Source: Candidatus Firestoneibacteriota bacterium (GTDB taxonomy: Bacteria > Oederibacteriota > D2-FULL-39-29 > CAIOVX01). Taken from it: DNA of 64,000 nucleotides. The notes below the pieces were generated by a model, which had not been told where the DNA came from, did not search any database, and saw only the letters and a program-made list of their open reading frames with translations. Made by a program: the position numbers and the translations under genes. This document shows, in pieces, positions 1-64,000 of this stretch. The stretch's first letter is position 1. Every line of letters starts with the position of its first letter. The DNA lies in contig CAIOVX010000022.1 of assembly GCA_903861835.1 (NCBI GenBank), positions 1 to 64,000 of the forward strand. Reading direction: 5' to 3'.

Positions 1-1
1 C

Positions 2-214
2 TTTATTAAACTTGCTGAAGCTTACGGCGCCGTAGGCATACGCGTCACCAAGGACGAGGAAGTAAAGGGCGCGCTCGAGAAGGCGATGAAGATTAAAGAC
101 AAGCCGGTAATCCTCGAATTTGTTATTGAACGCGAAGAGAATGTTTTCCCGATGGTTCCGGCGGGCGCGGCTATGACGGAAGTGATAGATTACTCGGATG
201 TTGAACTTGCCTAA
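2..214 (+). CDS. ilvB: Acetolactate synthase large subunit, C-terminal end (partial)
   Basis: The window opens inside this gene; the last 70 codons and the TAA stop are present. The translation contains FVIEREENVFPMVPAGAAM, the typical C-terminal end of the thiamine-diphosphate enzyme that condenses two pyruvates (or pyruvate and 2-oxobutyrate) in valine, leucine and isoleucine synthesis. The regulatory subunit ilvN follows 132 bp downstream on the same strand, the usual order. Catalytic domains lie outside the window, so only the identity of the tail is supported here. Confidence 0.9.
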   Translation, partial: FIKLAEAYGAVGIRVTKDEEVKGALEKAMKIKDKPVILEFVIEREENVFPMVPAGAAMTEVIDYSDVELA

Positions 215-217
215 GAG

Positions 218-244
218 TTCTTAACGTTTATAACGTTTGTAACG
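218..244 (+). repeat. Three tandem 9-bp TTNNTAACG units
   Basis: TTCTTAACG, TTTATAACG and TTTGTAACG follow head to tail between ilvB and ilvN. The same 9-bp word recurs in many intergenic gaps of this window (for example 24818-24871 and 5222-5306). Confidence 0.75.
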
Positions 245-307
245 TAAAACGTGGTGAGCAGAGAGGGCCGAACAGGAAAGATAAATTGGATTGACCCCTC
301 TCTTAAT

Positions 308-332
308 CTCTCCCCCTATAAAAGGGGGAGAG
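308..332 (+). other. Hairpin just upstream of the ilvN ribosome binding site
   Basis: CTCTCCCCCT (308-317) and AGGGGGAGAG (323-332) form a perfect 10-bp stem with a 5-nt loop. The stem ends only a few bases before the AAAAAAGGAG ribosome binding site of ilvN. A near-identical hairpin stands just before radA (63891-63918), and related ones lie at 55045-55247. It could modulate translation or simply be a dispersed repeat; the sequence does not decide. Confidence 0.6.
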
Positions 333-346
333 AAAAAAGGAGAAAC

Positions 347-844
347 ATGAAGCATACAATATCTGTTTTGGTTGAGAATAAACCCGGCGTTTTGGCGAGG
401 ATAGCGGGAATGTTCTCGGGCAGGGGCTTCAACATCAAGAGTTTGACCGTCGGTGAGACGGAAGACCCGGATGTTTCAAGAATGACAATAGTGGTCGGCG
501 GGGATGACGCAGTGCTCGACCAGGTGAACAAACAGCTGAATAAACTCATTGATGTTAACAAGGTCATAGATATGACCAAGGAAAAGTTCATAGAGCGCCA
601 ACTGGCTCTCATCAAGGTGAGCGTGACTCCGTCCAACAGGGCTGAGGTTATGCTGGTTGCCGAGGTTTATAAGGCAAAAATAGTGGATATCGGACAGAAG
701 ACTTTTACGGTAGAGGCGACCGGCGGCGAGGATAAGATAGACGCGCTTGTCAGCTTTCTCAAGCCCTTCGGTATTAAGGAAATGGTAAGGACGGGTGCAG
801 TGGCGCTCTCCCGCGAGTACCAAAAAGAAGAACCGAAAAAGTAG
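347..844 (+). CDS. ilvN: Acetolactate synthase small (regulatory) subunit
   Basis: A 165-residue protein. An N-terminal ACT domain (HTISVLVENKPGVLARIAGM, then GRGFNIKSL) binds the feedback inhibitor valine; the C-terminal half (RQLALIKVSV onward) is the conserved small-subunit domain. Length matches the family. An in-frame ATG exists at 251, but the 32 extra residues have no family counterpart and derive from repeat and hairpin sequence, whereas ATG 347 follows AAAAAAGGAGAAAC, so 347 is chosen. The subunit binds and activates the large subunit encoded immediately upstream. A strong terminator follows directly. Confidence 0.95.
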   Translation: MKHTISVLVENKPGVLARIAGMFSGRGFNIKSLTVGETEDPDVSRMTIVVGGDDAVLDQVNKQLNKLIDVNKVIDMTKEKFIERQLALIKVSVTPSNRAEVMLVAEVYKAKIVDIGQKTFTVEATGGEDKIDALVSFLKPFGIKEMVRTGAVALSREYQKEEPKK

Positions 845-851
845 CTAAAAA

Positions 852-877
852 GGGCCCGGCAACGGGCCCTTTTTTTT
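852..877 (+). terminator. Rho-independent terminator after ilvN
   Basis: GGGCCCG (852-858), loop GCAA, CGGGCCC (863-869), then eight T. It lies 8 bp after the ilvN stop. The next gene starts only 17 bp beyond, so that gene has no room for its own promoter downstream of the hairpin; it may depend on read-through. Confidence 0.92.
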
Positions 878-894
878 ACATTAGGGAGCGGAAG

Positions 895-2253
895 ATGAAG
901 AAAATTCTCTGTTATTTCCTTGTAGCCGCCGCCTATATTTGTTCAGCCAAATCAATTGAGCTAAAGAATGTAAAAACTGCAGCCGAGAGCTCAGATTTCA
1001 AGTGTATGAAAGGCGCCTCCTGTGTTATCGAAGAACAGGCCAAAGCACTCTGGCTTAAGCTCTCTTTTTCTAAAAAAAAATACTCCCTAGCCTATTACTA
1101 TATACCGCGTAGTGATTTTGAATACTACGGTGAGAAGAAGCCCGGTTCCGCCCTTATTAATATGGCCGCCCCCGAGAATATTTGGACCGGCTACGATTCG
1201 CTGAACTTTGACTACATAAATCCTTCAAAGCAGGAAATAAAGATAAAATTCTGGGTCCTTGACAGGGGAAGCATTGCTTCTTTCTGCGATTTCAATGAGA
1301 TGGTTAAGGTATTACTTACGGCCGAAACGCCGGATGCCGACCCGAAGTACCTTCAGATGGGCGAAGTCGCGGTAACCCTAAAACCCGGCAAGGGAAAAGC
1401 TTCAGTAAAACTAACCGAAGACATTCTCACTGTGGATAACAGGCGAGTGCTAGATCTGTCTGATGTTAGAGCAATTGCTTTCCGCGGAACCGGCAAAGAA
1501 GATGTGCTTTTTGTTAACAATATCAGGCTTGAAGGCGCGTCCGCTTCGGCAGGTTCCTTCCCCGGCCCGGTATTTCGGGTAGTCTGTCCGAAGACGGAAA
1601 AAGGCTACAGCGATACATACGCGGTTATCTGCCCGTTTTGCGGCGAAAAAAGCCATAAGATTGACGGTTCAAATAAAGAGCCGGTGTTCTCGCCAAAGGG
1701 GTTGCACATAAATGCGGGGACGGCGGAAAGTTACGCCCCGCGCGGCGGCGGTGGGAATGATCAGACTGAAAATCAGACGGATGTGTTGGAAGTTTCGCAT
1801 TATGATGACAGTTTTTGGGAGAACAGGATACAGTTCTTTTTTGATTTGACCGGTAAACTCAGGCCGGGAACAAAGATAGCAAAGGCTGAATTGCGTCTCT
1901 GCGTGAAATCAGAGCCGGGCAAGGCCTTCTATCCGGTGTTTCAGCTTTACTCCGTGCCGGAAAGGTTCAAATCGGACGGGAAGAAAAAACCAATCTGGAA
2001 TAATCAGCCGCCGGTTGAAAAACTCCTGTTTGTCAGCGGGGTATATGAAGGCGCGGACTTTCCGCGCTGGTTCTGTTTTGATGTAAAGAATTATTTGAAG
2101 GAGAAACTAAGGCAGAGCGCGGTTTTCCAGCTGCGCGCCGCCATTTCGGCTTCAACTTATACGAACCCGCATCCGCTCGGACATTATACAGTTTTTGATG
2201 ATGGTTCAGCCGATGCTTCAAAGAAGCCGTGTCTCTACATCGAGACAGAGTGA
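895..2253 (+). CDS. Secreted protein with CBM-like region, zinc ribbon and DNRLRE-type domain
   Basis: A 452-residue protein with a signal peptide (about residues 1-19, KKILCYFLVAAAYICSA). Residues about 40-220 look like a jelly-roll carbohydrate-binding region (WTGYDSLNFDYINPS; AIAFRGTGKEDVLFVNNIRL). A short Cys segment follows (VVCPKTEKG..., ICPFCGEKSHK), like a zinc ribbon. The C-terminal 160 residues (IQFFFDLTGKLRP, KAELRLCVKSEPG) resemble the DNRLRE domain of extracellular polysaccharide-active proteins. No catalytic motif is seen. The start follows AGGGAGCGGAAG. Role in binding surface or environmental glycans is inference; domain assignment is by eye. Confidence 0.6.
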   Translation: MKKILCYFLVAAAYICSAKSIELKNVKTAAESSDFKCMKGASCVIEEQAKALWLKLSFSKKKYSLAYYYIPRSDFEYYGEKKPGSALINMAAPENIWTGYDSLNFDYINPSKQEIKIKFWVLDRGSIASFCDFNEMVKVLLTAETPDADPKYLQMGEVAVTLKPGKGKASVKLTEDILTVDNRRVLDLSDVRAIAFRGTGKEDVLFVNNIRLEGASASAGSFPGPVFRVVCPKTEKGYSDTYAVICPFCGEKSHKIDGSNKEPVFSPKGLHINAGTAESYAPRGGGGNDQTENQTDVLEVSHYDDSFWENRIQFFFDLTGKLRPGTKIAKAELRLCVKSEPGKAFYPVFQLYSVPERFKSDGKKKPIWNNQPPVEKLLFVSGVYEGADFPRWFCFDVKNYLKEKLRQSAVFQLRAAISASTYTNPHPLGHYTVFDDGSADASKKPCLYIETE

Positions 2254-2257
2254 AAAT

Positions 2258-2450
2258 GATTACGCGGATTAGGAAGAACGATTACGCAGATTAGATTTAG
2301 CCTTAATCTGTGTAATTTGTTTTAGGAATCTGAGTAATCTTAAAGAAGTTGAAGAAAGTTGTTTGATTGATTACACAGATTAGGAAGTGAGATTACGCCG
2401 ATTAGAAATTGTTTTAGTGTGTGTAATCGCTCTTAATGAATCTGTGAAAT
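2258..2450. repeat. GATTAC-family nested inverted repeats
   Basis: About eight degenerate copies of GATTACGCGGATTAG-like words and their reverse complements (AATCTGTGTAAT forms) fill the gap after the preceding gene. Words on the left read GATTAC-first, those further right read as reverse complements, so the region can fold on itself. The family recurs at 11304, 27673, 31308, 37378 and 60765. No gene is seen in the 289-bp gap. Confidence 0.75.
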
Positions 2451-2520
2451 AAAATATATATTGAGCAACAAATGTCAAGAAAGAGGCAACTTCTGCTATC
2501 GGAAAAGCGCCTTATCGGTA

Positions 2521-2526
2521 TATAAT
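2521..2526 (+). promoter_or_regulatory. Possible -10 box before the propeller/Fe-S cluster
   Basis: A perfect TATAAT lies 16 bp before the ATG at 2543. No convincing -35 box stands 16-18 bp upstream, so this is a weak call. Confidence 0.3.
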
Positions 2527-2542
2527 TACAGCGAAGGGAACA

Positions 2543-3919
2543 ATGAAAAACAAAGGATTATTCATAGCGATTCCCCTGATAGCCGTGCTCCTCGGTGTTG
2601 CCGGCATTTATTATGTCTTCTATATGCCGCGGGCGACCGACATTGACGCAAGGATACCGGAACCGGAGTTGACCGCCGTCGCGTCAAAGGCAGCGGCAGG
2701 AATCCTTGAGAAAGGAACCGGAAAGCCGTCGGCAGAAACCGCTTCCTGGACGCAGTTTCTCGGAAAAGACAGGTCAAACATTGCGCTTTCCGAGGCCGGG
2801 CTGTTATCTTCCTTCCCGAAAAACGGGCCTGAAGTATTATGGAGAGCCGCCACCGGCGAAGGTTATGCCGGAGCTGTTGTATCGGGAGGGCGTGTATTCT
2901 TTCTCGATTATGATCAGGAAAAGAAGATGGATGCGGCCCGCTGTTTGTCGCTGACAGACGGGAAAGAGATCTGGCGCTATTCTTACAAGGTCAAGGTGAA
3001 GCGCAATCACGGAATGTCCAGAACGACTCCTGCTACCGACGGTAAGTTCCTTGTAACCTTCGGGCCCATGTGTCAGGTGGTTTGCCTCAAGAACTCAACG
3101 GGAGAGCTCGTCTGGAAAAAGGACCTGGCGCAGGAATACGGAAGCGTTGTTCCCCCCTGGTACGCGGGCCAGTGCCCGTTGATTGACGGCAAGGATGTTA
3201 TTCTTGCTCCTGCCGGAAAAGAGATTCTTCTTGAGCGCGTGGAGCTTGCCACCGGAAAGAGGAAGTGGGCCGTGAAAAATCCGGGCGGTATGGATATGAC
3301 GCATTCTTCGGTGATGCCGGTCTCCTTCAACGGCAAGAAATATTTCATTTATTGCGCCTCGGCCGGATCGGTTTTAGTCTCGGCGGATTCCGGAGAGGTG
3401 AAGTGGGTAGACGATACCTGGAAAATAAATATCGCCAATGTTCCGAGTCCCATTCAGGCCGGGCCGGACAGGATACTGTATACGGGCGGGTATGACGCCG
3501 GGGCAAAGCTTATTAAATTATCAGAAACTGCCGGCAGAGTCTCCTTTAAGGATGTCTTCAAGGTCAAAGCCGGCATCTTCGGCTCGCAGCAGTCAACTCC
3601 GATATTTTATGACGGGTTTGCTTATGGCGTTATCCAGAGCGGCAACCTTGCATGCCTTGATCTCGAAAAGGGGGCGCAGGTCTGGAAGAGCGATAAGAAG
3701 TTCGGGCTGGCGCCTCTGATCATTGCCGACGGAAAGATTTATGTCATAGACGATATGAGAGGCATCCTGTATATTGTGGAAGCGAAGCCGGGCGGCTATA
3801 AGGAGCTCGGCAGCGCGAAGGTCTTTAACGGGCGCGAGATCTGGTCGCCGATAGCGCTTGCCGGCGGAAAACTTATCGCCAAGGACCTTACAGAGCTGGT
3901 CTGCGTGAAGGTAAAATGA
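2543..3919 (+). CDS. Membrane-anchored PQQ-like beta-propeller protein
   Basis: A 458-residue protein: one N-terminal membrane segment (residues about 5-27), a short linker, then a beta-propeller built from WD/PQQ-like blades. Blades show the recurrent pattern 'TGxxxWxxD': SLTDGKEIWRYSYK, NSTGELVWKKDL, LATGKRKWAVKN, DSGEVKWVDDTW, DLEKGAQVWKSD. The propeller starts with WTQFLGKDRSNIA, a version of the WPxFRGP entry seen in five further propellers of this window. The catalytic residues of true PQQ dehydrogenases are not apparent, so it is probably a binding or scaffold protein outside the cytoplasm. First gene of a tightly packed run; its stop overlaps the next start by 4 bp. Confidence 0.8.
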   Translation: MKNKGLFIAIPLIAVLLGVAGIYYVFYMPRATDIDARIPEPELTAVASKAAAGILEKGTGKPSAETASWTQFLGKDRSNIALSEAGLLSSFPKNGPEVLWRAATGEGYAGAVVSGGRVFFLDYDQEKKMDAARCLSLTDGKEIWRYSYKVKVKRNHGMSRTTPATDGKFLVTFGPMCQVVCLKNSTGELVWKKDLAQEYGSVVPPWYAGQCPLIDGKDVILAPAGKEILLERVELATGKRKWAVKNPGGMDMTHSSVMPVSFNGKKYFIYCASAGSVLVSADSGEVKWVDDTWKINIANVPSPIQAGPDRILYTGGYDAGAKLIKLSETAGRVSFKDVFKVKAGIFGSQQSTPIFYDGFAYGVIQSGNLACLDLEKGAQVWKSDKKFGLAPLIIADGKIYVIDDMRGILYIVEAKPGGYKELGSAKVFNGREIWSPIALAGGKLIAKDLTELVCVKVK

Positions 3920-4917
3920 AAAAAAAAGAACTTTTAATCTGGTCAGGTGTAATAATAGCGGGGGGAATCCTCGGCTGGTTAGTGATGAGTTCAATCGGAA
4001 CGAAGCCCCCTCCGCTTGCGGCAGGCCCGGAAAACCTCAAGGGAACCGGGATTGGAAAGAAGCTCTCTGAAAACTACTATTACAATATAGACAAGTATAA
4101 GCAAGTTGAGCCAAAACTCGTAAAATACAGAGAAACGGGGAGCATTAAATCTAGCTTAACGAAAGTTTACGGATTGTCTGTTTCAAGAGACGGAACTTTG
4201 GCGGTTTGCGGTGAGAGTGGAATTGAAGTGTATGCCGGCGGGAAACTCAGGGAGAAAATAGCGGTCGAAGGAACGGTTACCTGTGTTTCTTTCGGCAATA
4301 ACATAATTTTCGGAACGAAAGAGGATGTGGGGATATATCACGAAGGAAAGACCGCATGGCTCTTCGGCAAGAACGCCAAAGCGAGGAAGCTTCCTGAACT
4401 AAAATATGTCACCGCTGTGCTGGCGGCAGACGGCAGGTTCTATGTCGCGGATTCCGTAGCCAAGAAGGTTTACATCTTCTACGAGGAAGGAAAAGAAGCA
4501 AAGATCATCACGGGAAATCCTCGTTTTGTCATTCCCAGCCCGCACTTTGACCTTGCGGTACGGGACGGGTATCTGTATGTGACTAACCCGGGAATGCTCA
4601 GGATAGACAAATTCACCCTTGATGGGGAGTTCATTGAAAGCCTTGGGACGCAGGGGATGAGCATCGGGGATTTTATGGGCTGCTGCAACCCGACCAATAT
4701 CTACGTTCAAGGCGACGGTTCAATTATCGTTTCGGAGAAAGGAATACCTAGGGTGAAGCGGTTATCTTTGAAGGGGCAATTGCTGGATGTTGTCGCCCCG
4801 CCAAAAAGCTTTGACGAGAAATGCGTCTTTATGAGCCTGGCTTCCGACAGCAGCGGAAAAATATATGTTCTGGATTCGGTAAAGAAAGCGGTGAGGATCT
4901 TCGAAAAGAAAAAATGA
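3916..4917 (+). CDS. Membrane-anchored NHL/six-bladed beta-propeller protein
   Basis: A 333-residue protein with an N-terminal membrane anchor (LLIWSGVIIAGGILGWLVM) and NHL-like repeats: TAVLAADGRFYVADSVAKKV, LAVRDGYLYVTNPGMLRID, FTLDGEFIESLG, IYVQGDGSIIVSEKG, SLASDSSGKIYVLDS. A CC pair (DFMGCCNPTNI, residues about 255-260) falls between blades. Start and stop are ATGA-coupled to both neighbours, so it is made with the propeller before and the 69-residue Cys protein after. A role as an extracytoplasmic partner of the iron-sulfur proteins downstream is inferred from position only. Confidence 0.72.
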   Translation: MKKKELLIWSGVIIAGGILGWLVMSSIGTKPPPLAAGPENLKGTGIGKKLSENYYYNIDKYKQVEPKLVKYRETGSIKSSLTKVYGLSVSRDGTLAVCGESGIEVYAGGKLREKIAVEGTVTCVSFGNNIIFGTKEDVGIYHEGKTAWLFGKNAKARKLPELKYVTAVLAADGRFYVADSVAKKVYIFYEEGKEAKIITGNPRFVIPSPHFDLAVRDGYLYVTNPGMLRIDKFTLDGEFIESLGTQGMSIGDFMGCCNPTNIYVQGDGSIIVSEKGIPRVKRLSLKGQLLDVVAPPKSFDEKCVFMSLASDSSGKIYVLDSVKKAVRIFEKKK

Positions 4918-5123
4918 AAAAATATAACAGGAAAGACATACTGATAACGGCCGGGCGCTGGGCGCTTGCCGCTGCCCTTGCGTCTCTCACCGGCCTGCTC
5001 TCGTTGAAGGCGTTTAAGTCCGGCGGGCTGTGCAGGGAGTTTAACAGATGCGGGAAATGTATGGATAAAAGTAATTGCTCTTTAACCGCGAAAGCCGATG
5101 GAGTGAAGTGGAAAGCAAAGTAA
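4914..5123 (+). CDS. Small membrane-anchored four-cysteine protein
   Basis: A 69-residue protein not recognised as a named family. The start ATG overlaps the stop of the preceding gene (ATGA), which favours it over an upstream in-frame ATG at 4821 that lies inside the propeller gene. One membrane segment (residues about 13-30, GRWALAAALASLTGLLSL) is followed by a tail with four cysteines, spaced C-x5-C-x2-C-x5-C (GLCREFNRCGKCMDKSNC). This could ligate an iron-sulfur cluster or another metal on the outer face of the membrane. It sits directly before the Tat ferredoxin, so an electron-transfer or assembly role is plausible but unproven. Confidence 0.75.
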   Translation: MKKYNRKDILITAGRWALAAALASLTGLLSLKAFKSGGLCREFNRCGKCMDKSNCSLTAKADGVKWKAK

Positions 5124-5129
5124 AAATAG

Positions 5130-5306
5130 TTCATAACGTTCATAAGCCGCACTTCGTGCGTCTTGTTCTGTAGGGTAAGATATATTTCATGCCAGACTAC
5201 GTCTGGCATAGCAGAATAACGTTTGTAACGTTCATAACGTAAAGATTATTGAGCATGGTTTTTCATGGTTTGCATTACGTTATAAACGTTAAGAACGTTA
5301 TAAACG
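5130..5306. repeat. Composite repeat: hairpin module plus AACG-type palindrome
   Basis: The 204-bp gap between the 4-Cys gene and the ferredoxin holds three elements. First, the CATAAGCCGCACTTCGTGCG...TAACG module (5141-5220) with the perfect hairpin ATGCCAGAC-TAC-GTCTGGCAT (5189-5209). Second, 9-bp TTNNTAACG units on the left (5222-5239) and their reverse complements on the right (5275-5306). Third, between them a 52-bp core (5231-5282) containing GCATGG-TTTTT-CATGG, which recurs at 23598-23649 and 30547-30598. The element sits inside an apparent operon. Confidence 0.8.
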
Positions 5307-5327
5307 AATGTTCTTCTGAAGGGGAAT

Positions 5328-5885
5328 ATGGTCGAAAAAACAAACATAACCCGGAGACAGTTCCTCTCAAACCTCCTGCGGGGCGCGTCGCTTTTGGCGC
5401 TTGGGACTTCGGCCGGAGCTTTGCTCTTTAAAGCAAAGAAGGAACAGCTTGTCTGGCAGATAGACCCGAAAAAATGCACCCGCTGCGGCAGGTGCGCGAC
5501 CGAATGCGTTCTCGCGCCGTCCGCGGTGAAATGCGTCCACGAATACAGTATCTGCGGGTACTGCAAGCTCTGTTTTGGCTTCTTCGCGCCCGGTCAGGTA
5601 AAGCTTGATACCGGGGCTGAGAATCAGCTCTGCCCCACCGGGGCCCTCCGGAGAAAATTCGTTGAAGATCCATATTACGAATACACGATAAAAGAAAAGC
5701 TCTGCATAGGATGCGGAAAGTGCGTTCAGGGCTGCAACACCTTCGGCAACGGTTCTCTATATCTTCAGGTCCGCCACGACAGGTGCGTGAACTGTAATGA
5801 ATGCTCCATAGCCAAGGCCTGTCCGAATGATGCGTTTGTCAGGGTGCCGGCGGCAACTCCATATATTAAACGGGAACACGGTTGA
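5328..5885 (+). CDS. Tat-exported polyferredoxin (four 4Fe-4S clusters)
   Basis: A 185-residue protein. The N-terminus carries a twin-arginine signal (NITRRQFLSNLLRGASLLAL), so it should be exported folded. The mature part has 17 cysteines in ferredoxin spacing: CTRCGRCATEC; CVHEYSICGYCKLC; CIGCGKCVQGC; CVNCNECSIAKACP, compatible with four 4Fe-4S clusters. It resembles NapG-type periplasmic ferredoxins, but the cluster lacks napA/B. Start ATG 5328 follows GAAGGGGAAT. The following NapH-like gene supports a NapGH-like pair passing electrons across the membrane; direction and partner are unknown. Confidence 0.85.
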   Translation: MVEKTNITRRQFLSNLLRGASLLALGTSAGALLFKAKKEQLVWQIDPKKCTRCGRCATECVLAPSAVKCVHEYSICGYCKLCFGFFAPGQVKLDTGAENQLCPTGALRRKFVEDPYYEYTIKEKLCIGCGKCVQGCNTFGNGSLYLQVRHDRCVNCNECSIAKACPNDAFVRVPAATPYIKREHG

Positions 5886-5917
5886 CGTTATGAACGTTAT
5901 AAACGAGCCGAGATAAA

Positions 5918-6760
5918 ATGAAGAGATTAATTTACATACTGGCGTTGGTGACCGTGCTATTTACCGGCTTTGCTATTGCCGAAGAATACAAGTTTCCGCC
6001 TCCGGAATTTGATTCCGCCTATAAGGCGCCGGAGAGGGTAAATCCGGCCGCCCGTCCGGATTGGTACGCTTATATGGATGTCGGCGTCTTGCTGGTATTT
6101 CTTTCGCTTTCCGCGTGGATATCGCTTAAGAAAAGATCCCGTACTTTTATGGTAGCTCTTTCTGTCGCCTCGCTTGCCTATTTCGGCTTTTTCAAAAGGG
6201 GCTGCGTCTGTTCCATCGGCTCCATCCAGGATGTGACGGCCGCGCTCGCGCTTCCGGGTTATATCCTGCCGCTCTCGGTCGTGGCTTTCTTCGTATTGCC
6301 CCTTATTTTTGCGCTTTTTTTCGGAAGAGCTTTCTGCGCAGGGGTCTGCCCGCAGGGGGCCATGCAGGACCTGGTCCTCATAAAATGGCTCAAAGTACCC
6401 CGCTGGCTTGACAGGGGGCTGTCCCTCTTCGCCTATCTTTACCTTGCGGTTTCCATAATATTCGCGGCGACTGATACAATGTTTATCATCTGCAGGTTTG
6501 ACCCGTTCGTGAATTTCTTTAGAATGTCGGGACAGTTTCCGATGGTGGTGCTTGGCCTTTTATTCCTGCTCGCGAGCATGTTCATCGGGCGCCCCTACTG
6601 CAGGTATGTATGCCCTTACGGGGTCATATTGAAATTCCTCGCGATGTTCTCCCTGAAAAAAGTCACGGTGACTCCGGCGGATTGCATAAACTGCTCTCTC
6701 TGCGACGAGGCCTGCCCGTATGACGCGATAACCGGCCCCAAGGACAGCAGAACAGAATGA
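5918..6760 (+). CDS. NapH-like membrane-bound 4Fe-4S protein
   Basis: A 280-residue integral membrane protein with a signal-like N-terminus and about four further membrane segments. Two cytoplasmic CxxxCP motifs (GRAFCAGVCPQGAMQD, about residue 140; GRPYCRYVCPYGVIL, about residue 227) are the hallmark of the NapH/NosR/RdxA group. The C-terminus has one classic 4Fe-4S site (CINCSLCDEACPYDAI). NapH oxidises quinol and hands electrons to NapG; here the exported ferredoxin encoded just upstream is the likely partner (inference). Its stop overlaps the next start by 4 bp. Confidence 0.85.
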   Translation: MKRLIYILALVTVLFTGFAIAEEYKFPPPEFDSAYKAPERVNPAARPDWYAYMDVGVLLVFLSLSAWISLKKRSRTFMVALSVASLAYFGFFKRGCVCSIGSIQDVTAALALPGYILPLSVVAFFVLPLIFALFFGRAFCAGVCPQGAMQDLVLIKWLKVPRWLDRGLSLFAYLYLAVSIIFAATDTMFIICRFDPFVNFFRMSGQFPMVVLGLLFLLASMFIGRPYCRYVCPYGVILKFLAMFSLKKVTVTPADCINCSLCDEACPYDAITGPKDSRTE

Positions 6761-7209
6761 AAAAACTGACAGCTTACATAGCGCTCCTTATACTGCCCGC
6801 CCTTGCAGGAGCTTTCCTTGGCTATTTTATGGGGCAGTACCTTTCAAACTTTAATGCGGCGGTCTCTCTCGCGAAAGAAGTAAGGTCCGTCTTTGAATTT
6901 ACCGCCAAAGGCGGAAAGGTTGATATAGAAAAACTCTCGATTGACGCGAAGGAGTTCATGAAAACTCCGGGCGCTGTAGATCCGCAGTTTCTCTACGAAA
7001 AAGCAGCCGCGCTGAAAAACAAGTTTGGTCTGGGCGGCATACTTGCGGGAGCCTGGCTTGGTATTATCTTCTTTTTGAAAGCCGCGAATGCGGGAAGGGG
7101 AAGAAAGTACGAGATCCGGGAGCCGGATCCGGCGCTTTGCGTATCCTGCGCCAGATGTTTCAAATCCTGCCCGGTTGAGCGGGAGAGGTTGAAAAAACTC
7201 AATGGCTGA
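6757..7209 (+). CDS. Membrane-anchored 4Fe-4S protein
   Basis: A 150-residue protein with two membrane segments (LTAYIALLILPALAGAFLGYF at the start; FGLGGILAGAWLGIIFFLKAA around residue 95) and a C-terminal CVSCARCFKSCP motif near residue 130, enough for one 4Fe-4S cluster. The topology places the cluster in the cytoplasm if the N-terminus is inside. Coupled to both neighbours (4-bp overlap before, 8-bp overlap after). It could be the cytoplasmic entry or exit point of the relay. Not recognised as a named family. Confidence 0.75.
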   Translation: MKKLTAYIALLILPALAGAFLGYFMGQYLSNFNAAVSLAKEVRSVFEFTAKGGKVDIEKLSIDAKEFMKTPGAVDPQFLYEKAAALKNKFGLGGILAGAWLGIIFFLKAANAGRGRKYEIREPDPALCVSCARCFKSCPVERERLKKLNG

Positions 7210-8902
7210 TCTGAAACAGAAAAATAACGGAACAAGAGTGCTTGTACTCGCAGCGGTCGTGCTTGGGTTCTTTACCCTTGCGTCCCTGACCGGCATAGGC
7301 CTTTTCTATGAGGCAAACAAAGACCGTGTCATAAAGGTCAGCAATTTCAGCGTTCTTAAGGAAAAACTCGAGAAGGATGCCAATAATGAGGCCCTGAAGA
7401 GCGAAATACGCGAAGCCGACAGGATAGACAGAGCAAAATACTTTGGGATGCTTGAGCTGATTGAAAAGGGCAAATACCCGCTTACCGGGTTTTTTATTTT
7501 GTTTGTAATATTGCTCAAGGTTTATTTCTCCCTAAACCCGTCTTTGCCGGAAAAACAGAAAACAGGGGAAACCAAGCCGGGAAAGTTCAGGTACAGGGCT
7601 GTTATTTCGCTTAGCGGCATATTCCTTGTACTCTGCGCCGGAATGCTAATCAGCGCTTTCTTTGACGCGAGCAGCTATTTCCTGAGCATTAAACCCAAAC
7701 CCGCCGCTAAGGCGGATGAATGGGGCGGGGATGAGCCGGCCGCTCCTTATTCCGTTAAACCCGCGCAATCCTCCGCAGAATGGCCGGGATTGCGCGGTCC
7801 TGACGGGTCTGCTATTGCCGGTCCCGGAAAATACCCTGTTAATTTTAATTACAAGACGGGAGAGAACATCCTCTGGAAAACGGAGCTCTCCGTTAACGGC
7901 TATTCTTCTCCGGTGGTATGCGGAAACCGGATTTATCTTGCCGGAGAATCTGAGGGATCGCTAAAGCTTATGTGTTTTGACGCCGTTACGGGGAAAAGCG
8001 TTTTCACCGCGGCCGCTGTTCCAAAAGCAAAGAAGAACGAGCAGATACCTTCGGAGAAAGACGGCGGTTCGGGCATGGCAGCGGCAACTCCTGCCTGCGA
8101 CGGAAAGAACATCTACATGATTTCCCCGACCGCGGATGCCTTCTGCTTTGACCTGAGTGGCAGGCAGTTGTGGGCGGTTGATCTTGGGACGCCAGAAAGT
8201 GTTTACGGGCTCGCGTCCTCGCCGCTACTTCTCGGAGATAAAGTCATTCTTCAGCTGGATAAACTCAAAGACGGAGCTTTACTCGCGGCGCTTGATAAAA
8301 AAGACGGGAAGATTGCCTGGAAAGTGAAACGCAAAGTGCAGGCTTCCTGGTCTACCCCGGGTATTGCCGGGCTCAACGGAAAGAAAGGCATAATCACTTT
8401 TGCTGATCCGGATGCGATAGCTTACTCTGCGGACGGCGCTGAACTCTGGAAGGCCTCTGTGATAAGCGGGGAGATTTCCTCTTCGCCCGTGAGTTTTGGA
8501 GGGATAACCTACGCGGCAAGCGCAACTTCGCTCTTTGCGCTGGATGCCTCAGGTAAGCAGCTCTGGGAAGCGGAAAAGGATACTAACATAAACTCGCCGG
8601 TAACTGACGGCAAAAAAATTATTCTCGCTCAGGCCGGAAGTATTGCCTGCTACACGCCTCACGGGAAACTCTTCTTTAAGCAGGAAGTGAAGGGCGAGTT
8701 CTGGGCTTCGCCGGTGCTGGCGGGCGATATCTGCTACGCGCCCGGGCTTGAAGGCGCCTGGCACATATTCAAATTCGCTGACAAATACGAGCCGCTGGCT
8801 GAATTTGAGACGGGTGAGCGGACTGCCGCAACGCCGGCCTTCGTCAACGGGAAAATATTTATCAGAACGGAAAAGAACCTGTACTGCGCAGGCATAAAAT
8901 AG
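7202..8902 (+). CDS. Polytopic-anchor PQQ-like beta-propeller protein
   Basis: A 566-residue protein. Three N-terminal membrane segments (about residues 13-38, 96-115 and 137-160) are followed by a PQQ-like propeller that begins EWPGLRGPDGSAIAG. Blade signatures include DAVTGKSVFTA, DLSGRQLWAVDL, DKKDGKIAWKVK, SADGAELWKASV, DASGKQLWEAEK. The three-helix anchor is unusual for this fold. Its start lies inside the ferredoxin gene, so translation is coupled. Probably an extracytoplasmic component of the Fe-S cluster system; substrate unknown. Confidence 0.78.
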   Translation: MADLKQKNNGTRVLVLAAVVLGFFTLASLTGIGLFYEANKDRVIKVSNFSVLKEKLEKDANNEALKSEIREADRIDRAKYFGMLELIEKGKYPLTGFFILFVILLKVYFSLNPSLPEKQKTGETKPGKFRYRAVISLSGIFLVLCAGMLISAFFDASSYFLSIKPKPAAKADEWGGDEPAAPYSVKPAQSSAEWPGLRGPDGSAIAGPGKYPVNFNYKTGENILWKTELSVNGYSSPVVCGNRIYLAGESEGSLKLMCFDAVTGKSVFTAAAVPKAKKNEQIPSEKDGGSGMAAATPACDGKNIYMISPTADAFCFDLSGRQLWAVDLGTPESVYGLASSPLLLGDKVILQLDKLKDGALLAALDKKDGKIAWKVKRKVQASWSTPGIAGLNGKKGIITFADPDAIAYSADGAELWKASVISGEISSSPVSFGGITYAASATSLFALDASGKQLWEAEKDTNINSPVTDGKKIILAQAGSIACYTPHGKLFFKQEVKGEFWASPVLAGDICYAPGLEGAWHIFKFADKYEPLAEFETGERTAATPAFVNGKIFIRTEKNLYCAGIK

Positions 8903-8913
8903 GGAAAGAAGGG

Positions 8914-8951
8914 TCTATCGGTGTAATTAAGCCCTTCATCGGTGTAATCAA
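8914..8951. repeat. Short TATCGGTGTAAT / CATCGGTGTAAT repeat
   Basis: Two direct words (TATCGGTGTAAT, CATCGGTGTAAT) separate the propeller gene from the NuoEF fusion. The same words appear at 60765-60841. A variant of the GATTAC family. Confidence 0.6.
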
Positions 8952-8954
8952 ATA

Positions 8955-11300
8955 ATGATTAATTATTCTAAAGAAAAAATAGACGCCATCCTGGCCAAAT
9001 ACGAGGTCAAAGAGACCTCGGTTATTCCTATACTTCAGGACATCCAGAAGGAGTACAGGTATCTGCCCAAAGAGGCCTTGGAATACGTTTGTTCAGTAAG
9101 CAGCATTACGCCCGCGAGGATAACCGGCGTTTCAACCTTCTACACCCATTTTCGGCATACTCAGGTCGGGAAGCACTTTATCCAGGTCTGCCACGGAACC
9201 GCCTGCCATGTAAAGGGGGCCCAGCTTGTTACCGACTCGGTAAAAAGGCATTTGAAGATCGCGGTGAACGCCGATACCGACAAGGACCGGCTCTTTACGG
9301 TTGACCGCGCCGCCTGTTTTGGCTGCTGCACGCTGGCCCCGGTGGTAAAAATTGACGGCATAACTTACGGGCACATTACTCCTCAGAGCGTGCCGGATAT
9401 GATAGGCGGCTTCCTGAAGCTTTCCGGCCGGCAGAAAAAGAAGCTGGCGGAAAAAAACGCCGGTTTCGCGCCCGGCAAAAACGGGCTAAAACCCGTCGAG
9501 GTGCGCATTGGTCTCGGTTCCTGCTGCGTGGCGGGAGGCAGCCAAAGCGTCAGGGAAGAGGTTGACAGGTACATTGCGATGTCCGGCGCGAACGCCGTCA
9601 CCAAGCGCGTGGGCTGTGTCGGCGTCTGCTCGCATACCCCGCTTGTAGAGATAATAACTTCCCAGGGGCTTTCCATCCACTACACGAACGTCAAACCGGA
9701 AGACATCGGAAAGATTGCGAAGAAGCACATTAAGCCCGGAAATTTAACTCGCCGCCTGTCAGTGGCAGTGAAAAATATCACGGGCTCTTTCTATCTTGAC
9801 GATAAGAACGCTCCAAAAGAATCGGGCGACGCCGAGCTGAACAATTTCCTTGAGAAGCAGAAAAGAATAACCCTTGAATACAGCGGGCAGATAGACCCGA
9901 TAGACATAGAAGAGTATATTACGCACGAAGGGTTCAAGGCCTTAGAGACTGTCCTAAAGACTAAAGAATGTGATGATGTTATTGAGGAGATCAAAGAGTC
10001 AGGGCTTCGCGGAAGAGGCGGAGCCGGCTTTCCGACTTGGAAGAAATGGGCGCTGGTTTCCAGGAAGGAGGGAGAAAAATATATCATCTGCAACGGCGAC
10101 GAGGGAGATCCGGGCGCGTTTATGGACAGAATGCTTCTGGAGTCATACCCTTACCGCGTGCTTGAAGGAATGGCGATAGCGGCGTACGCCATCGGGGCGA
10201 GCAAAGGAATACTTTATATCAGGGACGAATACCCGCTCGCTATTGAACACATAGAAGAAGCAATCGCCGTCTGCGAAAAGCGCGGGATGCTCGGTTTCAA
10301 TCTTTTCGGGACCGGGGTATCACTGAACCTCACCGTAAAAAAAGGTGCCGGGGCTTTTGTCTGCGGCGAAGAAACCGCGCTTATGGAATCCGTGGAAGGC
10401 AGAAGGGGCAATCCCCGTTACCGCCCGCCGTTTCCGGCGGAAAAAGGCCTTTTCGGAAAACCCACTCTCATTAATAATGTTGAAACCTACGCGAATGTGC
10501 CCTGGATAATGCGAAATGGAGCGGGCGCATTTGCCGGCACCGGCACGGAAAACAGCAAGGGAACAAAGGTTTTCGCCCTGGCGGGAAAGATAACGAGAGG
10601 CGGCCTTATTGAGGTCCCGATGGGGATAACCATCAGGGATATAGTTGAAAACATAGGCGGAGGGCCGTTAAAGGGGCGCAAATTCAAGGCTGTTCAGATA
10701 GGCGGCCCATCCGGCGGCTGTATTCCCGAATCCCTGGCAGATACCAAGGTTGACTATGACCGACTGACGGAAAAAGGCGCGATTATGGGTTCCGGCGGGA
10801 TGGTTGTGCTGGACGACACGGATTGCATGGTTGACATGGCAAAATACTTCCTCGAATTCACTCAGGATGAGTCCTGTGGAAAATGCACTTTTTGCCGCAT
10901 CGGCACGAAAAGAATGAAGGAACTCCTCGAGAAGTTTACGGAAGGGAAGGCGAGAGAGACCGATATCATAGAACTCGAAGAGCTCGCAGTGAAGGTAAAA
11001 GAGAACAGTTTGTGCGGGCTGGGCAAGACCGCGCCGAACCCGGTCCTTTCCACGCTGAAGTACTTTAAAGATGAATATGAGGCACATATCAAAGGGAAAT
11101 GTCCCGCCGGAAAATGCAAGGCGCTTATAAAATATAATATTAACGACAAATGTATCGGCTGCACTCTCTGCGCGCAGAACTGCCCGGGAGACGCGATAGC
11201 TTTTAAACCCTACGAGAAACACGAGATAGACCAGACGAAATGCATTAAGTGCGACACTTGCAAGGCAGTTTGTAAATCAGAGGCTGTGGATAGAACTTAA
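8955..11300 (+). CDS. NuoE-NuoF fusion, NADH-oxidising flavoprotein subunit
   Basis: A 781-residue fusion. Residues 1-150 are NuoE-like with 2Fe-2S ligands C79, C84, C121 and C125. Residues about 180-260 form a second thioredoxin-like 2Fe-2S region (GSCC at 190, CVGVC at 221). Residues about 320-700 are NuoF-like: glycine-rich GLRGRGGAGFPTW for NADH/FMN at 350, CNGDEGDPGAFMDR, CGEETALMESVEGRRG, then the N3-type 4Fe-4S site (CGKCTFCRIGT ... CGLG). The C-terminus carries two more 4Fe-4S clusters (CIGCTLCAQNCPGDAI, CIKCDTCKAVC). Similar subunits occur in HydABC hydrogenases, formate dehydrogenases and Stn-type transhydrogenases. No hydrogenase or formate dehydrogenase catalytic subunit lies here. 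Confidence 0.9.
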   Translation: MINYSKEKIDAILAKYEVKETSVIPILQDIQKEYRYLPKEALEYVCSVSSITPARITGVSTFYTHFRHTQVGKHFIQVCHGTACHVKGAQLVTDSVKRHLKIAVNADTDKDRLFTVDRAACFGCCTLAPVVKIDGITYGHITPQSVPDMIGGFLKLSGRQKKKLAEKNAGFAPGKNGLKPVEVRIGLGSCCVAGGSQSVREEVDRYIAMSGANAVTKRVGCVGVCSHTPLVEIITSQGLSIHYTNVKPEDIGKIAKKHIKPGNLTRRLSVAVKNITGSFYLDDKNAPKESGDAELNNFLEKQKRITLEYSGQIDPIDIEEYITHEGFKALETVLKTKECDDVIEEIKESGLRGRGGAGFPTWKKWALVSRKEGEKYIICNGDEGDPGAFMDRMLLESYPYRVLEGMAIAAYAIGASKGILYIRDEYPLAIEHIEEAIAVCEKRGMLGFNLFGTGVSLNLTVKKGAGAFVCGEETALMESVEGRRGNPRYRPPFPAEKGLFGKPTLINNVETYANVPWIMRNGAGAFAGTGTENSKGTKVFALAGKITRGGLIEVPMGITIRDIVENIGGGPLKGRKFKAVQIGGPSGGCIPESLADTKVDYDRLTEKGAIMGSGGMVVLDDTDCMVDMAKYFLEFTQDESCGKCTFCRIGTKRMKELLEKFTEGKARETDIIELEELAVKVKENSLCGLGKTAPNPVLSTLKYFKDEYEAHIKGKCPAGKCKALIKYNINDKCIGCTLCAQNCPGDAIAFKPYEKHEIDQTKCIKCDTCKAVCKSEAVDRT

Positions 11301-11303
11301 TGG

Positions 11304-11385
11304 GATTACGCGGATTAGAAAGAAAGATTACACGGATTAGATCTTGATTTAATCCGCGCAATCGGTTTTCGTAATCTGCGTAATC
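11304..11385. repeat. GATTAC-family nested inverted repeats
   Basis: GATTACGCGGATTAG (11304-11318) and GATTACACGGATTAG on the left mirror AATCCGCGCAATC and CGTAATCTGCGTAATC on the right. They fill the 116-bp gap between the NuoEF fusion and the flavoprotein. Confidence 0.75.
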
Positions 11386-11416
11386 AAACGAAGTTGTTCA
11401 AAAGAGGTTTGAGGTA

Positions 11417-13036
11417 ATGGAGAAAGAGATTTCAATAGAAATAGACAAGAAGAAATTGAGCGTCGAAGAAGGCGCTACAATTCTTTCCGCCGCCGAAGCC
11501 GCCGGTATAAAAATACCGACACTCTGCTATTACAAAGCCGTAGGGGCCATTACCTCCTGTTTTGTCTGTGTGGTGGAAGTTGAAGGCAAGAAGCATCTTG
11601 TCCCCGCCTGCACGGCAAAGGCTGAACCGGACATGGTCATTACCACAAACAGCAGGAAGGTGACTGACGCCCGAAAGGCCGCGCTGGAGCTTTTGCTCTC
11701 GGATCATAACGGTGATTGCGAAGGCCCCTGCCGCCTCGGCTGTCCTGCAAATATTGAATCACCTAAATTCATAAACGAAATACTGCACAGAAAATACGGC
11801 GAAGCGATCAAGACCATTAAGAAGAGCGTTGCTCTTCCTGCGGTGCTTGGGCGCATCTGCCCCGAGATTTGTGAGAAGACCTGCCGGCGCGCTAAAGTTG
11901 ACCAGCCGGTGGCGATATGTCATCTCAGGCGTTTTGTCGCCGACAGAGATCTTTCAAGCAAGGTGCCTTATCACCCGGAAATAAAAGAAAACACCGGGAA
12001 AAAGGCGGCGGTTATCGGTTCAGGACCTGCCGGGCTTTCCTGCGCGTACTATCTGAGGCAGGAGGGAATTGAGGTTACGGTATTTGACGCCAGGGAACAG
12101 CCCGGAGGAGCCCTAAGGTATGCGATTTCTAAAGAGCGCCTTCCGGTCTCCGTGCTTGACTCGGAAATAAGGATAATCAGGGATATTGGGGTTAAATTCG
12201 AACACGGAAAGCGGCTCGGTAAAGAGCTGCGTGTTGCAGAGCTTTTAAAGTCATACCAGGCGGTCTTCATCGGCACGGGCTCGAAAGAGGAGGACCTTGA
12301 AGCGCTAAAGACAGAAGGGATAGAAACCGGGAAGAACGGCGTGGTTATCGGAAAAGAAACAATGATGACCTCGGTCTTTGGGGTTTTTGCAGGCGGGGAT
12401 TGCGTTTCAAAGACCGGACTTGCCGTGCGCTCAGTTGCTTCAGGCAGGATCGCAGCGAAGATTATGGTCGGTTTTCTTCTACAAGGAACTCCCGGAAAGG
12501 ATAAGAAATTATTTTCAGTCAGGATGGGGCCCCTCAGCGAGGCGGAACTCTCGGAAATGATGATAGGTTTTAGCTCCGAGAAGCGCGTCCTAAAAAACTT
12601 GGTGGACGGCAAGCAAATAAAGGAAAATCCGGGCGAGGCAAGGAAAAACTTTACCGACGACGAGGCTTTAAAGGAAGCCGCAAGGTGCATGCGCTGCGAC
12701 TGCAGGAAGCTTCGCGGCTGCCGCCTGAAGAAAATCTCTGAAGATTACGGCGCGGACCGGCTAAAGTACCAGGGGGAAAGAAGGAAGTTCGCGCAGGATG
12801 CCTCTCACCCGCTCGTGGTGTACCAGCCGGGAAAGTGCATCGCCTGCGGCATCTGCGTCAAAATCACCGAACAGCATAAGGACGAGCTCGGCCTGACCTT
12901 TATCGGGAGGGGATTTACGATTAAGATGGGCGCCCCGCTCGGAGCAAATATGAGCGAAGCGATGAAATTGGTTGCGAAAGAGGTTGCCGTAAGATGCCCG
13001 ACGGCGGCGGTGACGATAAAAAAAGATGGTTTGTAA
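11417..13036 (+). CDS. 2Fe-2S / GltD-like flavoprotein lacking the NAD(P)H-binding domain
   Basis: A 539-residue protein. N-terminal plant-type 2Fe-2S domain with C37, C48, C51 and C65. Then the GltD-type Fe-S region ([10 protein letters not shown] near 101; [12 protein letters not shown] near 148) and an FAD-binding fold ([15 protein letters not shown] at 199; FAGGDCV at 324). In ordinary GltD/NfnB-type proteins a second Rossmann domain (GGGNVAxD) lies between those FAD motifs; here only about 35 residues separate VFIGTGS (283) from FAGGD, so the NAD(P)H domain is absent. A degenerate C-terminal site (CIACGIC ... RCPTA) may hold another cluster. It probably takes electrons from the NuoEF fusion. 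Confidence 0.85.
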
Positions 13037-13126
13037 CGTTCTTAACGTTTATAACGTAAACCGCCAAATCCTGTCCATGGTTTGTTTTACGTTACAAACG
13101 TTATAAACCTTATAAACGTTATAAAC
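13034..13126. repeat. AACG-type palindromic repeat
   Basis: TTNNTAACG units on the left (CGTTCTTAACG, TTTATAACG) and CGTTATAAA-type reverse complements on the right surround a diverged core (TCCATGGTTTGTTTTACGTT). It is the most diverged of four such palindromes in the window and separates the flavoprotein from the glycosyltransferase. Confidence 0.7.
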
Positions 13127-13151
13127 GACTTAGTTCAATTGAGGTTCTTTT

Positions 13152-14438
13152 ATGAAAATCGCTTTTATTACCGCCGGCGCCGGGAAAAGCTACTGCGGCT
13201 CCTGCCTCCACGACATCCTGCTCATCCAATCCCTGATTAATTCCGGGAACGATCTAAAAGTCATTGATATGTACACCCCGCTCTCCGTTGATTTCGACGC
13301 GACCCCTCTGCCCGTGAAAAAAATACATTACAGCGGCATCAATACGTATCTGCGCCAGAAGTTCGCGTTCTTCCGCAAAAAGCCGCTTACGCTAAATAAG
13401 TTTTTTGAACTTCCATCCGTGGTCAATTTCGCGCTTGGTTTCGGCATGGATGTAAGCCCTGTTCAGCTTGGTGAGATGGCGCTCTCCGTGCTTAAGGGAA
13501 GGGAGGGGAATCAGGCTCTTGACCTCACCGGCGTGATGGAAGAATTGAAAAAGTCAGCGCCCTATGATGTCTGCGTTCTTTCAAACTCAATGCTCTCAGC
13601 GCTTGCCCCTGAAATCAAGAAGGAATTAAATACACCCGTTGTCTGCCAGCTGATGGGGGAAGAGGCCTTTATCGCTATGCTCGGCGAGCCTTACAGGACC
13701 GGCTCAATAGAAGCTTTAAGGAAAAATGTGCGTTCGGTGGATGCTTTTATTTCCCACTCGGATGAATACTCAAAGGTAATGTCTGATTTCCTGGGGCGTA
13801 AAGCCGAAGATATTATTGCCGTTAATCCCTCCGTGAACGCCGCGTTTTATGAAGGCATTAAGAGGCGTGACAAGCCCTTTACCGTCGGCTTTCTCTCCAA
13901 AATGAACAAGGCAAAGGGTCTTGATGAGCTTCTCAGCGCTTTTATCGTCCTGGTAAAAGAGCACAAGGCGGATGCGTATCTTTTAGCGGGGGGAGAGATA
14001 CTTGACGGTGAATCAAAGACATATTTCGAAGAGGTTAAGAAGAGGGTTGCCTCTGCGGGAATAGAGGACAGGTTTAAATATCTCGGCCGTCTTGAGTTTG
14101 CCGCAAAGAAAGAATTCTTCAAGGCCAGTTCTGTCTTCTCCGTTCCCAGTTTATTCCCGGAGTCAAAAGGCATAGCCGCGCTTGAAGCCCTGTCTGCCGG
14201 GATTCCCGTCGCGCTTCCGGACCACGGCGCGTACAGAGATATTGTGAAACACACCGGCGGGGGGTTACTCTATAAACCGGGATCCGTCTTCGGTCTCGCT
14301 GCCCTGCTAAAAAAGTTGTACGATGAACCCGCACTTGCCGATTCTTTGGGCGAAACCGGAAGGGAAAGCGTAAAGAGCCAATACAGCGTGAAGAAGATGA
14401 CTGAAATGAATATTGAGGTTTACAGGAAAGTGCAGTAA
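13152..14438 (+). CDS. Glycosyltransferase family 4-like protein
   Basis: A 428-residue cytoplasmic protein with the two-domain GT-B plan. The N-terminal half starts MKIAFITAGAGKSYCGSCL with the glycine-rich acceptor-side loop; the C-terminal half contains FTVGFLSKMNKAKGLDELL, KYLGRLEFAAKKEFFKAS and the sugar-nucleotide E-x7-E motif (PESKGIAALEALSAGIPVALP). The family transfers sugars from activated donors to lipids, proteins or glycans. Donor and acceptor cannot be told. It stands alone between two repeat-filled gaps, so it is probably transcribed on its own. Confidence 0.82.
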   Translation: MKIAFITAGAGKSYCGSCLHDILLIQSLINSGNDLKVIDMYTPLSVDFDATPLPVKKIHYSGINTYLRQKFAFFRKKPLTLNKFFELPSVVNFALGFGMDVSPVQLGEMALSVLKGREGNQALDLTGVMEELKKSAPYDVCVLSNSMLSALAPEIKKELNTPVVCQLMGEEAFIAMLGEPYRTGSIEALRKNVRSVDAFISHSDEYSKVMSDFLGRKAEDIIAVNPSVNAAFYEGIKRRDKPFTVGFLSKMNKAKGLDELLSAFIVLVKEHKADAYLLAGGEILDGESKTYFEEVKKRVASAGIEDRFKYLGRLEFAAKKEFFKASSVFSVPSLFPESKGIAALEALSAGIPVALPDHGAYRDIVKHTGGGLLYKPGSVFGLAALLKKLYDEPALADSLGETGRESVKSQYSVKKMTEMNIEVYRKVQ

Positions 14439-14794
14439 AACTTGAGGACAGTGGACGGAAGTCGGTGGACAGAAGTCAGTGGACAGTCTTCTGTCCTCTG
14501 TCTACCGTCCTCCGCACATCCGCCCCTCTGCCATCTGCCCGCCGCTTCGTGGATTACTAATTAAGAACTCATGGATTATGGAGTGCGCCGACCGTGTCGG
14601 CGCGCCAGGCGAATCGACGTGGTCGATTCACTCCATAAGCTTAAGCAGGTTTACTAAATCCGTCTTGGACGAGTTTTTCTTTTTGCCTTGCTTCTTGTTT
14701 CATTGTTTTTTTGTTTAGAATTTAGTGCTTAGTATTTACCTTTTTGCTCTACAGCTCTTGCGCATCTGCACATCCGCGCCTCCGCACGTCTTCC
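14439..14794. repeat. Repeat-filled 356-bp gap with GGACAG words and a three-way palindrome
   Basis: No gene is supported here. The left part (14450-14515) carries direct copies of GGACAGAAGTC-like words followed by inverted ones (TTCTGTCCTCTGTC). The middle holds an outer palindrome TTATGGAGTG (14576-14585) / CACTCCATAA (14629-14638) enclosing two hairpins, CGCCGAC-CGT-GTCGGCG and GAATCGAC-GTG-GTCGATTC, so the unit can fold into a three-way junction. The right part has short CATCTGCACATCCGC-type words. It lies between convergent genes. Confidence 0.65.
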
Positions 14795-15640
14795 TTAAAA
14801 GGTCCCTTCAAAACTCCCTATCTGCATATTTGACATCAAGAAATTCTTGCCCATAGATTTGTATTTGTCCGCGTAGTTTAACGGAGTGAATTTCAAGGGA
14901 TATTTCTTCTCCTGTTTTATCGCTACTTTTATGCAGTTGTCTTTGATGAGCCCTTCAGCGGTCTTCTTTGAGACCATCAGTCCTTTCCCGCGCCTGATTA
15001 CCGTGCCATCAGAGGTTATCAGAAGTTTGAACGGCCCTTTGTAAAATATTCCCTGCTCCGGCTTTTCTGCTTTGCCGGTCACGGCCTTTGATAATTCCAG
15101 CGCTTTGTCTTCGGCTGTGGTGCAGAGGAAGGGAGCCTTCTCTTTTTTCAAGGCCAGCGCCGGATCCTGGGCTGAGACATTTAAGTGATTCCTGTAAAGG
15201 CCGGTGGAGTAAATGATTGCGGTCTTTTCGCAGATCCTTGTGGATTTGTAAAGCAAATGGTCGGCGTCATCCAGCGCGGCAACCGCAAAATTCAGTTTGG
15301 GGGCAGCGCTTCTCCCGGTTTCGTAGCAATCGCCTTCTTTTCCCTTGTAGGCGAGGATTGAGGCGTTATTCGCTGAAATATCAACGGTCATTCCTATAAA
15401 CCCTGCGCCTTCAAGCCTAAAGAGCACGCCTGAAAGATAGATAAAAGGTGTGTTGACCATCACCATGCCCCGCGAAGGAAGGCGGGCATAGGCTTTCTCA
15501 ATTTCCGACACCCTGGGTTTGTTGAGCGTGATTTTTACCTTCTCAAAATCTTCGGCGGTGTATTTTTCAGGGAACATTGAACAGCCCAGCAGGGAGAGAA
15601 GCGAGCCGGCGATTAAGGCAAGTAAAATATTGGTCTTCAT
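14795..15640 (-). CDS. Lipoprotein of unknown function
   Basis: A 281-residue protein with a lipoprotein signal (ALIAGSLLSLLGCSMF; lipid attachment at the Cys about residue 20). The mature part has two similar-looking segments and several cysteines (GDCYETGRS, RICEKTA, FLCTTAEDK), without a motif I recognise. It starts 2 bp after the stop of the propeller gene upstream on the same strand, so the two are co-transcribed and perhaps work together at the membrane. Function unknown. Confidence 0.75.
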   Translation of the reverse strand: MKTNILLALIAGSLLSLLGCSMFPEKYTAEDFEKVKITLNKPRVSEIEKAYARLPSRGMVMVNTPFIYLSGVLFRLEGAGFIGMTVDISANNASILAYKGKEGDCYETGRSAAPKLNFAVAALDDADHLLYKSTRICEKTAIIYSTGLYRNHLNVSAQDPALALKKEKAPFLCTTAEDKALELSKAVTGKAEKPEQGIFYKGPFKLLITSDGTVIRRGKGLMVSKKTAEGLIKDNCIKVAIKQEKKYPLKFTPLNYADKYKSMGKNFLMSNMQIGSFEGTF

Positions 15641-15642
15641 CT

Positions 15643-16857
15643 TCAGCCTCCAACTACGCTGTAGGCGTAGAGAAAATTGTCATGGCGGATATATAGCACC
15701 CCGTTTGAAACGACGGGATAGGCCCAGAAACTTCCCTTGCCTTCCTTCGGCAGGGTGAAATGGCTGGCCGCTTTGTGTTCTTTTGTGTCAACCGGAACCA
15801 GCGCCAATTTCCCGTTCTCGCTCAAGGTGTAAAGCATCCCGTCAGCTAAAAGCACCGAACCTTTGCCGACGCCCCTTTCAACATAATTAAGCGCGCCGGT
15901 CTTGATATCAACGCACCACCAGCCGGCCGCCCGGTCGCCCGAACCGTAAATGCAGCCATTCGCTTCCACGATGCCGCCGTGATGGTTGTCAAAGGTAGAC
16001 TCCCAAACCTTTACTGCCGTGCCGGCCTTCGGGTCAACTTTGTAACATTCGGTTCCCCTGCCGTAGCCGCTTGAGACAACGACCAAATTCTCATAAACGA
16101 GCGGCACCGCCGCGTTTACCGCGGGCTTGGTCTCGTGCTTGAAAGACCAGAGAAGTTTCCCGGTCTCAATATTAATCCCGACTGCGTTATTTCCCGTGAA
16201 AGCGACAACCTGCCTGATTCCGGCAATAGTCGCGATTGTCGCGGAAGAGTAGCTTGGAATATCTTTGAGCCCGGTGCAGGCCCAGATTTGGGCGCCTGTT
16301 TTCTTGTCCAGGGCGACAATAACTCCGAGCGCCCCGCCCGGCTCGCAGATGACTTTGTTATCCGCTACAATGACGCTCTCGGAATATCCCCATTTGCCTA
16401 TTTTTCCGTCATAGGTCTCTTCAACATTGACTGACCAGACAGGAGACCCGTCGGAAACTTTATAGGCGGAGACGACGCCGACCGCGTTCATATGATAGAC
16501 AATCCCGTCGTCGACGGCAGGGGTAGACCTTGAACCTTCCCAGCTTGAACTCCAGGCCTGGCTGTTTACGGCTTCCCATTTCTTGTTGCCGTTAATATCC
16601 AGCGCGACCACTTTGCAGTAAGACCCGAAATCGCCGGCGGTGTAAATCATTCCGTCGGAAACAGAGACTGAAGAAAACCCATTTCCGCAATCCTCGAATT
16701 TCCATTTGAGTTTCAGCCCTTCTTTGGGCCATTTGGCGAGCAGGCCTGTTTCTTTGCATTTGTTATCCAGGTCAGGGCCTCTAAAATTTGGCCAGTCTCC
16801 CGAAAAAAGCAGGGCTGAGAAGGATAAGGCGAGGATGAGGATTGCGGCTTTTCTCAT
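15643..16857 (-). CDS. Secreted PQQ-like beta-propeller protein
   Basis: A 404-residue protein with a cleavable signal peptide (AAILILALSFSALLFSG) followed by DWPNFRGPDLDN, the entry motif of this propeller group. Blades include ALDINGNKKWEAV, KVSDGSPVWSVN, DKKTGAQIWACT, NIETGKLLWSFK. It is a close paralogue of the next gene upstream on this strand (shared KWPKEGxKLxxKF, CGxGxSSVSV, and DNHHGGI segments). True PQQ-dehydrogenase catalytic residues are not evident. Likely an exported binding protein; ligand unknown. Confidence 0.82.
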   Translation of the reverse strand: MRKAAILILALSFSALLFSGDWPNFRGPDLDNKCKETGLLAKWPKEGLKLKWKFEDCGNGFSSVSVSDGMIYTAGDFGSYCKVVALDINGNKKWEAVNSQAWSSSWEGSRSTPAVDDGIVYHMNAVGVVSAYKVSDGSPVWSVNVEETYDGKIGKWGYSESVIVADNKVICEPGGALGVIVALDKKTGAQIWACTGLKDIPSYSSATIATIAGIRQVVAFTGNNAVGINIETGKLLWSFKHETKPAVNAAVPLVYENLVVVSSGYGRGTECYKVDPKAGTAVKVWESTFDNHHGGIVEANGCIYGSGDRAAGWWCVDIKTGALNYVERGVGKGSVLLADGMLYTLSENGKLALVPVDTKEHKAASHFTLPKEGKGSFWAYPVVSNGVLYIRHDNFLYAYSVVGG

Positions 16858-16876
16858 GGCATGTCCTTTGGATGCT

Positions 16877-16900
16877 AAAAGGGGCCGGTTTCCCGGCCCC
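16877..16900 (-). terminator. Hairpin between the two propeller genes
   Basis: GGGGCCGG (16881-16888) and CCGGCCCC (16893-16900) form an 8-bp stem; read on the minus strand it is followed by TTTT. It lies between the stop of the upstream propeller gene and the start of the next, so it may attenuate the second gene. Confidence 0.6.
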
Positions 16901-16910
16901 CTGTCTTACT

Positions 16911-18128
16911 CTATTTTTTCACTGAATACGCAAAGAGATTGCCGCCGTGCCTTACATAGAGCACGCTGTTTATCACTACCGGGTGCGCCCAGAACGGATC
17001 CTTTGAACCCTCTGCCGGCACCGAAAAGGAGCTTACAATTTTTTCGGCGGAAGGAGAGGCTTCGACCAGCGCCAGTTTTCCGCGCTCGCTCAATGAGTAG
17101 AGCATTCCGTCGGCGTAAGTGACTGAGCCCTTGCCGATATCTTTTGCGGTCCACGCAGCTTTCCCGGTGGCAAGCTCAAGGCAAAGAAAAGACCTTTCCG
17201 CTGAGCCGTAAACATAGCCTCCAAGCCCGATCAGCCCGCCGTGGTGGTTATCCATCAGAGTGTTAGACCACTGTTTGGTGACGCTCTTGCCGTCATCGGA
17301 GATGAGGTAGCAGTCGTTGCCGATGCCGTAGCCGGTGGAGACATAGACATAACCTTTGTAATAAACCGGAGTGGAAGCGTTTACATCGTATTTAGTGGGG
17401 TGGGGAAAAGACCAGAGCAGGTCCCCGGTCTTTGAGTTTATGCCGACAACATTCTTCTGCGACATTGTGATTATGGTGCGGAGCCCTTTGTGGTCAACAA
17501 TGACCGGGGTGCAGTAGGAAGCGGAGTCGCCAAGCGAGTTCTGCGTGGCCCAGACTTCTTTGCCGGTATTCTTGTCAAAAGCAACTAAGAGCTTATCCGC
17601 GCTGCCTACCATGCAGAGCAGGTTATTGCCGTCAACGATGGGGGATTCCGAGTAGCCCCAGTTCCCCTTTTTGCCTTTGAGTTTAAACGAGACATTGGCT
17701 GTCCATTTTACGGCGCCGTCTTTTGCGTTCAGGCAGTTTATCTCGCCGAGCGCATTCATAATGTATAGATTTTCGCCGTCAATGGTGGGGGTTGCCCTGG
17801 TCCCGGGATAACTGCTGTTCCAGGTGCCGCCGACCGGAGTAGCCCATTTCTGCTTTCCGGAAGAGTCAAGCGCGATTACCATGCAGTCATCTTCAAAATC
17901 ACCCGCTGTATATATGGTATCACCAATGACTGACACGGAAGAATATCCCTTGCCGCACTTGTCAAACTTGAAGAGCAGCTTGGGGCCTTCAGCAGGCCAT
18001 TCCTTAAGAAGGCCTGTGTCGGGCGAGATGTTGTCCTGTTTTGGGCCGTTGAAACACGGCCAGTCCGCCGCCGAAAGCATCAAGGGAAGCGCGGCAAGCA
18101 GAGCGAGCAAGCTGTTGCGTAGTTTCAT
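16911..18128 (-). CDS. Secreted PQQ-like beta-propeller protein
   Basis: A 405-residue protein with a signal peptide (LLALLAALPLMLSA) then DWPCFNGPKQDN. Blades: ALDSSGKQKWATP, NAKDGAVKWTAN, DKNTGKEVWATQ, NSKTGDLLWSFP, ELATGKAAWTAK. Closely related to the downstream paralogue, pointing to tandem duplication. A strong ribosome binding site (ACGGAGGAAT on the minus strand) and a well-formed promoter precede it. It is the first gene of a three-gene minus-strand operon. Ligand and partner are unknown. Confidence 0.83.
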   Translation of the reverse strand: MKLRNSLLALLAALPLMLSAADWPCFNGPKQDNISPDTGLLKEWPAEGPKLLFKFDKCGKGYSSVSVIGDTIYTAGDFEDDCMVIALDSSGKQKWATPVGGTWNSSYPGTRATPTIDGENLYIMNALGEINCLNAKDGAVKWTANVSFKLKGKKGNWGYSESPIVDGNNLLCMVGSADKLLVAFDKNTGKEVWATQNSLGDSASYCTPVIVDHKGLRTIITMSQKNVVGINSKTGDLLWSFPHPTKYDVNASTPVYYKGYVYVSTGYGIGNDCYLISDDGKSVTKQWSNTLMDNHHGGLIGLGGYVYGSAERSFLCLELATGKAAWTAKDIGKGSVTYADGMLYSLSERGKLALVEASPSAEKIVSSFSVPAEGSKDPFWAHPVVINSVLYVRHGGNLFAYSVKK

Positions 18129-18161
18129 TATTCCTCCGTGGGTGATTTTTTTTTGTTCCGC

Positions 18162-18190
18162 ATTATAACAAATAGAAGGGCTTTTCTCAA
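18162..18190 (-). promoter_or_regulatory. Sigma-70-type promoter for the minus-strand propeller operon
   Basis: Read on the minus strand: TTGAGA, 17-bp spacer, TATAAT. The start codon of the first propeller gene lies 34 bp beyond. It is arranged back to back with a promoter for the ABC transporter. Confidence 0.8.
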
Positions 18191-18199
18191 TATGAACCC

Positions 18200-18228
18200 T
18201 TGAAAACGGAGCGGAGTAATACTACAAT
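18200..18228 (+). promoter_or_regulatory. Sigma-70-type promoter for the ABC exporter operon
   Basis: TTGAAA (18200-18205), 17-bp spacer, TACAAT (18223-18228), 43 bp before the ATG of the ATPase gene. Only 9 bp separate its -35 box from that of the divergent promoter, so a regulator bound here could control both operons. Confidence 0.75.
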
Positions 18229-18270
18229 TGATGGAGTAAATACTGCACTTTCGGTTTACAGCGAGGCGCT

Positions 18271-18951
18271 ATGGCAAATGGATTGCAGGTGAGAGGGCTT
18301 GTAAAGTCCTACGATTCTCCTTCCGGAAAAGTTAAGGTCCTTTCAGGGGTAACCCTCGAAGTTGCCGGAGGGGAGACCGCGGGTATCACCGGCCCCTCGG
18401 GCTCGGGAAAGAGCACCCTTCTAAATATCATCGGAACGCTTGATACCGCCGATGCCGGTTCGGTTCAACTCAACGGTCAGGATGTTCTGTCGCTCAAAGG
18501 TTCCCGCCTCTATGAATTCAGGAATACCTCCATCGGTTTTGTCTTTCAAGACCACCACCTTCTTCCGCAATTGACCGCGCTTGAGAATGTAATGCTTCCG
18601 TCCTTCCTTGCCGCTGCAGGATCAGGCAGAGAGAGGGCGCTTGAACTGCTTTCCGAATTCGGGCTTTCCAAAAGGAAGGATTTTTTCCCTTCATCGCTTT
18701 CGGGAGGGGAGAGGCAGAGGGTTGCGGCGGCAAGGGCGCTTATAAATTCCCCCAAGCTTCTGCTTTGTGACGAGCCGACAGGAAATCTTGACGAGACGGC
18801 TTCCGCAAAGACCGGAAAACTATTTCTGTCGGTCGCAAAAAAAAGGAAAATCCCTGTTGTGATTGTCACTCATAATCTTGAGCTCGCGAAACTCTTCTCT
18901 GTATCCTACATTATGCACGACGGGAAACTGCTCCCCGGCGGCGGAAAATAA
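18271..18951 (+). CDS. ABC transporter ATP-binding protein, MacB/LolD type
   Basis: A 226-residue cytoplasmic ATPase with all motifs: Walker A GPSGSGKST (about 43-51), Q-loop in FVFQDHHLLPQLTALENV, signature LSGGERQRVAAARAL, Walker B LLLCDEPTGNLD, switch His in VIVTHN. The LDEPTGNLD and LLPQLTALENV segments fit the LolD/MacB/FtsE group, which drives mechanotransmission rather than substrate import. Its stop overlaps the permease start by 1 bp. Likely powers export or extraction of a lipoprotein or envelope substrate; the neighbouring propeller proteins are candidates only by proximity. Confidence 0.9.
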   Translation: MANGLQVRGLVKSYDSPSGKVKVLSGVTLEVAGGETAGITGPSGSGKSTLLNIIGTLDTADAGSVQLNGQDVLSLKGSRLYEFRNTSIGFVFQDHHLLPQLTALENVMLPSFLAAAGSGRERALELLSEFGLSKRKDFFPSSLSGGERQRVAAARALINSPKLLLCDEPTGNLDETASAKTGKLFLSVAKKRKIPVVIVTHNLELAKLFSVSYIMHDGKLLPGGGK

Positions 18952-21900
18952 TGTTTCTCCGCCTGGTCCTTCGAAACTCCGTCCTCCATCTGAAGGGAGG
19001 GCTCGCGGTCGCCCTTGCGGCCGCCGCCGCTTCTGCGGTACTGATTGGCGCCGCAATAGTAGGCGACTCAGTGAACGGAAGCCTGAAGGATACGGCTCTT
19101 GAACGTCTAGGCGGCATTACCCATTCAGTCACGGCCCCATATTTTTTTGATGAAGGACTCTCCGGCAGGATAGAGTCGGGCTTAAACGGCGGAACGGCCG
19201 CTCCGGTTCTTATCCTTTACGCTTCGGTGAAAAATATCAGCAACGGCGTCACCGCCCAGAATGTCCAGATAGTCGGCTGCGATGAAAGGTTCTTCGAACT
19301 CTTTGGCGTGAAATTTGATGAGGCCGGCGGGCTCACCGGCAGAAAGGCCTTAGTCAGCAGGTCTCTTTCAAAAGATATAATTTTTCTTCAAAACGACAAT
19401 ATTATTTTGACCCTCCCGAAGGCAGCGCTTGCCCCGCAGGGCAGCGTCTTCGGCAAGAAAAAGACCGCGGATACCACGGTAACGCTTCGCCTTGAACCCG
19501 GGATGGTAATGCCGTCATATTCCGCGGGATTATTCAACCTCAAGAATGAAGCGGCTCCTTCACGGACCGTTTTTGTGCCGCTAAAAACTCTCCAGAACGC
19601 CCTGGGGCTTACGGGGAAAATAAACACCGTCCTGATACATTCAGAAAAAACCAATCCTGCAATGGCATTGAACCAGAAAATAACTCTAGGCGATTTCGGC
19701 CTTTCAATTGTTGAAGATAACGCCGGCGGCGCCTTCTATATAGAGAGCGGTGATCTGATGCTCACCGAAGCGCAGGCGGCGCGCGCTGAGATAGCGGCAA
19801 AAAAGTCCGGGCTTAGCGGAGAAAGGCTCTCGGTTTACCTTGTCAGGTCAATAAACGGCAAGGCCCCGTATTCGGTTATCGCAGCTTCTGAGAAAACGTC
19901 TGTCGGCAAATACCAAATACTGCTCTCAGGCTGGGCCGCTGAAGACGCGGGCAAGATTTTGGGCGAGGCCCTTCCCGTTTCTTTCATAAAAGCAAAGAGC
20001 GACGGGGATTATTATGAAGCGTCAGAGGAGTTTGTGTTCAGCGGCAAAATGCCGGACGCTTACGCGAACTCCGGGCTTGTCCCGAAGTTTGAAGGAATAA
20101 CTGATTCCGCTTCAATGGCCGATTGGAAGCCGCCCTTCGCTCTTGTAAAAGGCGCGATACGCCCTAAGGATGAAAAATACTGGACGGAACACGGCGCGGC
20201 CCCCAAGGCTCTCATAAATTACAAGCGGGCGCTTCAATACTGGAAGGAAGAAAGCCCTGTTTATTCCGGTATAACCTCCTGCCGCGTTGAGAAAAAGGAT
20301 GCGGATTCAAGAAAGCGCTTTGAAAATTATTTTACCGAGGAAGGGGATCCGGCGGCAATGGGGCTGATTTTGAAATCCGAGAGGGAAGACGCGCAAAAGA
20401 GCGCGGTTGCCTCCTCGGATTATTCCTCGCTCTTTGCGGGCTTAAGTTTCTTTGTGGTGGCTTCCGCCCTTGGCCTTGTCTGGCTCATCTTCGGCTTGAT
20501 GGCCGAGGAAAGATCCAAAGAGGCCGGGATAATGCTCGCGCTGGGATTTAAGCCGCGTTATATCATAGCCCTGCTCTCGTGCGAGGGCGCTGTTTATGCC
20601 CTGGCCGGAGCGGTTCCGGGTATTTTGCTCGGGCTTCAATACGCGAAGTTTTTTACGAGGTATCTCGCCGCCGGATGGAAATCCTCCGGCGTTGAACTCG
20701 CAACCTTTAGCGTCCACTTAGACCCTCTCAATATATTCTTATGGGCGCTCATCGCCTTCCTGCTCTCGGTAGCCGCGGCCTCTTTCTCCGCTTCACGGGT
20801 GATAAAAGAAAAAGTGACCGCGCTGCTCTCAGGCAGCTCAAGACTGCCGGATGTAAAACAGTTCGGCAGGACGAATTCGGCGGTTCTCATCGCGGCCTGC
20901 GCCGGAGCAGCGGTTTCAATCCTGCTTATCGCGCTCGGGGCGGCAAAAGCGCTCTCGGCCGAAGCCGCTTTCTTTACCGGCGGAACAATTTTGCTCGCGT
21001 CGCTTCTGGCATTCTTTTCTCTTCTGATAAAGAACAGAAGGGCGGAGAGCCGGTTAGGCCTCGCTCTGCGGTCCATTTACGCCGGCAGGAAAAAAAGCAT
21101 TCTCGCGGCGTCTCTTATCGCTTCAGCGGCTTTTCTGTTAGTTACCGTTTCATCAAATAAAAAAGCGCCGGAAGATCTTGATGTCTATGGCAGGGCCTCC
21201 GGTTCCGGCGGATTCAACATTACGGCGTCCTCAGGCCTGCCGGTTAACTTTGACCTGAACACTAAGAAGGGGCGCGCCGCGGCGGGAATTAAAGATGACG
21301 CGGTTTTTGCCGGATTTTCCGCGCTGAGTTTTCCCGTGAAAGCAGGCGAGGATATGAGCTGCCTTAATGTGGCCGCGCCGAAAGAGCCGGCTGTCTATGG
21401 AGTTCCTGGAGCACTGATAGAGCGCGGCGGCTTTACCGTCAGCGCTCCCGGATTCGCGGGAAACGGCTGGAAAGCCCTGGAAGCTCCGTTAAAAGACGCT
21501 ATACCCGCATTCGCTGATTCCAACAGCCTGGAATGGATACTCCATAAAAAAGTCGGGGATGAGATTTATTCCGGGGGAAAGAAGTTAAAGATTTCCGGCA
21601 CGGTAAACGAAAGCGTCTTCGCGGGAGCCCTGCTTGTTTCTGAGAAGAATTTCCGGGCCAATTTTACCGGAAAGGGGAACGCTTTCTTTCTCGCGGCCTG
21701 CCCTCCGGAGAAAGAAAAGGAAGTGCTTGCGGTTTTGAACCGCGATCTTTCGGATCAAGGTTTTGACGCAAGAAGGACCTCCGAATATCTGATGAAATAT
21801 GCGGGCATACAGAATATTTATATCTCTACCTTTGAGTTTCTCGGAGGGCTGGGTTTCCTGCTTGGTATCCTGGGACTGACCGGGGTAATGCTTCGCAATA

Positions 21901-22196
21901 TAAGAGAGAGAACCCGCGAACTTGCCGTGATGAACGCTTTTGGCTACTCTCCGCATGAACTGGTGCGTTTGATACTCGTGGAGAATGCGCTGCTGCTTAC
22001 GGCCGGCCTGATTATCGGCACGCTTGCGGCGCTTGCAGCTGTTTACCCGCAGACAATAGCTCTTGGTCGGTCTGCTTCCTGGACAACTTCTCTTGCCTGG
22101 CTGCTGCCGGTTTACGCGGCCGGCCTTTTGGCTTCAATCGCCGGGGCTGCCTTCGCGATAGGAAGGACAACTGCAGAGGCCTTGAGAAAGGAATAG
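18951..22196 (+). CDS. Large FtsX/MacB-type ABC permease
   Basis: A 1081-residue membrane protein: an N-terminal membrane helix (residues about 18-38), a long extracytoplasmic region, FtsX-like core segments around 500-620 (SSLFAGLSFFVVASALGLVWL, EERSKEAGIMLALGFKPRYI), further helices at 640-720, a second extracytoplasmic region, and a C-terminal FtsX block (LRNIRERTRELAVMNAFGYS, residues about 980-1075). Two FtsX domains in one chain indicate a pseudo-dimeric permease working with the ATPase upstream. Such duplicated permeases usually move lipids or lipoproteins or act mechanically on envelope partners. Substrate unknown. Confidence 0.85.
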   Translation: MFLRLVLRNSVLHLKGGLAVALAAAAASAVLIGAAIVGDSVNGSLKDTALERLGGITHSVTAPYFFDEGLSGRIESGLNGGTAAPVLILYASVKNISNGVTAQNVQIVGCDERFFELFGVKFDEAGGLTGRKALVSRSLSKDIIFLQNDNIILTLPKAALAPQGSVFGKKKTADTTVTLRLEPGMVMPSYSAGLFNLKNEAAPSRTVFVPLKTLQNALGLTGKINTVLIHSEKTNPAMALNQKITLGDFGLSIVEDNAGGAFYIESGDLMLTEAQAARAEIAAKKSGLSGERLSVYLVRSINGKAPYSVIAASEKTSVGKYQILLSGWAAEDAGKILGEALPVSFIKAKSDGDYYEASEEFVFSGKMPDAYANSGLVPKFEGITDSASMADWKPPFALVKGAIRPKDEKYWTEHGAAPKALINYKRALQYWKEESPVYSGITSCRVEKKDADSRKRFENYFTEEGDPAAMGLILKSEREDAQKSAVASSDYSSLFAGLSFFVVASALGLVWLIFGLMAEERSKEAGIMLALGFKPRYIIALLSCEGAVYALAGAVPGILLGLQYAKFFTRYLAAGWKSSGVELATFSVHLDPLNIFLWALIAFLLSVAAASFSASRVIKEKVTALLSGSSRLPDVKQFGRTNSAVLIAACAGAAVSILLIALGAAKALSAEAAFFTGGTILLASLLAFFSLLIKNRRAESRLGLALRSIYAGRKKSILAASLIASAAFLLVTVSSNKKAPEDLDVYGRASGSGGFNITASSGLPVNFDLNTKKGRAAAGIKDDAVFAGFSALSFPVKAGEDMSCLNVAAPKEPAVYGVPGALIERGGFTVSAPGFAGNGWKALEAPLKDAIPAFADSNSLEWILHKKVGDEIYSGGKKLKISGTVNESVFAGALLVSEKNFRANFTGKGNAFFLAACPPEKEKEVLAVLNRDLSDQGFDARRTSEYLMKYAGIQNIYISTFEFLGGLGFLLGILGLTGVMLRNIRERTRELAVMNAFGYSPHELVRLILVENALLLTAGLIIGTLAALAAVYPQTIALGRSASWTTSLAWLLPVYAAGLLASIAGAAFAIGRTTAEALRKE

Positions 22197-22222
22197 AAGG
22201 GCTGAGGGGGAAATGCTAAAAT

Positions 22223-22260
22223 AAATTGAAATTCGAAGCAAGAAATTTGAAATTCGAAAC
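22223..22260. repeat. AATTCGAA-family repeat
   Basis: Two degenerate copies of GAAATTCGAAGCAAGAAATT-like words between the permease and the following propeller lipoprotein. The family recurs at 23503-23536, 27170-27200 and 36112-36197. Confidence 0.6.
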
Positions 22261-22269
22261 GGGGGTTTG

Positions 22270-23481
22270 GTGAAAAAATTATTGTTATGTCTTGCTGCGC
22301 TTATCTCCTTTTCCTGCGCGGTTCAGAGTCAGCAGGTTGAAACGGCGCCCACAAAGGCGACGGACAGTTACAACGGATTCAGAAATAATGTCAGTTTTGA
22401 CCAAACACCCATAAACCCGCCGTCCGAATGGGACAAATCAAAGAATGTCCTCTGGAAGGCCAAAGTCGGTACCGGCTATTCAACTCCGGTGATTTGGCAG
22501 GATAAAGTATACGTGCTCGGCGAGCCCGGCACTCTCTATTGCCTGGAAAAAACAACTGGTAATATTTCCTGGTCGCTCTCAACCTCGGATAACGATGTCG
22601 CGCCGGCGGAAAAGGGAAAATTGAATGTAGTTTCCAGCGGCTGCGGCAATGCCGCGGCGACTCCGGTGGTGAGCAATGAAGGCGTTTTCATAGTGCTGGC
22701 GTCGGGAATAGTGACACGTATCGGGCACGACGGAAAGCGCGTCTGGTTAAAGGCCTTTGAGCAGCCGATGAACGGCGCTTACGGGAGGGCCGCTTCCCCC
22801 GTAATGCTGGACGGGAAAGTGCTTGTAAGCGTTGACCACCTGTTCGCGCTTGACGCGAAGAGCGGGGAGACGGTCTGGGAATGCGCCGAAGCGACAAATG
22901 ACTATGCCACTCCTGACGTGTTTATCGTGTCAGGGAAGAAATTCATACTCATGCCTTCCGGCTGCATAGTAAATCCGGAGGACGGAAAAAAGGCCGGCGG
23001 CGTTGACGGGGCAGACTACGCCAGCCCGATAGTTTCCGGCGATACGCTTTATTTTGCCGGATCAAACGCTGCGGCCTTTAAGGCCTCGCTTGATGACAAG
23101 GGCTCGTTGAAAACCGAGAAACTCTGGGAAACCCAGATCCAGGGAGAGCAGGTTTCAACGCCGCTTGTTCTTGACGGATTCTTCTATTCGATTACCGATG
23201 ATGCGATGCTTTTGGTGATAGACGCGAAGACCGGCGAAAAGAAACTCGAAGCCAACATCGGCGAGAAAATAAATTCTCCTTTTTTCGCGGCGCTCAAAGC
23301 TGCGGGAGGCAACATTTACATCTCCAATGATTCCGGTTCCGTGGCAATAATGGCGCCCGGGATTGAGCAGAAATTATTGTTCACGAACGCGATTGACGGC
23401 AGGTCCGGAGCCACGCCGGTATTTGAAGGGACGAAGTTATTTTTGAGGGTGGGGGAAGAGGTCTATTGTATAGGGAAGTAG
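22270..23481 (+). CDS. PQQ-like beta-propeller lipoprotein
   Basis: A 403-residue protein. The GTG at 22270 is chosen as start because it directly follows GGGGG; an in-frame TTG lies one codon earlier. The lipoprotein signal is short (LLLCLAALISFSC, lipid Cys about residue 17). The propeller opens SYNGFRNNVSFDQ, a diverged version of the WPxFRGP entry. Blades: EKTTGNISWSLS, GHDGKRVWLKA, DAKSGETVWECA, DAKTGEKKLEAN. Anchored to a membrane by lipid. It follows the ABC exporter by 73 bp and may belong to its operon. Function unknown. Confidence 0.8.
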   Translation: MKKLLLCLAALISFSCAVQSQQVETAPTKATDSYNGFRNNVSFDQTPINPPSEWDKSKNVLWKAKVGTGYSTPVIWQDKVYVLGEPGTLYCLEKTTGNISWSLSTSDNDVAPAEKGKLNVVSSGCGNAAATPVVSNEGVFIVLASGIVTRIGHDGKRVWLKAFEQPMNGAYGRAASPVMLDGKVLVSVDHLFALDAKSGETVWECAEATNDYATPDVFIVSGKKFILMPSGCIVNPEDGKKAGGVDGADYASPIVSGDTLYFAGSNAAAFKASLDDKGSLKTEKLWETQIQGEQVSTPLVLDGFFYSITDDAMLLVIDAKTGEKKLEANIGEKINSPFFAALKAAGGNIYISNDSGSVAIMAPGIEQKLLFTNAIDGRSGATPVFEGTKLFLRVGEEVYCIGK

Positions 23482-23502
23482 CCGTTAAAGCAGGGCTAAA
23501 CA

Positions 23503-23536
23503 AAAATTCTAAATTCGAAGCACGAAATTCGAAACA
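23503..23536. repeat. AATTCGAA-family repeat
   Basis: AAATTCTAAATTCGAAGCAC and CGAAATTCGAAAC words between convergent propeller genes. Confidence 0.6.
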
Positions 23537-23591
23537 AAAACACAAGTTCAAAACAAAAACCCAGTAAATAGATTAGAGGTCTAAAGCGTTT

Positions 23592-23681
23592 TGAACGTTC
23601 ATAACGTAAATATTATTGAGCAAGGTTTTCCATGGTTTGCATTACGTTACAAACGTTAGTAACGTTAAGAACGTTATAAAC
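23592..23681. repeat. AACG-type palindrome with conserved 52-bp core
   Basis: The core (23598-23649) matches the one at 5231-5282 at 49 of 52 positions by eye. It is flanked on the right by CGTTAGTAA, CGTTAAGAA and CGTTATAAA units. It lies between the convergent ends of two propeller genes. Confidence 0.8.
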
Positions 23682-23687
23682 GGTGAG

Positions 23688-24812
23688 TTATTTGAAACAA
23701 TACAATATCCCGTCAGATGAGCCTATGAACAATCTTCCTTCGGAAACCGCAGGAGACCCTGAAATATGCCCGCCGGCCTCGTACTTCCAGGCAACGCTGC
23801 CGTCTTTTTTGTTTAACCCGAATATTAGCCCCGCATCAGTTCCGAAGTAAATGTACTCCCCGGATATTACCGGTGAGGAATCCACGCTGCTTCCCGCATT
23901 GAATCCCCAGGTTTTCTTCCCGTCTTTGGCGCCGAGGCAGGCAACATTGCCGTCCCTGTCGGCGAAGATTACGCCGGTCCCGTCCGCGGCAGGGGAAGCG
24001 TAGGTCTCCGTGCCTTCAGTTCCGGTTACAGACCAGGCCGCTTCTTTTGATTTCAAGTCAATGCAGGAGAATTCGCCTTTCAAAGAAGCAAGGTAGAACT
24101 TTCCGTCGAAAACTGCAGGCGAGCTGGCAAGATAACTGCCCACCGAAACGCTGTCGGCAGTCTCGCCGTTCTTTAAGTCAATGAATCTTAGAACCCCGTC
24201 ACAGCTGGTGAGCAGCGCTTTGCCGTCATATATGGAAGGGGAAGCGTAAATCGGAAACCCGATATCGGCCGTCCAGGCGGTCTTACCGTCAGCGGCGGAA
24301 ATAGCCAGAAAGGAGCCCTCGTAGGTGCCGAATATGATGTTCCCGCCAAAGACTATCAGAGAGGTTACTATTTGCGAATCAGTCTTGAAGGACCAGAGTT
24401 TTTTGCCTGAACCCGCTTCCAGCGCGTAAACTTCTCCTGAAGCGTCTCCGGCGTAAAGCACGCCGTTCTTTACGACGGGCGAGGATTTGATGGAGCCGAC
24501 GGAAGAACCTGCCGCTTCTTTCTTGAACTCCCAGATTATTTTGCCTGAAGCTGCCTCCAGCGCGGAGATCTTCTTTTCGCCGGCCGTGAAAACTCTGCCG
24601 CCGGCAATGACGGGCTGGTTCAATATTTTATCGCCTGAATCAAAGGTCCACGCGGTTTTGAGTATTCCGGGGAGCGCTTCCGAGGAAACGCCGGTTAAAG
24701 AATCATTTCCCCGGAACTGGGGCCAGTCGGTACAATACAAAAGGGCTGAGAGGGAAAGGAATATGAGTAGATTATTTAAATGTCTCACAGAAAGATTATA
24801 GCATTTATTCAT
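23688..24812 (-). CDS. Secreted PQQ-like beta-propeller protein
   Basis: A 374-residue protein. After a short basic N-terminus comes a hydrophobic segment ([17 protein letters not shown]); the Cys could be a lipid site, though the lipobox is poor. The propeller starts [14 protein letters not shown] and has very regular blades: [75 protein letters not shown]. About eight blades, more regular than the other propellers, with SPVV/SPAV strands. Transcribed away from msrB across a 9-bp repeat array. Ligand unknown. Confidence 0.82.
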
Positions 24813-24817
24813 AAATG

Positions 24818-24871
24818 TTTGTAACGTTCGTAACGTTCTTAACGTTTATAACGTTTGTAACGTTTGTAACG
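24818..24871 (+). repeat. Six perfect-register 9-bp TTNNTAACG repeats
   Basis: TTTGTAACG, TTCGTAACG, TTCTTAACG, TTTATAACG, TTTGTAACG, TTTGTAACG run head to tail with no gap. They lie in the divergent control region between the propeller gene (minus) and msrB (plus). The clearest tandem array of this family in the window. Confidence 0.88.
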
Positions 24872-24904
24872 TAATGCGAAACCTTTTGTTTGAAAGAATT
24901 AACT

Positions 24905-24933
24905 TTATAAAGAAGACGGCTAATGGCTATAAT
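24905..24933 (+). promoter_or_regulatory. Possible promoter of msrB
   Basis: TATAAT at 24928-24933 with a weak -35 candidate (TTATAA, 24905-24910) 17 bp upstream. The start codon is 27 bp downstream of the -10 box. Confidence 0.45.
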
Positions 24934-24960
24934 ATCAGAGGTTCTAAAAGGAGAAGGTGG

Positions 24961-25482
24961 ATGAAATTTTTGGCCTGTTTAATTGCGCTGGTTTTGGCCG
25001 GAGGATGCACAGCCATGGATAAAGGATATTCACTTGAGCCGGGGAAGGTAAAGATATTTGAACTGAAAACCGGCAAAATCGAAGAAGTTGAAAAAGTAGT
25101 CAAGCCGGACGCCGAGTGGAAGAAGTTATTGTCCCCGGAAGAATTCAAGATAACGCGTTTCAAAGGAACGGAGCTTGCCTGCACCGGAATTTACGACAAG
25201 AACAAGGAAGCGGGCGGCTATAAGTGCGTCTGCTGCGGCACGGACCTCTTTCTTTCCGAAGCAAAGTTTGACTCAGGCACCGGCTGGCCCAGTTTCTTTA
25301 AGCCCGTGTCCGAACTCAATATACTTTATGTTGAAGACAACAGTTTCGGCATGGCGCGGACCGAGATGATGTGCGCGCGCTGCGGGGCGCACCTCGGGCA
25401 TGTCTTTGACGACGGCCCGAAGCCTACGGGAAAGCGTTACTGCACGAATTCAGCCTCGCTTAAATTTGTCAAAAACCGGTAG
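24961..25482 (+). CDS. msrB: Peptide-methionine (R)-S-oxide reductase lipoprotein
   Basis: A 173-residue protein that reduces the R epimer of methionine sulfoxide. ATG 24961 is preferred over an in-frame ATG at 24874 because it follows AAAAGGAGAAGG and gives a clean lipoprotein signal ([14 protein letters not shown]). MsrB motifs: zinc pairs CVCCG and CARCG, substrate segment [11 protein letters not shown], and GHVFDDGP followed by [11 protein letters not shown] with the catalytic Cys. The lipid anchor puts the repair activity outside the cytoplasm, fitting protection of exported proteins from oxidants. It heads a run with the DUF2059 genes. Confidence 0.93.
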
Positions 25483-25502
25483 TTTTCCAAAACGGAGGAA
25501 TT

Positions 25503-26051
25503 ATGAATAAGATTGTATTGTTTCTTGCAGTTGCTATTTTACTGCCGCTCGGTCTCGCGGCGCAGACGGTCGAAGAACTTAAGGTGATGAAAGCCAACGC
25601 CGATATACGCCAGCTGATGAATATGACAGGCGCAGGAAAGCTGGGGCCGCAGATGAAGGACCAGGTGGCGCAGATGGTTATGCGCGCGGCCTTTGAGGCC
25701 GCGGGAAGCCAGGAACTTGACGAGGCTTCTAAGAAAGTTGTAGATGCCTATACAGGCAAGATAATAGGGAAATACCTCGGCGATGACAATATTAACGCAC
25801 TGCTTGACGAAGCCGTGCCTGTTTACAAAAAGTACCTTACGGCGAAGGAAGTGAACGAGATTCTGGAGTTCTATATTTCCCCTACCGGCCGCAAAATGCT
25901 TGAAACCATGCCGTCAATTATGAAAGAATATATGAGCCTTGTGATGGAGAAGCAGAAAGGCTGGGGAAAATCCATCAAGGACGACACCGCGGAAATGCAG
26001 AAAGAACTGAAATCCATCGCGGATAAAAAGACATCAAAAGAAGCAAAGTAA
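25503..26051 (+). CDS. Secreted DUF2059 protein
   Basis: A 182-residue protein with a signal peptide (IVLFLAVAILLPLGLAAQ) and a helical mature part typical of DUF2059: ...VPVYKKYLTAKEVNEILEFY, SPTGRKMLETMPSIMKEYM. A Lys-rich tail ends the protein. It starts 20 bp after msrB behind AAAACGGAGGAATT. A paralogue sits two genes downstream (26589-27158). DUF2059 has no settled function; export to the periplasm is what the sequence supports. Confidence 0.82.
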   Translation: MNKIVLFLAVAILLPLGLAAQTVEELKVMKANADIRQLMNMTGAGKLGPQMKDQVAQMVMRAAFEAAGSQELDEASKKVVDAYTGKIIGKYLGDDNINALLDEAVPVYKKYLTAKEVNEILEFYISPTGRKMLETMPSIMKEYMSLVMEKQKGWGKSIKDDTAEMQKELKSIADKKTSKEAK

Positions 26052-26073
26052 AATAACATAGCCCGGGGGCCCG

Positions 26074-26547
26074 ATGAAAAGTTTTGCTATTTTCCTGGCA
26101 GTGTTCTTTGGTGTTTCACCGGCGGTTATTGCGGGATCGGAAGCGCTTTCTGAATCAGGGGTATGCACGGCGGAAGTTTCAGGACAGAATAAATGCAGGG
26201 CAAAAGTAATAAAGTATGAAGATGAAGCTTCGCAAACTCCGGAGGAAATAGCAGTTGTGACCATGAGGGGCATAGCGTCAGCCCTTGAGTTGTATTATTG
26301 CCGTTATAAATCATATCCTTTGGATCTTCAAACGCTTGTAAAAGATGGGTATATGGCTGAAAGCATGCTCACGGATCCCTGGAAACATGCTTTCCGGTAT
26401 AAACCTTTGGCCGATCCAAACGGGTGTTCTATTTCAAATTACCTTTTGGGAAGCAACGGCCCGGACGGGAAGCCTGACACGGCGGATGATATTGCTCCTG
26501 CAATCAATCCGGTAAGGCATTCATTCCCGGGCTCAAATTCAAAATAG
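26074..26547 (+). CDS. Exported protein with GspG-like C-terminal domain
   Basis: A 157-residue protein. The N-terminus is a signal peptide (FAIFLAVFFGVSPAVIAG), not a type IV prepilin leader. Residues about 60-150 resemble the globular part of type II secretion pseudopilins (GspG): ALELYYCRYKSYPLDLQTLV, LTDPWKHAFRYK, YLLGSNGPDGKPDTADDI. The last segment matches the GspG calcium-binding loop. So this is a pseudopilin head without the pilin helix. It sits between two DUF2059 paralogues. Function unknown. Confidence 0.7.
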   Translation: MKSFAIFLAVFFGVSPAVIAGSEALSESGVCTAEVSGQNKCRAKVIKYEDEASQTPEEIAVVTMRGIASALELYYCRYKSYPLDLQTLVKDGYMAESMLTDPWKHAFRYKPLADPNGCSISNYLLGSNGPDGKPDTADDIAPAINPVRHSFPGSNSK

Positions 26548-26588
26548 CCGCGAGGCTGTTAATTCAAAAGCAGTAATATGGAGGAATA

Positions 26589-27158
26589 ATGCGAAAGGCA
26601 GCGGTGTTTCTTTCGGCGCTTTTAGTGCTCCCGCTCCTGGCGGCCGCGGCGGACGATCAGGGGCAGGCCGGGCGCGAGGCGAATGTCAGAAAAATGATAG
26701 AACTTAGCGGCGGCACTAAAATGATTACGCAGATGAAAGAGGCGATAAAAAAGATGACTGCGTCAACCGCCAAGCACGCGCTTGAAGGCGAAAATATGGA
26801 CGATGAAACTCAAAAGATAACCCAAAAATACTCGCAGAGGATGATGGATAACATCCTAAGCGACGAGAAGATCAACGGGATAATTGATATGATGGTTCCC
26901 ATCTACGCGAAATACCTGGGAGATAAGGAAATAGACGATATTGTCGCTTTTTACGAGTCGCCGTCCGGCAAGAAAATGACGGCTGCAACGCCGAAGATAA
27001 TGGGCGATTATATGGGAAAGATGGGCGAGCTGCAGAAGAGCTGGATGGATTCCATTAAGCAGGATTCGGAAGATATGAAGGCCGAGCTGAAAGCGCTTTC
27101 AGATAAGAGAAAAGCGGATAAATCCAAGAAAAAAGACGAAGAGGATAATAACAAGTAG
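26589..27158 (+). CDS. Secreted DUF2059 protein (second copy)
   Basis: A 189-residue paralogue of 25503-26051: signal peptide (AVFLSALLVLPLLAAAA), then MVPIYAKYLGDKEIDDIVAFY, SPSGKKMTAATPKIMGDYM and a strongly charged Lys/Asp tail. Ribosome binding site ATATGGAGGAATA. A strong stem-loop downstream likely ends the msrB-DUF2059 transcript. The two copies differ substantially, so the duplication is old. Confidence 0.82.
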   Translation: MRKAAVFLSALLVLPLLAAAADDQGQAGREANVRKMIELSGGTKMITQMKEAIKKMTASTAKHALEGENMDDETQKITQKYSQRMMDNILSDEKINGIIDMMVPIYAKYLGDKEIDDIVAFYESPSGKKMTAATPKIMGDYMGKMGELQKSWMDSIKQDSEDMKAELKALSDKRKADKSKKKDEEDNNK

Positions 27159-27224
27159 GAAATTGGAATAAGCTCGAAATTCGAAATCTGAAATTCTAAA
27201 AATATTCAGTAAACATCATTAACG

Positions 27225-27278
27225 CAAAGAGCAAAAACTTCAAACCGGGTTAAATGGTTTGCTTGTTTTTGCTCTTTG
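27225..27278. terminator. Large two-part stem-loop between convergent genes
   Basis: CAAAGAGCAAAAAC (27225-27238) and GTTTTTGCTCTTTG (27265-27278) are a perfect 14-bp pair; inside, CAAACC (27241-27246) pairs with GGTTTG (27256-27261). TTTTG follows. It lies between the plus-strand DUF2059 gene and the minus-strand YHS gene, and could serve both. Confidence 0.65.
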
Positions 27279-27334
27279 TTTTGTATTTGCTTTTACCTTA
27301 TAAACTTTACAAACCTTATAAACCTTATAAACTC

Positions 27335-27652
27335 TTACCCCTTTATATACTTTTCCGGATTTTTAGAGAATGCCTGCGGGCATCCGTTACAGCACATATA
27401 ATACGCCTTCCCTTTGTAGTCAAATACCTGAGTTGTCTTGTTCACTTTGAACTTGGTTCCCATCACCGGACATACAACATCTTTTCCAAGCTCGTCCGCC
27501 CTCGGAGTCCTTGATTTTAAGGCTTCCGCAGCCTGAGCCGCGCTTTTTATTGCCCCGCCGTTATCAGCGTTTGCCGCCGGAGCCGCCGCCTTTTCCGCAG
27601 TGCAGCCTGCAAGGATTACCGCGGCAGTCAAAACAAAAAGTAATTTCTTCAT
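27335..27652 (-). CDS. YHS-domain lipoprotein
   Basis: A 105-residue protein with a lipoprotein signal (LLFVLTAAVILAGC), an Ala-rich linker, and a C-terminal YHS domain: CPVMGTKFKVNKTT, FDYKGKAYYMCCNGCPQAF, FSKNPEKYIKG. YHS domains bind metal ions (copper or iron) and occur in metal-handling and transport proteins. A strong ribosome binding site (AAAGGAGGAG) and an extended -10 promoter precede it on the minus strand. It likely acts as an envelope metal-binding protein. Confidence 0.85.
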   Translation of the reverse strand: MKKLLFVLTAAVILAGCTAEKAAAPAANADNGGAIKSAAQAAEALKSRTPRADELGKDVVCPVMGTKFKVNKTTQVFDYKGKAYYMCCNGCPQAFSKNPEKYIKG

Positions 27653-27672
27653 TTACTCCTCCTTTGAAGAAT

Positions 27673-27827
27673 GATTACGCAGATTTCAAAATGCAATTAC
27701 ACGGATTAAAGAGATTGTTTCTTTTACTGCTTCCATTATAACAGTTCTAAGCAGTGCTGTGATGATAATGGTCATAGAGTGTAAGGGGCATTAATCTGCG
27801 TAATCGTCATTCGTAATTCGCGTAATC
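27673..27827. repeat. GATTAC-family repeats flanking divergent promoters
   Basis: GATTACGCAGATT and AATTACACGGATTAA lie on the left, TTAATCTGCGTAATC and CGTAATTCGCGTAATC on the right, inverted relative to each other. The space between them holds the YHS lipoprotein promoter. Confidence 0.7.
27735..27763 (-). promoter_or_regulatory. Extended -10 promoter of the YHS lipoprotein gene
   Basis: On the minus strand: ATCACA, 17-bp spacer ending in TGT, TATAAT. The TG one base before the -10 box is the extended -10 element. The start codon is 82 bp downstream. Confidence 0.65.
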
Positions 27828-27860
27828 ACTAAAAGCCAGAGGCCCTGGTGCCTAATAGTC

Positions 27861-27889
27861 TTGATAATCAAATGCACAGGGAATATAAT
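27861..27889 (+). promoter_or_regulatory. Sigma-70-type promoter of the desaturase operon
   Basis: TTGATA (27861-27866), 17-bp spacer, TATAAT (27884-27889). Transcription should begin near 27896, only about 9 nt before the ATG at 27905, which leaves just the GGAGG ribosome binding site in the leader. Confidence 0.82.
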
Positions 27890-27904
27890 TGCTTTGGAGG
27901 CAAA

Positions 27905-29434
27905 ATGCCTGCAAAAAAAATACTCATAGTCGGCGCCGGGCCCGGGGGATTGACCGCGGGCATGATACTCGCTAAAAGAGGTTTCAACGTTACGATTCTT
28001 GAAAAAGAGGCCGTAGTCGGAGGGCGCAACGCCTCCATTAAGAAAGACGGCTACACCTTTGATATAGGCCCTACCTTCCTGATGATGAACTATATTCTGA
28101 AAGAGGTGTTCCTGGAGGCGGGAAAGAAGGCGGAAGATTATATGAAGGTGAAGCGCCTTGAGCCGATGTACCGCCTCCTCTTTACCGACAAGGAAGTTTC
28201 TATAAGCAGCGGTTTCGACGTTATGAAGGCCGAGATCTCAAAGAACTTTCCGGGCAACGAAGAAGCGCTCGCGAAGTTCATGAAGACCGAGAAGCACAGA
28301 TACGGGAGGATGTTTCCCTGCCTGCAGAAAGACTATTCTAAACCCTGGCATCTGCTCCGCCCGGTTTTTTTGAAAGCTATTCCGGCTCTTCAGCTCCACA
28401 AGAAATTCTGGCAGAACCTGTCGGGGTACTTCAAGCAGGACGACCTGAAAATCTGTTTCACCTTCCAGGCAAAATATATAGGAATGTCGCCCTGGGAATG
28501 CCCGGCGGCGTTCACGATGATTCCCTATGTCGAGCACGAGTATGGTATTTACCATGTGTACGGAGGACTAAATCAAATCTCGGCGGGAATGGCAAAGGCC
28601 TTCCTGGAATTCCCGAACGCGGAGCTGAAACTCAACACAAAAGTTAAAGAGCTTATCGCGGAAAAGAAGAAAGTTAAAGGCGTCAGGCTCGAAGACGGCA
28701 GGGAAATTTTCGCGGACGAGGTGATAATAAACGCGGATTTTGCCTACTCTATGAGCGAACTGGCGAAGAGCCAGAAACTGAGAAAGTACTCGCCGGAAAA
28801 ACTCAAGAAGATGCGGTATTCCTGCTCGACTTTCATGATCTATTTGGGGGTAAGGAAAAAATATGACATCCCGCACCACAACATAGTGTTCGCGAAAGAC
28901 TACCGGAAGAATGTTCAGGAAATATTTGAAAAGGGCTCGCCGTCAGAGGATATGTCCGCGTATGTGCAGAACGCCTGCATTACGGATCCTTTACTGGCTC
29001 CTGAAGGCAAATCAACCATCTATATCCTGGTGCCCTGCCCGAACAAAGCTTCCGGCACGGACTGGCAGAGCATAAAAGAAGAGTACAAAAATAAGGTCCT
29101 GGATATGCTTGAAAAACGCACCGAACTGAAAGACCTGCGGGCCAACATTGAGAGCGAGACCGTCTACACCCCGGACGACTGGGTCAATAAGCATAATGTG
29201 TATCTCGGGGCAACCTTCAATCTGGCGCATAACCTTTCGCAGATGCTCTATTTTAGGCCCAGGAATAAATTTGAAGAACTGGATAACTGCTGGCTCACCG
29301 GCGGAGGAACTCATCCCGGGAGCGGCCTGCCTACCATATATGAGTCCGCGAGAATAACTTCAAACCTCATCAGCAAAAAGTACGGTATTCCCTTCACCGC
29401 GCCAACCACGCTCAATCAGAAGGAGACTTTCTGA
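27905..29434 (+). CDS. Phytoene desaturase-like (CrtI-type) FAD oxidoreductase
   Basis: A 509-residue flavoprotein. The N-terminal dinucleotide fold reads KKILIVGAGPGGLTAGMILA, followed by EKEAVVGGRNASIKKDGYTFD and the GPTFLMM segment; the C-terminus has the CrtI signature TGGGTHPGSGLPTIYESARI. These features define the CrtI/CrtN family, which desaturates carotenoid precursors, though related members act on other polyprenoids. ATG 27905 is used because it follows GGAGG and an in-frame ATG at 27848 lies upstream of the promoter. No phytoene synthase is nearby. Overlaps the RudS-like gene by 1 bp. Confidence 0.83.
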   Translation: MPAKKILIVGAGPGGLTAGMILAKRGFNVTILEKEAVVGGRNASIKKDGYTFDIGPTFLMMNYILKEVFLEAGKKAEDYMKVKRLEPMYRLLFTDKEVSISSGFDVMKAEISKNFPGNEEALAKFMKTEKHRYGRMFPCLQKDYSKPWHLLRPVFLKAIPALQLHKKFWQNLSGYFKQDDLKICFTFQAKYIGMSPWECPAAFTMIPYVEHEYGIYHVYGGLNQISAGMAKAFLEFPNAELKLNTKVKELIAEKKKVKGVRLEDGREIFADEVIINADFAYSMSELAKSQKLRKYSPEKLKKMRYSCSTFMIYLGVRKKYDIPHHNIVFAKDYRKNVQEIFEKGSPSEDMSAYVQNACITDPLLAPEGKSTIYILVPCPNKASGTDWQSIKEEYKNKVLDMLEKRTELKDLRANIESETVYTPDDWVNKHNVYLGATFNLAHNLSQMLYFRPRNKFEELDNCWLTGGGTHPGSGLPTIYESARITSNLISKKYGIPFTAPTTLNQKETF

Positions 29435-30399
29435 TGAGGGCAAAGCCGAGAATCTTTGCAAGCAAATGCCTTGGATTTGCGAATTGCAGGTGGGACGGCG
29501 CGACCGTCAATGACAGGTTTGTGGAGCGGCTCGGCAAGCATGTTGATTATGTCGCCTTTTGCCCTGAAATGGAAATCGGCCTCGGTTGCCCGAGGGATCC
29601 TATAAGAGTAGTCCTGATAAACGGACAGAGGACTCTATTTCAGCCTAATACCGGAAAAGAGTTTAGCAAAGAGATGCTGACCTATCGGTCCAAACAGCTT
29701 TCAGCGCTTAAGAAGGAAAATCTGAGCGGTTTCATTTTAAAAAGCAGGTCTCCTTCCTGCGGCATCAAGGACGTAAAACTTTTCACAGGGACCAAAGAGA
29801 CCTCAGGGCATACCGGCGGCAGCGCGGGATTCTTCGGGGAAGGTGTGCTGGAAGAGTACGCCCCGCTAGCCATAGAGGACGAGGGGCGTCTCACAAACTT
29901 TCCAATTAGGGAAAATTTTCTGACCAAAGTTTTTACACACGCGGAGTTCCTTGCCGTCAAAAAGACAGGAACGGCGCGCGCTCTGTCAGATTTTCAGGCG
30001 AAGAACAAGTACCTGCTGCTTGCCTACAACGAAAAAGAAATGAGGTTGATGGGCTCGCTTGCGGCAAATCTGAAAAAGAGGGCGATAAAAGAGATTTATG
30101 AGGAATACGGGGAGCATCTGCTTTTGGCCTTCGCGAAACAACTGAGCTTCAAGCCCGTAATAAATGTTTTGACGCACGCGCTGGGATATTTTAAGGAGCA
30201 GCTGGTAAAAGAAGAAAAAAAGTTCTTTCTTGAAAGCATGGAAAAGTACCGCGCCGGGAAATTGCCTTTAAGCGCCGTAACCGGGCTGCTTCAGATGTGG
30301 ATTGTAAAATATAAGGTTGATTATCTTAAAGATCAGACTTTCTTCTCTCCGTTCCCGGAAGAACTGGTGGATTTGGGCGATTCGGGGAAGGGGAGGTAG
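29434..30399 (+). CDS. TudS (DUF523) plus DUF1722 protein, RudS-like
   Basis: A 321-residue two-domain protein. Residues 1-150 are DUF523/TudS with three cluster-type cysteines: FASKCLGFANCRWDG, CPEMEIGLGCPRDP, SRSPSCGIKDVKL. Residues about 190-310 are DUF1722 (FQAKNKYLLLAYNEKEMRLM ... YRAGKLPLSAVTGLLQMW). TudS proteins are 4Fe-4S thiouracil desulfidases, and the TudS-DUF1722 fusion RudS removes sulfur from 4-thiouridine in tRNA. DUF1722 genes often sit near photolyase genes. Translational overlap with the desaturase suggests a shared light or oxidative stress role (inference). Confidence 0.82.
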   Translation: MRAKPRIFASKCLGFANCRWDGATVNDRFVERLGKHVDYVAFCPEMEIGLGCPRDPIRVVLINGQRTLFQPNTGKEFSKEMLTYRSKQLSALKKENLSGFILKSRSPSCGIKDVKLFTGTKETSGHTGGSAGFFGEGVLEEYAPLAIEDEGRLTNFPIRENFLTKVFTHAEFLAVKKTGTARALSDFQAKNKYLLLAYNEKEMRLMGSLAANLKKRAIKEIYEEYGEHLLLAFAKQLSFKPVINVLTHALGYFKEQLVKEEKKFFLESMEKYRAGKLPLSAVTGLLQMWIVKYKVDYLKDQTFFSPFPEELVDLGDSGKGR

Positions 30400-30407
30400 A
30401 TCTAAAA

Positions 30408-30527
30408 GTTTATCTTTCAGATGCCGGAGAAAACCTCACCCTTTAGGGTGAGGATGAATCCGGCATGAATAATATTAACACACCTATAAAGAGAAACTCC
30501 GGCCTTCAGGCCGCAGAGTTTCATAAG
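30408..30527 (+). repeat. 120-bp compound-hairpin repeat, copy 1
   Basis: Matches 53948-54067 at 119 of 120 positions (T at 30487, A at 54007). It holds an outer pair ATGCCGG/CCGGCAT enclosing CCTCACCC-TTTA-GGGTGAGG, a 40-bp linker, then AAACTCCGGCCT...AGGCCGCAGAGTTT, a second hairpin. No open reading frame is convincing. Confidence 0.92.
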
Positions 30528-30540
30528 GTTTATAAAGTTT

Positions 30541-30736
30541 GTAACGTTCATAACGTAAACATTATGGAGCAGGGTTTTTCATGGTTTGCCTTACGTTGCA
30601 AACGTTATTTTGCTATGCCGGACGGAGTGCGGCTTAAGAACGTTAGGAACGTTATTCTGTTATGCCAGACGGAGTCTGGCATGTAAGATATCCTTCCTTA
30701 CAGAACAAGACGCACGAAGTGCGCTTATAAACGACC
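30541..30736. repeat. Composite AACG palindrome and inverted hairpin module
   Basis: The 52-bp AACG core (30547-30598) differs from the 5231 copy at 5 positions. On its right, at 30662-30728, lies the CATAAGCCGCACTTCG-type module in reverse orientation, with ATGCCAGAC-GGA-GTCTGGCAT (30662-30682). A related word ATGCCGGACGGAGTGCGG sits at 30615. The whole 399-bp gap 30400-30798 is repeat. Confidence 0.8.
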
Positions 30737-30798
30737 TGAGCGATTTTGCAAGGCGCCTGCAGTTGTTTTCTAAGCGCGCGCTTTTAAAGGAGTTAATT

Positions 30799-31281
30799 AT
30801 GTTCGACAAAGAATTCGCAAAGAAGCAAATAACCCTTCTTCCCGATTCCGAACTCGCGGCTGCCGTTTCTAACGAAAAGTCAGGCGAGTTTGTGCCGGAG
30901 TATTACGAGCTTGCCAGGGAGGAGCTGAAGAAGCGGGGAGTGGACCTCAATAAAGCGCAAACCCCGGCCGGTCCGGCTCGCGAAGCGAAGAGTGAAGGAG
31001 CCCGGGCAAGCGTTTTTGTTGAACACATCAGGGGGAAAATGGGCATAAATGCTCTTGAAACCGAAGAGCTTATTGAATTGTATAAAATGGAGAGCGGCCG
31101 TCCGTTCTTTATGAGCCTGATTGAAAGAGAACTCGGCGGAAGACATATCGATGTAAAAACAATAGAGCTTGAGAAGCAGGCGGAGGCTTCGGGACCGGTC
31201 ACTCAGAAGGAATGCAAGTCCTGCGGCACGGGGCATGACGCTGCGTTTAACTTTTGCCCGTTCTGCGGCAATCCCCTTTGA
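30799..31281 (+). CDS. Hypothetical protein with C-terminal zinc ribbon
   Basis: A 160-residue, probably cytoplasmic protein. ATG 30799 follows AAAGGAGTTAATT; an earlier in-frame ATG at 30586 would translate repeat DNA and is rejected. The charged N-terminal part (DKEFAKKQITLLPDSELAAA) has two similar helical halves about 70 residues apart (LLPDSELAAAVSNEKSGEF... and LETEELIELYKMESGRPFF). The last 25 residues are a zinc ribbon: CKSCGTGHDAAFNFCPFCG. No family recognised. Confidence 0.72.
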   Translation: MFDKEFAKKQITLLPDSELAAAVSNEKSGEFVPEYYELAREELKKRGVDLNKAQTPAGPAREAKSEGARASVFVEHIRGKMGINALETEELIELYKMESGRPFFMSLIERELGGRHIDVKTIELEKQAEASGPVTQKECKSCGTGHDAAFNFCPFCGNPL

Positions 31282-31307
31282 CAGGGAAGAGCAGCAAAAG
31301 AAGTATT

Positions 31308-31389
31308 GATTACGCAGATTAGATAAACAGATTACACGGATTAGGTCTTGATTTAATCTGTGTAATCGCACTTCCTAATCTGCGTAATC
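31308..31389. repeat. GATTAC-family nested palindrome
   Basis: GATTACGCAGATTAG (31308-31322) and CTAATCTGCGTAATC (31375-31389) form a perfect 15-bp pair. Inside, GATTACACGGATTAG (31330-31344) faces TTTAATCTGTGTAATC (31352-31367). It lies 41 bp before the Rrf2 gene and so could influence its expression. Confidence 0.85.
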
Positions 31390-31429
31390 ACTAAACGCAA
31401 TCTATCAGGAATTTTGAAAAGGAGTTGAA

Positions 31430-31849
31430 ATGATACTTACAAAAAGCACGGACTACGCGGTAAGGGCGCTCTGCTATTTGAGCAGGAACAGCGGCCGTCT
31501 GGTTTCAGTAAAAGAACTTCACGAAAAGCTTGCCGTTCCGTATCCCTTTCTGCGGAAACTCCTTCAAATGCTAAACAAGAAAAAAATTGTAAATTCCTAC
31601 AAAGGTTCCGGCGGAGGGTTTGAACTGAATAAGGCCGCGGGAGAGATATTTCTCCCGGAACTCATAGAGATCTTTCAAGGCTCTTTTAAAATCAACCATT
31701 GCACGCTCAAAGGCAAAAGCTGTCCGAATATGGCTTACTGCGTGCTCCGCACCAGGATAGACGAGGTTGAAGATCAGGTCTATAAGATGATGAAGGATAT
31801 TTCCATTAAGGAGCTCTGCAAGGATCCGCGTAAAAGAGGAGGACTATGA
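31430..31849 (+). CDS. Rrf2-family transcriptional regulator
   Basis: A 139-residue DNA-binding protein. The winged helix-turn-helix (STDYAVRALCYLSRNSGRLV, VKELHEKLAVPYPFLRKLLQ, and wing YKGSGGGFELNKA) is classic Rrf2. Three cysteines (HCTLKGKSCPNMAYC, about residues 87-100, spaced C-x6-C-x5-C) match the region where IscR, NsrR and relatives bind a 2Fe-2S cluster, so it may sense redox or iron-sulfur status. Good ribosome binding site AAAAGGAG. Its stop overlaps the SGNH hydrolase start by 4 bp, so it probably controls its own operon. Confidence 0.9.
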   Translation: MILTKSTDYAVRALCYLSRNSGRLVSVKELHEKLAVPYPFLRKLLQMLNKKKIVNSYKGSGGGFELNKAAGEIFLPELIEIFQGSFKINHCTLKGKSCPNMAYCVLRTRIDEVEDQVYKMMKDISIKELCKDPRKRGGL

Positions 31850-33345
31850 AAATCTTAAGGATTGGCTTTGGATTTGCCGCGGCCTTTATTCTTCTGGCCT
31901 GCGCCCCTCTGTTTGCCGCTGGAACTGCGCCAGACGACACAAGTTTTGCCGGTTTTGTCCAGCCTAACGGCGAGAAGAGTTTTGTCGCTTTTCCGGAATA
32001 TCCGACGGCGCGCGCCTGGCGGTACCAGCATGATGATGATGTAGATCTGCACGCCACGGCGAAAGGTGTAGGGCCGGATTCCGGAATGGTGATTTTCACC
32101 GAAAAAGGGGAAAATCCCGGAGAAGTCATGTTCTATGATGTCGGAGCCAGGGGTGATGACCTGAAAAAATATAAAGGCATTTCCTTCTGGATGCGCGGCG
32201 ACGGAGGGAGCGGCAACCTCTCTTTCGGCACCAACTGGAACCAGAAAGTCGCGTCCTACGCGCGAATGGGCAAGTTTCCTCTCTCGCAAAAAGTCTGGAA
32301 AAAGTATTTTGTGCCCTGGAAGAGCTTTACGCCGGATGTGAGCGAGAAAGGATTTTATTTCATCAATGCAAAACTTGCACCGGGCGCGCCAAGACAGGCC
32401 TGGGCGGTAATTGCCAGGCTTAATTTCTATTCCGAGCAGGTTACCGAAAAGATTGAAGACCGAAAGACTGATGACCCGCCGGGCATGCTGCCCGCGGAAC
32501 AATTTGTAACCGGAGCCGGTAAGTTTATTCCCAAAGTTCTGGCAAAACTTAAGGAAGGCAAGCCGGTTACAATAGTTTGTGCAGGGGATTCCATAACGGC
32601 AGGCGCCCAGATGACCTACAAGCCCAATAAAGCGCCGAACAGAGACTATGACGCCTATGTGTATTTCGCGGTCCTGCAGAAAAAACTGGCCGAATTCTAT
32701 AAATACAAAAAAGCCAGATATGCCATGAAGATGTGGCAAGCGGTGGACAAGAAGACCGGAAAAACGGCTTCAGGCGCGGCGGCGGACGGTTTTGCCGTGG
32801 TGACCCCCGGGCTTTCCGAAGCGGCCCTCGCGGGTTTTGACGGGCTTCAGGTAATAAGCGTGGGCGCGGGAGGCAAGAACACTCAGTTCGGCGCAGATCA
32901 TATTTCCGATGTGACTATGTTCAATCCGGACCTGGTTATCTGGTTCTACGGAGTCAATGATACTTTGAGCAAGGGTCTTAACGCCTACACTTCCAATACT
33001 GAACGGGCGATAAAGGCTTTGCAGGACAAAAAAATAGAGGTAATACTTGCCGGGCCAACATTTTTTCTGGGAAAGGGATATTTTGAGAACGGGATCGCTT
33101 TCCGCGAGCCGGCGAGGGAACTTGCATCGAGCCTGAACGTTCCCTTTGTAGACCAGTCAGGCGCTTTTACGGCCCGCGGAAGAAGGTACATCGGGGATCT
33201 TTTGAGCGACGGCGTTCATCCCAATGAATACGGACACAAAATGCTCGCTTCGACGCTTGCTGCCGCTCTTGGAGTCCCGGGCCAGTTTGTCTGGGACCAG
33301 CCGATGTTTCTCGCTGCGAAAAACGGCGCGAAACCGGGTAACTGA
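31846..33345 (+). CDS. Secreted SGNH/GDSL hydrolase with N-terminal CBM-like domain
   Basis: A 499-residue exported protein. Signal peptide (IGFGFAAAFILLACAPLFAAG). Residues about 30-200 look like a CBM11-type jelly roll (DLKKYKGISFWMRGDGGSGN ... WKKYFVPWKSFTPD). Residues about 240-490 are an SGNH esterase with block I VCAGDSITAGAQ (Ser), block III GVND, and block V SDGVHPNEYGHKM (Asp and His). The family deacetylates or de-esterifies polysaccharides and lipids. An inserted Lys-rich stretch lies between blocks I and II. Likely trims acyl groups from extracellular glycans; substrate unknown. Confidence 0.86.
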   Translation: MKILRIGFGFAAAFILLACAPLFAAGTAPDDTSFAGFVQPNGEKSFVAFPEYPTARAWRYQHDDDVDLHATAKGVGPDSGMVIFTEKGENPGEVMFYDVGARGDDLKKYKGISFWMRGDGGSGNLSFGTNWNQKVASYARMGKFPLSQKVWKKYFVPWKSFTPDVSEKGFYFINAKLAPGAPRQAWAVIARLNFYSEQVTEKIEDRKTDDPPGMLPAEQFVTGAGKFIPKVLAKLKEGKPVTIVCAGDSITAGAQMTYKPNKAPNRDYDAYVYFAVLQKKLAEFYKYKKARYAMKMWQAVDKKTGKTASGAAADGFAVVTPGLSEAALAGFDGLQVISVGAGGKNTQFGADHISDVTMFNPDLVIWFYGVNDTLSKGLNAYTSNTERAIKALQDKKIEVILAGPTFFLGKGYFENGIAFREPARELASSLNVPFVDQSGAFTARGRRYIGDLLSDGVHPNEYGHKMLASTLAAALGVPGQFVWDQPMFLAAKNGAKPGN

Positions 33346-33377
33346 TGAAATTACCGCGCGGCACAAAAGGGGCTAAA

Positions 33378-34190
33378 ATGAAAAAGCTTGTTCTTGCCGC
33401 GGTTGCGGTTATGGCTTCTTTTGTGTTGCAGGCGGGCGGCGCAAAGGGCATATTGATAGCCGAAGAGAGTTTCAATTATGAGAACAAGGCTGACCTGGAC
33501 GGCCAGAACGGCGGGACCGGCTGGGCAGGGCCGTGGTTTAACAGCCCGCTTGAAAAGCAGCGTAACAAAATAAAGGTTCCCGGACTGGAATTTCCCGGCT
33601 TGAAAACTTCCGGCGGTCGCCTTTTTGAAACCGGGAAAGACAACAGGAGCTTTCGCGATATTGACACCTCGCGCCCTGAAGTAGCGGGCCTGCTGGAAAC
33701 GGGGGATTACAAGAAGCCCGCGTTTGGAAAGCACGGAACCACGATCTGGTTTTCCTTTATAATGAAGCTCGCCGGCGGCAACGCCTATTCCGGCCTGCAT
33801 CTTTCTGATTGCGTCGAGCCGGAGAAGGACAGCTTCGGCAACAAGAAGCACCAGCGGATACAACTCGGCAGGAACAATAAAGATCCGCACTATTCGCTTC
33901 TGCGCGTGACCAACGGCGGGCCGGGGCCGGGGAACTGGTACTCAAATACCCTGGTTGACGAAACAGTCCGCCTGGTCGTCTGCCGTTTTGATTTCAAAGA
34001 TCCTGCCGACGAGGGCTGGATGTGGCTGGACCCGAAGCCGGGCGCGGAGCCGGAGGCCTTAAAGGCCGATGTCCACGCCGATAAAATATCGCACTTTATG
34101 TTCAACTCCATAAACGCGGGAGGAAACGCGAAGAGCGAGGTGGACGAAATAAGGATAGGAACTGCCTACTCTTCGGTTACGCCCAAATAA
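33378..34190 (+). CDS. Secreted LamG-like protein
   Basis: A 270-residue protein. ATG 33378 is chosen because it gives an immediate signal peptide (KLVLAAVAVMASFVLQAGG) and follows AAAAGGGG; an ATG at 33345 overlapping the previous stop would add 11 residues. The mature part (ESFNYENKADLDGQNGGTGW, TIWFSFIMKLAGG, LRVTNGGPGPGNWYS, DEGWMWLDPKPGAEP, SEVDEIRIGTAY) has the concanavalin/LamG jelly-roll pattern common in planctomycete-like exoproteins. Probably a glycan-binding partner of the SGNH hydrolase encoded just before. Confidence 0.7.
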   Translation: MKKLVLAAVAVMASFVLQAGGAKGILIAEESFNYENKADLDGQNGGTGWAGPWFNSPLEKQRNKIKVPGLEFPGLKTSGGRLFETGKDNRSFRDIDTSRPEVAGLLETGDYKKPAFGKHGTTIWFSFIMKLAGGNAYSGLHLSDCVEPEKDSFGNKKHQRIQLGRNNKDPHYSLLRVTNGGPGPGNWYSNTLVDETVRLVVCRFDFKDPADEGWMWLDPKPGAEPEALKADVHADKISHFMFNSINAGGNAKSEVDEIRIGTAYSSVTPK

Positions 34191-34742
34191 ATGCAAAAGG
34201 CGGACAACAATCCGATTACAATGATACGGAGCGATCTTTCGGGGATTCCTGAATACGAATTTCCGAAACCCTATAGCGTAAAATGGTACAGGCCGGGCGA
34301 CGAAAAACGTTGGTTTGAGATTTCCAAATCCGCGGATGAATACAACAACATTGTTCCTGAAACTTTCAGGGAAGAATTCGGCGCGGACGAAAGAACTATT
34401 TCAAAGAGGCAGTTCTTCCTGCTTGACGCCGGGAAGAACTATGTCGGGACCTGCACTTCCTGGTTTGATGATAATTTCTCAGGAGAAAAATTCGGAAGGA
34501 TTCACTGGCTGGCGATAGTTCCCGGCCTGCAAGGCAGAGGGCTTTCAAACCCTATGCTGAGTCTTGGCTTGAAACGGATGGCAGAACTCGGGCACAAAAA
34601 AGCCTATCTGGCAACTTCTTCGGCAAGGATACCGGCGATTTCGCTGTATCTTAAATTCGGTTTTATCCCGCTGGTCCTTTCGGAAGAAGAAGGCAATACC
34701 TGGAAAAATATAATTGTAAAGTTGGATAAATACGATTTATAA
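34191..34742 (+). CDS. GNAT-family N-acetyltransferase
   Basis: A 183-residue cytoplasmic protein. The acetyl-CoA-binding motif A is seen as IHWLAIVPGLQGRGLSNPML (about residues 105-125), followed by AELGHKKAYLATSSARIPAI and LYLKFGFIPL, the GNAT motif B. Starts directly after the preceding stop codon. The acceptor cannot be predicted from sequence. Confidence 0.85.
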   Translation: MQKADNNPITMIRSDLSGIPEYEFPKPYSVKWYRPGDEKRWFEISKSADEYNNIVPETFREEFGADERTISKRQFFLLDAGKNYVGTCTSWFDDNFSGEKFGRIHWLAIVPGLQGRGLSNPMLSLGLKRMAELGHKKAYLATSSARIPAISLYLKFGFIPLVLSEEEGNTWKNIIVKLDKYDL

Positions 34743-34752
34743 TCAGGTAGTT

Positions 34753-35478
34753 ATGTTGCCAAAAGAAGATATCAGTCTTCATTGCCGGGAACTAAACCGC
34801 TGCAACCAGCGCGGCGGCCGGCTTTTGTCGCTTGTTGACCTTTACAAAGCCAAGACTATGCACCTGGAATTGGCGGCTTTCCTGCTTTACAAGGTGTCCC
34901 GGGGCGATTCTTTTGTCACCGGAGCGGTTCCCGGCGGCGCCGGCAAGACCACAGTGATGTGCGCTTTAGCCAACGCTATACCGTCCGGAATTCCCATCAG
35001 GCACGCGGCGCGCATCAACGAGATTATTGACGGAGAACGGGCACACGCTTCCTGCTATATCTGCCACGAGATGAGCGAAGGAGGGTATTTCGGCTACCTG
35101 TGGGGAGAAGAACTCAGGGCGTTTTTCAAATTGAAGAAGTACGGGCACATACTGGCCTCGAACCTTCATGCCGATACGCTGGAGCAGGCCAGATTGAAAA
35201 TAACAAAACAGAACAAAGTAACTGAAGAATCCTTTAACGCCGTGAATATTTATGTTTTCATTACGCAGGGGATAACCAGGGAGATAAAATCGGCCTGGTA
35301 CTCTCCCGGAAACGGAAGGGAACACGCTCCGGTGTATGCGGCCGGAAAATTCAACGCCGGCAGTTTTATCGGAAAAAAAGAGCACGCGATGTATATGGAG
35401 TTCATAAGAGAATGCGCGGAAAATAATGTTGTAACCCTGGAGGATTTCAGGGCTGAACTGCTGGAATTCCGCGAGTAA
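34753..35478 (+). CDS. Small P-loop ATPase resembling secretion ATPase core
   Basis: A 241-residue protein with a Walker A loop VPGGAGKTTVMCAL (about residues 61-72) and an SNLHADTLEQARLKI segment (about 134-148) like the His box of VirB11/TadA/GspE ATPases. It lacks the N-terminal domain and the Asp box of full-length secretion ATPases. The C-terminal third is unlike them. It precedes a small membrane protein gene by 12 bp, which could be a partner. Family assignment is tentative. Confidence 0.6.
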   Translation: MLPKEDISLHCRELNRCNQRGGRLLSLVDLYKAKTMHLELAAFLLYKVSRGDSFVTGAVPGGAGKTTVMCALANAIPSGIPIRHAARINEIIDGERAHASCYICHEMSEGGYFGYLWGEELRAFFKLKKYGHILASNLHADTLEQARLKITKQNKVTEESFNAVNIYVFITQGITREIKSAWYSPGNGREHAPVYAAGKFNAGSFIGKKEHAMYMEFIRECAENNVVTLEDFRAELLEFRE

Positions 35479-35490
35479 AACAGGGGCGAT

Positions 35491-36093
35491 ATGATGTCAG
35501 AGAATGAGAAACATAGGCATATTCATCAGGAAAAACAGCCGGGGTTAATGTCAGACGGCAGGGCCGGAAGGGAAAAGCTTCTGGACGCCTCCGAGATTTC
35601 TCTGGTGCTGGACACCTATGACGATATTTTTTCCGATTTTGACCCGAGGCCCTACGACCACAGGTCGCTCTCCCAGGATTTCCTGACCGAAGCAAAGCAC
35701 GCGGCGAGAGACAAGATTTCAGGGCTGGAGCTCAAGTTTCTCATACCGAAGGCCCTGCAGGACCCCGGCAAGGAAGAGCTTATTGAGCTGCGGCTGCGCG
35801 AGCATTTTGAGAAGCACGCGCATATGATACGCCAGGAAATCACGTCGGGAAGGTTGAGAGGAATCGTACTGGTTATTATCGGGATGTTTATAACCGTCGC
35901 GGCGGCCGCTCTCGGCTATTTCTTCAAGCAAAATGTCGCCGCGGAGATTGCTGTCGTGGTGCTGGAACCGGCCGGTTGGTTTACAATATGGAACGGGCTG
36001 GATATGTCGGTATTCGCTACCAGAGGAAAGGGAGTGGATCTTTCGTTTTACGAGAAAATGCAGGACGCGGAGATTACATTTGAGGGATATTAA
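35491..36093 (+). CDS. Membrane protein of unknown function
   Basis: A 200-residue protein with a charged N-terminal half (about residues 1-120, rich in Glu/Lys/Arg) and a C-terminal membrane region of one or two helices (GIVLVIIGMFITVAAAALGYF; IAVVVLEPAGWFTIWNGL). A second ATG one codon later is possible. It follows the P-loop ATPase by 12 bp. No family recognised. Confidence 0.7.
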   Translation: MMSENEKHRHIHQEKQPGLMSDGRAGREKLLDASEISLVLDTYDDIFSDFDPRPYDHRSLSQDFLTEAKHAARDKISGLELKFLIPKALQDPGKEELIELRLREHFEKHAHMIRQEITSGRLRGIVLVIIGMFITVAAAALGYFFKQNVAAEIAVVVLEPAGWFTIWNGLDMSVFATRGKGVDLSFYEKMQDAEITFEGY

Positions 36094-36111
36094 GGGCAAG
36101 AGGCAAATACT

Positions 36112-36197
36112 AAATTCGAAATTTGAAGTCCGCCTGCAGTTCCTGCAGGCGAGATCTCGCCTATTTGCAAGCAAATAGGCGGACTCGAAATTCGAAA
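36112..36197. repeat. AATTCGAA-flanked three-way-junction palindrome
   Basis: Outer arms AGTCCGCC (36127-36134) and GGCGGACT (36178-36185) enclose two hairpins: CGCCTGCAG-TTC-like loop-CTGCAGGCG (36131-36151) and CGCCTATTTG-CAAG-CAAATAGGCG (36158-36181), joined by the palindrome GAGATCTC. AATTCGAAATT words flank both sides. Confidence 0.8.
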
Positions 36198-36276
36198 CAA
36201 CAAGCAAAAACGGAAGCAGTTCCTGTCGTGAATTTCAGATTCCTAATTTCTTGCTTTGGTTGTATCAGGAGGGAAT

Positions 36277-36504
36277 ATGGCTGATTCAGAGAAAGGACTG
36301 GTAAGCAAGGCTAAAAAGTATCTGAAGGAAGAATACGGCGAAGATACCGTCTCTATGACGGTTACGAGAAACACCGTGACCAAAGGAAAAGGCGTGCTCT
36401 TTGCGGATTGCACGGTCAGCATTGACGGTGAGGAATCCGATTGGAGCAAAGAGTTCTATTTTGAAGCAGGGGAAATCACCCATATGAACTGGGAAAGAAG
36501 GTAG
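36277..36504 (+). CDS. Small hypothetical protein
   Basis: A 75-residue acidic and polar protein without signal or membrane segment. ATG 36277 follows CAGGAGGGAAT and is preferred over an in-frame ATG 7 codons earlier. The sequence (KAKKYLKEEYGEDTVSMTVT, VLFADCTVSIDGEESDWSKE) suggests an alpha-beta fold like a small nuclear-transport-factor or ferredoxin-like domain, without a confident match. The next gene starts 4 bp beyond the stop. Confidence 0.7.
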   Translation: MADSEKGLVSKAKKYLKEEYGEDTVSMTVTRNTVTKGKGVLFADCTVSIDGEESDWSKEFYFEAGEITHMNWERR

Positions 36505-36507
36505 CCG

Positions 36508-37380
36508 GTGAGAAACAACGCTATATTTTACTCGGTGGGGAGCAAAATAGCCGCGCATCTTTACCTGCCTAACGCCTTTGATGCTGCAAAAAAATACCCG
36601 TCGGTAGTTCTTTGCCACGGATTTGCCGGCATAAAAGAAGCGCTGGTTCCGCCCTATGCGGAAGGTTTCGCGAAGAACGGTTTCATCGTCCTGGCTTTTG
36701 ATTACAGGGGTTTCGGAGAGTCGGAAGGCGAGCCCGGCAGCCTCATTCCGGATAATCAGGTAACTGATATACGGAACGCCATAACCTATATTTCCTCTCT
36801 GGCCAATGTTGATCAGGCAAAGATCGGACTCTGGGGTTCCTCTTTCGGAGGAGCGAATGCGGTGAAAGCGGCCGCGCTGGACGGGCGCGTGAGAGCGGTT
36901 GTCGCCCAACTTACTTTTGCCGACGGAGAGAGAGTAGTTACTGGAGGGTTAAAGCCCGAAGAGAAAGCAAAACTCCTTGCGACTTTGCAGAAGGTCTGGT
37001 CCCGCGCGGTCACCTCCAACAAAAATATGATGATGTCTCTTGATCAGATTTTGACCGACGCGGATTCTAAAGCCTTCTTCGCGAAGATCACGGCCGAGTA
37101 TCCGAAGACTAATGTAAAAATACCTTTCCAGTTCGTTAGATACAGCATGGAATATAAACCCGAAAAATACGCGAAACTTTTAAAGTGCCCGCTCTTTGTG
37201 CTGGGCGCGGAGAAAGACATTGTAAATCCCCCCGCCGAGTCAAAGGCGCTGTATGACGCGGCAAATGAACCAAAAAAACTCTATATGGTGAAAGGGGCAA
37301 CGCATTACGAAGTCTATTCAGGCGCGAAATTTGACGAGGCCTTCGCGCAGGAACTGGCATGGTTCAAACGTTTTTTGTGA
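36508..37380 (+). CDS. Alpha/beta hydrolase
   Basis: A 290-residue cytoplasmic hydrolase from a GTG start behind GAAAGAAGG. Features: oxyanion HGFAGIKEAL, the FDYRGFGESEGE strand, nucleophile elbow GLWGSSFGGANAV (Ser about 113), acid in GAEKDIVNPP and catalytic His in GATHYEVYSG. Resembles the dienelactone hydrolase/acylpeptide-like group (DUF1100-type). Substrate unknown; neighbours give no clue. Confidence 0.85.
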   Translation: MRNNAIFYSVGSKIAAHLYLPNAFDAAKKYPSVVLCHGFAGIKEALVPPYAEGFAKNGFIVLAFDYRGFGESEGEPGSLIPDNQVTDIRNAITYISSLANVDQAKIGLWGSSFGGANAVKAAALDGRVRAVVAQLTFADGERVVTGGLKPEEKAKLLATLQKVWSRAVTSNKNMMMSLDQILTDADSKAFFAKITAEYPKTNVKIPFQFVRYSMEYKPEKYAKLLKCPLFVLGAEKDIVNPPAESKALYDAANEPKKLYMVKGATHYEVYSGAKFDEAFAQELAWFKRFL

Positions 37381-37455
37381 TTACACGGACCATGGCCCTG
37401 AACCCGAAAGGATTTGAGTGGTTCAGGGTTAGAACGGCAGATTACGCAGATTAAT
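37378..37455. repeat. GATTAC words around a CCCTGAACC hairpin
   Basis: GATTACACGGA on the left and GATTACGCAGATTAA on the right (same orientation here) flank a hairpin CCCTGAACC (37396-37404) / GGTTCAGGG (37420-37428). It occupies the 90-bp gap before the M20 peptidase gene. Confidence 0.65.
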
Positions 37456-37470
37456 GATTTGAGGAGCCTT

Positions 37471-38661
37471 ATGAGTATTCTTGATGAAGCAAAGAAGCTA
37501 AAACCCTATCTTGTCAAAATAAGGAGAGACATTCATTCCAGACCTGAACTAGGCTTTGAGGAATACGTGACCCAGGCCTATATCATCAAAGAACTAAAAA
37601 AACTTCGCATACCCTATAAGACAATGATCAAGACCGGCGTAGTCGGGCTCATCAAAGGAAAGAAGCCCGGGAAGACTATATTGCTTCGCGCCGATATTGA
37701 TGCGCTCCCGATATTGGAGGAAAACACCTGTTCTTACAAGTCTAAAAATAAGGGCGTTATGCACGCCTGCGGTCACGACACTCACACGGCAATGGTGCTT
37801 GGCGCCGCAAGAATCCTGGCAGCGAGAAAAAATGAAATGGCAGGGAACATCAAGCTTGTATTCCAGCCGAGGGAAGAGTTCGCTGAGAGCGAGTATGATC
37901 CAGCGGAAGAAATGGTGCGCCTCGGAGTTATGCGGAATCCTAAAGTTGACATGTGCGCCGCCCTCCATGCGGATCCTTCAATTCCCGCGGGGAAGGTTAA
38001 AGTAATTCACGGGCCTGTAATGGCTAATGCCGATAAGTTCAATATACGAATACTTGGCGTTGGCGCGCACGGATCCGAACCTCAGAACGCGAGGGACGCA
38101 GTCTATGCCTCGGCCGCTGTCATACAGGGGCTTCAATCGGTAGTCTCGCGTAATGTGGCTCCAATTCACTCTGCGGTCGTATCGGTAACGATGGTACACG
38201 GCGGGACTGCCATGAATGTAATACCCCCCGAAGTCAAGCTTGGCGGTACCATCAGGACCTTAAACGATAGGGTTTACAAACTGGTAAAAAATTCAATGCG
38301 GCGCGTCGTTGAGAAAACCTGTGAAAGCCTTGGCCTTAAAGGAGAGATAGACTTCATAAAATGCTATCCGGCTTTTGCCAATGACGAGAGAGCCGCGGCG
38401 CTTTTTGAAAGAAGCGCGGCTAAGCTTATAGGGGAACGCAATCTTGTGAAGGGCGGAACTTCCAGTATGGCAGGGGAGAACTTCGCGTATTTCGCCCGCA
38501 AAGCGCCCTCGGTCTTTTGCTGGCTGGGCGTTTCAAAGGGCAAGGGGCAGTATCCGATACACCATCCCCGTTTTGATATAGACGAGAACGCGCTTGTTGT
38601 CGGCGCGGCGGTGCTTGCCGGGTTCGCAGCTGACAACACGGGCTCTGCCGAAGGGAAATGA
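37471..38661 (+). CDS. M20 family amidohydrolase
   Basis: A 396-residue metal-dependent aminoacylase/amidohydrolase. ATG 37471 is preceded by GAGGAGCC; a longer in-frame ATG (37414) lies in repeat DNA. Metal and catalytic motifs: HACGHDTHTAMVLGAA (His, Asp), PREEFAE (catalytic Glu pair as EE), CAALHADPS, and the C-terminal His in PIHHPRFDIDE. The dimerisation lid domain lies at about 190-305. It resembles HipO/amhX hydrolases of N-acyl or N-carbamoyl amino acids. Overlaps the next gene by 4 bp. Confidence 0.9.
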   Translation: MSILDEAKKLKPYLVKIRRDIHSRPELGFEEYVTQAYIIKELKKLRIPYKTMIKTGVVGLIKGKKPGKTILLRADIDALPILEENTCSYKSKNKGVMHACGHDTHTAMVLGAARILAARKNEMAGNIKLVFQPREEFAESEYDPAEEMVRLGVMRNPKVDMCAALHADPSIPAGKVKVIHGPVMANADKFNIRILGVGAHGSEPQNARDAVYASAAVIQGLQSVVSRNVAPIHSAVVSVTMVHGGTAMNVIPPEVKLGGTIRTLNDRVYKLVKNSMRRVVEKTCESLGLKGEIDFIKCYPAFANDERAAALFERSAAKLIGERNLVKGGTSSMAGENFAYFARKAPSVFCWLGVSKGKGQYPIHHPRFDIDENALVVGAAVLAGFAADNTGSAEGK

Positions 38662-39161
38662 AAAAAAATATTTACAGGTTGTCTTTATTCGCACTTGCGC
38701 TTTTTCTAGGCGGCTGCGCGACTATGTCCGGCTATTACCGCACACTGCCCTCGCCTGACGATTCGCTCTTCGGGCAGGGACCCGGACGGAATGTGCTCTC
38801 TGTGGCCAAGAAAATGGTTTATCTGGAAAGAAAGATTGTCAAGGGAAGCTGCTGGGATTGGGTTGATGCCGTTTTTAACCGGGCAGGCTACCCGGTTAAA
38901 AAAAGGAGCACGGTCTTTAAGGGGGACGAAGGCGGGCCCTACGCGGATGTTTCCGTTTTGCGGCCCGGCGACTGGGTGATGCATTACAACCTGGAATACC
39001 CGCCCTATACGCACAGTTCTATTTTTGTCAGGTGGCTTGACAGAAAAGCCCTGGTCGCCGAGGCGTTTGATTATTCGGGGCAGGATAAGGAAGTGCCGGG
39101 GAAACTCGCTAAACATTGCTACGCGAAGGCCTTTGGAATACTGCGGGCTTCGGAAAAATAA
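38658..39161 (+). CDS. Lipoprotein with NlpC/P60-like cysteine hydrolase fold
   Basis: A 167-residue protein with a lipoprotein signal (LSLFALALFLGGCATM). The mature part has a Cys in GSCWDWVDAVFNRAG and a His in PYTHSSIFVRW, spaced as in NlpC/P60 or CHAP amidases (Cys on the helix, His on the following strand). VLRPGDWVMHYN matches the strand often preceding that His. If active it would cut cell-wall peptides. The motif spacing is read by eye, so the fold call is tentative. Coupled to the M20 gene by a 4-bp overlap. Confidence 0.62.
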   Translation: MKKNIYRLSLFALALFLGGCATMSGYYRTLPSPDDSLFGQGPGRNVLSVAKKMVYLERKIVKGSCWDWVDAVFNRAGYPVKKRSTVFKGDEGGPYADVSVLRPGDWVMHYNLEYPPYTHSSIFVRWLDRKALVAEAFDYSGQDKEVPGKLAKHCYAKAFGILRASEK

Positions 39162-39171
39162 GGACGCCTAT

Positions 39172-39909
39172 ATGAATAAGCTCGGTTTGGCAATTTTATT
39201 TGTTTTTACCGCCTCTGTTTTGCTCGGTGCGGCAACAGCGGGTGAAAGATGCGCGCTTGCCGAAAAATATATCGAAGAGAGGTACCTGGACTTGTCCCTG
39301 ATTGACAAGGCAGGGGCGGAACTGGAGGGCGTGCTTAAGAAAGAGCCCGCCAACCTGAAGGCAAGCCTGCTGTTATCCCGCGTCTGGATTTTTCGCGGCG
39401 ACAAAGCGGAAAGCAATGACGAGAAAATAAAATGCTTCGACAAGGCGGCGGAACTCGGCAAGGCAGCGATGGTTATTGACCAAAACTCTGCTGACGCCCA
39501 TTTTTATTACGCGGCAGGTATTGGCAGAAACGCCCAGCTTAAAGGAATATTTAACGCGCTGGGAGTTGTCGGGGAAGTAAAGAAGGAGATGGACCGCACC
39601 CTTGAGCTTAATCCCAAGCATGTGATAGGTCTAAACGCGCTCGCCCGGTATTACCTGGAACTGCCCGGCCTCTTCGGGGGAAGCATTGAAAAGAGCGAGG
39701 AACTGCTCCTTCGGGCCAAAGAGATAGACCCCAACCAATCTATGACTTATGTGACGCTCGCGACGCTTTATGTGCGGCAGGGCAAGCGCGACAGGGCCAA
39801 GGAACTTTGCGAGTTTGTTCTAAACATGAAGGAGCCCACTAAGAAGGCCTATTATGTCCTTGACGACAAACCTGAGGCCGAGAAGCTGCTTCGCGAACTC
39901 TCTAAGTAG
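39172..39909 (+). CDS. Exported TPR protein
   Basis: A 245-residue protein. ATG 39172 gives a signal peptide (LGLAILFVFTASVLLGAATA); an upstream in-frame ATG at 39025 overlaps the lipoprotein gene and is rejected. Helical repeats of TPR type: LEGVLKKEPANLKASLLLSR, AMVIDQNSADAHFYYAAGI, RTLELNPKHVIGLNALARYY, AKEIDPNQSMTYVTLATLYV. The overall layout recalls the TatT/TRAP-associated TPR family. Likely a periplasmic scaffold. Function unknown. Confidence 0.78.
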   Translation: MNKLGLAILFVFTASVLLGAATAGERCALAEKYIEERYLDLSLIDKAGAELEGVLKKEPANLKASLLLSRVWIFRGDKAESNDEKIKCFDKAAELGKAAMVIDQNSADAHFYYAAGIGRNAQLKGIFNALGVVGEVKKEMDRTLELNPKHVIGLNALARYYLELPGLFGGSIEKSEELLLRAKEIDPNQSMTYVTLATLYVRQGKRDRAKELCEFVLNMKEPTKKAYYVLDDKPEAEKLLRELSK

Positions 39910-39935
39910 AACTTCAGGCAATTCCCTTCAAAACC

Positions 39936-39944
39936 TGTTATAAT
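39936..39944 (+). promoter_or_regulatory. Extended -10 promoter of ygiQ
   Basis: TGTTATAAT: TG, one base, TATAAT (39939-39944). The ATG at 39950 falls 6 nt beyond the -10 box, where transcription should start, and no ribosome binding site precedes it. The mRNA may be leaderless. Confidence 0.7.
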
Positions 39945-39949
39945 GGACC

Positions 39950-41659
39950 ATGCAAATACCCGCAACCAGAGAAGAGATTGCCTCCTTAAAATGGGGTTCG
40001 CTTGATATAATAATCGTTACCGGCGATGCCCTAATAGACTCGCCTTTTATAGGCGCCTCTGTCATTGCCAGGGTGCTCCTTAAGGCAGGCTACCGCGTTG
40101 CTGTAATATCCCAGCCGGACCTCAATTCAGGCCGGGATATCATGCGTTTTGGCGAACCAAAGCTTTTCTGGGGAGTAACAGCCGGCGCGGTCGACTCAAT
40201 GGTCGCTAACTACACCGCGCTTCAGAAAAAGATTCAGGTTGACGATATGACGCCGGGGGGAGATAACGACAAGCGGCCCGACCGCGCGACGATTGCCTAC
40301 ACAAACCTCATCAAGAAGTACTTCAAAAATACCAAACCGGTAATACTCGGAGGGCTTGAAGCGTCTCTCCGCCGGGTAGCGCATTATGATTACTGGTCAG
40401 ACAAGATCAGAAGGTCAATTCTTTTTGACGCGAAGGCAGACGCTCTCATCTACGGCATGGGCGAGAGGGCAGTGCTTGAAACTGCCGCTTGTCTGAAGAA
40501 CGGCGAAAGTCTTTGGGACGTTAAGGGTTTATGTTTCGCGGACCGCGACGCGAGGCCGGGGTATGTAGAACTTCCGTCCTACGAGGAGTGCGCGCGAGAT
40601 AAGGTGAAGTTCGCTGAAATGTTTAAGACCTTTTATGATAATACAGATCCGCTTTCCGCTTCGGGTCTGTGTCAGAAGCAGGATACAAGATACCTGATTC
40701 AGAACCCGCCCCAGCCGAATTTAACACCGGCGGAACTTGACGCGCTTTATGAACTCCCGTTTACGCGGGAAGCCCACCCGTCGGATCTCGCGAAAGGCGA
40801 GGTGCGGGCCCAGGATACCATTAAATTTTCCCTAACATCCCATCGCGGATGTTATGGCGAGTGCAACTTCTGCGCAATAACCGCTCACCAGGGGGCGACA
40901 GTTATTTCAAGGAGCGAAGATTCAATCGTCCGGGAAGCAGAAAATATTACGCGGGTGAACGGTTACAAGGGGTATATCACTGACCTCGGCGGTCCCACTG
41001 CGAATATGTACGGGATAGAATGCGCGCAAAAGCAGAAAGTCGGAAGGTGCAAGGAAAAGAGATGCCTCTTTCCGGCGGCGTGCGTCAATATGAGAATAGA
41101 CCACTCGCGCCAGGTAGAACTGCTGAAGCGGGTAAGTAAAGTCAAAGGGCTGAAGAAAGTTTTCGTGGCTTCCGGTATCAGATATGACATGGTTATGGCT
41201 GACGGGAAGCACGGCAGGGAGTACATAGCGGCTGTTGCGGCAGGTCATGTCTCGGGTCAGCTCAAGGTCGCTCCCGAGCACTGCGAGCCGGCAGTTTTGA
41301 AACTGATGGGAAAAACAGGAACAGGTTCCCTTAAGGAATTTAAGAAGGTTTTTGATGCCGAGAGCGGGAGAACGGGAAGGGGTCAGTTTATGACCTATTA
41401 CTTCATGGCGGCCCATCCCGGCTGCACCGAAATGGATATGAAAAAAGCGCGGGATTTCGCGGAAAAAGAATTAAAGACTAGGCCTGAGCAGGTTCAGGTA
41501 TTCACTCCGACGCCGTCAACCTATTCAACCCTTATGTACTATACCGGAACAGACCCTTTTACCGGGAAGCCGGTATTTGTGGAGAACGGACTCCGGGGAA
41601 AATCCATCCAGAAAGAAGTCCTTGTTCCCAAACGCTCAAATCAGGGGCACCGCCGTTAA
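39950..41659 (+). CDS. ygiQ: YgiQ-family radical SAM protein
   Basis: A 569-residue protein. The radical SAM cluster motif is CxxxCxFC within HRGCYGECNFCAITAHQGAT (about residues 299-318). The N-terminal B12-like half contains IIVTGDALIDSPFIGASVIA and GGLEASLRRVAHYDYWSD, family signatures of YgiQ (UPF0313). The reaction is not established. Shorter than E. coli YgiQ because the C-terminal tail after LVPKRS is short. Transcribed alone from an extended -10 promoter. Confidence 0.92.
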   Translation: MQIPATREEIASLKWGSLDIIIVTGDALIDSPFIGASVIARVLLKAGYRVAVISQPDLNSGRDIMRFGEPKLFWGVTAGAVDSMVANYTALQKKIQVDDMTPGGDNDKRPDRATIAYTNLIKKYFKNTKPVILGGLEASLRRVAHYDYWSDKIRRSILFDAKADALIYGMGERAVLETAACLKNGESLWDVKGLCFADRDARPGYVELPSYEECARDKVKFAEMFKTFYDNTDPLSASGLCQKQDTRYLIQNPPQPNLTPAELDALYELPFTREAHPSDLAKGEVRAQDTIKFSLTSHRGCYGECNFCAITAHQGATVISRSEDSIVREAENITRVNGYKGYITDLGGPTANMYGIECAQKQKVGRCKEKRCLFPAACVNMRIDHSRQVELLKRVSKVKGLKKVFVASGIRYDMVMADGKHGREYIAAVAAGHVSGQLKVAPEHCEPAVLKLMGKTGTGSLKEFKKVFDAESGRTGRGQFMTYYFMAAHPGCTEMDMKKARDFAEKELKTRPEQVQVFTPTPSTYSTLMYYTGTDPFTGKPVFVENGLRGKSIQKEVLVPKRSNQGHRR

Positions 41660-41721
41660 AAGTTTCAAAATATATTTAAAAGCGGAACAAATCGCTCTTT
41701 TTAAGGTCTTACTATATATAG

Positions 41722-41770
41722 TAGAATTAGCCGCATATGTCTGATAAAATAGTTTAATTAGTAAACTATT
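41722..41770 (+). promoter_or_regulatory. Promoter and palindrome upstream of tamB
   Basis: An extended -10 (TGATAAAAT, 41742-41750) has a weak -35 (TAGAAT, 41722-41727) at 17 bp. The palindrome AATAGTTTA (41748-41756) / TAAACTATT (41762-41770) covers the expected start of transcription and ends 7 bp before the ATG, which fits an operator or a hairpin masking the start. Confidence 0.5.
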
Positions 41771-41777
41771 CACACCT

Positions 41778-44700
41778 ATGGGAAAAAGCGGAAAAGCAAG
41801 CCACATAATGCTAAAGATATTCAAATGGACGCTCATCGTTCTTATGGTGACGGCGGCTGCTCTTCTTGTGCTTGATAAGACAGGCATACTTGTTGCCTCC
41901 TTCAAACCGTTAGTTCAGCTCGAACTCAGGAAAGCCTTAAAGCGCGAAGTTTCCGTCGCCCGCATAGAGGGCGGAATTTTCAGCAATATTACGCTCTACG
42001 GCGTGAAGATTGCGGCAAAAAACGAGCTAAAAGACGGCGTCTTGATTGCGATAGACAGCGTGACAATAAATTTCACGCTCAAAGACGTGCTCTTCAACGG
42101 GAAGCAGCTGCAGGAGACCATCCAGAGCATCTACATTGTAAGACCATCCCTTTTCATTGAAAGGGATGGCGCCGGCGCTTTTAACTTCACGAGCCTGCTC
42201 GATTCTATCAAGAGTGTGAACCCCGGTCAGGCCAGATTTTCCGGCAAGGTTTATGTACAGCGCGGTTTTGTAGGATTCAGGGACGAACAGGTCAGATTCA
42301 ATTCTTCACTTACGGACCTGTCCGCTGAACTGGAGCTCTCAGGAGATATAATGTCTCTTAACTTTGAAGGCTCCGCTTTCAAGAACGGTAAAGCAAATAT
42401 TTCGGGCAGCGGCACAATAAATCTCAAGACTGGAGTCCCTGCCCTTAAAGTGACTGCCTCCGAAATGAATCTGCCGCATTACGCAAATTATTTCAGGGAG
42501 CTTTCAGGAGCAAAAGGTTTTGAATTTACCGGAGGAAAGGCGGAGGCCTCCGCCATTTTCGGAACGGAAAACAGCGCCGTGGTTGCGGTGAAAGAAGGCG
42601 TAATAGATGTGAAGGGGCTTACGCGTCCGGTCAGGGATTTTTCCTGTAATCTAAGCATAGACGGAAAGAGGTTGCAAATTTCAAAATTCAATGCCGTGCT
42701 GGATAATGCAGGTGTGGCCGGCAAGGCAGAAATTGCCGACATTACAAAACCTTCAATAGACGGCTCGCTCTACGCCTACAGGTTGAACCTTAAGGACCTG
42801 GAAAGTTTTGAACTTTTCAAAGGTCTAAGACTTTCCGGCATAGCGACTTTTTCGTCCTCTTTCACCGGCGAGTTCTCTGACCTGCGCCTTTCAGCAAGCG
42901 GCGGCTTTGCCGACGCCGGAATAGCCGGGATGAAGGTGGATAAGGCGGATTTTTCCCTCTCGCTGGATAAGAACAGGCTGAAACTTGAGAAATTTACGGC
43001 AACCGCTTTTACCGGAGTTCACGAATTCTCCGGTTCGTTTGATTTTAAAAAAAAACACCTGAAGTTCAGGGGTAAATCCAAAGACATAGAAATAAATAAT
43101 ATTTTCACCCAGCTGCTTGCCTACAAAGACCTCAGTTCTACGGCCGACCTCGATACCGTAATCGATTGTCCTGTTGGGAGTTTCTCTGCTTTGACCTCCG
43201 CGGTTTTTAAAGACCTTAAGTTGAAGGAGGGTTCTTTCGGGCAGGTCAACGGAACCCTCAGATTTCATGGGGAAAATAAACTACGCGTTGATCTTTCTGC
43301 AAAAGGCGGATCCCTCGCCGGCGGAGAATTCGTTTTTTACCGCGACAGAACAGAGCTTTCCAGCAAAATAGCGCTTAAGGACTTCCCGCTTGCTTCGGCG
43401 GCGGACTGCATAGCAGGAAGAAGCCTGAAACTCGGAGGCAGCATTTCCTCCGGAGTAATAGACACGTCAGGTCCGATGAACGATATGATCGTGCACGTAG
43501 CCGCCGCGATACAAAACCCGGTAGTAGACGAACTGGTTGCGAAGTCAGCAGTTATCAACCTGTCTCTCCAGCAAAATACCCTGGCCATTAAGACCTTTGA
43601 ATTGAAACACGACGACCGCGGAATCCTTACTGCCGGCGGAAGTCTTAGGTTAGACGGCGACGGAAAAATGGATTTTGCCGTGGATTTTAAAGATTTCGAT
43701 GTTTCAAAGATTCCCTACATCACTGCAAGATATCCGAAAACAACAGGCAGGATAACTCTTACCGGGTCGGTTGGCGGAACTTTAAAAAAACCGCTTTTTG
43801 CCGTGAAAATCAGTCGTGCGAGGCTGGCTCTTTCCGGGGATAATTCTTTCGAGGCCTCCGGCGGTGTTAGTTATAACGGGGTCTCCTATTCCTTCAACAG
43901 ACTCTCGATTAAGGATGATGACCAAAATCATGCTAACGGATTTGAGCTTGACGGCTCGGTTACCGGTAAGAATGTAAGTCTTGAAATGGATGTCAGAAAA
44001 GGAAAGCTGACTACTCTTGCAGATCTTACAGGCGTGCTTTACGCGAAAGCAGATCTGTCCGGCAGATTCTCCGGCACCGGAAGACTTGTAGGCGGCGTAT
44101 CAGATCTGACGGGTTACGGGAGCCTGGTTTTTGAAAGCGGCGCTGTCCTGATGGGGCAGAAAATAGATGTCGGGCGGCTGAACTTCCAGGTTAAGGAAGG
44201 CGTTTTAAATCTTTCAAAGCTGGAGTTCAAGACACAGGCCTTTGATCTTTCCAACTGCGCCGGAGCTTTTTCTCTTGCCGGGAATGCGCAGTCAACTTTT
44301 GTTTTTGACCTGACCAACAGATTCTCCGGGTCGTCTCTTTCAGGCACATACAGGTTTAAGGGCGCGCTTTCCCCGAAAGAGGGGCTTCCCGTTAAAGGGT
44401 ACATCGAGACCGGTAACCTTTTTTACACTTCCGGGAGCAATGCAGTTCCGGTAAAACTGGCGGATCTTTCGGCGGGGTGTGAGTACAGTACGAAATCGAG
44501 CGAATTTCAGTTTTTCTTCGACAGGTGGGAAAGTTTGAGATCGCGAACTGTCTTTAATGTTTCAACCGGGGCTTTTACTTCCAGGGCAGATATCCTTAAA
44601 GGGTTTAACTTGAAACGCGCGGGGCAAATTGAGAAGTCTCTCTCCGGCGCCGGCGGTCTGCTTGACGAGGGCGCGCTGGTGCTTACCGGCGGAGGCAGAC

Positions 44701-47453
44701 AGCTTTTAACCGGGGCGCTGAAGAACGTCAAGGGCCGGAATATTTCCTTAAACGGCGTCGTTGCAGAGTTCTTTTCCGCAGAGGCAGCGTCTTTTTCAGG
44801 AGGAGAGTCCCCAAAAGTAAGCTTGCGAAATTGCGTGCTCAGCCAGAAAGAAGGAAATGTCAGGGTGGAAGGAGATATTAATTTCAAAGGCAAAGTGTCA
44901 GCCGAAACCTCTTCAACAGACCTATATGTGTCCTTCTCAAACACCAGGCTCGCTTATCTGGCCCAGATTCTGGGCCTCAAGAATAACATAAGCGGTACCG
45001 CAATCAGTCTCGCCCCGGGAGTGCATGTAACCGGCAGTCTTTCTGCGCTGCAGGCCTCCGGCGACGTTACACTTTCCAAAATCCTCGCAGAGGGCACCGA
45101 CCTTGGCAATATTGAAGCAAGTTTTAATTACCGCGAGCGCGTGCTCCAGTTCCGGAAACTGATATTTCGGGATGTGGACCATAGGGCGGGATTTGACAAT
45201 ATCGTAAAGCCGAACAGCGGCAGGGCCGTGCTCAGATTCAAACCGAACAAAGATATCGAGGTCTCGGTAAAGGGTTCGGCGTATTTTGAAAAACTTATCG
45301 GGTTTAACGTGGATGCCGGGATTGAAGCCAACCTGGTAATAGAAAACCAGAACGGAAAAGACATTGCTCCTGTTCTCAGCGGGAAGTTCGCCCTTGACGG
45401 TTTTAAGCTGAACGGCTACAGCGTGGGCAATATGTCTTTTTCCGGAAAATATTCAACCAACGAACTGATGTTGTTTCGCGACCAGGCAGCAGCCAATACC
45501 GCTTCCGGCGGAATAGGGTTCATACCAAACGGAATAAACTTCAAGAACTTCTCTGCGGCAGTATCCGGGGGGACGGTTGCCCTGAGCGGAAGCCTCTCAA
45601 AAGACAGCGACCTTAAAATTGAGGTGAAACGGCTGGACACCAAATTCATCTTTAAATATTTCAGGGTTGATTTTGACATGACGGGCTATGCGACTGCGGA
45701 AGTGAAACTTACGGGCGATCAGCTCTCGCCGAAAGTAACGGTGCTTTCCGGTGGGCATGTCGAGGCTGCGGAGCTATTCAATTTAAAATTTGACACAATC
45801 ACGGGTGAGCTCCAGTACAACACAGACAAAAGCGGCAGGTACGACGGCAAGGAGATCTTTCGTCTGCTCGGCATAAGCGCGGTCTACAAAGAAAATTTCA
45901 TTGAGAAGTACCGCTTAGACGTCAAAGGCTCAATTCCGGTTAACCCAAAGGAGAAAGATGAAGTTGATCTTTCTATTGATATAAAGGATGCTGACCTGGC
46001 CATAATCAAAATTACGGATTGGTTCAGCGATGTGAAAGGAAAACTCAACGCCCATCTCAATGTGAGGGGTAAAATTGATTACCCGGATCTTTACGACAGC
46101 TTCCTGACGATTGAGGACGGAGCGGATCTTTATCCGCTGACGATCACGAAAAAAATAGAAAATGTCAGGGCGAAGTTCACAATTGGAAAATCCTCGGGAA
46201 GGAAGTTTGACGGCAGCCCCGTCTATGATATGAATAGGGTGAACATAGAATACGCCACCGGTGAGATTGACGGCCAGCCTATAGAGTTCCTCGGTAATTT
46301 TACCGTAAGAAAGTACAAACCGGACGACCTGACGGACCTTAGAATAAGAATGCCGAGGGTGGAAGGTAAGAAAGGCGGAAAAGTCTTTATTAAATCTATG
46401 ATGCAGACCGAGGGAACGGCTTATATTAAGGGTTTTGATGACGAATTCTTCCGGCTTTCCGGGAAAGTGCCTAATTTCACGGTTGCAGGCGAAGTGTACT
46501 TAAACGACACAAAATTTACCTATCCGCCGGTATTGGAGAATGAAAACGGCGAATACCCCTTAATATTAAAGCAAATGGGCTGGAATTTAAGAGTTGTTTT
46601 TCAGGATAATGTTAGGTATTATAATAGCTACGCCAATATTAAGCTTAAAAACGGCGGGGAAATCAAGGCAAAGGGCATAGGTTCCGATCTTGACCTCAAG
46701 GGCAAAGTGGAGGCCGAAGGCGGAACTTTTAATTATTACCTGAGCGAATTTGATGTAAAGCAGGGTGTTTTCAAGTTCAGCGAGAACGAAAAGCGCACTC
46801 CGCTTATGTCCGCTACGGCTGAAATCACAAAAACCTTTGACAATAGGCCTGCTAAGATAACGGCCGTTCTCGGAGGCGAGAGCGAAACCTCTGAATTCGG
46901 TGTTTTCGCCTTAGAGGAGAAGGAACGGCGGCTGAAGATCAGGTTCTCTTCGGACCGCAACCTCTCCCAGCAGGAAATAGCTTCGACTTTGACCGTGGGA
47001 ACCACCGATATTAAGGGGTTATCCGCATTTGAAACGGCATTTTACAGCGTGGTGGCGCAGGCAATCAGCAGCGCCCTCGGCAGCCTGGTGGATCTCGGAC
47101 CGATGAAAGTATCAGTTTCAAGGGATGTCGGGAGTTTTTCGGATGTACCGTACGATTACAACCTCCAGACCCAGAAGAGCATTGATATACTGGAGGGAAT
47201 GAAAATCGCAGTAGAGACGCAGATCTTTGCTTCCCTATTGGCGCGCGGAAGCGTTACTTTCGGGAAACAGGATCAGGTTTCAGGCGAGAGGAATGTTATT
47301 AACTCGCTGGAGATAATCTACCAGTACAACCCGAATGTCACGATTTCAATGTCGGGAGACAGCAATAGCAATATGAAGATAGGCCTCGGAGTTTACAAGA
47401 CGCTGAGCGACCTGGAGTTTTACGGGAATAAAAAGGAGAAAAAGAGTAAATGA
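41778..47453 (+). CDS. tamB: TamB-like AsmA/DUF490 envelope protein
   Basis: A very long protein (1891 residues) with one N-terminal membrane anchor (IFKWTLIVLMVTAAALLVLD) and a periplasmic body of repeated amphipathic beta-strands, as in TamB, YhdP and related bridge proteins that form hydrophobic grooves for phospholipid transport to the outer membrane. The C-terminal region (FNYYLSEFDVKQGVFKFSEN, RFSSDRNLSQQEIASTL, YQYNPNVTISMSGDSNSNMK) is the DUF490/TamB domain that contacts a BamA-type protein, which is encoded next with a 4-bp overlap. No SD precedes ATG 41778; ATG 41808 is an alternative. Confidence 0.88.
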   Translation: MGKSGKASHIMLKIFKWTLIVLMVTAAALLVLDKTGILVASFKPLVQLELRKALKREVSVARIEGGIFSNITLYGVKIAAKNELKDGVLIAIDSVTINFTLKDVLFNGKQLQETIQSIYIVRPSLFIERDGAGAFNFTSLLDSIKSVNPGQARFSGKVYVQRGFVGFRDEQVRFNSSLTDLSAELELSGDIMSLNFEGSAFKNGKANISGSGTINLKTGVPALKVTASEMNLPHYANYFRELSGAKGFEFTGGKAEASAIFGTENSAVVAVKEGVIDVKGLTRPVRDFSCNLSIDGKRLQISKFNAVLDNAGVAGKAEIADITKPSIDGSLYAYRLNLKDLESFELFKGLRLSGIATFSSSFTGEFSDLRLSASGGFADAGIAGMKVDKADFSLSLDKNRLKLEKFTATAFTGVHEFSGSFDFKKKHLKFRGKSKDIEINNIFTQLLAYKDLSSTADLDTVIDCPVGSFSALTSAVFKDLKLKEGSFGQVNGTLRFHGENKLRVDLSAKGGSLAGGEFVFYRDRTELSSKIALKDFPLASAADCIAGRSLKLGGSISSGVIDTSGPMNDMIVHVAAAIQNPVVDELVAKSAVINLSLQQNTLAIKTFELKHDDRGILTAGGSLRLDGDGKMDFAVDFKDFDVSKIPYITARYPKTTGRITLTGSVGGTLKKPLFAVKISRARLALSGDNSFEASGGVSYNGVSYSFNRLSIKDDDQNHANGFELDGSVTGKNVSLEMDVRKGKLTTLADLTGVLYAKADLSGRFSGTGRLVGGVSDLTGYGSLVFESGAVLMGQKIDVGRLNFQVKEGVLNLSKLEFKTQAFDLSNCAGAFSLAGNAQSTFVFDLTNRFSGSSLSGTYRFKGALSPKEGLPVKGYIETGNLFYTSGSNAVPVKLADLSAGCEYSTKSSEFQFFFDRWESLRSRTVFNVSTGAFTSRADILKGFNLKRAGQIEKSLSGAGGLLDEGALVLTGGGRQLLTGALKNVKGRNISLNGVVAEFFSAEAASFSGGESPKVSLRNCVLSQKEGNVRVEGDINFKGKVSAETSSTDLYVSFSNTRLAYLAQILGLKNNISGTAISLAPGVHVTGSLSALQASGDVTLSKILAEGTDLGNIEASFNYRERVLQFRKLIFRDVDHRAGFDNIVKPNSGRAVLRFKPNKDIEVSVKGSAYFEKLIGFNVDAGIEANLVIENQNGKDIAPVLSGKFALDGFKLNGYSVGNMSFSGKYSTNELMLFRDQAAANTASGGIGFIPNGINFKNFSAAVSGGTVALSGSLSKDSDLKIEVKRLDTKFIFKYFRVDFDMTGYATAEVKLTGDQLSPKVTVLSGGHVEAAELFNLKFDTITGELQYNTDKSGRYDGKEIFRLLGISAVYKENFIEKYRLDVKGSIPVNPKEKDEVDLSIDIKDADLAIIKITDWFSDVKGKLNAHLNVRGKIDYPDLYDSFLTIEDGADLYPLTITKKIENVRAKFTIGKSSGRKFDGSPVYDMNRVNIEYATGEIDGQPIEFLGNFTVRKYKPDDLTDLRIRMPRVEGKKGGKVFIKSMMQTEGTAYIKGFDDEFFRLSGKVPNFTVAGEVYLNDTKFTYPPVLENENGEYPLILKQMGWNLRVVFQDNVRYYNSYANIKLKNGGEIKAKGIGSDLDLKGKVEAEGGTFNYYLSEFDVKQGVFKFSENEKRTPLMSATAEITKTFDNRPAKITAVLGGESETSEFGVFALEEKERRLKIRFSSDRNLSQQEIASTLTVGTTDIKGLSAFETAFYSVVAQAISSALGSLVDLGPMKVSVSRDVGSFSDVPYDYNLQTQKSIDILEGMKIAVETQIFASLLARGSVTFGKQDQVSGERNVINSLEIIYQYNPNVTISMSGDSNSNMKIGLGVYKTLSDLEFYGNKKEKKSK

Positions 47454-49762
47454 AAAGAATCCTTATGATTGCCGCAGCCGCGCTCTTTGCATTCTGCGCA
47501 TACGGGGATATGATATATACCGTTTCGGTGCGCGGGCTTAAAAAAGCGCCTGAAGAAAAAGTCAGGTCCGCGATGGAATCTAAGAAAGGCGTCCAGCTTA
47601 ACGCGGAGATGGTTAAGCGGGATATTAAGGCTATTTTCGCGCTCGGCTATTTCTCGGATGTTAACATCCTCAGGACTGACCGTGCCGAAGGCCTTGAGCT
47701 GATAGTCGCCGTTACGGAACGGCCGGTTATAAGGAATATCAAATACAGCGGTGCCGATGAAATAAGCACCTATGATCTTGAGACTGATAATGAATGGAAG
47801 TCAGGCCTTCCGTTTGAGCCCTATAAGGTCAGGAAAGTAATAGAGAAGATGGTTGAACAGTACAAAGAAAAAGGCTACAGCAAGCCTGAGGTTACTTACG
47901 AGGTTTCCGATATTTCAGCTGATAGCGCTGTGGAGATTACGGTCAATGTGAAGAAGGGGAAAAAGTACACCGTCGGTTCGTTAGCGGTGAACGGTTCAAA
48001 GGCTTTCAGCGTGGACGCCATACGCGGCAAGATGGAAACTACCACCCCGGGGTTCCTGATTCCGGGAACATATAAGGAAGAGGTCCTCGCAAAAGACATC
48101 GAAAAAATTACGGAATATTACAAGTCGGAGGGTTTTACCGATATCAAGTGTTCCAGCGAAACAACGGTAGACGAAACAGCGCTAAAGGTTGCGGTCACGG
48201 TAAATATCTCCGAAGGCAGTCAATACAAACTCGGGGATATTAAGATTAAGGTAGAGACACCGGCGGTCTTTTCTGCCGACGCGGTTGCGGATGTTTTCCA
48301 GGTTTCCAAAGAAATAGTAAAAGAAGATAAAGACAGGTTAGACGAGAAGCATTATTATATCTGCACGCTCAAGGCGAGCGGAGATAAGGTCTACAACGAG
48401 AATGCTATTAAAGCGGATATACAGAGAGTAAGCCTGCTTTACGCGAGCAAGGGCTACATAGCCGTTAAGATACAGCAGGAACCGGCGGTTGATAACGAGA
48501 AGAAGGCGGTCTCCCTTTTTGTCAGCATAAACGAGGGAAAGGTATTCTTCGTGGATAAGGTATTGATAGACGGCAACATCAAGACACACGACAATGTCAT
48601 AGAGCGCGAGATCAGGGTCAAGGCCGGCGAGCCTTTTGACGGCGACAAGCTCAGGTTCAGCCTTGAAAGAATTTACAATCTTGGTTTCTTTGAAGAGGTG
48701 AATTACAACCTGGTCCCGAACGCGGTTGATCCTAACAAACAGACCCTGGAGATCAAATTAAAGGAACGCCCGACGGGCAATATGAATGTCGGTGCTTCTT
48801 ACAGTTCCGTAGACGGGTTGGCCGGCCAGCTTGCCGTCACCGAGAACAATTTAATGGGAACGGGGCAGAGGCTTTCCGCCTCGTGGGAATTCGGCGCGCT
48901 GGTCCAAAATTACGAGCTTGATTACCTTGAGCCGTATTTTATGAACGAGCCGACTTCCATAGGCGGCGCGCTTTACAAGAGGACGAACAACACTTTTACC
49001 AATTATCAGGACCAAAGGTTGGGGGGTAACATCAGAGTAGGGTTGCCTGCCGGAGATTTCAATCGCTGGTGGTTTACCTACCAGTATGAGCAGATAAACA
49101 TTTTTAATGTGGCCACGACAGCTTCCTCAATAATACAGAACGCGCAGGGTGTCAGCGCTACGAGCAGCTTCTCTGTCAACTGGACGGAAGACACCAGAGA
49201 TTCTATCTTTGTCAATACCAGGAGAGGCCATCGCTACAGCGCGACCTTTGAATACGCAGGCGGATTGCTGCTCGGCGACAATAATTATACAAAGTACATC
49301 GTTGACGGCAGCTGGTTCCTCAGGTACTACGGCGACCTGGTTCTTGCCCTGCACGTTAACGGCAGCTATATCACCGGGTTTGGCAGCACCGGCGGAGTTC
49401 CTTTCTTTGAGAAATTTTTCTGCGGAGGCACTGACACCGTCAGGGGGTATGACGAGCGGATTCTCTCTCCGAAGGATGAACAGGGAGTCGCGATTGGCGG
49501 AAACTTTATGGTCTATGCTAATCTTGAGAACAGGTTTCCGATTATAGGGCAGCTTTACGGCACGATCTTCTTTGATATCGGAAAGGCGTATGATTCGCCG
49601 ATGGCGTTTCAGCCTTCCAACCTTTCAGCAGGAGTAGGCGCAGGAATAAGGTTTACTATATCAGGCGCGATGATGATCAGGCTTGATTATGGCGTAGGGC
49701 TTGATTCCGTAAATGCGGCGGCCGGCGGGAAAATCCATTTTAACATAGGGAATATTTTTTAG
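47450..49762 (+). CDS. bamA: Outer-membrane protein assembly factor BamA
   Basis: A 770-residue outer-membrane protein. Signal peptide (MIAAAALFAFCAYG), five POTRA domains (about residues 20-420; YTVSVRGLKKAPEEKVRSAM, RNIKYSGADEIS, YTVGSLAVNGSKAFSV, VFFVDKVLIDGNIKTHDNVI) and a C-terminal 16-strand barrel with the conserved VRGYDER motif (about residue 665, family VRGF/Y). The last residue is Phe, as BAM substrates require. Inserts beta-barrel proteins into the outer membrane. In one operon with tamB, skp, lpxD, lpxC and fabZ. Confidence 0.93.
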   Translation: MKRILMIAAAALFAFCAYGDMIYTVSVRGLKKAPEEKVRSAMESKKGVQLNAEMVKRDIKAIFALGYFSDVNILRTDRAEGLELIVAVTERPVIRNIKYSGADEISTYDLETDNEWKSGLPFEPYKVRKVIEKMVEQYKEKGYSKPEVTYEVSDISADSAVEITVNVKKGKKYTVGSLAVNGSKAFSVDAIRGKMETTTPGFLIPGTYKEEVLAKDIEKITEYYKSEGFTDIKCSSETTVDETALKVAVTVNISEGSQYKLGDIKIKVETPAVFSADAVADVFQVSKEIVKEDKDRLDEKHYYICTLKASGDKVYNENAIKADIQRVSLLYASKGYIAVKIQQEPAVDNEKKAVSLFVSINEGKVFFVDKVLIDGNIKTHDNVIEREIRVKAGEPFDGDKLRFSLERIYNLGFFEEVNYNLVPNAVDPNKQTLEIKLKERPTGNMNVGASYSSVDGLAGQLAVTENNLMGTGQRLSASWEFGALVQNYELDYLEPYFMNEPTSIGGALYKRTNNTFTNYQDQRLGGNIRVGLPAGDFNRWWFTYQYEQINIFNVATTASSIIQNAQGVSATSSFSVNWTEDTRDSIFVNTRRGHRYSATFEYAGGLLLGDNNYTKYIVDGSWFLRYYGDLVLALHVNGSYITGFGSTGGVPFFEKFFCGGTDTVRGYDERILSPKDEQGVAIGGNFMVYANLENRFPIIGQLYGTIFFDIGKAYDSPMAFQPSNLSAGVGAGIRFTISGAMMIRLDYGVGLDSVNAAAGGKIHFNIGNIF

Positions 49763-49810
49763 CTTAACAGGGAAAATATAAAAGAATATTGCAAAAACAG
49801 AGGAGGAATT

Positions 49811-50368
49811 ATGAAAAAAGCAATCGTAATGCTCGTGTTGATGATAGCGGCTGCCTGCGCAGCACAGCAGGCGGCTCCCGCAGCTCAGCCTCAGGCGCTT
49901 CCGGCGATAGTTGGCAATACGGCTCCAGCTGTCACCGCAGGAAAGACGGCGGTTGTTGATCTTAAGAAGGTTTTTGACGCCCTGAGAGAAACACAGGACG
50001 CGAAGAAAAAACTGGAAGGCGATGTTGACAGTGAAAAGCAGAAACTAAAGAACATGCAGGATGATATTCAGAAACTGCTGCAGGATTACTACCAGAACAA
50101 AGCCCTCTGGGCCCCTGCAAAGGTGCAGGACAAGGAACAGGACCTGGTTAAAAAACAGCAGGAACTCTCCAAGACCTTGAAGGAAACAGAAACAAAGTTA
50201 CAGGGCAGAGAGCTGGAGATGACTTCAGGCATCCTGGATAAAATACTGCTTGCCGTAAAACAGGTTTATGACGAAGGCAGCTATTCCAGCGTTTTTGACA
50301 GAAAAGCGCTCCTTTTCGGCGGTGAAGACATCACCGGCAAGGTAGTCGAAAAAATGGAAAAGAAATAA
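49811..50368 (+). CDS. skp: OmpH/Skp-family periplasmic chaperone
   Basis: A 185-residue protein with signal peptide ([16 protein letters not shown]), an Ala/Pro/Gln-rich segment, then [20 protein letters not shown] and a long coiled coil ([20 protein letters not shown]...), the tentacle of Skp. It binds unfolded outer-membrane proteins and delivers them to BamA, encoded just upstream. The Cys near residue 15 could be a lipid site, but no clean lipobox is seen. Stop and lpxD start overlap by 1 bp. Confidence 0.88.
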
Positions 50369-51399
50369 TGATAACGCTCAGGGAAATAGCGGCCCTCGTC
50401 GGGGGAGAACTCTCGGGAGACGGAGACATACGGATAACCTCGGTCTCCGATATCTCTGAAGCTAATTCCACACAGCTGACCTTTGTTTCCGAGGAAAAGC
50501 ACCTTGAAGCCGCGGCAGCTTCAAAAGCGGCTGCGTTCATAATAAAGCGCGGATTGAAATTGCCCGGCAGAGCCTTCGTGGAAGTGGGCAGCGCCCATCT
50601 TGCGATTGCAAAGGTGCTTGAAAAGATCAGCAGCAAACCGACCTATCCGAAAGGAGTCCATCATTCCGCAGTGGTCTCAAGGCACGCGCGACTGGGCAAG
50701 GATGTCTCTATTATGCCGTTTACCGTGATTGAGGACGGCGCGGAGATTGGCGACGAGACGGTGATAATGCCGTTTACCTATGTAGGCAAAGACACTAAGA
50801 TAGGCAGAAACTGTTTGTTGTATGCCGGCGTAACAGTCCGTGAAAGAATAACGATAGGCAATAATGTAATAATTCACGGCGGCGCCGTGATAGGAGCCGA
50901 CGGGTTCGGTTACACCAAGCAGGAAAACGGTCATTACTACAAGATCCCCCAGGTCGGCACGGTTGTGATAGAGGATGATGTAGAAATCGGCGCCAACAGC
51001 TGCATTGACCGCGCGATGCTTTCAAAGACAATCATTGGCCGCGGCACTAAGATAGATAATCTTGTGCAGATAGCCCATAATGTAACAATCGGAGAAGACT
51101 GCATTTTTGCGGCGGGCAGCGCTGTCGCGGGCACCTGCGAAATAAAAAAAGGAGTGGTGCTCGCCGGCCAGGTCGGGGTGGCGGACCACGTCACTATTGG
51201 CGAGAACACGGTGGTACTTGCCCAGTCAGGAGTTTCAAAGGATATACCTGACAATAAAGTTTATTGGGGTTACCCTGCTGACGAGGTCAAGAGCGCGTGG
51301 CGGGCTTTGGCGGAACTTCGCAGAATGCCGGTGCTGATAGAGAAAGTCAAGAATCTGGAGATACGCCTCGAAGAAATGGAAAAGAGGCTTAGGCAGTAG
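50368..51399 (+). CDS. lpxD: UDP-3-O-(3-hydroxyacyl)glucosamine N-acyltransferase
   Basis: A 343-residue lipid A enzyme. N-terminal uridine-binding domain ([17 protein letters not shown]) then a left-handed beta-helix of hexapeptide repeats (about residues 100-300), with the catalytic His in [12 protein letters not shown] and the GADGFGYT segment. C-terminal coiled helix ([18 protein letters not shown]) for trimer closure. Adds the N-linked acyl chain, the third lipid A step. lpxC follows by 2 bp. Confidence 0.96.
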
Positions 51400-51401
51400 C
51401 C

Positions 51402-52208
51402 GTGGCGAAGCAAACCACCCTGAGAAGAGAAACCAGACTTTCCGGGGTCGGTCTTCATACCGGGAAAAAAGTTGAGTTGGTCTTGAAGCCCGCGAAGCCG
51501 GGGAACGGTATAGTCTTTTCCCTTGGCGGGAATAAAATCAGGGCTGGGCTTAAGAAGGCCGGCGGAGGTTTGTTTTCTCTTCACGCCGGTCCGGTCATTA
51601 CCATAGAGCACCTGCTCGCGGCGATTTACGCGCTTGAGCTTGACAATGTGGAGCTTGAGCTTTCCGCAAAGGAAGTCCCGATAATGGACGGAAGCGCTCT
51701 GCCTTTTGTTTCCGCCATAGAGCAGGCGGGGCTTACGAGGCAGGGCAGGACCAGAAAGGAACTCTTTCTAAAAGAGGTTTTTGTTGCGTGCAGGGAAGGC
51801 AGACTTATTGCGGCTTCCCCGGCAAAAAAATTGAGCCTGCTTTGCGCCGTGGATTTCTCGCACCCGCTGATCGGCCGGCAGGTAATTGAGCTTGAGATTA
51901 ACCCGAGGTCCTTTAAGAGACAACTGGCCCCTGCCAGAACTTTCGGCTGGGAAGAACAGGCAAAGCTACAAAGGCGTTCGGGGCTTATTAAGGGCGCCGG
52001 TTTGCACAATGCCGTATTATTCGGCAAAAGATCGGTGAAAAATCCGGAAGGGCTGCGTTTCAGGAACGAACCGGTAAGGCACAAGGCGCTTGATATCCTG
52101 GGCGCGCTCGCCTTGCTTTCCGGAAGGCTCAATGCGAGAATAACCGCATACAGGTCGGGACATTCCCTGGACCTGGAACTCATACAAAAGATTGGAGGAG
52201 AAAAATGA
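51402..52208 (+). CDS. lpxC: UDP-3-O-acyl-N-acetylglucosamine deacetylase
   Basis: A 268-residue zinc enzyme catalysing the committed step of lipid A synthesis. GTG start close behind lpxD. Motifs: LSGVGLHTGKKVELVLKPA, zinc His in TIEHLLAAIYAL, DNVELELSAKEVPIMDGSAL, ARTFGWEEQA, KGAGLHNAVLF, and RHKALDILGAL with the second zinc His and Asp. Slightly shorter than the E. coli enzyme. Overlaps fabZ by 4 bp; in several phyla lpxC and fabZ are fused, here they are only coupled. Confidence 0.95.
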   Translation: MAKQTTLRRETRLSGVGLHTGKKVELVLKPAKPGNGIVFSLGGNKIRAGLKKAGGGLFSLHAGPVITIEHLLAAIYALELDNVELELSAKEVPIMDGSALPFVSAIEQAGLTRQGRTRKELFLKEVFVACREGRLIAASPAKKLSLLCAVDFSHPLIGRQVIELEINPRSFKRQLAPARTFGWEEQAKLQRRSGLIKGAGLHNAVLFGKRSVKNPEGLRFRNEPVRHKALDILGALALLSGRLNARITAYRSGHSLDLELIQKIGGEK

Positions 52209-52669
52209 CGGCACAGAATGTTGTTAAGCTGAACATAGTTGATATAATGAACACCATCCCTCACAGATTCCCCTTCCTGTTAGTTGACAGGGTCGAAATT
52301 ATTGAGGAAGGAAAGAAGGCCATCGGTTATAAGAACATAACGATGAACGAAGACTGTTTTAACGGACATTTCCCCGGAAGCCCGATATTTCCGGGAGTGC
52401 TCACGGTAGAAGCGATGGCGCAGACAGCAGGAGTATTGATGCTTCGTCTTCCTGCGCTTAAAGGGAAACTCGTTTATTTCGCCGCGCTGAAGGAAGTAAA
52501 GTTTAGAAAACCGGTCGGCCCGGGCGACGTGCTGGTTATGGAAGTCGATGTCTTAAGGTTTGGAGGCAGGATAGCGATGCTTAAATCCTGCGGCAAGGTA
52601 AACGGCGAAATAGTAGTTGAAGCGCAGATGACCGCCGCCGTGCTTGACGACCCTAACAAAAAAGCATAA
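52205..52669 (+). CDS. fabZ: 3-Hydroxyacyl-ACP dehydratase FabZ
   Basis: A 154-residue hot-dog enzyme of fatty-acid elongation, dehydrating (3R)-hydroxyacyl-ACP. Catalytic His in FNGHFPGSPIFPGVL (family NGHFPG) and Glu in VEAMAQTAGVL. IPHRFPFLLVDRV is the family start region. In an operon with lpxC and lpxD, which draw on the same hydroxyacyl-ACP pool; a terminator lies right after. Confidence 0.96.
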   Translation: MTAQNVVKLNIVDIMNTIPHRFPFLLVDRVEIIEEGKKAIGYKNITMNEDCFNGHFPGSPIFPGVLTVEAMAQTAGVLMLRLPALKGKLVYFAALKEVKFRKPVGPGDVLVMEVDVLRFGGRIAMLKSCGKVNGEIVVEAQMTAAVLDDPNKKA

Positions 52670-52693
52670 CAAATATTGTCATGCTCTGAGCCC

Positions 52694-52724
52694 AAAAAAC
52701 CGCGCCCGAAGTCCGCGGTTTTTT
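52694..52724. terminator. Bidirectional terminator after fabZ
   Basis: AAAAAACCGCG (52694-52704) and CGCGGTTTTTT (52714-52724) are a perfect 11-bp pair with a T-run on the plus strand and, symmetrically, on the minus strand. Ends the tamB-fabZ operon. Confidence 0.92.
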
Positions 52725-52725
52725 G

Positions 52726-52754
52726 TTGCGTTTTTTTTAAAAAATATGTATATT
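52726..52754 (+). promoter_or_regulatory. Promoter candidate for asd
   Basis: TTGCGT (52726-52731), 17-bp AT-rich spacer, TATATT (52749-52754), 56 bp before the asd start, directly behind the fabZ terminator. Confidence 0.6.
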
Positions 52755-52810
52755 AGCAATAATTCTGGGGCAAGAGCCCGCAAAACTTTTAAGGAGCGAA
52801 GGAAAATAAC

Positions 52811-53899
52811 ATGAGCGAAATGCTTAAGGTCGGGATCATAGGCGCCACCGGAATGGTGGGGCAGAGATTTGTAAGTTGCCTGCACGGGCATCCGTGGTTT
52901 GAAGTTACGGTGCTTGCCGCGAGTGAAAGGTCCGCGGGGAAGAAATACGGCGATTTGATGAAAGAAAGGTGGGCGATGGCTCTTCCGGTTCCGGAAGATA
53001 TTGCCGGGATGACAGTTAGAAACGCCGCCGATGTGGCCGGCATAGCGAAGGATGTTGATTTTGTGTTTTGCGCCGTTGACATGAAGAAGGATGAGACGAG
53101 GGCGCTTGAAGACGCATATGCGAAGTCCGAAACACCGCTGGTATCAAATAATTCAGCGCACAGGATGACGCCTGATGTTCCCATGCTGCTTCCGGAACTG
53201 AATGATGCGCACCTTAAAGTGATAGAAGCGCAGAGAAAAAGGCTCGGCACAAAGAGGGGTTTTGTGGCGGTAAAGCCAAATTGCTCTATACAGAGTTATG
53301 TGCCTCAAATACACCCTCTTTTGGGCTTTAGCCCCATCCGGGTCGCGGTCTGCACCTACCAGGCTATTTCCGGCGCCGGAAAAACCTTCAAGGACTGGCC
53401 CGAGATGATAGATAATGTCATTCCCTATATCGGCGGAGAAGAAGAGAAGAGCGAAAAAGAACCTCTGAAAATATGGGGAACGCTTATTAACGGCGAGATA
53501 ATTCCGGCAAGAACACCGGCTATTACGGCTCAGTGCATAAGGGTGCCGGTTTCGGACGGCCACCTGGCGGCGGTCTTTATTACTTTTGAGAAGAAGCCGT
53601 CGAAGGAAGAAATATTAAAGGCCTGGAGAGAGTACAAAGGGAAGCCGCAACTGCTTAATCTCCCGAGCGCTCCAAAGCAGTTTATCAGATATTTTGACGA
53701 GGATAACAGGCCCCAGACTAAACTTGACCGGGATATCGAGAACGGCATGGGAATAGCCGCGGGCAGGCTGCGCGAGGACCATGTTTACGATTACAAGTTC
53801 ATCGGCCTGCATCACAACACTGTCAGGGGAGCCGCGGGCGGAGCGGTACTTATGGCAGAACTGCTTAAAGCCGAGGGTTATATAACTAAAAAAAGCTAA
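52811..53899 (+). CDS. asd: Aspartate-semialdehyde dehydrogenase (archaeal/fungal type)
   Basis: A 362-residue NADP-dependent enzyme making aspartate semialdehyde for lysine, threonine and methionine. NADP motif KVGIIGATGMVGQRFVSCL, catalytic Cys in KPNCSIQSYVPQ, GAGKTFKDWPEM, and substrate-binding CIRVPVSDGHLAAVFI. The sequence matches the class found in archaea, fungi and some bacteria rather than the E. coli type. Preceded by AAGGAGCGAAGG. Followed by repeats, so it stands alone. Confidence 0.93.
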   Translation: MSEMLKVGIIGATGMVGQRFVSCLHGHPWFEVTVLAASERSAGKKYGDLMKERWAMALPVPEDIAGMTVRNAADVAGIAKDVDFVFCAVDMKKDETRALEDAYAKSETPLVSNNSAHRMTPDVPMLLPELNDAHLKVIEAQRKRLGTKRGFVAVKPNCSIQSYVPQIHPLLGFSPIRVAVCTYQAISGAGKTFKDWPEMIDNVIPYIGGEEEKSEKEPLKIWGTLINGEIIPARTPAITAQCIRVPVSDGHLAAVFITFEKKPSKEEILKAWREYKGKPQLLNLPSAPKQFIRYFDEDNRPQTKLDRDIENGMGIAAGRLREDHVYDYKFIGLHHNTVRGAAGGAVLMAELLKAEGYITKKS

Positions 53900-53947
53900 A
53901 AAGTTTGTAAGGCTTGTAAAGTCCAAAAGGTTCTTAACGTTCGTAAC

Positions 53948-54067
53948 GTTTATCTTTCAGATGCCGGAGAAAACCTCACCCTTTAGGGTGAGGATGAATC
54001 CGGCATGAATAATATTAACACACCTAAAAAGAGAAACTCCGGCCTTCAGGCCGCAGAGTTTCATAAG
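53948..54067 (+). repeat. 120-bp compound-hairpin repeat, copy 2
   Basis: Same 120 bp as 30408-30527 with one difference. AACG words (TTCTTAACG, TTCGTAACG) touch it on the left at 53931-53948. The CATAAGCC module (54062 on) follows directly on the right, overlapping by its first six bases. Confidence 0.92.
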
Positions 54068-54141
54068 CCGCACTTCGTGCGTCTTGTTCTGTAAGGAAGG
54101 ATATTTTCATGCCAGACTACGTCTGGCATAACAGAATAACG
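54062..54141 (+). repeat. CATAAGCC...TAACG hairpin module
   Basis: Contains a GCAC-TTC-GTGC hairpin and the 21-bp palindrome ATGCCAGAC-TAC-GTCTGGCAT (54109-54129). Nearly the same as 5141-5220; an inverted copy lies at 30659-30728; a copy lacking the palindrome lies at 57113-57168; a copy with changed but still paired stem lies at 63338-63420. Confidence 0.85.
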
Positions 54142-54170
54142 TTTGTAAAGTAAAGAAAAGGCAAAACAAA

Positions 54171-54194
54171 AGGGCGCGGGAAGCGCCCTTTTTC
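54171..54194 (+). terminator. Terminator hairpin before truA
   Basis: AGGGCGC (54171-54177), GGGAA loop, GCGCCCT (54183-54189) then TTTTTC. It ends transcripts coming from asd through the repeat region and insulates truA. Confidence 0.85.
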
Positions 54195-54223
54195 TTTACC
54201 TTGAGTTGGCTATCTGTTATCAT
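54195..54223 (+). promoter_or_regulatory. Extended -10 promoter of truA
   Basis: TTTACC (54195-54200), 17-bp spacer, TG-T-TATCAT (54215-54223). The ATG at 54230 lies 7 nt after the -10 box with no ribosome binding site, so a leaderless transcript is likely. Confidence 0.6.
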
Positions 54224-54229
54224 CTACCA

Positions 54230-54973
54230 ATGAAGGATTTTAAGCCGCGTAACATAAAGCTGGTCATTGAGTATGACGGAACTGATTTTGACGGTTGGCA
54301 GAGAAATCCAAATATGCGCACTGTCCAGGGAGAAGTTGAAAAAGCCCTGTCAAAGATACTCAACGAAGAAACTCTGGTCAAGGGTGCCGGCAGGACGGAC
54401 GCCGGAGTTCACGCGAAAGGACAGGTGGCTAATTTTACCCTGAAAAGAGAATTTGACCTTAAAAAGCTTGTCTATGCCCTTAACGGTCTTTTGCCTAAGG
54501 ATGCAGCTGTTGTCAGCGCTAAAAAAGTAAAACCGGATTTTCATTCCCGTCATTCTGCCAAGATAAAGTCCTACATTTATGTTATACGCAACAATGAAAT
54601 ACCTTCTCCCCTTGACCGGCGTTACTCGGTCTTCTATCCGTACAAACTTGATCTTCCTGCGATGAAGAAGGGCGCTAGAGAGCTTTGCGGACGGCACGAT
54701 TTTAGAGTGTTCTCCTACCAGGACGAAAGAGGGCATACCCTGCGGGAGCTCGAAGCCATCTCGATACGCCGTTTAGGAAAATATCTGCATATAGAATTCA
54801 GAGGCAGGTCCTTCCTACGCAGAATGGTTCGCATAATGACGGGACTGCTGCTTCAAATAGGCGCCGGCAGGGTGCATTCCGGCAGTGTCAAAAAGATACT
54901 CTCCGGTAAAGAGAAATACTCGCCGCTTACAATGCCTCCTCACGGTCTTTACCTAAAAAACATCAAATATTAG
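54230..54973 (+). CDS. truA: tRNA pseudouridine(38-40) synthase
   Basis: A 247-residue enzyme that makes pseudouridine in the tRNA anticodon stem-loop. ATG 54230 is chosen over one 8 codons earlier because that ATG precedes the promoter -10 box and adds non-family residues. Motifs: KLVIEYDGTDFDGWQRNP, catalytic Asp in KGAGRTDAGVHAKGQVANF, and RSFLRRMVRIMTGLLLQIG. Full length for the family. Confidence 0.95.
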   Translation: MKDFKPRNIKLVIEYDGTDFDGWQRNPNMRTVQGEVEKALSKILNEETLVKGAGRTDAGVHAKGQVANFTLKREFDLKKLVYALNGLLPKDAAVVSAKKVKPDFHSRHSAKIKSYIYVIRNNEIPSPLDRRYSVFYPYKLDLPAMKKGARELCGRHDFRVFSYQDERGHTLRELEAISIRRLGKYLHIEFRGRSFLRRMVRIMTGLLLQIGAGRVHSGSVKKILSGKEKYSPLTMPPHGLYLKNIKY

Positions 54974-54996
54974 GAATTATTGCGAGGCATTAGCCG

Positions 54997-55025
54997 TTGA
55001 CTTTAAATCACATTACTTGTAGAAT
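54997..55025 (+). promoter_or_regulatory. Sigma-70-type promoter of pckG
   Basis: TTGACT (54997-55002), 17-bp spacer, TAGAAT (55020-55025). It would give a transcript beginning near 55032 with a leader of about 240 nt. Confidence 0.72.
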
Positions 55026-55044
55026 ATGTGGGCTTTTACCTTTT

Positions 55045-55247
55045 ACCTTCCTCCCCCTTTTATATGGGGAGGACCGAGGAGAGGGTAAATAAAAGACTGC
55101 GGCCTTAAAGCCGGAGTCTTTTGTTTCGGTTGGTAAGAAAATACTTCATGCCGAATTCTTCCCCGCCATAAATGGCGGGGTATTCGTCGGTATAACGAAA
55201 TAAAACTGTACCCCCATCCTAACCTTCCCCCTGTAAAAGGGGGAAGG
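55045..55247 (+). other. Structured leader upstream of pckG
   Basis: The region holds four stem-loops: CTCCCCC/GGGGAG near 55049; AAAAGACT (55091-55098) / AGTCTTTT (55115-55122), terminator-like with a T-run; CCCCGCCAT-AA-ATGGCGGGG (55161-55180) inside ATGCCG/CGGTAT arms; and CCTTCCCCCT (55223-55232) / AGGGGGAAGG (55238-55247). All resemble repeat families elsewhere in the window. They lie between the pckG promoter and its ribosome binding site. No gene is seen. Confidence 0.6.
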
Positions 55248-55270
55248 GACTAAGTAGAAACGGAGGCAAA

Positions 55271-57049
55271 TTGAGCACACCGGTAGAAAAATGGGTCGCA
55301 GAACTTGAAGCGCTTTGTCAGCCTGATAAGGTTTATTGGTGCAACGGGTCTGAGGAAGAGGCGAAGAAGCTCGTCCGCGTAGGCATTGAAGAAGAGAAGC
55401 TGAACGGCAACCCGGTTTTTACCGAACTTAACCAGAAAAGCTACCCAAACTCCTATTATCATAGAAGCCATAACAATGACGTGGCCAGGACGGAACAACT
55501 AACCTTTGTCTGTCATGAGGATAAAGAAAAGACCGGTCCCAATAATAACTGGATGGATCCAAAAGCCGCAAAAGAGAAAATGAACGGCCTCTTTAAGGGT
55601 TGTATGAAGGGGCGCACGATGTATGTGCTCACATATATGATGGGCAGTCCCGATTCTCCTTACGCAAAGGCTTGCGTGCAGGTCACGGATTCAACCTATG
55701 TGGCGATAAGTATGCGGATTATGACCAGGATGGGCAAGCATGTCCTGGACAAAATAGGCAAATCGCCGGAATTTGTTAAAGGCGTGCATTCTATCGGAGA
55801 TCTTAACCCTGATCGCCGCTTCATAATGCATTTCCCGGACGACGGGCTGGTGATGAGTTTCGGTTCCGGCTACGGCGGCAACGCCCTGCTTGGAAAAAAA
55901 TGCTTTTCTTTGCGTATTGCCTCGTGGCTTGGATATAAAGAAGGCTGGCTTGCAGAGCACATGATTATCATAGGCATAGAAGATCCCAAGGGCAATACTT
56001 CCTACGCCGTTGCGGCTCTTCCGTCCGCCTGCGGCAAGACCAATATGGCTATGCTACAGTCTGCTCTTCCCGGCTACAAGGTCTGGACGCTCGGCGACGA
56101 CATTGCCTGGCTTAATATTGGACCGGACGGAAGGCTCTACGCGATTAATCCCGAGGCCGGTATGTTCGGCGTGGCCCCCGGAACCTCGATGAAGACGAAC
56201 CCGAACATGATGCGGACACTGAAAAGCAACAAGTTCTTTCCTACACTCTACACGAATACGGCAGTCAATCTGGAAACGGACGAGCCGTGGTGGGAAGGGC
56301 ACGACGACCCCGCGCCTAAAAACGCGCTCGACTGGCAGGGCAGGAAATGGGACCCTTCAATGAAGGAAAAGGCGGCGCATCCCAATTCAAGGTTTACTGT
56401 GTCAGTCTCGAATTGCCCAACTGTATCAAAAGAAATCAACAACCCGAACGGTGTCCCGATCTCCGCAATAATATTTGGCGGAAGAAGGAGCAAACTGATT
56501 CCGCTGGTCTATGAGAGCCACGACTGGAACCACGGCGTCTTTCTTGGTTCTATAATGGGTTCTGAAACAACTGCGGCTGCGGCTCACACTATCGGCGCGC
56601 TTCGCCGGGATCCGATGGCAATGCTTCCTTTCTGCGGCTACAATATGGGCGACTATTTCTCGCACTGGATGAGCATGGGTGAGAAGCTCAAACAACCGCC
56701 TAAGATCTTCTTTGTGAACTGGTTCCGGACCGACGAGAATGGAAAATATATGTGGCCGGGTTTCGGCGACAACATCAGGGTTTTAAAATGGATGATGGAG
56801 CGAACGCACGGAAAGAAGCCCGCGAAAGAAACCGCAATAGGGTATGTCCCGCACGAAGAGGACCTTGACGTTTCCGGTTTAAATATTTCCAAGGACACGC
56901 TGAAGAAGCTCTTTGACGTAAATCTGAAAGAGTGGGAAAATGAGCTGGCCGACATAAACGCGTTCTATTTCAAATTCGGGAGTAAGCTTCCGGCGGAGTT
57001 GAAGCAGGAATATGAGAAGTTGGAGAAAGAAGTAAAGAAAAGTTTATAG
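55271..57049 (+). CDS. pckG: GTP-dependent phosphoenolpyruvate carboxykinase
   Basis: A 592-residue enzyme interconverting oxaloacetate and phosphoenolpyruvate with GTP/GDP. TTG start behind AACGGAGGC; no nearby ATG. Motifs: substrate-binding MHFPDDGLVMSFGSGYGGN, P-loop PSACGKTNMAML (kinase-1a), DDIAWLNIGPDGRL (kinase-2), PEAGMFGVAPGTS, and the guanine-binding PKIFFVNWFRTDENGKYMWP. Residues specific to the GTP class, not the ATP class. Enables gluconeogenesis or the anaerobic C4 route. Confidence 0.97.
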   Translation: MSTPVEKWVAELEALCQPDKVYWCNGSEEEAKKLVRVGIEEEKLNGNPVFTELNQKSYPNSYYHRSHNNDVARTEQLTFVCHEDKEKTGPNNNWMDPKAAKEKMNGLFKGCMKGRTMYVLTYMMGSPDSPYAKACVQVTDSTYVAISMRIMTRMGKHVLDKIGKSPEFVKGVHSIGDLNPDRRFIMHFPDDGLVMSFGSGYGGNALLGKKCFSLRIASWLGYKEGWLAEHMIIIGIEDPKGNTSYAVAALPSACGKTNMAMLQSALPGYKVWTLGDDIAWLNIGPDGRLYAINPEAGMFGVAPGTSMKTNPNMMRTLKSNKFFPTLYTNTAVNLETDEPWWEGHDDPAPKNALDWQGRKWDPSMKEKAAHPNSRFTVSVSNCPTVSKEINNPNGVPISAIIFGGRRSKLIPLVYESHDWNHGVFLGSIMGSETTAAAAHTIGALRRDPMAMLPFCGYNMGDYFSHWMSMGEKLKQPPKIFFVNWFRTDENGKYMWPGFGDNIRVLKWMMERTHGKKPAKETAIGYVPHEEDLDVSGLNISKDTLKKLFDVNLKEWENELADINAFYFKFGSKLPAELKQEYEKLEKEVKKSL

Positions 57050-57052
57050 TTT

Positions 57053-57180
57053 AAAAGTTTGTAAGGTTTGTAAAGTTATAAGGTTTATAAGGTTTATAAG
57101 GTAGCGATGTCGGAAGCCGCACTTCGTGCGTCTTGTTCTGCAAGGTAAGATATACATAACAGCATAACGTTCCTAACGTA
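57053..57180. repeat. AAGGTTTATAA array plus shortened hairpin module
   Basis: Direct words of TTTATAAGG/TTTGTAAGG type (57057-57101) precede a copy of the CATAAGCC module (57113-57168) from which the 21-bp palindrome is missing; a CATAACAGCATAACG join remains. AACG words follow. It is the 189-bp gap between pckG and tgt. Confidence 0.75.
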
Positions 57181-57187
57181 AATATAG

Positions 57188-58342
<1,155 letters not shown>

Positions 58343-58354
58343 GGAGGATTTTAA

Positions 58355-58600
58355 ATGGCTGTTGTAATAAGAATGACACGGTTTGGAACTACAAAGAAGC
58401 CCAGGTACAGAATAGTTGCTGCCGACCAGAGGTTTAAAAGGGACGGCAGGTGCCTTGAGCAGCTCGGCAGTTATAATCCCTTTGACAGGGAAAAAGGACT
58501 GGTTGTAAAAGCAGAGAAGATCTCCGCGTGGATAAAGAAAGGTGCTCAGCCCTCCAATACGGTAGCTAAGCTTCTTAAGAACGCCAAGATCCAGCTTTAA
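58355..58600 (+). CDS. rpsP: 30S ribosomal protein S16
   Basis: An 81-residue ribosomal protein, full length: MAVVIRMTRFGTTKKPRYRI ... RCLEQLGSYNPF ... WIKKGAQPSNTVAKLL. Strong ribosome binding site AAGGAGG. In most bacteria rimM stands between rpsP and trmD; here trmD begins 14 bp after rpsP. Confidence 0.97.
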   Translation: MAVVIRMTRFGTTKKPRYRIVAADQRFKRDGRCLEQLGSYNPFDREKGLVVKAEKISAWIKKGAQPSNTVAKLLKNAKIQL

Positions 58601-58614
58601 CCAAACCCGCATTC

Positions 58615-59337
58615 ATGAAGATCGATATCATCACTATTTTCCCGGCGATGTTCGATAGTGTCTTGAATACGAGTATTTTGAAACGGGCAATTGATAAAAA
58701 GAAACTAAAGGTAAAGGTTCATTATCTGCGGGATTTTGCGGAAGGCCGGCATCTCCAGGTGGACGATTCGCCTTACGGCGGCGGCTGCGGGATGGTGATG
58801 AAGCTTGAGCCTATTTTGAAATGCCTCAAGAGTATAAGAGGTTCGAAGAAAGCGAAAAAACTGATTCTTACGCCGGCAGGAAGTTTGTTTGACCAGGCGG
58901 CGGCAGTTGAACTTTCAAAAACAAAACATGTAATCCTGCTTTGCGGTCATTACGAAGGCTACGACGAGCGGGTTGTAAAGTTCTTTGACGGCGAGATCTC
59001 TATAGGTGATTATGTGCTCACCGGCGGAGAGCTTCCCGCGATGGTAATTGTGGACGCGGCAGCGCGGCTTATTCCGGGAGTGCTCGGAAATGAGGATTCG
59101 GCAAAGCAGGATTCATTTATGGACGGCTTGCTGGATTGCCCGCACTACACGAAGCCGGCGGTTTACAAGAAAATGAAGGTACCGGAAGTTCTCCTCTCCG
59201 GCAACCATAAAAAGATAAACGAATGGAGAAGACAGGAAGCTTTGGAGAGGACCAGGGAGAGAAGGCCCGCCCTTTTTAAGGCGAAAGTCGGGAAAGAAGC
59301 TTCGAAAGCTGAAAATCAGAAAGATGGAGGAATTTAA
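58615..59337 (+). CDS. trmD: tRNA (guanine-N1)-methyltransferase
   Basis: A 240-residue SPOUT enzyme methylating G37 of tRNA. Motifs: [54 protein letters not shown], and the knotted SAM site [20 protein letters not shown] followed by [13 protein letters not shown]-terminal helical domain intact. rplS starts 1 bp after the stop; its ribosome binding site ATGGAGG is inside trmD. Confidence 0.97.
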
Positions 59338-59338
59338 G

Positions 59339-59755
59339 ATGAGTTGGCAGGAAAAATATTTCAAAAAAACCAAGTTGGTCTTCAGCGTCGGCGATGTGGT
59401 AAAGGTCAGCGCGAAGGTAAGGGAAGGCGGCAAGGAAAGGATTCAGGTGTTCGAAGGCACCGTGATTAGGAGAAAGGGCGGAGCTTTGAACGAGACCTTT
59501 ACGGTGAGGAAACTCTCAGCGGGAATCGGCGTGGAAAAAACATTCCTGGCGAATTCACCTACGGTAGATAAGGTTGATATTGTAAAGCACGGCGATGTAA
59601 GACGCGCCAGACTCTTCTACCTCAGGGACAAAGTGGGCAAAGAAGCCAGGGTTAAGGAAAGAGAAGAGATGGCAAAGGTTTCTCTGGATGCGGCTCCTGA
59701 AGCGGCGGCTCCGGCAGCGCCTGCAGCGGCGCCCGCGGCAGAGGTTAAGAAATAA
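59339..59755 (+). CDS. rplS: 50S ribosomal protein L19 with Ala/Pro-rich tail
   Basis: A 138-residue protein. Residues 1-115 are normal L19 ([58 protein letters not shown]). A C-terminal extension of about 20 residues is almost pure Ala/Pro ([19 protein letters not shown]), encoded by GC-rich imperfect triplet repeats. Such tails occur in some lineages; function unknown. ATG 59339 follows ATGGAGGAATTTAAG. Confidence 0.95.
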
Positions 59756-59759
59756 GCCA

Positions 59760-60398
59760 ATGAAAGCCGGCGAGGCTGAGAGACTTTCAAAACTCATCCA
59801 AACCGAAGAAGTGCTCTGGAATTCAGGTCTGAAATATATAGCGGGGGTTGACGAAGTCGGGAGGGGCCCAATGGCCGGCCCGGTCGTTGCCTCCGCTGTT
59901 TTATTTTCGGCAGACATCCTCCCGCGTCTTATTAATTTTGCCGGCGTCAATGATTCAAAGAAAGTACCTGAAGCAAAACGCGAGGTTTTGAGCGAAATTA
60001 TCAGGGCCGGAGCAGTTTCTTTCGGGATTGGCATTGTTGACGAACGTGAAATAGACAGGATTAATATCCTCCGGGCCTCCCTTCTGGCAATGAAAAAGGC
60101 TGTTTTAGCCCTTAAGTTTGCTCCTTCGCACATCCTCGTGGACGGCCCCTATATAATTTCAAAAGATCTTCCCCCCCAAACAGCGATAATCGGCGGCGAC
60201 GCCAAGTGTTTCTCCATAGCAGCCGCTTCTGTTGTGGCCAAAGTCTTCAGGGACAATATTATGGCGGAATACCACTTAAAATTCCCGGAGTACAATTTTA
60301 GGAAGAACAAAGGCTACGGTACCGCCGAGCATATGGCGGCCATAAAGAGGGTGGGGCTATGTCCGATACACCGAAAAAGCTTTGGAAGAAAAGATTAG
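59760..60398 (+). CDS. rnhB: Ribonuclease HII
   Basis: A 212-residue nuclease that cuts RNA in RNA-DNA hybrids and removes misincorporated ribonucleotides. ATG 59760 is chosen; an upstream in-frame ATG (59688) reads the Ala/Pro repeat of rplS in another frame as Arg-rich sequence. Active-site motifs: YIAGVDEVGRGPMAGPVVAS (Asp, Glu), HILVDGPYI (Asp), SIAAASVVAKVFRD. Its end overlaps yraN by 40 bp. Confidence 0.94.
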   Translation: MKAGEAERLSKLIQTEEVLWNSGLKYIAGVDEVGRGPMAGPVVASAVLFSADILPRLINFAGVNDSKKVPEAKREVLSEIIRAGAVSFGIGIVDEREIDRINILRASLLAMKKAVLALKFAPSHILVDGPYIISKDLPPQTAIIGGDAKCFSIAAASVVAKVFRDNIMAEYHLKFPEYNFRKNKGYGTAEHMAAIKRVGLCPIHRKSFGRKD

Positions 60399-60730
60399 GC
60401 GCCTTTGGTGAAGATCTGGCCAGGGATTATCTCGCGCGGGAAGGCTACAAGATCCTGGACTCCAACTGGGAATGCGACTACGGCGAGCTGGATATTGTGG
60501 CTAAACTCAAGGATACTTTTGTTATTGTTGAGGTGAAGACTGTCTCGCCGGGCAAGACCGAATCGGCCGCGGATACCGTAGGCAAAACCAAGCAGAAACA
60601 CATACAGAGATGCGCGGAACTTTACCTGAAAGACGAGAAATCAGTTTACAATTGCAGGTTCGATGTCATTGCTATAGAATATGAGAAAGGGACTGAGCCG
60701 AAACTGAACCACATAATTGATGCGTTCTGA
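60359..60730 (+). CDS. yraN: YraN/UPF0102 family nuclease-like protein
   Basis: A 123-residue protein of the PD-(D/E)xK superfamily: LGAFGEDLARDYLAREGYKI, ECDYGELDIVAKLKD (Glu, Asp), TFVIVEVKTVSPG (Glu-x-Lys), and RFDVIAIEYEKG. Regularly next to rnhB in bacterial genomes, as here. Biochemical role not settled; a DNA-processing part is assumed. Starts 40 bp inside rnhB. Confidence 0.92.
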   Translation: MSDTPKKLWKKRLGAFGEDLARDYLAREGYKILDSNWECDYGELDIVAKLKDTFVIVEVKTVSPGKTESAADTVGKTKQKHIQRCAELYLKDEKSVYNCRFDVIAIEYEKGTEPKLNHIIDAF

Positions 60731-60764
60731 ATGTGAGTGCTGGACAAGTAAACAGTTTGATGCC

Positions 60765-60841
60765 ACCGATATAGGCCGATTACACCGATAAATCTTTAGG
60801 GGTCTATCGGTGTCATCAAATTCACTTCATCGGTGTAATCA
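60765..60841. repeat. GATTACACCGATA / TATCGGTGTAATC repeat
   Basis: Words CCGATATAGGCCGATTACACCGAT on the left face TATCGGTGTCATC and CATCGGTGTAATC on the right. Same words as 8914-8951. In the 135-bp gap before mlaE. Confidence 0.7.
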
Positions 60842-60865
60842 CGCAAAAGCCTTCGGCAAAGAAAA

Positions 60866-61642
60866 ATGACAAAATTATTTGAAAGCATAGGCAGGAAAAT
60901 ACTGATCCTTCTGGAAGAATCCGGGAAGATAACTATGCTTTTGGGACAAACCTTCTACCAGGTCTTCAGAAAACCTTCAGAATGGAAAAGCACTTTCCAT
61001 CAGATGGTCGTCATCGGAAATAATTCTCTCGGGGTTATTACAATTACCTCGCTTTCCACAGGCATGATACTTGCACTCCAGACGGGAAGCGCGCTTGAGC
61101 GGAAAATATCCGGCTCGGCTGCTTTTCTCGGAGGCATAGTATCGCTTGCTCTTGCCAGAGAGCTAGCCCCGGTTTTGATAGGGCTGGTAATGGCGGGAAA
61201 GATAGGCTCCGCTATTGCGGCCGAGATAGGGACCATGAATGTTACCGAGCAGGTCGATGCCCTTCGCACCATGGGGACCAACCCCGTAAAGTACCTTGTG
61301 GTGCCGAGATTTCTCGCGGCGCTTGTTATGCTTCCGGTTTTGACTGTCTACGCGGATCTTCTCGGAATTTTGGGAGGCATGTTTATAAGCGTCTCAAGTT
61401 TTGACGGCAGTTCCGGCTCTTTCTTTGAGAGCATGAATATGTACCTTCGCGTCAGCGATGTTTACAAGGGTCTTTTCAAAACCATATTTTTCGGCGGCAT
61501 TATTTCTACCATCGGCTGCTACAAAGGATTTGAAACTCAAGGCGGGGCGGAAGGCGTCGGAAAGTCAACAACCTCTTCCGTGGTTGTCTCGTCAATGCTG
61601 ATTCTCACGGCAGATTACCTGCTTACGTGGTTCCTCTGGTGA
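60866..61642 (+). CDS. mlaE: MlaE-family ABC permease
   Basis: A 258-residue inner-membrane permease of the phospholipid-transport system. N-terminal amphipathic helix, then about five membrane segments. The conserved core is seen: LARELAPVLIGLVMAGKIGS, AIAAEIGTMNVTEQVDALRT, MGTNPVKYLVVPRFLAAL. Gene order E-F-D is the standard mla order. No mlaB or mlaC homologue lies within the window. Confidence 0.93.
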   Translation: MTKLFESIGRKILILLEESGKITMLLGQTFYQVFRKPSEWKSTFHQMVVIGNNSLGVITITSLSTGMILALQTGSALERKISGSAAFLGGIVSLALARELAPVLIGLVMAGKIGSAIAAEIGTMNVTEQVDALRTMGTNPVKYLVVPRFLAALVMLPVLTVYADLLGILGGMFISVSSFDGSSGSFFESMNMYLRVSDVYKGLFKTIFFGGIISTIGCYKGFETQGGAEGVGKSTTSSVVVSSMLILTADYLLTWFLW

Positions 61643-61646
61643 ATTT

Positions 61647-62396
61647 ATGATAAAGATAGAGAAAATAACAAAGGTTTTTGGAGCGCAAAAAGTTCTTAAC
61701 GAGCTTGACCTTTATGTGGAGGACAAGAAAACCCTGGTGATAATAGGGCGGAGCGGCTGCGGCAAGTCAGTGCTCTTAAAGCACATGACCGGTCTTATAA
61801 AACCAGACTCCGGCAGTATCTTGTTTCGCGGGAAGGATATAACCAGTCTCAGTGAGTCAGAACTCGATCCAATAAGGGTAAAGTCAGGAATGCTCTTTCA
61901 GGGCGCCGCCCTCTTTGATTCCCTAACCGTGGCCGAGAATGTAGGTTTCGCGCTAACCAGGTTTACGGAGAAGACCCCGGAAGAGATTAACGGAATTGTG
62001 AGCGAGAAACTCGCGCTTGTAGGTCTTGACGGCGTTGAGCACAAGAAGCCCGCGGAACTTTCAGGGGGAATGAAAAAGCGCGTGGGGCTTGCCAGAGCCA
62101 TCGCAATGGACCCGGAAGTAATATTCTACGATGAGCCGACAACGGGTCTTGACCCGATTATGGCAGATGTAATAAATGACCTTATAGTTGAGTTAAAACA
62201 AAAACTTAAGATAACGGGCGTTGTTGTGACGCACGATATGAAAAGCGCCTATAAGATAGGCGACAAAATTGCTATGATGTATGAAGGCAGGATTGTTGAG
62301 ATTGGAACACCGGAAGAGATCCGGAATACAAAAAATCCTGTAGTCAGGCAGTTTATAACCGGTTCCGCGGTCGGGCCGATCCAAGTGTTCGGTTGA
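61647..62396 (+). CDS. mlaF: MlaF-family ABC ATPase
   Basis: A 249-residue ATPase. Walker A IIGRSGCGKSVLLKH, signature LSGGMKKRVGLARAIAMDP, Walker B VIFYDEPTTGLDP, switch VVVTHDMKSA. The GMKKRVGLARA form is typical of MlaF. It drives the MlaE permease encoded 4 bp upstream. Confidence 0.94.
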   Translation: MIKIEKITKVFGAQKVLNELDLYVEDKKTLVIIGRSGCGKSVLLKHMTGLIKPDSGSILFRGKDITSLSESELDPIRVKSGMLFQGAALFDSLTVAENVGFALTRFTEKTPEEINGIVSEKLALVGLDGVEHKKPAELSGGMKKRVGLARAIAMDPEVIFYDEPTTGLDPIMADVINDLIVELKQKLKITGVVVTHDMKSAYKIGDKIAMMYEGRIVEIGTPEEIRNTKNPVVRQFITGSAVGPIQVFG

Positions 62397-62420
62397 GGGA
62401 GTTTGTTCTACGGAGGATTT

Positions 62421-63314
62421 ATGGTATTGTCAAATGAAGCGAAGGTAGGCCTCTTCACCACGCTGGCTATGGTTATATTAATCGCGTCAACCTTCTACAT
62501 GGGAGGCTTGACGGTTTTCCAGCAGGGTTATTCCGTCAATGTGCTTTTTGATTCCACTCCGGATCTTAAGACAAACGCGAAAGTAAGATACGGCGGGGGA
62601 GTTAATATCGGAAAAGTAAAAAGGCTGTACCTTAACCGCGACAATAAGATAAATGTAGAGCTGCTTGTTGATGTTGACCGCCAGCTCCCCGGCGATGTGG
62701 ATATCAGTGTCATCACCTCCGGTATGATGGGCGAGAAATTCGTGAATATTTCAGGCGGGACGAAAGCAGCCCCGCTTATCAAGGCGGGCGACACGCTGAA
62801 CGGAAAAAGCGGCGGCGGCATTGACGCGGCAATGGACAATATAAACCAGGTGTCCGCGGAATTTAAGGATGTGCTCAAGGCGCTTAGCAACATTCTCACA
62901 GGCGTTGATAAATCCGTCGTGGGTTCTGTTGAAAACGTGAACGAACTGACAAAAACAACCAAGGATATCGTTGCGAAGAGCGAGCCGGCAATAACGAAAT
63001 CTGTCAGTAATTTCCAGAAGGCCTCGGAGAACCTGACAGACGCGACTGCAAACCTTAAGGGTCTAACAGCTCAGCTGAACAAGCTGGCGAATGATATTGA
63101 CAAGAGCAATGTTCCTCAGACGATGACAAACCTCAACAAGATAAGCGTAAAACTGGACGAGACGGTGACGACGCTTGATTCCGCGGCAAAAAAACTTGAT
63201 TCCGGAGACGGCACGCTCTCAGTGCTTCTAAACGACAAGAAAATGGCTGAGGATTTAAAGGCGGTAGTGAAGGATATCAAGGATAATCCCTGGAAAATAC
63301 TTTGGAAGAGGTAA
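62421..63314 (+). CDS. mlaD: MlaD-family MCE domain protein
   Basis: A 297-residue protein with one N-terminal membrane helix (VGLFTTLAMVILIASTFYMGG), one MCE domain (VNVLFDSTPDLKTNAKVRYG ... VDISVITSGMMGEKFVNISG, about residues 35-120) and a long helical C-terminus (NLTDATANLKGLTAQLNKLA) that forms the tunnel in MCE hexamers. ATG 62421 is chosen for its CGGAGGATTT site; an ATG 6 codons earlier has none. Carries phospholipids across the periplasm with MlaEF. Confidence 0.93.
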   Translation: MVLSNEAKVGLFTTLAMVILIASTFYMGGLTVFQQGYSVNVLFDSTPDLKTNAKVRYGGGVNIGKVKRLYLNRDNKINVELLVDVDRQLPGDVDISVITSGMMGEKFVNISGGTKAAPLIKAGDTLNGKSGGGIDAAMDNINQVSAEFKDVLKALSNILTGVDKSVVGSVENVNELTKTTKDIVAKSEPAITKSVSNFQKASENLTDATANLKGLTAQLNKLANDIDKSNVPQTMTNLNKISVKLDETVTTLDSAAKKLDSGDGTLSVLLNDKKMAEDLKAVVKDIKDNPWKILWKR

Positions 63315-63337
63315 CCTTATATCCCCCTCCCCTTTAT

Positions 63338-63420
63338 CATAAGCCCTCAAGCAGAGCTTTCGGGCTTGTTTTGTTAAGAAGATACATTCACGACAAACTA
63401 CGTTTGTCGTAGCAAAATAA
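63338..63420 (+). repeat. CATAAGCC module with covarying stem
   Basis: Same scaffold as 5141-5220 and 54062-54141 (CATAAGCC, TTGTT, AAGA/GAT, hairpin, AGCAAAATAA). The palindrome is ACGACAAAC-TAC-GTTTGTCGT (63390-63410). Compared with ATGCCAGAC-TAC-GTCTGGCAT it has three changes on each arm, all paired, and the same TAC loop. The first hairpin is also replaced by a different one (AAGCCCTC...GGGCTT). Confidence 0.75.
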
Positions 63421-63479
63421 GGGGAGGGACGGGGTGGGGTTCATGCTATTCTCAACAATTAAAAGAGGAATGTTGGCTG

Positions 63480-63842
63480 GTGATTAATGAGCAGGACATA
63501 TTAAGGAGACGTGCTAAATATTTTAGAACCAATATGTCTGTATCAGAGGCATTAATGTGGAATTTGTTAAGAAACGGAAATATCCTTGGAGCAAAGTTTA
63601 GGAGACAAGTAATCAAAGGGCCCTACATACTAGATTTCTATTGTCCTGAGCTGAAACTGGCAATCGAAGTGGATGGTAAAGAGCACAATAGCATCAATAG
63701 ATTTAGAAAAGATATCATTAGAGAAGAATACCTTGGAAAATGCAAAATCAGGGTAGTAAGAATAAAGTCGGAACAAGTACAAACCGGAATTAATAATGTG
63801 TTGAAATATCTAAGCAAAGAGATACTCTTGCGGCGAAGATAA
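63480..63842 (+). CDS. DUF559 endonuclease-like protein
   Basis: A 120-residue protein of the DUF559 group with the PD-(D/E)xK-type core (PYILDFYCPELKLAIEVDGK, about residues 52-71; HNSINRFRKDIIREEYLGKC; IRVVRIKSEQV). These proteins resemble Vsr/MTH-type nucleases and are often found near repair or restriction genes. GTG start at 63480; an ATG at 63470 ends after five codons. AT-richer than neighbours, so acquisition by transfer is possible. Radical substrate or target unknown. Confidence 0.82.
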   Translation: MINEQDILRRRAKYFRTNMSVSEALMWNLLRNGNILGAKFRRQVIKGPYILDFYCPELKLAIEVDGKEHNSINRFRKDIIREEYLGKCKIRVVRIKSEQVQTGINNVLKYLSKEILLRRR

Positions 63843-63890
63843 GGTGTTAAATCGAGATTACGAAACGGAGAGAAATAACCCCCTCTCCGT

Positions 63891-63918
63891 CTCTCCCCCT
63901 TATTGAGAAGGGGGAGAG
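63891..63918 (+). other. Hairpin just upstream of the radA ribosome binding site
   Basis: CTCTCCCCCTT (63891-63901) and AAGGGGGAGAG (63908-63918) form a perfect 11-bp stem, 6-nt loop. The radA site GAAGGAGA follows 4 bp later. Matches the arrangement before ilvN (308-332). Confidence 0.65.
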
Positions 63919-63934
63919 GGTTGAAGGAGAAAAA

Positions 63935-64000
63935 GTGGCTAAGGATAAAATAGCTTTTGTGTGCCAGGAATGCGGTTATGAATCCTCGAGGTGGCTCGGC
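63935..64000 (+). CDS. radA: DNA repair protein RadA, N-terminus (partial)
   Basis: Only 22 codons are in the window. VAKDKIAFVCQECGYESSRW from a GTG start behind GAAGGAGA is the conserved start of RadA/Sms, whose first zinc-finger pair is CQECG. RadA is an ATP-dependent branch-migration helicase. The rest lies outside the window. Confidence 0.85.
   Translation, partial: MAKDKIAFVCQECGYESSRWLG

Follow-up and report, generated by a model that had tools for sequence, protein, structure and literature searches.

Small mobile elements with compensatory base changes in three helices in Candidatus Firestonebacteria

Results

Module copies in the window

The window, a 64,000-nt stretch of Candidatus Firestonebacteria DNA analysed here as a whole, contains a short dispersed module at all five places where a first-pass annotation had located it. 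That annotation drew the limits at CATAA and TAACG, which include flanking DNA, as CAT before the element and AACG after it are target sequence. Without the shared target bases the element starts with AAG, ends with AAT and measures 73-78 nt, apart from one deleted copy that spans 52 nt (57114-57165, + strand). A full-length element of what we call family A lies at 5144-5217 (+, 74 nt, in GTTCAT^AACGTT) and scores 106.5 bits under the covariance model described below. Two further family A elements of 73 nt each lie at 54065-54137 (+) and at 30654-30726 (−), both matches to the same model, and a divergent family A element (A', 78 nt, 48.7 bits) occupies 63341-63418 (+) in TATCAT^AAGG. We also found an internally deleted family A remnant at 30607-30635 (−), in which the 5' end of hairpin 1 runs straight into the 3' half of hairpin 2, followed by CAAAAT. 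The recurrence of the module is not a matter of chance, since a 29-mer taken from it had not even one match in any of 100 shuffles. Immediately downstream of the 63341 element is an open reading frame for a DUF559/Vsr-like endonuclease (63480-63842).

Each element comprises two hairpins and a third helix that the first-pass annotation had missed: GTTCTG just 3' of hairpin 1, hereafter the guide, is complementary to the element's own 3' end, CAGAAT. In the A' element, hairpin 1 (63341-63367) is followed by the guide GTTTTG (63368-63373), a linker, hairpin 2 (ACGACAAAC-TAC-GTTTGTCGT) and the 3' end CAAAAT, and the DNA fold has a z-score of −5.1. Compared with the usual hairpin 2, ATGCCAGAC-TAC-GTCTGGCAT, there are three changes per arm, all of them compensated, and the loop is the same, exactly as had been noted from the sequence. 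A fourth compensated change lies in the guide helix (GTTCTG/CAGAAT to GTTTTG/CAAAAT), and hairpin 1 has been swapped outright for a different, longer hairpin, AAGCCC..GGGCTT. The matched base changes in the module are therefore real. The 57114 copy had been described as having lost exactly the palindrome; the loss is genuine but not exact, as comparison with the intact ortholog in genome G005 places the missing ~24 nt across hairpin 2, including the T-run before the stem, with the stem's last CAT retained. An RNA regulatory role was considered for the 63341 copy and set aside, the only match being terminator-like and on the opposite strand.

Related families

Families B, C and D and relatives in sister-family genomes have the same layout with quite different helix sequences. 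The family B element at 55091-55201 (+, 111 nt, in AAAT^AAAA) consists of hairpin 1 AAAAGAC..GTCTTTT, guide GTTTCG, linker GGTAAGAAAATA, a long hairpin 2 and the 3' end CGAAAT. A family C element, also of 111 nt, lies beside an A copy at 53952-54062 (−, in CTTAT^AAAC), with hairpin 1 GAAACTC..GAGTTTC, guide TCTTT, hairpin 2 and the 3' end AAAGAT; a second one, at 30412-30522 (−), is 98% identical to it. Guide and 3' end are TCTTT/AAAGA before the final T in family C, TCTG/CAGA in family D, TCTCGC/GCGAGA in the sister family and GACG/CGTC in G006, and in G009 the 3' end ACTCGCC accompanies, in eight copies, guides such as GGCGAGT or GGCGAAT. The TCTCGC, GACG and GGCGAGT guides belong to separate lineages of the sister family. 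Between families, the guide formed 37 of 39 possible pairs with its own 3' end, whereas permuted partners formed a mean of 20.1; this comparison is independent of the 95-copy alignment below, and in it the guide was defined after the complementarity had been seen, its place immediately 3' of hairpin 1 being fixed. Across all families the 3'-terminal T faces G, C or T and never A. Family C is young, because its 17 copies in this genome are 95-100% identical and its copies in congeners ~98%, compared with ~85% for genes in the same comparison.

Fold and covariation

We assessed pairing in 95 distinct copies, which are related to one another and whose alignment was fitted to the model. Standard pairs filled 97.3% of cells (93.2% when shuffled), two-sided changes were present at 14 of 20 pairs (3.9 when shuffled), and the covariation score was 0.151 (0.074 when shuffled); none of the three values was reached in any of 500 shuffles. 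Shifting the partner by 1-3 columns lowered pairing to 22-48%. Compensatory changes preserve all three helices, among the copies of a family as well as between families and lineages, the helix of guide and 3' end being predicted from complementarity. The unpaired linker GGWAAGATAT is conserved as well. The right flank is likewise complementary to the bases that close hairpin 1 at its 3' side (CTT in family A, GTTT in family C and TTTT in family B) and could pair with them.

The first-pass annotation had read the covariation as a sign of selection or of a copying process that preserves pairing, and the covariance model, the genome search and the covariation count all support that reading; stems that differ with pairing lost, which would have spoken against it, are not what the alignment contains. 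Of the two, copying is favoured because the empty sites, nesting and mixed arrays described below reveal a mobile element, while selection on an expressed RNA may be a source of the covariation.

Distribution

With a covariance model built from 16 copies, this 2.18-Mb genome yielded 59 matches at or above 71 bits, and the four congeneric genomes yielded 74, 43, 49 and 39. Among genome contigs, a 19-mer core occurred only in three Candidatus Firestonebacteria metagenome assemblies, and it was found in no viral contig; a viral, plasmid or phage origin of the module was rejected, as the searches returned no match. Sister-family genomes have weaker model matches, in which pairing is kept with other sequences. 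One match, in G031, resembles a terminator hairpin and was left out of the counts. Distant relatives with the hairpin GAATCTCTCCGGGC..GCCCGGAGTTTC and ends of the form ..AAT^AA, in which guide pairing is ambiguous, occur in another family of the phylum (L271-L273, G013). Arrays of the 74-nt element probably break this assembly, since many contigs end within or close to them (C9, C21, C45, C77, C82, C84, C88 and C93 of G000).

Empty sites, nesting and arrays

Orthologous sites without the element were found at several loci. At 54 kb, G003 and G004 have neither element, G005 has the A element only and this genome has both A and C, and the G005 sequence gives the family C pre-insertion site as CTTAT^AAAC. 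G003 is also empty at the 55-kb B site and at the 57-kb A site. Nesting is precise: a complete 60-nt family D element sits at CCAT^AAATGG inside the hairpin-2 loop of a B copy (L226, G000:C50, from 2674). Elsewhere, unlike units follow one another head to tail and meet precisely, and the arrays include an abutted element-end junction. Because different unit types abut in this exact manner, the arrays are not products of slippage only. Taken together, the empty orthologous sites, the precise nesting and the mixed arrays establish that the module is a mobile element. In arrays at three loci (L038, G000:C48; L149, G000:C84; L034, G000:C21), adjacent units have a common linker and hairpin 2 and differ in hairpin 1, which suggests module exchange between array units.

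Target choice and orientation

Insertion occurs at T^AA, with no terminal inverted repeats, and more specifically at RT^AAC/G for family A and at AT^AAA for family C. The left flank of family A mostly ends in RT and the right flank starts with AA, followed by C in 59, G in 12 and A in 8 of 80 copies; most A copies sit in 9-mer arrays, so this preference is partly that of the array. Family C is found at AT^AAA in 24 of 25 cases, sites outside arrays included. The third right-flank base is A in 24 of 25 C copies versus 8 of 80 A copies (Fisher p = 8e-16). Target preference tracks how hairpin 1 terminates (with CTT in family A and GTTT in family C), but much of the signal for family A is supplied by the array.

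Relative to GC skew, orientation is positive for 69 of 93 A copies and negative for 27 of 32 C copies; judged against the local coding strand, 69 of 93 A copies run with it and most C copies against it. This contrast fits opposite entry into the same arrays rather than one simple replication-strand bias. The arrays are tandem 9-mers of the form AANGTTYNT, with 20 two-unit matches in the window and none in shuffles, at 223-240, 5218-5306, 13035-13120, 24814-24867, 27300-27326, 30525-30551, 53927-53953 and 57054-57097. Often they form facing inverted arrays about a spacer (AACGTAA..TTACGTT), and most A elements are in phase within them. The window also holds another dispersed repeat family, made of GATTACGCRGATTA units and their inverse (2258-2451, 11304-11386, 27672-27836, 31308-31390 and 37426-37453), and short AAATTCGAA-rich repeats (22220-22252, 23502-23534 and 27168-27200).

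Search for a mobiliser

The only Y1 protein encoded by this genome is a RAYT with GGGGACAGACACC palindromes on its flanks, and this transposase was rejected as the autonomous partner because it carries those palindromes instead. The RAYT genes that we inspected are bordered by other palindromes (GGGGACAG.., GTGACAGTCAC.. and GCATCAGCACTGC..), and the covariance model detected no convincing element copy beside RAYT or Y1 genes in the genomes of families f1 and f2. A second RAYT type, related to E. coli TnpA_REP (PDB 4er8), is present at L127 (G003:C71) and L139 (G004:C165), with a protein identical between these two species; having its own GCATCAGCACTGC palindromes, it was set aside as well. 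No RAYT type is common to all four element-rich congeneric genomes. In f1 and f2, all the genomes checked that bear the element also have one or more RAYT-type matches, and G010 has neither RAYT nor element. Elsewhere in the phylum, however, many genomes with a RAYT have no detectable element, and the two track each other only loosely.

A scan of all the DNA retrieved gave no convincing case of an autonomous copy with a gene between distant ends. There was no match to a reverse transcriptase (RVT_1) in G000 and G003-G008, and no IS110 DEDD transposase in G000 and G003-G005. The search for a Y2 (Helitron/IS91) transposase gave no match either, but it gave none in the control genomes.

Discussion

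The window thus contains several families of a small mobile element that keep one architecture while their sequences diverge. On balance, we lean towards the reading that the element is a non-autonomous miniature moved in trans, as folded single-stranded DNA, by a reaction like that of IS200/IS605 or of REPINs. The guide helix would position the T^AA cut in donor and target alike, and the free 3' end would then be joined either to the element's own 5' end, giving a circle, or to a new target. A guide helix that sets the cut would account for the joint changes of guide and 3' end and for target choice that depends on the family.

In outline, the elements work like the IS200/IS605 and REP/REPIN systems, but they fail defining features of both. 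As in the IS200/IS605 group (IS608 and ISDra2, with the Y1 transposase TnpA), there are no terminal inverted repeats and subterminal hairpins lie at both ends; insertion is 3' of a short target with no duplication beyond the shared bases, as seen in empty sites and flanks; and the element's own 3' end resembles the target, cut sites of the IS elements being set by pairing with an internal guide (PMC5934647). However, no tnpA or tnpB lies in or with the present element, and no Y1 gene is flanked by it in f1 and f2. In IS608, moreover, cut sites are chosen by pairing with guides 5' of the hairpins (PMC5934647), whereas here the guide is 3', nothing encoded by the element precedes hairpin 1 and the cut abuts that hairpin. 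The pairing is also longer here and made of antiparallel Watson-Crick pairs, apart from a single base at the cut that is not complementary. What it resembles is the engineered IS608 in which targeting was extended by adding complementary sequence on the 3' side of the hairpin (PMC5934647). Several observations weigh against the favoured reading: the RAYT, RVT_1 and IS110 candidates yielded no mobiliser; the A and C orientations relative to skew are opposite, where a simple lagging-strand bias predicts the same sign; and the placement of cut and guide around hairpin 1 departs from IS608. Conceivably, the elements form an undescribed class in which one guide pairs with both the own 3' end and the target, served by an enzyme outside both the known RAYTs and the IS200/IS605 transposases, although we put this forward only tentatively.

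Classical MITEs of the DDE type are likewise short, non-autonomous and directed to AT-rich targets, but the present elements have neither terminal inverted repeats nor any target duplication beyond at most AT/TAA, and this assignment was ruled out. Like the present elements, the GC clusters and double-hairpin elements of mitochondria are very small, palindromic and mobile; they merge, shuffle and line up in tandem, and no enzyme is known for them (PMC4478555). The present elements differ from them in their internal-guide/3'-end helix, their fixed T^AA limits and their location on a bacterial chromosome.

The elements might instead be REPIN-like passengers of the resident RAYT genes, whose products would then work in trans on hairpins that differ from the REPs of the RAYTs themselves. 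REPINs, too, are small intergenic sequences that occur in many copies, fold into hairpins as single-stranded DNA, cluster in tandem and are thought to be moved in trans by RAYTs (PMC3116915, PMC8266576), and the co-occurrence of RAYT-type matches with elements in f1 and f2, together with the absence of both from G010, is what such a dependence would produce. We nevertheless regard it as unlikely. Hairpins 1 and 2 are unrelated and do not form an inverted REP pair, there is no GT[AG]G foot, such as GTAG, and the junctions are T^AA, while REP/REPIN systems use GTAG and CT sites (PMC8266576, PMC3116915). The palindromes that border the RAYT genes, the want of one type shared by the four A-rich genomes and the many RAYT-bearing genomes with no detectable element all argue in the same direction.

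It is less probable still that the module is primarily a structured RNA with a regulatory or processing function, spread by some other process, whose covariation reflects selection on the RNA. Three covarying helices, a conserved unpaired linker and the excess of A copies on the local coding strand are consistent with such a function, but none of the Rfam models matched the module, C copies lie mostly on the opposite strand, empty sites are common and the orientation of A is largely set by the 9-mer arrays that it entered. G-U intermediates are also scarce (the most variable pair is GC in 43, AU in 41 and GU in 1), a pattern for which DNA pairing or templated correction accounts no less well than selection on RNA.

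Least probable, to the point that we give it little credence, is enzyme-free spread by replication slippage and template switching at hairpins that copies and corrects palindromes, a process under debate for mitochondrial GC clusters and double-hairpin elements, for although tandem arrays of near-identical units, the hairpin loss at 57114 and the compensated hairpin-2 changes are what slippage and quasi-palindrome correction would give, it fits poorly with exact T^AA limits in every family, family-specific targets, mixed arrays, nesting and the covariation of segments that lie 40-90 nt from each other and are entirely different from family to family. Template-switch correction could account for some of the hairpin-2 changes, but less well for the replacement of the guide/3'-end helix between families, whose arms are ~40-90 nt apart.

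If the elements do form an undescribed class in which one guide serves both the own 3' end and the target, they would represent natural, evolving and self-programmed target choice within ~74 nt. They look like a natural version of the targeting that was extended in the laboratory for IS608 (PMC5934647). The many families allow guide, 3' end and target to be compared, so that sequence comparison could reveal the rules by which single-stranded ends are recognised. The elements also bring to light, in a group of bacteria that has hardly been studied, a large and young set of small mobile elements that apparently still move.
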